DNA from: Candidatus Auribacterota bacterium
GTDB lineage: Bacteria; Auribacterota; JAFGBW01
Direction of reading: 5' to 3'
Assembly (NCBI GenBank): GCA_016932965.1
Contig: JAFGBW010000255.1
Coordinates: forward strand, 1 to 23,013
DNA: 23,013 nt
Position 1 is the first letter of the stretch, and every line of letters begins with the position of its first letter. Positions 1 through 23,013 of the stretch are shown piece after piece. The notes under the pieces were generated by a model. It searched no databases. It saw nothing but the letters and a program-made list of their open reading frames with translations, and was not told the DNA's origin. A program made the position numbers and the translations under genes.

Positions 1-1409
1 AGGTTTCTCAATATGGTGTAAGCCCGCTGGAGCCGTTTGTAGGACCGGGTGGGACCCACGTAATTCCACATGGTGTGTTTAATCGTCTGCCAGTCCTGAC
101 GAATGAGCGCCATATCCACGGGTTCATTCTCATACTGCCAGGGAAAAACTTTTGGGATGTCATAGGATTTATTTTTTCTGGCGATGAGATTTTCTCCGCA
201 AAAGGCTCCCCAGACAAGTCCTTCTAAAAGGGAGGTGCTGGCAAGACGGTTGGCGCCGTGAACCCCTGTACAGGTGACTTCGCCGACCGCACTCAAATGG
301 TGGATGGAGGTGCTGCCTTTATGATCCACCCAGATGCCGCCGCAGGTATAATGGGCCACCGGGACAACCGGAACGGGTTTAGAGGTGATATCGTATCCGT
401 ATTCTTCGCAGATTTTAGTGATATAGGGAAAGCGTAACCGGATCCAATCAGGGTCCTTGTGAGAGATATCCAGGTAGACAAACTGTTTTTGAAGCTTTGT
501 CATCTGATCATCAATAGCACGCGACACCACATCCCTTGGGGCAAGGTTTCCCAGTGGATGATACTCGTTCATGAATGGTTCACCGAGATGGTTGATGAGA
601 ACCGCTCCTTCTCCTCGAAGGGATTCGGATAAAAGACAGCGCGGTTTAAAGGGATGATAAAGACCGGTTGGATGGAACTGGATGTATTCCATATTGATGA
701 TGCGTGCCCCTGCCCGGTGAGCCATGGCGATACCGTCACCGCGGGAAATATCGGAATTGGTATTGTGCAGGTATAATGCCCCGACCCCTCCGGTGGCCAG
801 AACGGTTTCTTTTGCAAGAAAGGTGATGACCTTTTTTTCCTGAATGTCGAATACATAGGCGCCGAAACAGGTCTGGGGTTTATATACATTTTGGGAATCC
901 GTTGCCGAATGACCTGTTGTTAAAAGATCAATGGCCGTGAAACCGGTGTAAAGATGGATGTTGGGATGAGAGGAAACGGCTTTGTGAAAATGTATTCCGA
1001 TTTCACGTCCGGTGGAATCAGCTACATGAATGATGCGCGGGACGGCATGGGCAGCTTCTTCGGTCAAATCCAATTTACCGGAGCTGTCACTGTCAAAAGG
1101 TATTTTAAGCCTGTTGAAAAGGATTTCATCCACCAGGCTGGGGCCGGTTTGGGCCAACAATTGAATGGAAGGCATGTATCCTTTCTGGCAGCCGGCTTGC
1201 CAGATGTCCTGGATAAGGGATTCCGGTGAGTCGGTTTCCCCTTTATAGATGATTCCGCCCTGAGCTTTCGAGGTATTGCAGTTCTCAACATCAGAAGAGG
1301 ACGTAATGAGGGAAACGTTCATTCCTGCATCCGCAGCCTTCAAGGCTGCCGTGCATCCTGCAATACCGCAGCCGATCACTAAAACATCTGTTGCAATTTC
1401 TGTCTGCAT
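1..1409 (-). CDS. nadB: L-aspartate oxidase, 3'-truncated by window edge
   Basis: Flavoenzyme that oxidises L-aspartate to iminoaspartate, the first step of de novo NAD synthesis; NadA then condenses the product to quinolinate. Reading the minus strand from ATG at 1409 gives an uninterrupted frame to base 1 (469 codons; the family is about 530 aa, so the C-terminus is missing). The N-terminus has the FAD-binding GCGIAGCTAAL motif, followed by NTSKAQGGI, the typical NadB/fumarate reductase flavoprotein signature. Further on are EYIQFHPTGLY, SESLRGEGAVL, the active-site-like SRAIDDQM and THGANRLASTSLLEGLVWG-like stretches (here GVHGANRLASTSLLEGLV). An in-frame ATG at 1439 would add ten residues (MKPKWIILSL); neither start has a strong Shine-Dalgarno, and 1409 matches the usual family N-terminus better. 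No nadA or nadC is visible. Because the frame runs off the window, only out-of-frame fragments stand out as closed ORFs here. Confidence 0.95.
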   Translation of the reverse strand, partial: MQTEIATDVLVIGCGIAGCTAALKAADAGMNVSLITSSSDVENCNTSKAQGGIIYKGETDSPESLIQDIWQAGCQKGYMPSIQLLAQTGPSLVDEILFNRLKIPFDSDSSGKLDLTEEAAHAVPRIIHVADSTGREIGIHFHKAVSSHPNIHLYTGFTAIDLLTTGHSATDSQNVYKPQTCFGAYVFDIQEKKVITFLAKETVLATGGVGALYLHNTNSDISRGDGIAMAHRAGARIINMEYIQFHPTGLYHPFKPRCLLSESLRGEGAVLINHLGEPFMNEYHPLGNLAPRDVVSRAIDDQMTKLQKQFVYLDISHKDPDWIRLRFPYITKICEEYGYDITSKPVPVVPVAHYTCGGIWVDHKGSTSIHHLSAVGEVTCTGVHGANRLASTSLLEGLVWGAFCGENLIARKNKSYDIPKVFPWQYENEPVDMALIRQDWQTIKHTMWNYVGPTRSYKRLQRAYTILRN

Positions 1410-1486
1410 GAGGGATAAAATTATCCATTTTGGTTTCATTGTAAATGGAAATCCTGTGAGAAATCAATAACGGGTGACTGGTAAGA

Positions 1487-1640
1487 TGAGTTTTGATTTG
1501 TAAGTTGAATTCGCCTCTAGTGGGAAAAATATCGTCTCCTCCAACTATTTACGATTCGCCATTCACTTTCCAATTCTCAATTCACTTCCCCTTCGCGTTC
1601 TTCGTGGTGATCTTAATTCCTTGTAAAAGTTATAATGGAC
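1487..1640 (+). repeat. Dispersed composite repeat, copy A (fragment)
   Basis: The 1440-1765 gap between nadB and the next gene contains a degenerate right half of the composite repeat found in four other gaps. The arm CTTCGCGTTCTTCGTGGTGA lies at 1591-1610 and TATAAT at 1631-1636, at the spacing seen in the other copies. It is preceded by the interior phrase TTTTGATTTGTAAGTTGAATTC and by CCATTCACTTTCC and CAATTCTCAATTCAC, which resemble interior phrases of copies B, D and E. No recognisable left module is present, so the 5' boundary is approximate. No gene is seen in this gap. Confidence 0.55.
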
Positions 1641-1765
1641 AGCAATGATGATAGATAATCCGCCATTTTTATTTCTTGACCGTCCGGAAGAGAAAAAATA
1701 TGTGAGTGAAAAATGGGAATAGTCTTTTTTTAAACTGAAGCTGTGATCAGCCTTGATGGTGTGCC

Positions 1766-2623
1766 ATGAAAAAAATATTGTTCTGTTTTTTTGTTTTGTA
1801 TGCTTCCTGCGGAGTCAGGAAGGGTTTTTCTGAAGAGACGCTGAGGATCATTTCTCTTGCTCCGGCTACAACGGAGATTCTCTTTGCCATAGGATTAAAC
1901 AGGGAAATCATTGGAGTGAGTTCATATTGTGATTACCCCTTAGAGGCCAGAGAGAAGGAGAAACTGGGATCGTTCAGCCAACCGAATATCGAAAAAATTG
2001 TTTTTTTAAAACCCACGATAGTTTTCTGCGCTGATCAGGAACAGGCTCCTGTCAGGGAACAATTGGAGAAATTAGGAATAAAAGTCTATGTGAACGCCCC
2101 GGTGAACATGGAAGAGCTGTTGAGTTCGATCCGGGAGATAGGCACTCTCGTTGACAGGGAAAAAGAGGCCTTGAAATTGATCGAAAACATCAGTAAGAAC
2201 CTGGCTGAAGTCACGGCCCATGTTCATTTGGTGCCAAAGGGAAAACGCTTGAAAGTATTCCTTGAAATCTGGCATGATCCTTTGATGACAGCGGGAAAGG
2301 GTTCTTTCATTGATGATCTCATTACTCTGGCAGGAGGGATCAATATTGCTCACGGAACCAAAAGACCGTATAGTATTTACAGCGTTGAAGAAGTGATCAG
2401 ACATGATCCGGACTGTATTATTTTTGCCTATATGAATGAGGATTCCCAGAAGAGAGTGCAAGAAAGGCTCGGCTGGCAAACCGTTTCCGCAGTCAGAAGT
2501 GGCCGTTTGTATAATGATATCATGCCGGATTGGCTGTTGCGTCCAGGCCCCAGGGCGATATTAGGGGTCAAAGCAATCTGGAATTCTCTGTATGGGGCTG
2601 AATACGGATCAATCGATGATTGA
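1766..2623 (+). CDS. Periplasmic ABC-transporter binding protein, BtuF-like (cobalamin/siderophore type)
   Basis: Predicted periplasmic substrate-binding protein of the helical-backbone class (BtuF/FepB/FhuD fold), which delivers cobalamin or an Fe(III) complex to an ABC importer. The 285-aa product starts with a signal sequence (KK, then LFCFFVLYA). The motif RIISLAPATTEILFAIG at residues 28-43, then IIGVSSYCDYP (48-58), match the start of BtuF-like proteins, and the C-terminal half contains the expected PLMTAGKGSFIDDLITLAGGINIA segment. A Cys at residue 15 could be a lipobox Cys, but Tyr-Ala-Ser-Cys is a poor fit, so a soluble or lipid-anchored form cannot be decided. No permease or ATPase gene is adjacent, so the substrate is not known; cobalamin is the best guess from similarity. 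Its TGA stop (2621-2623) also forms the first bases of repeat copy B. Confidence 0.8.
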   Translation: MKKILFCFFVLYASCGVRKGFSEETLRIISLAPATTEILFAIGLNREIIGVSSYCDYPLEAREKEKLGSFSQPNIEKIVFLKPTIVFCADQEQAPVREQLEKLGIKVYVNAPVNMEELLSSIREIGTLVDREKEALKLIENISKNLAEVTAHVHLVPKGKRLKVFLEIWHDPLMTAGKGSFIDDLITLAGGINIAHGTKRPYSIYSVEEVIRHDPDCIIFAYMNEDSQKRVQERLGWQTVSAVRSGRLYNDIMPDWLLRPGPRAILGVKAIWNSLYGAEYGSIDD

Positions 2624-2949
2624 TCCGGCGACTGTATCGGGTGATGGATTACTCAAGTTGGACAGTGACGGAATAGCATAGGAAACCATGAAGGAAAATA
2701 GGATGAATTTTGAGTTGTGAATAGTTTATAGTGACTGATGACGGGGTAGCCAATAACCCCTTTCTTTTCACCATTCACGGTTCACTATTCTCTGCGCCTC
2801 AGCGGGAGTAGTTTTTTTCGCGAGCGTATGCGAGCATCGCCCTTTCGTGTCCTCCGTGGTGAAATAAAAATATTTAAATATAATAAAATGATATAAATGG
2901 TTATGCTCATTTTAAGCGGTTCACATTTGAAGATATAGGCCGTATTTGA
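2621..2949 (+). repeat. Dispersed composite repeat, copy B (full length, diverged left half)
   Basis: Fills most of the gap between the BtuF-like gene and the SDR gene. The left end TGATCCGG (2621-2628) overlaps the upstream stop codon. AAGTTGGACAGTGACGGAA (from about 2655) aligns to AAGTTTGACAATTCCGGAA of copies C and E. The interior carries TTTTGAGTTGTGA (also in copy C), a GGGGT/ACCCC stem-loop, a 7-bp inverted repeat GAATAGT/ACTATTC (2719-2725 with 2784-2790) and the phrase CTCTGCGCCTCAGCGGGAG. The right module starts with CGTGTCCTCCGTGGTGAAAT (2846-2865), then TATAAT (2879-2884), TTATGCTCATTTTAAGCGG and TTCACA, and ends in GTATTTGA (2942-2949). The left half has no clear CACCACGGAGG arm. 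Confidence 0.7.
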
Positions 2950-2967
2950 TTTGAAAGTGGGAGTTTC

Positions 2968-3714
2968 ATGATCACTTATGATTTCAGAGGAAGAAAGGCC
3001 GTCATCAGCGGCGGAACCAGGGGCATCGGCAGGGCAGTGACCGAGGCTTTTTTAAAGGCCGGTGCAACAGCGATCGTCACTTATCGTTCCAACGAAAAAG
3101 CGGCTTCTGAATTTAAATCAGCCAATGAGTCCTGTTCCGGAAGACTGGAATTATATAGCGTGGACTGTTCTGATTCAAACCAGACAGAAAGTTTTTTTCA
3201 TCTGATTCAGAATCGCCATGGATCCATAGACATCTTAGTGCATTCAGCGGGAGTGAGGAATGATTCGGTTTTAGGCATGATGACTCTGGATCAATGGCAC
3301 TCGGTCATTGATACCAATCTGAACGGTACTTTTAATATGGCAAGAGGAGCGGTTCTGAGTATGATGCCGAAACGATATGGACGCATCCTGTTTATTACCT
3401 CAGCCGCATCACGGATTGGTTTTCAAGGGCAGACCAATTACACGGCTTCCAAGGCCGGTCAGATAGGGCTCATGCGGTCCCTTTCCAGGGAGACTGCCAC
3501 AAGAGGCATTACGGTTAATTGCATTTCCCCGGGATTCATTCAGACTGATTTTTTACAAGGACTGGATGAGGAACACACGCGGAACTACAAGGATTTGATT
3601 CCCCTGAAACGTTTTGGAAGCCCGAAAGAGGTGGCGGATTTGATCCTGTTTCTGGCCTCGGAAGAAAGCTCCTATATCACGGGCGCTGCTTTTGATATCA
3701 CAGGGGGGTTATGA
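2968..3714 (+). CDS. SDR-family oxidoreductase, FabG-type 3-oxoacyl-ACP reductase
   Basis: NAD(P)H-dependent short-chain dehydrogenase, most like 3-oxoacyl-[ACP] reductase FabG, which reduces beta-ketoacyl-ACP in fatty acid synthesis. The 248-aa length is typical. The nucleotide-binding motif SGGTRGIG spans residues 14-21, HSAG is at 92-95 (NNAG in most members), Asn-117/119 lies in DTNLNG, and the catalytic set is Ser-145, Tyr-158 and Lys-162 in NYTASKAG. The C-terminus SSYITGAAFDITGG matches the classical SDR ending (ITG..xxVDGG). A GGGAG Shine-Dalgarno precedes the ATG. It overlaps the next gene as ATGA, so the two are translationally coupled. No other fatty-acid genes are adjacent (no acpP, fabF or fabD), so it could instead act in polyketide, PHB or another acyl pathway; for that reason I do not assign the symbol fabG. 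Confidence 0.85.
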   Translation: MITYDFRGRKAVISGGTRGIGRAVTEAFLKAGATAIVTYRSNEKAASEFKSANESCSGRLELYSVDCSDSNQTESFFHLIQNRHGSIDILVHSAGVRNDSVLGMMTLDQWHSVIDTNLNGTFNMARGAVLSMMPKRYGRILFITSAASRIGFQGQTNYTASKAGQIGLMRSLSRETATRGITVNCISPGFIQTDFLQGLDEEHTRNYKDLIPLKRFGSPKEVADLILFLASEESSYITGAAFDITGGL

Positions 3715-4187
3715 TGGATTTGACTTTTCTTCGACATGGTGCGGCCACTTCTCAGGCGATAACAGATGAGGAACGGGCTTTGACTGAGGCGGGAAAAAAC
3801 CAGGTGAAACGATTGGCGCTTTGCCTGAAAGAATCGGGAGAAACGTATGATCGTATCTTTAGCAGTCCGCTCCGAAGGGCGATTGAGACGGCGCAGATTT
3901 TTGGTGAGATGTTTGGCAAACCCATCGCAAGCGATTCCAGGCTGGCCTGCGGATGCCGTCTGGAGATGATCCGTGAATTGGCGGAAGAATGCGAGTGGCA
4001 GAAACGGTTGCTTTTTGTCGGACACTCCCCGGATTTTGAACTGATTTCAGCTCAATTGCTGGGTATTCCCAATACGATCGATTTTAAGAAAGGCGCTGCA
4101 TTGAAGCTTTCCACGACCTTGATTTCCCCGGGCACCGGGAGCCTGTTTTTTTTTATTCATCCCGAGCTGATTGGACGAGATTTATAA
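3711..4187 (+). CDS. sixA: SixA-type phosphohistidine phosphatase (histidine phosphatase superfamily)
   Basis: Cytosolic histidine phosphatase; in E. coli SixA removes phosphate from phosphohistidine on phosphotransfer proteins. The 158-aa length fits this small family. The catalytic RHG is at residues 8-10 (LRHGAA), a second conserved Arg lies in SSPLRRAIETA (51-61), and the second active-site His is 105 in LFVGHSPDF. The start is ATG 3711 or ATG 3714 (MMD); the first overlaps the upstream stop (ATGA), suggesting coupling to the SDR gene. Its 3' end overlaps the convergent ParB-like gene by 35 nt. The substrate is not evident: the nearby response regulator and the histidine kinase at 16 kb are in other operons, so any link is speculative. 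Confidence 0.85.
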   Translation: MMDLTFLRHGAATSQAITDEERALTEAGKNQVKRLALCLKESGETYDRIFSSPLRRAIETAQIFGEMFGKPIASDSRLACGCRLEMIRELAEECEWQKRLLFVGHSPDFELISAQLLGIPNTIDFKKGAALKLSTTLISPGTGSLFFFIHPELIGRDL

Positions 4188-5133
4188 AATTCCTGTTTTT
4201 TTTGAGTTTTTGCAGAGTTTGAAGCATTTTCGTGAAATCTTGCATAGAACGGAACGTGAATTTCAAGCGGTATTCATCGTCTTCGTAATACCGGTCCTGT
4301 TGAAGCTGGATGGAAGCAGGCAGTTTTAAGGAATGAATGAGGTCCGTTGATTTTTTGTGATGAGCGCAGAAAACGGGATACCGCCGTTCTTTGAGTTGTT
4401 CAAGAAGTTGATCCGTTTTTTGTGTCCGTGTGAGGACGATATTGTCCATGGTGTTTTTAACTTCAGGCAAAGCGAACAGTTCCTTTAAAGTTTGATTCTC
4501 CCTGTTCAGGATATCTTCAATAAGACGGACCATCTCTTTTTGATGGTTTTTCCCCATTTTAAGAGACGTCATGGCATGAAGTAAAAGCATCTGTTCTTCG
4601 TCAGGGATTTTTTTAAAGAGGTCAAGCACGTCCAGGCTGATGCACTCTCGTGCAAAGGCTTGTTGAACCGGTTCGGAGAAAAGAAGGATATCATGGAGCC
4701 ATTCAATCCCCTGAGCATGGGATCCGAGTTCAAGGGCATAAAAACGATTGCTCAAAGCCTCGGCATCTGTTGAGAAATAAAGTTCAATGAGCCGCACGAT
4801 ATGAGCCGTTTCAATCAGATGGAAGGTTCGCGTGCTCAGGTTTTCGAAAAAAGCCACATCAAACAATACCTGGTTGGGAACATGTTGGGAGACAGTCCAG
4901 ACTTGGGCGGATGGGATAGGCTGTTCTTTCAATGTTTTCAACCTGCCGTATCCACATACGATACAATAGCGGCCGGATTGTTTTTCCTGAACCAGGGGCG
5001 GGTTCAGAATTCCGGAAGCGAGGATGGATCTTCTGAGTGATTTGAAGTCTCGGAAATAGGACATCCGGTAGGAGATATCATCCCAGTCAATCTGATCCAG
5101 GGAGATGGTTTGAAGTTGCCTTTCCGGAAGCAC
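4153..5133 (-). CDS. ParB-like N-terminal domain protein (orphan)
   Basis: The 326-aa product opens with a ParB/Spo0J-type domain: LDQIDWDD (12-19), SLRRSILASGILNPPLV (32-48) and YCIVCGYGRLKTLKE (56-70). The last is the counterpart of the ParB Box II (GERRxxA), in which G-E-R-R has become G-Y-G-R. This degeneracy makes CTP-dependent clamp function like that of true ParB doubtful. The middle (90-230) is helical with no clear HTH. The C-terminal segment (about 250-326, with RYYEDDEYRLKFTFRS) resembles the tail of conserved hypothetical ParB-like proteins I associate with deltaproteobacteria. There is no parA beside it, so a role in segregation is not supported; a regulatory role is possible. 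It starts 3 nt after the MYG1 gene stops and is the last gene of that operon. Confidence 0.7.
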   Translation of the reverse strand: MLPERQLQTISLDQIDWDDISYRMSYFRDFKSLRRSILASGILNPPLVQEKQSGRYCIVCGYGRLKTLKEQPIPSAQVWTVSQHVPNQVLFDVAFFENLSTRTFHLIETAHIVRLIELYFSTDAEALSNRFYALELGSHAQGIEWLHDILLFSEPVQQAFARECISLDVLDLFKKIPDEEQMLLLHAMTSLKMGKNHQKEMVRLIEDILNRENQTLKELFALPEVKNTMDNIVLTRTQKTDQLLEQLKERRYPVFCAHHKKSTDLIHSLKLPASIQLQQDRYYEDDEYRLKFTFRSMQDFTKMLQTLQKLKKNRNFINLVQSARDE

Positions 5134-5136
5134 GAT

Positions 5137-6012
5137 TTATTTTTTTGCCCCTTTCAGGGCCAGATTGGCGGCATGCAGGGCCGCTTCCTTGGTTTTAAAG
5201 GCGGCCATGAAACGCTGCTTGTGACAGAAGATGGCTTCCTTCAGACCACATTTTTTTTCAAGATCCCCTTCCAGAAGTCCTGCCCAACTTTCAGGCAGCT
5301 TGATGCGGCTGGAATAGGGATTCTCCCGGGTTTCAGGAATGGTATGAAGGATCCATTTTTTTTTCGTGACAGGAAAAATGGCCAGCCAGATATCTTCACA
5401 TTCCGGTTCTTCCCATACATACTCTTTCCAGGGGATCTGATCATCCAGGACCAGGAGATGAGGAGGCATGCTTTTCTGTTTTTTCAGGATTTCCCTGAAT
5501 ATTTTTCTGTATTTCTGCTTTTGGATATACCGGTTTTTTAAGCGCTCCAGGAATTGACAGGTGAGGATAACGGCTTCTTCAAATTTGACGAGATAGTCTT
5601 TTTCGGACACGGACGGCAAAAAGGGATTGAAGCTCCAGATGAAATCGCTGAAAGTACAGATTCCTGACTGGGGCGAATAAAGGCCATTATCCTGTCTGTC
5701 CACTCCGTTGATGAATAGCTCCTCCAGATATTCGGCAAACTTGATGTCCAGCTTTTCTTCCCTGACCAGCCATTTCAGCACCATTCCTGCAGAAGCCAGT
5801 CTGCCTTCATATTCTTTCTGATGATGGTCAAAACGTTTCTTTTCCGGATTGTAAATTCCGCCGACATCGAGGACAATATCCGCCCTTTGTATGAGTTCCA
5901 TATCCCGGGTTCGTTCCAGGGTGAAATTTCCAAGCGTCCATCTTAGGAGACTCACTCCTACAACGTCATCAGCGTGGAATTCCCCGTCATGAGTGACAAC
6001 CACAAGAGCCAT
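5137..6012 (-). CDS. MYG1/UPF0160-family DHH-like phosphoesterase (exonuclease-like)
   Basis: Metal-dependent phosphoesterase related to DHH proteins; eukaryotic MYG1 is a 3'-5' RNA exonuclease, while the bacterial members are not well characterised. The 291-aa product starts with the family signature THDGEFHADDV (7-17), followed by ADIVLDVGG (44-52), the metal-binding FDHHQKEYEG (61-70) and GVDRQDNG (103-110), all in the expected order. The C-terminal half contains PESWAGLLEGDLEK and AIFCHKQRFMAAFKTKEAALHAA, also typical of MYG1. An AAGGA Shine-Dalgarno lies 7 nt before ATG 6012. It sits between the 4-TM membrane protein and the ParB-like gene, reading in the same direction, and is probably cotranscribed. 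It probably acts on RNA in the cytosol, by analogy only. Confidence 0.88.
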   Translation of the reverse strand: MALVVVTHDGEFHADDVVGVSLLRWTLGNFTLERTRDMELIQRADIVLDVGGIYNPEKKRFDHHQKEYEGRLASAGMVLKWLVREEKLDIKFAEYLEELFINGVDRQDNGLYSPQSGICTFSDFIWSFNPFLPSVSEKDYLVKFEEAVILTCQFLERLKNRYIQKQKYRKIFREILKKQKSMPPHLLVLDDQIPWKEYVWEEPECEDIWLAIFPVTKKKWILHTIPETRENPYSSRIKLPESWAGLLEGDLEKKCGLKEAIFCHKQRFMAAFKTKEAALHAANLALKGAKK

Positions 6013-6059
6013 AATATTTTCCTTTATATATGGGTTTTATTTCTATGAGTCACGGCAGT

Positions 6060-6671
6060 TCAAATGCGCTGCACTAAATATAAAAGTAAGCCCGAGAGAA
6101 AGAGCAGTGACCATCCCGTGCATTTGGAATGGCCGTAAAAAAAGTTATCCACTGAAAATTCTTTCTGAACGGTTTTTTTCAGATAATCGGTTGGAATGCT
6201 TTTATTGGTCCAGCGTAACAAACGGAAAGCGTATTGAGGAATGATTAAAATCGAGGTGCCCAGAATGATAGAGAAAAAAGAAATGATCCTGAAGATGTGG
6301 GTAGCGAGCGGATAAAGGACGTCTTTTGAGAAATACAAAAAAATGCCGGTACGGAAATTATCCAGCAGATCGACATTCAACTCGCATTTGCAATACAGGG
6401 CCAGAAGGAGAAAGACAGAAGGCAGAAGGATGAGAATCGTTCCTGTGATCAAATGATGATTAAAAAAAAGATGTTCCAGATTTCTGGATTCGTCGAGATG
6501 TTCATCCATTTTATTAGATGAAGTGAAGCATTTCCCGGATAATTTTTTTTCTATTTTTTTTACCGTTTCAGGGCTTGCAATGAGACCTATGCCGAGGAAT
6601 ATCCCAAGGATTGCGCATGATTTCAGGAAAATAAAGGCTGAAGGGATGAGAATGATAGAAATCCAGTTCAT
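6060..6671 (-). CDS. Hypothetical membrane protein, about four TM segments
   Basis: I do not recognise this 203-aa protein. It has hydrophobic segments at roughly residues 4-32, 74-92, about 118-142 (KDVLYPLATHIFRIISFFSIILGTS, in part) and 182-199, separated by polar loops. A hydrophilic loop at 38-72 is rich in Lys, Glu and His. There are no catalytic motifs. Its ATG overlaps the stop of the response regulator by 4 nt (ATGA, 6668-6671), so the two are translationally coupled; the protein may be the membrane partner of that regulator, but nothing in the sequence proves it. The 47-nt gap to the MYG1 gene is short enough for one transcript. Confidence 0.7.
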   Translation of the reverse strand: MNWISIILIPSAFIFLKSCAILGIFLGIGLIASPETVKKIEKKLSGKCFTSSNKMDEHLDESRNLEHLFFNHHLITGTILILLPSVFLLLALYCKCELNVDLLDNFRTGIFLYFSKDVLYPLATHIFRIISFFSIILGTSILIIPQYAFRLLRWTNKSIPTDYLKKTVQKEFSVDNFFYGHSKCTGWSLLFLSGLLLYLVQRI

Positions 6672-7045
6672 GTAAGCATCCGGGAAGAATATTTGCTGAT
6701 TTTAATGAGGAGTCCGTTTGTATCAGGGCATTTGACAAAAAAATCGTTGGCTCCGGCCTGGACCGCCTTAATAACGGAGGTTTTATCGGCATTTGCGGTC
6801 AGAAAAATGACGGGTATATCCTTTGTGTCAGCTTGGGATCTGAGTTTGGAACACAGGGTATAGCCGTCTATTTCAGGCATGACAGCATCCAAAAGGATGA
6901 TATCCACGGAAGTATCTGCCAGAATTTGCATGGCTTTTGCAGCGCTTTCAGCGCAGAAGACTTCGTATCCGGCATTGCGGAGATCCGCGCTGTAAATATG
7001 CCGGATGAAAGCCTGGTCATCCACTATCAAAACTTTATTTGACAT
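6668..7045 (-). CDS. Single-domain response regulator (CheY-like receiver)
   Basis: Stand-alone receiver domain of 125 aa that accepts phosphate from a histidine kinase. The acid pocket is Asp-9/Asp-10 (VDD), the phospho-acceptor is Asp-53 in ILLDAVMPEIDG, the switch Thr is 83 (FLTANAD), and the conserved Lys is 105 (FVKCP, where most members have KP). No output domain follows, so it acts by protein contact, as CheY or Spo0F do. It is the first gene of a four-gene minus-strand operon and is coupled to the membrane protein behind it. No kinase is adjacent. The gap to the divergent tRNA gene (7046-7169) is AT-rich and has TTGTCA/TGACAA boxes, but I could not define a convincing promoter in it. 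Confidence 0.92.
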   Translation of the reverse strand: MSNKVLIVDDQAFIRHIYSADLRNAGYEVFCAESAAKAMQILADTSVDIILLDAVMPEIDGYTLCSKLRSQADTKDIPVIFLTANADKTSVIKAVQAGANDFFVKCPDTNGLLIKISKYSSRMLT

Positions 7046-7169
7046 GCTGGGTTCTTTCCGTGAGGTTTGACTGACGAATTAAATTTGTCAAAATTTTAAA
7101 AAATCGTCATTTAAAAAATAGTGACAAGGAAAATAAAAAGAATTAGCGTCCTCTTCGTATTTTTTCAAG

Positions 7170-7242
7170 GCACCTGTAGCTCAGTGGATAGAGCATTGGT
7201 CTTCGAAACCAAGGGCCGTGGGTTCGAATCCCTCCAGGTGCG
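7170..7242 (+). tRNA. tRNA-Arg, anticodon TCG
   Basis: Cloverleaf fits by eye. The acceptor GCACCTG (7170-7176) pairs with CAGGTGC (7235-7241), with discriminator G at 7242. The D stem is GCTC/GAGC. The anticodon stem is TTGGT/ACCAA around the loop CTTCGAA, so the anticodon is TCG, reading CGA-type Arg codons. The T loop is TTCGAAT with stem GTGGG/CCCTC (one T-T mismatch). CCA is not encoded (TCAT follows). The repeat copy C begins about 50 nt downstream. Confidence 0.95.
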
Positions 7243-7290
7243 TCATTATTTCGGTTAAATGAATGCTAACTAAGCCTCTATGAGTAATGA

Positions 7291-7603
7291 CTGATCCGGT
7301 AAACCACCACCATAGGAGGTTGACTAGCAAAGTTTGACAATTCCGGAAATATTAAAAAGAAATAATTTCACCGCGGAGGGAATGGGAAAAATTTTGAGTT
7401 GTGAGTGTCGAATTATGAGTTAACAGATGAAATTTCATTTAACTCAAAATTTTAAACTCAACACGCATAACTTTTTTTCCTTCGTGGTGAATAAATTTGA
7501 ATAATGAACTATAATGTATGATCACGCTGCTTTGAGTGGCTTTATATATGAGGCTTTGAGGCGGGGATATTTTCATGCCGCCGAATCGGCCGGTGATATT
7601 TGA
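7291..7603 (+). repeat. Dispersed composite repeat, copy C (full length)
   Basis: Occupies the gap between tRNA-Arg and the LolA-like gene. The left module runs from TGATCCGGTAAACCACC (7292) through GCAAAGTTTGACAATTCCGG (7327-7346) to TTTCACCGCGGAGGG (7367-7380). The interior (7381-7477) has a 13-bp perfect inverted repeat (7388-7400 with 7441-7453) and an alternative nested one (7416-7423 with 7439-7446, around the palindrome ATGAAATTTCAT). The right module has TTCCTTCGTGGTGAA (7477-7491), TATAAT (7510-7515), ATGATCACGCTGC, TTTGAGTGGC, a GCCG/CGGC hairpin and CCGGTGATATTTGA (ending at 7603). The rest of the gap (7243-7290 and 7604-7632) shows nothing else except the ribosome-binding site of the next gene. 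Confidence 0.8.
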
Positions 7604-7632
7604 TTCACTAATAATAGTCGGAAGTTTGACTG

Positions 7633-8457
7633 ATGGAAAGCATCTTATCAGGCATGAAACACCATGATGAATCTATTCTGTCTTTTGTGTGCCGAATCAG
7701 GCTTTTTATTGCTGTGATAGGATGGCTGGTATTATACCATGGTCTGCTTTTTGCCCGGGATATCGGGGAGCTTTTAAATCAGCTTCAAAATAACATGGAG
7801 ATCACAACCGACGTCAGGGCGCTTGTGCTATTGACTCAGCAAAAGGCTGAACAGGGGACCAAGGTCATTGGGATGGAATATTACAGGAGGGACAGGGATG
7901 ATTCGTTTTTAATCGTCATGACGGCTCCGGAATCCGACAAGGGGAACGGTTATTTAAGAGTCGGGGATAATTTCTGGATGTATCGGAAAAATACGCGCAC
8001 TTTTCAGCATATCAACCGTGATGAAAGCATAGGAGGAAGCGACGCCAAAGCGGATGATTTTGAGAAACGCAAACTCACGGAATTGTATGAGGGAGCCAAA
8101 GATATTTCCGGCTGTGAAATATTATCCGAGACCCTGTTGGGAAAAATTCCTGTCTATCGATTTGAGGTCAAGGCCAAGGTAAACGACGTGGATTATCCGA
8201 AGAAAATCTACTGGATACGCAGAGATAACTATCTTCCTTTAAAAGAACAGTCCTATTCACTTTCCGGAACGCTCATGCAGACAGCCTATTTCAGAAAATA
8301 CACGATGGTCAAAGACAAATATGTCCCTATTGAGCAGCTTTTTATTGATGAATTTGAAAAGGGGAATAAAACCCTTGTTGAAATATCGGGTATTTCCATC
8401 GAGAAGCTCCAGGATTCCATTTTTACTAAAGCGTATCTGGAAAACCTGAGTAAATAA
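7633..8457 (+). CDS. Outer membrane lipoprotein-sorting protein, LolA-like (TP_0789-type family)
   Basis: Exported protein of 274 aa with a LolA-like fold, annotated in this family as outer-membrane lipoprotein-sorting protein; it is presumed to bind lipid or lipoprotein in the periplasm. Residues 22-41 form a hydrophobic signal segment ending LLFA, with the mature part starting near RDIGELL. The body matches the family: RALVLLTQQKAEQGTKVIGMEYYRRD, then a hydrophobic-binding strand pattern with GYLRVGDNFWMYRKNTRTF, then SDAKADDFEKRKLTELYEG, and KIYWIRRDNYLPLKEQSYS. GGAAG lies 8 nt before ATG 7633; an internal ATG at 7654 is possible. Homologues usually neighbour an outer-membrane barrel and an ABC or RND exporter. 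The barrel gene follows here, but no exporter is present. The pair is separated by 640 nt holding repeat copy D. Confidence 0.82.
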   Translation: MESILSGMKHHDESILSFVCRIRLFIAVIGWLVLYHGLLFARDIGELLNQLQNNMEITTDVRALVLLTQQKAEQGTKVIGMEYYRRDRDDSFLIVMTAPESDKGNGYLRVGDNFWMYRKNTRTFQHINRDESIGGSDAKADDFEKRKLTELYEGAKDISGCEILSETLLGKIPVYRFEVKAKVNDVDYPKKIYWIRRDNYLPLKEQSYSLSGTLMQTAYFRKYTMVKDKYVPIEQLFIDEFEKGNKTLVEISGISIEKLQDSIFTKAYLENLSK

Positions 8458-8664
8458 TGATTGAGAATTGAGAATTAAAAAATCGACAATTCAGAAAGAA
8501 CGCCTTCGGTGTTTTGTCTCGGATGATAAAATTATCCGGCTGCCTTGCAGACTTATTATTTCGTAGCGTAACGAAGATCGCGACCGATAGGGGGAGTCAC
8601 GTTAGGGATGGAGGCCAGAGGCAGGAACAGTTTTCGATCCTTAGTTTTAAAAATATTGTGCAAA
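8458..8664. other. Intergenic segment before repeat copy D
   Basis: No gene seen. It starts with a short tandem phrase GATTGAGAATTGAGAATT (8461-8478), of the same kind as AATTAAGAATTAAGAATTGA at 14018-14037. Around 8565-8625 is CGTAGCGTAACGAAGATCGC, then AGTCACGTTAGGGATGGAGG, with a TAACG/CGTTA pairing. It resembles a GGATGG-bearing segment inside copy E (13963-14012), so it may be another exchangeable piece of the same repeat system. Confidence 0.4.
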
Positions 8665-8980
8665 TTAATCAATCCGGTAAACCACCGGCACAGCCTTTGG
8701 ACTGGCAAAGTTTGACAGATACGGAAGTATTTATAATTTATTTCATCACTCCACGCGGAGAGCACGGAGAAAGCAGGTGAAACGCCTGTAATTTGAGATT
8801 TGAAATTTGTCATCTGAGAGTCATCATGCCTTCAAGGCATGATGACTAAATCTGTGTCCTCCGTTGTGAAAAAAAACAATAATAAAATATAATCAACGAT
8901 CATGCCGCTTTGAGTGGTTCACAAGAGAGGCTTATAGCAGATAATAATTTCAAGCCACCGGCTCTGCCGGTAGTATTTGA
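8665..8980 (+). repeat. Dispersed composite repeat, copy D (full length)
   Basis: The left module has AATCCGGTAAACCACCGGCA (8671-8690), TTTGGACTGGCAAAGTTTGA (8696-8715), TTGACA (8712-8717), a nearby TATAAT (8732-8737) and TTTCATCACTCCACGCGGAG (8741-8760). The interior holds a perfect 14-bp inverted repeat with a 1-nt centre at 8819-8847. The right module has TGTCCTCCGTTGTGAAAAA (8855-8873), TATAAT (8888-8893), GATCATGCCGCTTTGAGTGG (8899-8918), TTCACA, a strong ACCGGC-TCT-GCCGGT hairpin (about 8957-8971) and GTATTTGA (8973-8980). It lies between the LolA-like and beta-barrel genes. Confidence 0.8.
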
Positions 8981-9097
8981 CTCGACAGAAAAGAAGATAA
9001 ACGTGAGCAAAAAATAAACCGGACAGTAGTAAATGCATATAAAGAATATTTTTTTAATTCTGAATTTTCAATTATAATCAGGTGAATCTGCGCATTC

Positions 9098-10441
9098 ATG
9101 GATGGAATCAAAAAAATGAAATTGGTTCTCAACAGATTTATGATCATAGAGACAGGACTTTCTTTTTTTCTGCTTTCCTTTTGCTTTGCAGACGGACAAG
9201 TGGATGAGGATGCCATGTTTTCCGACACCCAGACCGTGGTGGATAATGCAAAAATCCTTTCTGTATTTCCAGCATCAGAAGAAGGCAAAATCAGTTTCGG
9301 AATTTCAGGTGACATAAACGGCGGCACGGATTTCACCCTGATGCGCGAAGAAGACGATAATGAATTGGAATTATTTTTATTGGGAAACGTGTTTCTGGAT
9401 GGAAGACTTTCAAATGGTTATAAGGCGTTTGGCAATGTTGAGAGCCGGTATTTTTCCCGAAATGGGGAATGGAACATAGCCGCTCGGGAACTATTTTTTG
9501 ACCTGCATTATGAAAATAAAATCTATTTCCGGATTGGAAAACAGGTTCTTCAATGGGGGCGGTGTTATCTTTGGAATCCTACGGATCTGATCAATGCGGA
9601 AAAGCTGACTTTTGAAAAAAGAATCGGCTATCGCGATGGTGTTTACGGCCTGCGTATTCATCAGCCTTTTGGAACGGAATGGAACTGGTATGCTTTCATT
9701 CATACGGGAAAGAGGGTTGAATCCGATGAAATAGCCGGGGCTTTCAAATTGGAAACGCTCATAGGGAATACGGAATTTTCAGTTTCAGTCTGGGATAAAA
9801 AGCATGCGCAGACGGTTTACGGGGCGGATTTTTCAACGCGTATTTGTAAAATAGACGTCTCGGGAGAAATCAGTACGTCGCATGGTTGGAATGCGGACAT
9901 GATGGAAGAAAAAAACGGGATATTATTCATAGAGAAAAAAGATGACGGATGGTTTACCCGGGCCAGTCTTAATCTGGGAAAGCAGTTTGACTTTAATGAT
10001 CAAAACGACAAAATATCCGTTGCCGGGGAATATTTTTATAATCAAGCGGGGTATGGAGAAAATATTTTCAGGGATAAAAAGATGTATCTCTATCAGACCC
10101 CGGTAATGGTGGAGAGCATGCCCATTTCTGTTTATTCCGGGGATAAAAAAACTTTTTTTTTATTAAACCATCTCTTTGAGATGAATTATTACAGCAGACA
10201 TTACGGTGCCCTGTTCATTTCAGTCAAAGAATTTTTCACCAGCTCTCATACGCTGAATCTCAATTGTCTAAGTAATCTGGATGACGGTTCCGCTATGATA
10301 TCCTTGGGATTGGACTACATCAACATCAACGACTGGAATATGAGTTTAATCTATTATTGCTATGCCGGGCCTTCTGATTGCGAATATACTTTTTTGCGTC
10401 CGGCAGGAATGATGCATCTGGTGATAGGAGTCAAATTTTAG
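9098..10441 (+). CDS. Outer-membrane beta-barrel protein, LolA-associated type
   Basis: Exported 447-aa protein. The signal sequence has KLVLNR as n-region, then IIETGLSFFLLSFCFA, with likely cleavage before DGQVDED. The mature part has the alternating polar/hydrophobic strands of a barrel and ends in VIGVKF; a C-terminal Phe is the usual recognition end for BAM-dependent insertion. The segment YFRIGKQVLQWGRCYLWNPTD (about 147-167) is of the GRQ..WG..WNPTD type found in barrels that accompany LolA-like proteins and exporters. I do not recognise a named family with certainty. The start is ATG 9098, or ATG 9116 (MKLVLNR), which has GGA at good distance and gives a cleaner signal peptide. Paired with the upstream LolA-like gene; probably transports or assembles a lipid or envelope component. 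Confidence 0.75.
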   Translation: MDGIKKMKLVLNRFMIIETGLSFFLLSFCFADGQVDEDAMFSDTQTVVDNAKILSVFPASEEGKISFGISGDINGGTDFTLMREEDDNELELFLLGNVFLDGRLSNGYKAFGNVESRYFSRNGEWNIAARELFFDLHYENKIYFRIGKQVLQWGRCYLWNPTDLINAEKLTFEKRIGYRDGVYGLRIHQPFGTEWNWYAFIHTGKRVESDEIAGAFKLETLIGNTEFSVSVWDKKHAQTVYGADFSTRICKIDVSGEISTSHGWNADMMEEKNGILFIEKKDDGWFTRASLNLGKQFDFNDQNDKISVAGEYFYNQAGYGENIFRDKKMYLYQTPVMVESMPISVYSGDKKTFFLLNHLFEMNYYSRHYGALFISVKEFFTSSHTLNLNCLSNLDDGSAMISLGLDYININDWNMSLIYYCYAGPSDCEYTFLRPAGMMHLVIGVKF

Positions 10442-10875
10442 GCAGACCTGATTGTCTTGGTTCTAATACCAAGTTATCTTTAAGAATAAAAAGATTAGAA
10501 ACCACGACTCAAAACAGGATGCCCGCAGTCACAATACACGAAAACATGATTTTTTCAAAGTTGAACTGTAAAACAACTATGGCAGCAAGGCAGCCGAATG
10601 ATTTTATGATCCAATGCAAAATGCCGAAGGCGATCCTTTTGAATTTTCGATTCTCAATTCTTTATTAAATTATTTTGATGCTAATATTGATGGAAAAGAT
10701 TAGGCTTTATTGCATGACATAACCGGAAGAAGCAAACCCGCTCCTGTTAGCCTCTTCCGTTTCCAGGTCAGAATGATTTACATCTGAATCTTATCATGGT
10801 ACAGAGATAGCAATACCATGAGATGAAAAAGGCTAGAATCGTTGGATTATATCGAGGAACTTTCACTGATTATCC
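10442..10875. other. 434-nt intergenic region with small inverted repeats
   Basis: No coding region is supported. There is an 8-bp inverted repeat TCATGGTA/TACCATGA with a 12-nt loop (10794-10801 with 10814-10821), and a 7-bp one CGGAAGA/TCTTCCG (about 10724-10759). Neither is followed by a T-run, so neither looks like a terminator. Near 10640-10668 is TTTTCGATTCTCAATTCTTT, the reverse-complement type of the short phrase seen in the composite repeats, but without the repeat modules. I do not recognise a riboswitch. The region probably contains the promoter of the 987-aa gene. Confidence 0.4.
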
Positions 10876-13839
10876 ATGAAGAACCATATTTGCATTCTTA
10901 AAAAGATGTCCAGACAAGGGAGTCTGGTCCCCTTATGCTGGTTGATGCTCATCATGTCGCTTTATTCCCAGGACGATCAGCAAACTCGTTCTTTTCCGTC
11001 TTCTCAGTCATCGGAAATTCAAGCATCGGAAATTCAAGCCGTTACGTTGAAGCGGGAAAAAATTGATGAACAAATACTGAATCATTTCCTGAAGCAACTG
11101 GCCAGCGCCGCGTTTGGAAACTACGGGAGCAGTATTATGACTGATTCAGCGGCGTTCGATGTATTTTATCGCAATTATAATTACAATCCCGAAAGGCTGA
11201 TCAAGGAAATCCCTCTTGTAGAAACTCAGTCTATCGTCAGCATTGTCAAGGCAACACTTGCCAAGCTGCAGCCTCATTCTTTTTCTTCGATTTTGACATC
11301 AGCAGGAGATTATTTTCTCTATTGCAAAACAATCCGGGGCCCTAGGATTTTGACTCTCACCAGGCATCGTTTTTCAGAAACTTTTTATGAGGAAGAGTAC
11401 GAGGGCTGGTATTTATCTGTTCTTTCTCCGGAAATATTCACAAAAAATCTTCTACTGAACGTTGTTTATTTTGACGCGGTCAGAGATAACCACTATTTTA
11501 TTCAGGATCTTATCGGAGGCATGTCGGTTCTTGAATCGTCGTATTATGCAGGATTCAGTGAGTTAAACAGGCTTTTTTTCGAGACAACACCCCTCTCAGG
11601 ATATGATGTGGCCAGCATCACCCAGGAAAACCGGTATTTTCCGGAGCGTCATACATGCCAGAGGCAGCTGAATTTTTTATCTCTTCCTGTTGTTCAATAC
11701 ACGGTTTTGAATAATGAGTTCAAAGATTATTATTTCATGGTGGAAGAGCCATCCATTTTAGATAGCTTAAAAATCTTTTTGGAAAAATATGCCCATTCTT
11801 CCAAAGGATCCAGCGCTGTTTACTCGCAATTGAATACGTTTATCTCCTGTATCCAGGCACACTCGTTTGATCAGAAAACGTTTATGCCTGATCTTCAGGA
11901 TCTTTTTGAAGAATTGAATTATTCCATCAATTATGACGCCATCGGGCAGAATAAAAAAGACGAGGTTTTTCATCATCTGAAAATTTTTCTTTTCAGCAAC
12001 GGCATTGCCGACATGAATGAATTGAAAACCGATAAGGCCTTTATCGAAAAAATCATTGAGAAATTTTTTGTTTTGGGGACCACGTATTTTTACCGTTGCT
12101 GGAGCAACATAGCCCCTTTTGAGAACTATCTCGATGCCATTAAAGAAAAGGCTGAAAAGCAGGACAGGCCGGTTAAACTGAAGGTCTTCGCCTGTTCAAC
12201 CGGAGAAGAGGTCCTCACTTATGCCTTCACACTGATAGACAAGGGCATCACCCGTTTCACCATATTGGGTTCCGATATCAACGCAAAATTCATAGAGACT
12301 GCTCAAACCATGACGTATTCAAGAGAGAGTTTCGAGCGTCTGCCTGAAGGGATCAGAAGACATATTCTTAGAAAATATTTCAGTAAAACTCCCGATGGCT
12401 ATGAAATAAAAGATAAGGATTTTTTTTCAAAAAGAGTTTTCTACAAAGTGCTGGATATCACCCATCCTCTTCCCCGGGATTTGCCTGAAGAAATAGCCCC
12501 TCCTTACGATTTGATTTCCTGTCAGAATATATTTTTGTATTTGAATCCGGATATCGTTCCCGACCTGTATCATTCCATATTGAAAATGCTCGCGGATCAG
12601 GGACTGTACATTCTGGTTGATAAATATTGCGACCATTATTCTTTGGAAAAAAGAATTCGTCCTGTCCGGAAACTGTTTCATATCAATAAATATATGGTTC
12701 AGGTTCATTCTAAGAATTATCCGCAACTTGCGTTGATTTCGAAGCTGAAAAAAATCAACAAGGATGATTATTCTTTTGAATCCTTGAGACAATATGACGA
12801 AATATCCGGCATGTCCGCAGACGAGAAAAAAGCATGGTATTCCAGCCTGCTGAAAATGCCCGGGAACCGGGAAATGCTGATTTTATTGGCCAGCCGTAAC
12901 TTGATCAATTCCCAGTCATACCAGGAGGCAGATCAGTTGCTTCATGATGGGATTTATCAGTATCCGTATCTCCTTGATAATTACATTTATTTGAAGGAAG
13001 TCCAAAAAAAATTGAATCATCCGAAAGAGGCTGAATACTTAAGGCTGATCATCAGTGCGATAAACTTGATTTATAATTTCGAAAGGACTGAATCCATTTC
13101 GCAATTTCTATCTTTTTTCAAACAAGCTTTGGAACTGCAACCGGATGAGTTATTAGGATACTACAGCCTGGGATATCAATTGCTGCGTCATGCCATTAAG
13201 TTGAAACAAGAAAATGCCTTTTTAGTGGATTATGAGCTTTTTTTAAATCAGGCATTTAAAAATTTATCTTATGTACAGAAAAAAGATCCAAAAAATGTTT
13301 ACGTAGGGCGAGGCATCGCGGAAATTGCCCTGACGTTATACCCATATTATATCAGAGAACAGAACCATGATATAGCTGACAGGCTCATATATAATGCTTT
13401 GGTTCATTATGAGTCCATTGCGAGAAACAGCACTAATTTTTCAGTTCTTTACAATTTGGGTCAGCTTCAGCTTAGAATGGGAGCGTCATATTTATCCTAT
13501 CAGCTTTCTGAAAAAGCTTATGATATTGTTTTAAGGGCCTTGACTTCAATGGACAAAGCTTTGACCAATTCAAAAAATATCACTTACATTTATTTATACC
13601 GATATCATGTGGATTATGCCGAATTATGGCTTAATTTATATAAAATCCTCAAAAAATTGCCTTTGATAAAAAGGGAATTATCACCGGCAATCTGTCTCGG
13701 AAACGCCATGAAAAGCATTGATAAAGCCTTGATGTATAATTCAGTCTATGGGATAGAGGCTATTGAAATGAGGAACCAGATTTTAATGGAAAGTGCATCA
13801 TTAAAAGAGGATTTCGAGAAAACGTTCAATTGTGAATAG
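10876..13839 (+). CDS. CheR-like methyltransferase with N-terminal hydrophobic segment and TPR-type C-terminus
   Basis: Large 987-aa protein. Residues 1-31 resemble a signal sequence or anchor (KK, then LVPLCWLMLIMSLYS), followed by a Gln/Ser-rich linker with the repeat SEIQA. Residues 60-340 match nothing I know. Residues 340-610 form a CheR-type SAM methyltransferase: a helical lead-in ending GTTYFYRCW (401-409, counterpart of TTFFRD), motif I ACSTGEE (439-445), acidic Asp-467 in GSDI, and SCQNIFLYL (548-556, counterpart of CRNVLIYF). Chemotaxis CheR methylates receptor glutamates; here several consensus positions differ (GEEP to GEEV, CRN to CQN). Residues 640-980 are helical repeats of TPR type. 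No CheB, receptor or other chemotaxis gene is nearby, so its target may be another protein. The start could be ATG 10876 or ATG 10906; both keep the hydrophobic segment. Confidence 0.75.
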   Translation: MKNHICILKKMSRQGSLVPLCWLMLIMSLYSQDDQQTRSFPSSQSSEIQASEIQAVTLKREKIDEQILNHFLKQLASAAFGNYGSSIMTDSAAFDVFYRNYNYNPERLIKEIPLVETQSIVSIVKATLAKLQPHSFSSILTSAGDYFLYCKTIRGPRILTLTRHRFSETFYEEEYEGWYLSVLSPEIFTKNLLLNVVYFDAVRDNHYFIQDLIGGMSVLESSYYAGFSELNRLFFETTPLSGYDVASITQENRYFPERHTCQRQLNFLSLPVVQYTVLNNEFKDYYFMVEEPSILDSLKIFLEKYAHSSKGSSAVYSQLNTFISCIQAHSFDQKTFMPDLQDLFEELNYSINYDAIGQNKKDEVFHHLKIFLFSNGIADMNELKTDKAFIEKIIEKFFVLGTTYFYRCWSNIAPFENYLDAIKEKAEKQDRPVKLKVFACSTGEEVLTYAFTLIDKGITRFTILGSDINAKFIETAQTMTYSRESFERLPEGIRRHILRKYFSKTPDGYEIKDKDFFSKRVFYKVLDITHPLPRDLPEEIAPPYDLISCQNIFLYLNPDIVPDLYHSILKMLADQGLYILVDKYCDHYSLEKRIRPVRKLFHINKYMVQVHSKNYPQLALISKLKKINKDDYSFESLRQYDEISGMSADEKKAWYSSLLKMPGNREMLILLASRNLINSQSYQEADQLLHDGIYQYPYLLDNYIYLKEVQKKLNHPKEAEYLRLIISAINLIYNFERTESISQFLSFFKQALELQPDELLGYYSLGYQLLRHAIKLKQENAFLVDYELFLNQAFKNLSYVQKKDPKNVYVGRGIAEIALTLYPYYIREQNHDIADRLIYNALVHYESIARNSTNFSVLYNLGQLQLRMGASYLSYQLSEKAYDIVLRALTSMDKALTNSKNITYIYLYRYHVDYAELWLNLYKILKKLPLIKRELSPAICLGNAMKSIDKALMYNSVYGIEAIEMRNQILMESASLKEDFEKTFNCE
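11009..11038 (+). repeat. In-frame 15-bp tandem duplication
   Basis: CATCGGAAATTCAAG occurs twice without any gap (11009-11023 and 11024-11038), giving SSEIQASEIQA in the linker of the CheR-like protein. The copies are identical, so the duplication is recent or kept by slippage. Being a multiple of three, copy-number change would not shift the frame. Confidence 0.9.
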
Positions 13840-13840
13840 G

Positions 13841-14175
13841 ATCAATTAATCCGAGAAACCACCGCAAGAGGATTTGGACTGGCAAAGTTTGACAATTCCG
13901 GAAATTTGAAAAAGAAATAATTTCACCACGGAGGACACGGAGGGGAGAAGGAATTGAGACTCGAAGCCAGGACGGCGAAGTCGCTCGTAAGAGCAAGGCC
14001 TGGATGGCCGTAGTCCAATTAAGAATTAAGAATTGAGAATGGGGAGGGGAATACGCGGATTCCTGGAATTTGAGATTCATCATGCCTTAAGGCATGATGA
14101 CGGACTCCGTGCTTTTTGTGAATTTTGTGGTTTAAGAAAATAAGAAAGATATCCGATCGTTCGAGTTGATTCTCA
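13841..14175 (+). repeat. Dispersed composite repeat, copy E (full length, diverged right half)
   Basis: Starts directly after the stop of the CheR-like gene (13839) and fills the gap to the convergent rnz gene. The left module is the best preserved: AATCCGAGAAACCACCG (13848 on), TTTGGACTGGCAAAGTTTGA (13873-13892), CAATTCCGGAAATTTG and TTTCACCACGGAGGACACGG (13921-13940). The interior holds GCCAGGACGGCGAAGTCGC and GGCCTGGATGGCC (13964-14010), tandem AATTAAG phrases and a perfect 24-nt palindrome (14077-14100), whose sequence is shared with copy D. The right module is decayed: CTCCGTG (14105-14111), TTTTGTGGTTT, GATCGTTCGAGTTGATTCTC (14155-14174), without TATAAT. No further feature in 14176-14223. 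Confidence 0.75.
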
Positions 14176-14223
14176 TGTGCTGGCGCATATTCGGACAATT
14201 CAATTCAATATTTCGCAGGCGGA

Positions 14224-15231
14224 TCATGGTATAACCTGCCAATGGGGAGGGAATCTCGTATTCGGATGAATGGACTGGGCATCTTTGAGCATTTCCAGAC
14301 GGTCTTTTTGATGGTAGCGGTCAGAAATATGAAAGAGAGTTAGCCTGTCCACATGGGCTTCTTTTGCCAGGGAGGCGGCTTCCGTGACGGTGATGTGATA
14401 ATTTTTTTTTGCCAGTTCGATCTCTGAATCCCGGTAGCTGCATTCCATGACCACTTCATCCGCTTTCTCAAGGAAGGGAATCAATTTAGAATGATTTTTT
14501 TCATTCAGGATGAAATCAGTCACGTAAGCGATTTTCCCCCCTTTTTTCATTTCCAATAATTTTTTTCTCAGCATGCCGATGGAATAATCCTTGCCTTCGA
14601 TTGCCAGTATGGTGTCGTCCGGAAGCGCGTTATTTTTTAAATCCGCGCACCATTTTCCCGCTTTCAATCCCATGGTTTCCATGATGTCGGTATTGATATT
14701 GATTCTATTTGTTTCTGAAACCAGATAAGCAATGGAATCAATCTTATGATCCAGAATCACGCAATCCACTGTGTAGTCCGGATGTTCGATGATTCGTCCG
14801 GTGAATTTCTGAGATGGAAAAGGATGTTTTTTGCTGAAACTCTCCCGGCAGAAAAAACTGGCGCAATGGATCTCATTTGACATGATTTGATGCACACGCA
14901 TTTCACCCTGTTTATTTTCAACTAAATTCCAGGCGAAACTGCGGAAACGGCAGGACATCATGAAAATGAAATCAGAAGGCCCCCATATTTCAAACGGCCT
15001 TGGTCTGGAATAAAGATGGCGAAAAATCCCGTCAAAACCGCAAAGATGATCCATGTGGCAGTGAGAGAGAAAAAGATGATCGATTTCCTGTATCAATCCT
15101 TTTCCAATCGAATATAAGCAAGCCTCCCCGCAATCCATGAGAAAATGATAAACGTTTTGTCCAGTGTCCAGGCGCGTAAACATGGCATTATCATTTCCGG
15201 GAGACCCGAGAACTTTGATTTCAAGTGGCAT
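14224..15231 (-). CDS. rnz: Ribonuclease Z (tRNA 3'-processing endonuclease)
   Basis: Metallo-beta-lactamase-fold endoribonuclease that cuts the 3' trailer of tRNA precursors; needed where CCA is not encoded, as for the tRNA-Arg here. From ATG 15231 the product is 335 aa (family about 300-330). The Zn-binding motif is HCHMDH at 57-62 in FLSHCHMDHLCGFDG, with GSPGNDNA near the N-terminus. The distal motifs are in order: YVTDF, EVVMECSYRD, KKNYHITVTEAASLAKEA (the HsT..EAA motif) and LFHISDRY. The frame is open for 49 codons upstream, but these lie inside rsmI, and MPLEIKVLGS is the usual N-terminus, so 15231 is the start. It overlaps the rsmI stop by 11 nt, so translation is coupled to rsmI. 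Confidence 0.88.
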   Translation of the reverse strand: MPLEIKVLGSPGNDNAMFTRLDTGQNVYHFLMDCGEACLYSIGKGLIQEIDHLFLSHCHMDHLCGFDGIFRHLYSRPRPFEIWGPSDFIFMMSCRFRSFAWNLVENKQGEMRVHQIMSNEIHCASFFCRESFSKKHPFPSQKFTGRIIEHPDYTVDCVILDHKIDSIAYLVSETNRININTDIMETMGLKAGKWCADLKNNALPDDTILAIEGKDYSIGMLRKKLLEMKKGGKIAYVTDFILNEKNHSKLIPFLEKADEVVMECSYRDSEIELAKKNYHITVTEAASLAKEAHVDRLTLFHISDRYHQKDRLEMLKDAQSIHPNTRFPPHWQVIP

Positions 15232-16045
15232 TTTTATATATCTCTTGTCTTGATTGACCGCTGAGGAGCGAGAGTATTTTACTTGCCTTGCTCCTTGGGA
15301 TAGAAAAGAACCGGCTGATTTCTTCCAGCGATTTTGGTTGAAAGGATTTTTCCATAAGGCTATCAGTTTTTTTTTCAAGCACGCCTGTCCATTCTCCTCG
15401 GATAGGATGAGTCGTTTTCAATTTTAACAGGACTTCAGCGATAGGACCGCGGAATAAGGTTTCGAATTTTTTTGTGATTTCTTTGCATAGGCAGAGTTCT
15501 GTTTCAGAGGAAAATAGATCCCGCAGAATCTCGATCGAATTTTCTAATCTCTGCGGTGACTCATAAAACACGAAAGGACCTGACACATCGCCGAATTGGG
15601 AGAAAAGTTCCCTGATTTCTTTCGGTTTTCTTGGCAGATAACCGAGGAAGACAAAGCGGCTGCAGGCAAATCCGGAAACAGAACAGGCGGCTGTGACTGA
15701 AGAGGGGCCGGGTATGGGTGTCACGGTAATACCGGCAGAATACGAAGCTTGAACAAGCCGGTACCCTGGGTCACAGATACAGGGGGTTCCGGCATCCGTG
15801 ATGAGTGCGACATTTTTACCTTCCTTTAAATGCCGGAGAATTCCAGGTTCGTTTTTACTTTCATTGAACTTGTGATGGGAAATGAGCTGGGCACGGGACC
15901 CAGCCAGTTTTTTTATTTTTTGTGAAACACGCGTGTCCTCAGCGGCAATGAAATCCGCTTCACGTAATACTGTAAGCATTCGGTAGGAAATGTCCTGAAG
16001 GTGTCCTATTGGAGTCGCTACAATATATAACGTGCCGGTCATCAT
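15221..16045 (-). CDS. rsmI: 16S rRNA (cytidine(1402)-2'-O)-methyltransferase
   Basis: SAM-dependent enzyme that 2'-O-methylates C1402 in the decoding centre of 16S rRNA. The 274-aa product is of family length. Diagnostic motifs are LYIVATPIGHLQDIS (6-20), AAEDTR (34-39), ALITDAGTPCICDPG (80-94), TPIPGPSSVTAACSVSGF (109-126) and FLGYLPRK (133-140). The usual FYESPQRL and CKEITKKFE also appear. The GTL.IVATPIGNLxD consensus has His for Asn here. ATG 16045 overlaps the kinase stop by 4 nt (ATGA), and its own end overlaps rnz, so three genes are translationally chained. Confidence 0.95.
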   Translation of the reverse strand: MMTGTLYIVATPIGHLQDISYRMLTVLREADFIAAEDTRVSQKIKKLAGSRAQLISHHKFNESKNEPGILRHLKEGKNVALITDAGTPCICDPGYRLVQASYSAGITVTPIPGPSSVTAACSVSGFACSRFVFLGYLPRKPKEIRELFSQFGDVSGPFVFYESPQRLENSIEILRDLFSSETELCLCKEITKKFETLFRGPIAEVLLKLKTTHPIRGEWTGVLEKKTDSLMEKSFQPKSLEEISRFFSIPRSKASKILSLLSGQSRQEIYKNAT

Positions 16046-17061
16046 GAGAGTGTTAACGATAACGTGTGCTTGAAAGTGACCGGGTCAATGATCAAGTCAA
16101 AGAATCCTCCCAAAAGGGCGGCCATTTTTCTGTTGTACGTGAATCCGAAACCCTTATTATAACGGATGCCTTTTTTCCTATCAACGATTCTTTCTCCCTT
16201 CTCAAAAATCGCATTCAGTTCATTTTCTTCAAGCCATCCGGCTCCTTCATAAGCCATCTCAACGGTCATTTGATTATTGTTTTTGTTGATAATAATAGGG
16301 GTATGGGTGTTGGAATCGGCAAAGAGGAGATAATGATCGACCATGTTATGGATCATTTGTTTAAAGATGTTGCGGTCCGTGACAAAAAAGACTTCTGATT
16401 TGCCAAGGATGAGAGATTTGTTTTCAGATTCAAAACGCGGGGACTGGCTCGTGAGAACCGATTGAATCAATTCAGTGATGTTTTCTTCTGTTTTATGTAT
16501 GTGGATATCCTGTAAACGAACCGTTTCTACGGAGTTGGTCACCATGACCTTGATCCGGTCCAAATGAGCCCGGCAACTATTGATCTTATGAATGAATGAT
16601 TCCTTTTTATCTTTTCTTTTTTGAAGAAGAAGAATTTCAAGGGTGGTGTATACAACCGTCAGCGGCGTGCGAAGATCATGAATGAAATCAAAAAGGGACG
16701 CCGGGGAGACTGACTGTTTTATGAATCGGTGCAGCTTTTCAATTTTTTCACATAAAAATAGTTCCACCATAGCTGTTGTCCATATCTCATTGATTTCTTT
16801 TCTCCGGTATGCGTTCACGGCATCGTCGGTTAAAGCATTCACATAACAAAGAAGAAGTCCCTGGCCTTTTGAAATATTTTCAGAAGGGTCAGGGATGGCA
16901 TCCAGCGGCAGCAGCGCTATATCCCAGTCTGAACCTGAATAAGATATCATCGTTTCTTCCCGGCTGGAGGGGACAATGAGATCGTATTTAGCCTGGATTG
17001 ACTCAAAAAGAGTTTGATGGGCGTTGATCACAGATGGAGTTGTCAGGATACGTATGGGCAT
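16042..17061 (-). CDS. Histidine-kinase-like protein with pseudo-receiver-like N-terminus
   Basis: Cytosolic protein of 339 aa, no membrane segments. Residues 1-95 have a receiver-like alternation, with WDIALLPLDAIP (46-57) where a receiver would have its phospho-Asp strand; the Asp position is Pro, so it cannot be phosphorylated there. The HisKA region is LFDFIHDLRTPLTVV (123-137) with the phospho-acceptor His-128. The ATPase part has an N-box IHNMVDH with Asn-239, but the G1 box is AYEGAGW (270-276), where the Asp of DxGxG is Tyr; IFEKGERI (285-292) and KGFGFTYNRKMAALLGG (303-319) are F and G2 boxes. ATP binding may thus be weak. First gene of the kinase-rsmI-rnz chain. No cognate regulator is adjacent. 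Confidence 0.75.
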   Translation of the reverse strand: MPIRILTTPSVINAHQTLFESIQAKYDLIVPSSREETMISYSGSDWDIALLPLDAIPDPSENISKGQGLLLCYVNALTDDAVNAYRRKEINEIWTTAMVELFLCEKIEKLHRFIKQSVSPASLFDFIHDLRTPLTVVYTTLEILLLQKRKDKKESFIHKINSCRAHLDRIKVMVTNSVETVRLQDIHIHKTEENITELIQSVLTSQSPRFESENKSLILGKSEVFFVTDRNIFKQMIHNMVDHYLLFADSNTHTPIIINKNNNQMTVEMAYEGAGWLEENELNAIFEKGERIVDRKKGIRYNKGFGFTYNRKMAALLGGFFDLIIDPVTFKHTLSLTLS

Positions 17062-17204
17062 GATTGAACTTTCAGGTTCTGTTTAAAGTAAGAGGTTCAT
17101 TCAATATCATGATGAATCAGGAATTAAAAGAAAACATATTCTCCATTTTTAAATTGGACGATGATATCGGCTCGTTTGCATTATCAGCCGGGTAGGTTGG
17201 ATAG

Positions 17205-17858
17205 CTATCGATCCGGGGTGATCCTTTCTATAAATTCTTCAATTGTTTTTAAAGCGAAAAATACGTTCCGGTCAGGTTCAAAAACACCGATCCATTTTTT
17301 TACGTTTTCCAATGCCTGTTTTATCCTCTTAACCGTCAGATCCTCGCCATGTTGGGGATCCAGGGGCATTCCTGAAATTTCCTGAAGCCGTTTTTTGAAT
17401 CCCCTCGGAGTAAGGGCTTCGTCAAAAAGTGAACGACGAAGCGCTTGTAAATCCGCTTCTTTCACTCCGGAAGGAGGATTTTGCTCGACCTGGATCATAC
17501 CATCGATGGATTTAAAATCCGGGATATGGGTAAAACGATCCGGAGCCGAAGCCAGTTCCGGTTTATGTTTTTTCAGATATCGAAAGCTGATGATCAGTTT
17601 TTCGGCGGTTTCCGGTTTGATCATGAGTTCTTTTTTGCAGTAACTTTCGAAATGCTCAAAGCCCCAATCCTTGAATTCTTCGGATTTCAGGACTTCAGAA
17701 AGAAGCCCCCCCAGATCCAGCCAGTTGGACTTGAATTTTTTGGCGGCTTGCAGTACTAAAAATCTTGAAGAATCAGGATCCATCTCACGAAGAACTTCAT
17801 CCATTTTTTCTTCTGCCTGAGTCTTATCGCGTGTTGAATGGTAAAAACCGGATTTCAT
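17205..17858 (-). CDS. Conserved hypothetical protein after atpF
   Basis: A soluble 217-aa protein without signal or membrane segments. I do not recognise a characterised family; RFLVLQAAKKFKSNWLDLGGLL (residues about 33-54) and FESYCKKELMIKPETAEKLI resemble a conserved hypothetical group I associate with deltaproteobacteria. The N-terminal half is helical and charged, and could be a DNA- or protein-binding domain. It is not the F1 delta subunit (AtpH), which would be expected after the b subunit: neither length pattern nor sequence fits. Start 17858 lies 4 nt after the atpF stop, with AGGA about 8 nt upstream, so it is very probably cotranscribed with the Fo genes. The 143-nt gap behind it (17062-17204) shows no clear terminator. 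Confidence 0.65.
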   Translation of the reverse strand: MKSGFYHSTRDKTQAEEKMDEVLREMDPDSSRFLVLQAAKKFKSNWLDLGGLLSEVLKSEEFKDWGFEHFESYCKKELMIKPETAEKLIISFRYLKKHKPELASAPDRFTHIPDFKSIDGMIQVEQNPPSGVKEADLQALRRSLFDEALTPRGFKKRLQEISGMPLDPQHGEDLTVKRIKQALENVKKWIGVFEPDRNVFFALKTIEEFIERITPDR

Positions 17859-17862
17859 CTCT

Positions 17863-18354
17863 TCATTCCTTTCTGTCGGAGAATTCTTTTATCATATCTT
17901 TGATGATACGATGATGAGTTTCCTGAGAAAAATTTTCTTTCAGAATTTTTTCTGCCATCGTCACCGCCAAAGGAGCCAGGTCCTTTTTGAGTTCTTTTTT
18001 CAGATTCATCCGGTCTTCGTCTATCTGCTTCTTGGCTGTTTCCAAGAGGTTTCTGGCCTGATTTCGGGCTTCGTTCAGGATTTCTTTTTTCTGAATTTCA
18101 CCGGTTTCTTTTGTTTGTTGCAAGATTGCGGCGCTTTTTTTATCCAGCTCATTCATCTTTTCCTGGTATTGGCTTTGCATCTGTTCTGCCTGGGTTTTGA
18201 GGAGACTGGCATCGGAGATGGTTTTTGAAACCATCTCTTGTCTTTCACGAAGGATTTCCACCAGAGGTTTCCATGCTATCTTCCAAAGCAGAAATGTCCC
18301 GATCAGAAAAGTGATGAGTTGCGCAAGCAGAAGGGGTAAATCAATTTCAATCAT
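17863..18354 (-). CDS. atpF: ATP synthase F0 subunit b
   Basis: Peripheral-stalk subunit b of the F-type ATP synthase, which ties the a subunit in the membrane to the F1 head. The 163-aa product has one N-terminal TM helix (LLLAQLITFLIGTFLLWKIAW, residues 7-27) followed by a long charged helix typical of b (KPLVEILRERQEMVSKTISDA, then KMNELDKKSAAI, up to about residue 150). The single copy suggests a b2 homodimer unless b' is coded elsewhere. It follows atpE at 27 nt. The genes for F1 (delta, alpha, gamma, beta, epsilon) do not follow; an unrelated gene does. Confidence 0.93.
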   Translation of the reverse strand: MIEIDLPLLLAQLITFLIGTFLLWKIAWKPLVEILRERQEMVSKTISDASLLKTQAEQMQSQYQEKMNELDKKSAAILQQTKETGEIQKKEILNEARNQARNLLETAKKQIDEDRMNLKKELKKDLAPLAVTMAEKILKENFSQETHHRIIKDMIKEFSDRKE

Positions 18355-18381
18355 GTTTCTTATCGTTCATGAAAAGTGTTG

Positions 18382-18753
18382 TTACGCAACCTGGACAAAA
18401 TACTTGGCAAACGGGTTCATATAAAGGATCATGAAGCAGACCAGAAACATGAACAGCACTAAAGATTCGATGAAGGCCAGACCGATGATCATGGATATTT
18501 GCAGTTTTCCGCCCGCTTCAGGCTGGCGTGCCATCCCTTCCAGGGCTCTCTGAATGGCCCAGCTCTGCCCGAAGGCTCCCATGGCTCCCACAATCGCCAG
18601 TCCCAAGGCAGCCATCATGACTGATTTGGAAAAGTACTCTGCGGAACCGGGAGCAAGGATCACTTTGCCAGCGGTTTGTGCGGTTTCTGATTCACTATAG
18701 GCGATCCCGGCGAGAAGCATCAACAGGCCTATGGATAGGGTATTTCTTTTCAT
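18382..18753 (-). CDS. atpE: ATP synthase F0 subunit c, with Na+-type ligand set and N-terminal extension
   Basis: Rotor-ring subunit carrying the ion through the membrane. The 123-aa product is longer than the usual 75-90 aa: residues 1-27 form a signal-like extension (KRNTLSIGLLMLLAGIAYS, then ESETAQT) before the two-helix hairpin. Helix 1 is about 44-68, the loop RQPEAGG spans 76-82, helix 2 is about 86-111. The carboxylate is Glu-96 in GLAFIES. Gln-63 (FGQS) and Ser-97 occupy the positions of the Na+ ligands Q32 and S66 of the Ilyobacter ring, with the same 33-residue spacing to the Glu. The start has the best ribosome-binding site of the operon, in line with the many copies needed per ring. 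Confidence 0.95.
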   Translation of the reverse strand: MKRNTLSIGLLMLLAGIAYSESETAQTAGKVILAPGSAEYFSKSVMMAALGLAIVGAMGAFGQSWAIQRALEGMARQPEAGGKLQISMIIGLAFIESLVLFMFLVCFMILYMNPFAKYFVQVA

Positions 18754-18757
18754 TTAA

Positions 18758-18766
18758 CTCCTCCTT
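18758..18766 (-). promoter_or_regulatory. Strong Shine-Dalgarno of atpE
   Basis: AAGGAGGAG on the minus strand, 4 nt before ATG 18753 (6 nt from the AAGGAGG core). It is clearly stronger than the sites before the other Fo genes, which would raise synthesis of subunit c over a and b from one mRNA. Confidence 0.85.
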
Positions 18767-18779
18767 AGTTGTTAAGGTT

Positions 18780-19505
18780 TTAATGTTCGGATTTGACTGC
18801 AGAGCCGATATAAATCATGGTTAATATCAGAAAGATCAGGGCCTGAACCAGGCCGATCAATACTCCCAGAAGAATGATCACGGGTCTTAAGACTAAAGGC
18901 ATCAGTGTGAGCAGTTTGATCCCGCCGTGCAAACCAAGAAAAGTGATGAGCAGTGAGCTTAAGACACCCAGGAGCGTTTCCTTAGCAAAAAGATTTCCAA
19001 ATAAGCGTATCGAAAGGGATAAAGGACGTACGAAGTGACTGATCACTTCTATGATGAAAATAAGGATGTTGACCGGGGTGAGCCACCAGGGAAGGCCAGG
19101 TACGATAAAATGTTTGAGATAGGCTATGCCGTGTTTTTTAAATCCCAGGGTTTGATAATAAATAAAAACAAACACAGCCAAAGCAGCCGGCGTGTTTATA
19201 TTTGCCGTAGGGGAGCTGAGTCCGGGAAATAGTCCGAGCAGATTGGCAAAAAAAATATAAAAAAACAGCCCCAGAAAAAGAGGATAGAATCTTTTCGCCT
19301 CATGTCCGATGACATCCTCGGCAAGCTGGAATACCTGCTGAAATCCGAATTCAACCAAATTTTGAAGCCTGTTTGGCACCATGGATATTTTTCTGGATGC
19401 CGCCAGTGACAGGGTTAAAAGGATCCCCCAGACAATCCATGACATTAATAGAGAGGGTGGGACTCCGGGGATATGTATTTCTACTGCTTCTTTGACTGTC
19501 TGCAT
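18780..19505 (-). CDS. atpB: ATP synthase F0 subunit a
   Basis: Stator membrane subunit that forms the two ion half-channels against the c-ring. The 241-aa product has five or six TM segments. The essential Arg lies in RPLSLSIRLFGNLFAKE (about residues 162-178; the second Arg corresponds to E. coli Arg-210), and the Gln/Asn-bearing last helix includes IGLVQALIFLILTMIYIGSA. The segment PTANINTPAALAV is the typical P.D.N.T motif. ATG 19505 lies inside the atpI 3' end (25-nt overlap), so translation is coupled. The atpE start follows 26 nt after its stop. Confidence 0.95.
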   Translation of the reverse strand: MQTVKEAVEIHIPGVPPSLLMSWIVWGILLTLSLAASRKISMVPNRLQNLVEFGFQQVFQLAEDVIGHEAKRFYPLFLGLFFYIFFANLLGLFPGLSSPTANINTPAALAVFVFIYYQTLGFKKHGIAYLKHFIVPGLPWWLTPVNILIFIIEVISHFVRPLSLSIRLFGNLFAKETLLGVLSSLLITFLGLHGGIKLLTLMPLVLRPVIILLGVLIGLVQALIFLILTMIYIGSAVKSEH

Positions 19506-19810
19506 CGTGTCATCTCCACTGTCATGGCAATGAGAGGAATGAAAAATCCTCCCAGTGTGGCTATAGGATTGGCTCTCAAATATCGCACTAAAACAAAAAA
19601 TATCAAAAGAATCACGATAAATTTAAGGATTGTTTTTAGGAAGTATCCGGCCAGGGTCAGATTTTTTACAGCCAGAGAAACGAAAAGAATATGCACCAGG
19701 CCCATCAGAATCCCTCCGGATAATCCCACGGCAATGGATATATTCCTGAAGAAAAGAGAGAGAATCGCCCCTGCGATCAGTGATTCAAGGATGAGAGTCT
19801 TCTTTGAAAT
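19481..19810 (-). CDS. atpI: ATP synthase subunit I (AtpI), apparent ATT start
   Basis: Small membrane protein of the AtpI type, thought to help c-ring assembly. The only ATG/GTG/TTG start in frame is GTG 19729, which gives 82 aa and cuts off the first TM helix. The frame remains open upstream to a TAA at 19814-19816. Between them an ATT at 19808-19810 lies 7 nt behind AAGGAG (19818-19823), and starting there gives 109 aa with four TM segments: LILESLIAGAILSLFF, then LSGGILMGLVHILFVSLAV, then a third in LKTILKFIVILLIFFVLV, then IATLGGFFIPLIAMTV. This is the size and topology expected. The 5' end overlaps atpZ by 26 nt and the 3' end overlaps atpB. Without ATT, the GTG form remains the alternative. 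Confidence 0.75.
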   Translation of the reverse strand: MSKKTLILESLIAGAILSLFFRNISIAVGLSGGILMGLVHILFVSLAVKNLTLAGYFLKTILKFIVILLIFFVLVRYLRANPIATLGGFFIPLIAMTVEMTRCRQSKKQ

Positions 19811-19997
19811 GTTTTAACTCCTTAAAAATGGATACGATACCGCTTATCATTCCTAAAATGGTGAAGAAAACAGTGAAAATCGGTTCGCTTTTGAATAATT
19901 TATCCAGAAAATATCCTATTCCCAGTCCAATGATCACTGAAAATACCATCATCAGTCCAAATGAGGAAGCAGATAGAAAATGGTATGATGTTTTCAT
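19785..19997 (-). CDS. atpZ: AtpZ/AtpQ-like small membrane protein, first gene of the Fo operon
   Basis: The 70-aa product has two TM helices (FGLMMVFSVIIGLGIGYFLD, residues 13-32, and about 41-60 in FTVFFTILGMISGIVSIFKEL). The motif GLGIGYFLDKLFKS followed by GMISGIVSIF is that of the AtpZ (AtpQ) family found before atpI in many bacteria, some of them Na+-dependent. Proposed role: c-ring assembly or Mg2+ import with AtpI; this is family knowledge, not visible here. The C-terminal codons carry the ribosome-binding site of atpI (the KE codons contain AAGGAG). No strong Shine-Dalgarno precedes its ATG. Confidence 0.85.
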   Translation of the reverse strand: MKTSYHFLSASSFGLMMVFSVIIGLGIGYFLDKLFKSEPIFTVFFTILGMISGIVSIFKELKHFKEDSHP

Positions 19998-20009
19998 AAA
20001 TCGTGTTCA

Positions 20010-20037
20010 ACATTAAACAGAATCAGAATCTTTTCAA
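20010..20037 (-). promoter_or_regulatory. Candidate sigma70 promoter of the Fo operon
   Basis: On the minus strand TTGAAA (20032-20037), 16 nt, then TAATGT (20010-20015), 12 nt before ATG 19997. The position is close to the gene, which would leave a very short leader. It is a sequence match only. Confidence 0.4.
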
Positions 20038-20074
20038 GAGTTTTTCATTTTAAAAATTTATCTTGCATGGCATT

Positions 20075-20104
20075 TTGAGTTTCTCTTTTCTGTTGATATA
20101 TAAA
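20075..20104 (+). promoter_or_regulatory. Candidate sigma70 promoter of fmdB-like gene and mnmG
   Basis: TTGAGT (20075-20080), 18 nt, then TATAAA (20099-20104), about 60 nt before ATG 20165. It lies in the divergent region shared with the Fo operon and is the only good match on this strand. Confidence 0.45.
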
Positions 20105-20164
20105 ATATTTTGTATCATTTTATCTTCCCCCGTTTACCATCAATATCTGACAAGGAGTGTTGTC

Positions 20165-20398
20165 ATGCCTGTATTTGAGTATCGTTGCAAACAATGCGGA
20201 GCTATACTGGAAGTATTGACCCGTTTGATTCACAAACAAAAATTTTACTGCGAACAATGTCAAAGTTCAAACCTTGAAATAATGCTGTCCATCCCTTTTG
20301 TCTTTTCCGGTACTTCATCTTTATCCGCTTCTGTTCCTTCTTGCTGTCCGGGATATGAAACTGCTGGGGAAAGCACTCCTCCGACCTGCATGAGATGA
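20165..20398 (+). CDS. FmdB-family zinc-ribbon protein
   Basis: A 77-aa protein of the FmdB regulatory family (putative). MPVFEYRCKQCGAILEVL is the standard family start, and the zinc ribbon is CKQC (8-11) with CEQC about 20 residues later. The tail contains CC and a final Cys-Met-Arg after a Ser/Pro-rich stretch. ATG 20165 is preceded by AAGGAG at 8 nt; an in-frame ATG at 20063 would add 34 residues unlike the family and lies before the candidate promoter elements. The stop TGA overlaps nothing, but mnmG starts 1 nt later, so the two are an operon. The function is unknown; family members are named after a formamidase regulator. Confidence 0.85.
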   Translation: MPVFEYRCKQCGAILEVLTRLIHKQKFYCEQCQSSNLEIMLSIPFVFSGTSSLSASVPSCCPGYETAGESTPPTCMR

Positions 20399-20399
20399 G

Positions 20400-22259
20400 A
20401 TGAATTCATTTGACATTCTAGTGATCGGCGGAGGACATGCGGGGATTGAAGCTGTTTTGGCAGCCGCCAGGATGGGGGCCAAAGCGGGACTCATCACGCT
20501 TTCCATTGAGACGATAGCGGAAATGTCCTGCAATCCTGCGATTGGAGGGCTTTCCAAAGGACATCTTGTCAGGGAGGTGGATGCTCTTGGCGGGGAAATG
20601 GGGCATGCCATCGATCAATGCGGGATTCAGTTCAGGATGCTGAACCAAACCAAAGGTCCGGCTGTATGGGGGCCGAGAGCCCAGGCGGATAAAAAGGCTT
20701 ATAAATCCTATATGCAGGAGGTGTTGAAAAATCAGTCTAACCTGACTCTCATACCGGATGGGGCGGCAGCCCTCATTTTTAAGGATAAAAAACTGTATGG
20801 AGTCGAGACCGAATCCGGAGATACTTATTCTGCCGGAGCGGTCATCATCACGACGGGCACTTTTTTAAACGGCATCACTCATCGCGGAAGAGAAAAAAAA
20901 CCGGAAGGGCGTTATGGGGAGAAACCCAGTATCAAACTGGCTGAATTTCTCAAAACACTTTCGTTAAAAATTGGACGCTTGAAGACAGGGACTCCCTGCA
21001 GGCTCCATAAGGACTCGCTCGATTATTCCAGGATGGAAATCCAGGAAGGGGATCCAGTTCCGCACCCTTTTTCTTTTTCGACAGGAGCCATCACTCAGAA
21101 GCAGGTTCCCTGTTACTTGACCCACACGACGGATGAGACGAAAAAAATCATTTTGGAGAATTTGCATTTGTCCGCCTTATACAGCGGGGAGATCAAAGGA
21201 ATCGGCCCCAGATACTGTCCCTCGATTGAAGATAAATTTGTCAAATTCAAGGATAAAAATCATCACCTTCTTTTTATAGAGCCGGAAGGGATGGATTCCT
21301 CTTTCATGTATGTGAACGGCGCGGCTTCCTCCCTGCAGACGGATGTTCAAATCAGGATGATCCGTTCCATTCGCGGTTTGGAAAAGTCCGAAATTTTACG
21401 AGTCGGTTATGCCATTGAATATGATTTTGTTCAGCCGACGGAACTGCACCCGCATCTGGAATTAAAAAAATATGAAAATCTTTTTCTGGCCGGTCAAATC
21501 AACGGAACTTCTGGGTATGAGGAGGCGGCGGCCCAGGGCATCATGGCGGGCATCAATGCCGTGTTAAAATTGGGAAACCAGTCTCCGTTTGTATTAAAAC
21601 GCTCGGAGGCCTATACCGGGGTTCTCATAGATGATCTGGTGACCAAAGGGGTGGATGAGCCTTACCGGATGTTTACTTCCCGGGCTGAACACCGCCTGAT
21701 GTTGCGTCAGGATACAGCAGACAGGCGTTTAACGGAAAAAGGTTATCGGATCGGACTGGCGACTCATGACGATTTCTCCAGAATGAAGAAAAAATATGAG
21801 CGCATTGAGCACTCTGTCCAGCTGATGAAAAAAAGAAGGATCAGAGGAAAGACCCTGGCAGAGCATTATCTGGTTCCTTTTACGGAAATTCAGTCTGTCA
21901 AACAGATGGATCCTTCGGTTTTCAATGATCTGGAGGCCTTTGATGAGGTCACGGTATTTGCGGACATCAAATATGAAGGATACATGGACCGGGAAAACGC
22001 GTCGATCCGTAAAGCCCTTTTGATAGACGATCGTGTGATCCCTCAGGATTTCTGTTATGAAGAGATGAGCGGACTTCGTATCGAAGCCAGGCAGAAATTT
22101 TCACAGGTGCGGCCCCGTAATTTGGGACAGGCCAGAGGCATACCGGGAATCTCACCTGCGGACATACAAATGCTGTTGATTTTATTGGAAAAAAGGAGGA
22201 AATCGGTTTCCCAGAAAGAAGAATCCGATATCGTAAATTTTGAAGTTGAAGAATCCTGA
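20400..22259 (+). CDS. mnmG: tRNA uridine-5-carboxymethylaminomethyl modification enzyme MnmG (GidA)
   Basis: FAD-dependent enzyme that, with MnmE, adds the carboxymethylaminomethyl group to U34 of certain tRNAs. The 619-aa product is full length. The FAD site is GGGHAG (10-15); SCNPAIGGLSKGHLVREVDALGG (42-64) is the most conserved block and contains the active-site-region Cys-44; MLNQTKGPAVWGPRAQADK follows. GTSGYEEAAAQG and YRMFTSRAEHRLMLRQDTAD mark the later domains, and RPRNLGQARGIPGISPADI is the C-terminal MnmE-binding region. The partner mnmE and rsmG are not next to it, although they often are. A promoter for the downstream gene lies in its last codons. Confidence 0.97.
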   Translation: MNSFDILVIGGGHAGIEAVLAAARMGAKAGLITLSIETIAEMSCNPAIGGLSKGHLVREVDALGGEMGHAIDQCGIQFRMLNQTKGPAVWGPRAQADKKAYKSYMQEVLKNQSNLTLIPDGAAALIFKDKKLYGVETESGDTYSAGAVIITTGTFLNGITHRGREKKPEGRYGEKPSIKLAEFLKTLSLKIGRLKTGTPCRLHKDSLDYSRMEIQEGDPVPHPFSFSTGAITQKQVPCYLTHTTDETKKIILENLHLSALYSGEIKGIGPRYCPSIEDKFVKFKDKNHHLLFIEPEGMDSSFMYVNGAASSLQTDVQIRMIRSIRGLEKSEILRVGYAIEYDFVQPTELHPHLELKKYENLFLAGQINGTSGYEEAAAQGIMAGINAVLKLGNQSPFVLKRSEAYTGVLIDDLVTKGVDEPYRMFTSRAEHRLMLRQDTADRRLTEKGYRIGLATHDDFSRMKKKYERIEHSVQLMKKRRIRGKTLAEHYLVPFTEIQSVKQMDPSVFNDLEAFDEVTVFADIKYEGYMDRENASIRKALLIDDRVIPQDFCYEEMSGLRIEARQKFSQVRPRNLGQARGIPGISPADIQMLLILLEKRRKSVSQKEESDIVNFEVEES

Positions 22260-22273
22260 TTTTGATATATAAT
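22246..22273 (+). promoter_or_regulatory. Candidate sigma70 promoter of the Bax inhibitor-1 family gene
   Basis: TTGAAG (22246-22251), 16 nt, then a perfect TATAAT (22268-22273), 45 nt before ATG 22319. The -35 box lies inside the end of mnmG. GGAGG (about 22308-22312) serves as ribosome-binding site. Confidence 0.55.
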
Positions 22274-22318
22274 CTCATTCAATATCATGCACAAAATAAG
22301 ATAAAACGGAGGATCAAC

Positions 22319-23013
22319 ATGAACAACAGGAAGGATCATATTTATGAGATGCCGGTGAGCGGAAGTGTCAGTTCCGTTCAGGTTTACATGACTCGGGTAT
22401 TTAATCTGATGGCTGCAGGTTTGGGGATATCCGGACTGGCCTCATTGATCGCATTGAGCATTCCGGCTTTTACTTTGCTTTTAGTGAAGGGGCTGTTCTG
22501 GTTTTTTATCATAGCTGAACTGGTCGTGGTTGTTTACCTGATGAGAAAGATCCGCACCATGGCACCGGCTTCCGCAATGAAATGGTTTTTCATTTATTCC
22601 GCGATGAATGGTCTGACCCTGGCTCCTGTTTTTCTTTTATACACCCGTACGACTGTTGTGTCGGCTTTTTTTATCTGCGCCGGCATGTTTGGAGGAATGG
22701 CTATCTGGGGCGCCACCACTCGTAAAGATTTGTCCTCTATTGGAGCCATCGCCTCCATGGGCCTTTTGGGACTCATCATTGCTTCGGTGGTGAATCTTTT
22801 TATCGGCAGCAGCGGTTTCCAGTTGATTCTGTCTTATATCGGCGTGGCCGTTTTCACCGGGTTGACTGCTTATGATGTTCAGACAATCAGGATGATGGCT
22901 TTGAGAGAAGATGAAACCGGCGGAAGCATGGCGGTCATGGGCGCTTTAAAACTGTATTTGGATTTTATCAACCTCTTTCTTCAAATTCTCTATATTCTGG
23001 GCGGTAGGAGAGA
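22319..23013 (+). CDS. Bax inhibitor-1/YccA-family membrane protein, cut by window end
   Basis: Integral inner-membrane protein of the BI-1/YccA (TMBIM) family, in bacteria associated with FtsH control (YccA) or Ca2+ leak (BsYetJ). 231 codons are visible and the frame is open at the edge; the family is about 220-240 aa, so it is nearly complete. N-terminal SVQVYMTRVFNLMAAGLGISG is the family start (VYxxMxxGLxxTG), followed by about seven TM segments. FTGLTAYDVQTIRMMA contains the family's YD.Q motif and the Asp of the pH/Ca2+ di-aspartyl sensor; ALKLYLDFINLFLQIL.ILG holds the second Asp and the usual end. Own promoter and ribosome-binding site. Confidence 0.93.
   Translation, partial: MNNRKDHIYEMPVSGSVSSVQVYMTRVFNLMAAGLGISGLASLIALSIPAFTLLLVKGLFWFFIIAELVVVVYLMRKIRTMAPASAMKWFFIYSAMNGLTLAPVFLLYTRTTVVSAFFICAGMFGGMAIWGATTRKDLSSIGAIASMGLLGLIIASVVNLFIGSSGFQLILSYIGVAVFTGLTAYDVQTIRMMALREDETGGSMAVMGALKLYLDFINLFLQILYILGGRR

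Follow-up and report, generated by a model that had tools for sequence, protein, structure and literature searches.

The stretch of DNA analysed here (the window) is 23,013 nucleotides long and comes from a Candidatus Auribacterota bacterium. It raises the question of how an intergenic repeat can keep constant ends around interiors that change from copy to copy. The initial annotation described five gaps between genes, here called A to E, as holding one element in one orientation, with common left and right parts and at least two kinds of interior.

A gene-less family spread through the genome

The composite repeat carries no gene and is a genuine family, spread genome-wide between genes. Searched with a covariance model of its left end (L), the whole genome of 3.14 Mb yields 76 copies, three of them in the window (E 3e-12 to 1e-15). 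Iterated profiles, run on 976 kb of the genome partly chosen for matches, detect 70 left ends and 52 right ends (R), and 37 of these left ends are followed by R at most 450 nt away on the same strand. Such numbers are far above chance, and the condition set at the outset for a simple local duplication, a profile that finds these five copies alone, does not hold. The features of the window are as follows.

1487-1640, plus strand: gap A, interior-module remnant with heptamer tracts and a TTCGTGGTGA arm (sequence reading)
2624-2950, plus strand: gap B, degenerate copy directly 3' of a stop codon, with a CCTCCGTGGTGAAA arm and a right part ending in TATTTGATT (visual alignment only)
7287-7355, plus strand: copy C, left end L, hairpin and ACTRGYAAAGTTTGACA (model E 2.9e-12; alignment)
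7366-7491, plus strand: copy C, interior, arm TTTCACCGCGGAGGG...TCCTTCGTGGTGAA enclosing the heptamer-type palindrome GAGTTGTGAGT...AACTCAAAATTT (sequence reading; self-complementarity z 6.2)
7520-7605, plus strand: copy C, right end R of the R2 kind, terminus TATTTGATT (nhmmer E 1.2e-13)
8484-9033, plus strand: host repeat F2 around copy D, its right arm resuming at 8983 (empty-site alignment to L151 and L059; M8 match)
8665-8733, plus strand: copy D, left end L (model E 1.2e-15)
8741-8872, plus strand: copy D, interior with CACGGAG-type outer arms at 8741-8772 and 8853-8872 (sequence reading)
about 8772-8845: copy D, interior module M4 in plus orientation between the outer arms (module scan, orientation test)
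8898-8982, plus strand: copy D, right end R of the R2 kind, hairpins GCCGCTTTGAGTGGT and GCCACCGGCTCTGCCGGTAGT, border TTTGACT (nhmmer E 1.7e-18; border analysis)
13842-13910, plus strand: copy E, left end L (model E 4.5e-13)
13921-14100, plus strand: copy E, interior with a CACGGAGG arm and GAATTGAGAATT tracts (module scan, sequence)
13958-14016 and 14064-14100, plus strand: copy E, interior modules M5 and partial M4, respectively (module scan)

Copies C (7287-7605) and D (8665-8982) are complete. Copy E has a left end only, no right end being detected in the profile search. The left and right parts of B have decayed too far to give a profile match at E<=0.01, and A matches neither L nor R. 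The common left part is confirmed for C, D and E, where it aligns at 67-86% identity in a repeat search, and the common right part for C and D. What had been read as a family of five gaps becomes three clear members (C, D and E), one probable ruin (B) and one fragment (A), within dozens.

In 42 other genomes of the phylum the covariance model finds no left end. Two other genomes from the same order were compared; both belong to another family, and both are without L. Viral contigs contain no match to the L pattern, the outer arm of the interiors or M4. Among GTDB r220 contigs the L pattern matches ten loci only, all in Streptococcus, which are taken as chance matches. The letters of the repeat do not occur in the text of papers searched for them.

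Ends, borders and empty sites

Without its interior, the frame (L plus R) is about 150-165 nt long. In the alignment, L spans about 67 nt and consists of ATTAATCCGGTAAA, a hairpin CCACCGGC-ACA-GCC..TGG with variants that include CTCCGGCTCAGCCGGA, and then ACTGGTAAAGTTTGACAGATACGGAAG. There are two kinds of R, which have in common the last hairpin, CCACCGGCTCTGCCGGTGG, and a tail that reads TATTTGACT, TATATTTACT or TAACTGACT. The element also contains a near-invariant TTTGACA. The two hairpins of the frame stand in direct, not inverted, order, and the L and R hairpins carry the same unusual variants (CCACCGGCACAGCCTTTGG in both).

Some copies come close to the bare frame. The ends of L038, L065 and L153 are separated by only 20-41 nt, with almost no interior. 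In L070 the palindrome TTTCACCACTCCGTGTGGAGTGGTGAAA stands alone between the ends, and in L154 a single hairpin connects the left border with the right border.

Base frequencies give sharp and polar borders. The left border falls between TTA and ATTAATCCGG, the right border directly after ..TKACT, and beyond them the flanks are near background. The ends, ATTAATCCGG and ..TTGACT, form no terminal inverted repeats. There is no target duplication either, since flank sharing is 1.67 observed against 1.70 permuted.

Insertion can be recognized by comparison with empty sites, for which the flanks of each copy were rejoined by script and the genome was searched with the joins. These comparisons are paralogous, not orthologous. 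Two copies, L070 and L153, lie at one identical point of another repeat, F3. The rejoined flanks of L153 align to an empty F3 at L164, joined between GTATTATC and TTTTCGAAGCGAAGC, with zero bases gained or lost, and those of L070 align at the same point. Copy D lies within F2, and its flanks rejoin onto the uninterrupted L151 and L059, with a few bases differing at the junction. Together with the copy number and the sharp borders, these empty sites bear out the earlier suggestion of a non-autonomous element family.

The two host repeats are intergenic families of their own. F2 is found in the window at 8484-9033 and 10578-10652 and at L151:3376-3628; its ends are near-palindromic (TCACTACTGTCCGGTTTATTTTT...AAAAATAAACCGGACAGCAGTGA), with module M8 inside, and it is MITE-like with terminal inverted repeats. 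F3 is a third, palindromic family (CACGAAAAGCACGAAAGACACGAAAA...TTTCGTG), present at L148, L149, L164, L088, L070 and L153, which the element has entered twice at the same point.

Short tracts at the feet of the hairpins could pair with the borders. On the right, the guide TCAA, complementary to TTGA, tends to occur with the tail xGA and TAAA with xTA (21:2 vs 3:7, p 0.0008), an association that may be partly subfamily inheritance. On the left, the guide TAAA is complementary to TTTA.

Interiors as nested palindromic modules

The exchangeable interiors were rightly recognized at the outset, but their variety was underestimated: the modules are of at least four kinds, nested, some in both orientations. 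Interiors are layered inverted repeats (median self-complementarity z 3.7) with an outer arm of the CACGGAGGACACGGAG type. Inside this arm are heptamer palindromes (GAGTTNTGAGT), GAATTGAGAATT tracts, M4 or M5. M4, which consists of two hairpins flanking TTTGAGATTTGAAATTTG, occurs in frames both ways round (9 plus, 6 minus). M4, M5 and M8 are found also apart from any L or R, and a solitary outer-arm palindrome lies at L147:4768-4917.

The kind of interior is independent of the left end, against a single phylogeny of ends and interiors. Copies that share an interior are no more alike in their left ends than copies with different interiors (p 0.24), while the kind of R does track left-end similarity (p 0.03).

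The initial annotation ascribed this exchange to recombination or conversion between copies, among other possibilities. Conversion is a possible contributor. Separate insertion of modules, into the linker and into one another, better accounts for interiors that occur either way round or stand alone elsewhere, and for an identical outermost arm within other frames of other genomes. The two arms of one copy pair weakly better with each other than with those of other copies (p 0.05, outer part), and a within-copy test detects no arm covariation inside the outer part; the nesting of inner modules thus rests on reading the sequence and on the separate modules, not on strain-level empty sites.

The outermost arm, of the CACGGAGG type, is not limited to this genome and there lies in other frames. 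Its 16-mer occurs in 7 of 44 genomes of the phylum, 21 times in one of them (G021), and the reversed control has zero matches in the same 44. Twelve loci were read in other genomes of the phylum, and what surrounds the arm there is different. At L177, in G021, CACGGAGG arms enclose more inverted repeats in a stack, one of them a GTCATTGCGATCCCGC...CAATGAC palindrome. At L167, in G014, there is an array of CACGGAGGACACGGAG and GGATCAACAGGATCAAC...GATCCTGTGAATCCTG units.

Candidate mechanisms and related systems

The simplest reading is that of a relict family. The frame is given slightly better than an even chance of being a relict non-autonomous mobile element of the single-strand type that hosts nested palindromic modules. 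In this model, the frame would insert without target duplication, in a polar manner, 3' of a TTA-like sequence, by way of its folded top strand. At each end a hairpin would carry, at its 5' foot, a short guide tract able to pair with the border of the element. The AT-rich linker would serve as a landing pad for palindromic modules. A CACGGAGGACACGGAG-type inverted repeat would arrive there first, and other modules would then enter it in either orientation, producing nested palindromes while the outer ends stay constant. The interiors would accordingly have arrived through insertion into palindrome centres.

The absence of target duplication, the TTA-like target on the 5' side, the hairpins near both ends and the border-complementary tracts liken the element to HUH/Y1 single-strand transposition. 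Elements of the IS200/IS605 type and their non-autonomous derivatives similarly lack terminal inverted repeats and target duplication, have a target tract on the 5' side and carry subterminal hairpins with guide tracts, to which the tracts described here may correspond. They differ in that neither tnpA nor tnpB was found in the present genome, and here the pairing of guide and border is inferred only.

The genome (G000, 92.6% complete) has no match to the Y1 transposase (PF01797), to TnpB or to reverse transcriptase, and since it is incomplete the absence of the enzyme from the organism is not proven. Y1 genes occur in 32 of the 43 genomes of the phylum searched. Among relatives in the same order, G002 has 8 Y1 and 14 recombinase matches and G001 has 5 Y1 matches. 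In no copy was a transposase gene seen enclosed by the element ends. L057, the sole long-spacing pair inspected, was considered as an autonomous copy and rejected, its ends lying 1.7 kb apart around ordinary genes; further L-R pairs occur at spacings of 1-7 kb. The frame was probably moved by a single-strand enzyme of the HUH/Y1 type, now lost or encoded in an unassembled part of the genome, and the family is probably now mostly immobile.

A doubtful variant shifts the activity to the interiors. Here CACGGAGG-type and other palindromic modules would insert into palindrome centres, driven by host replication or by some unknown enzyme, in unrelated lineage-specific frames and across several of the phylum's genera. 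The present frame would be one carrier among these, moving without a Y1 enzyme.

Unlikely is a model with no mobility at all, in which old duplicated repeats are reshuffled by gene conversion and by template switching at palindromes. Quasi-palindromes are known sites of template switching, and the unusual hairpin variants common to both ends (CCACCGGCACAGCCTTTGG) would suit such an exchange. Against the model stand the clean single-position insertions into the unrelated F2 and F3 and the sharp borders, which need an insertion step.

A further model, rather unlikely, is a structured RNA or regulatory element, such as a riboswitch, terminator or small RNA, that selection maintains at numerous genes. 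In its favour are several hairpins whose changes are paired: the columns of the L hairpin hold 22 cells of paired change, against a shuffled mean of 10.0, and also exceed slid controls. The near-invariant TTTGACA likewise speaks for it, as does the predominance of G.T wobble pairs over A.C on the top strand. By alignment column this predominance is 27:4 in the left hairpin and 33:22 in the right, and interiors have 66:45, while a stricter hairpin count shows no strand lean (G.T 7:4 and 7:7). The lean would fit the folded top strand of the single-strand model and also an RNA, in copies that are related to each other.

The context of the element argues against an RNA. It shows no preference for where, or which way round, it lies among genes (same direction 25, opposite 17, divergent 12, convergent 11), so that a role as terminator or 3' UTR was rejected. 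The last hairpin is not followed by a T run, and paralogous empty sites lie within other repeats. A TATAAT had been noted in the right part. It is present within the AT-rich linker, but promoter spacing after TTGACA is not enriched, and a sigma-70 promoter starting from TTTGACA was dismissed for want of -10 enrichment at 16-18 nt. Rfam matches in the window amount to one tRNA; a riboswitch, suggested by the c-di-GMP-like look of AAACCACC..GCAAAG, has no Rfam match.

Just as unlikely is mobilization by a RAYT, as in a true REP/BIME/REPIN family. The element resembles such families in its many intergenic copies with one or two hairpins, its non-autonomous state, its single-strand logic and its border at CT (PMC3116915, PMC8266576, PMC3733652). 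It has hairpin ends, paired hairpins with a spacer and a copy with a single hairpin, and its right border falls at the CT dinucleotide at which TnpA-REP cleaves (PMC8266576). REP elements also occur inside longer palindromes, in A. variabilis, T. roseum and H. neapolitanus (PMC3733652). However, the present element has large exchangeable interiors and a hairpin pair in direct order, the hairpin foot of its aligned ends bears neither a GTAG nor a CGTC tag, and no RAYT was found in the genome.

Very improbable is a classic MITE of a DDE transposon: the element is short, AT-rich, multicopy and gene-less, but the two defining features, terminal inverted repeats and target duplication, both fail. 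Integron-like attC sites would explain constant ends around a variable palindromic middle in multiple intergenic copies, yet they hardly come into question, as the element is not confined to one direction after genes, no GTTRRRY/RYYYAAC core was noticed by eye in the ends, and the genome has only two tyrosine recombinases, both Xer-like and below the XerC and XerD cut-offs (one passes a general Xer-type cut-off), with no integron integrase above cut-off.

The closest known systems, besides REP/REPIN, are BOX and the small dispersed repeats (SDR). In cyanobacteria, the latter are tiny repeats inserted into heptamer hairpins, whereas here the palindromes belong to a larger frame whose borders are defined. 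Both small dispersed and heptamer repeats of cyanobacteria are named in PMC3116915. BOX elements of Streptococcus have constant 5' and 3' modules and a variable middle; in S. suis, boxB is the middle common to boxA-C and boxE-F elements, and RUP, BOX and SPRITE elements insert into one another (PMC3049150). The likeness of fixed ends and a variable middle is one of architecture only. The middle of BOX is largely one module repeated in tandem, while here it is built of several unrelated kinds of nested palindrome, some of which occur in either orientation.

The element raises the question of what moves such repeats where no known single-strand transposase was found. Repeats of this kind clutter the genomes of uncultured bacteria, and this one now has a described anatomy, defined borders, a copy number and a mode of insertion. 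The lineage-specific carrier can also be told apart from the interior arms, which are shared by several genera.
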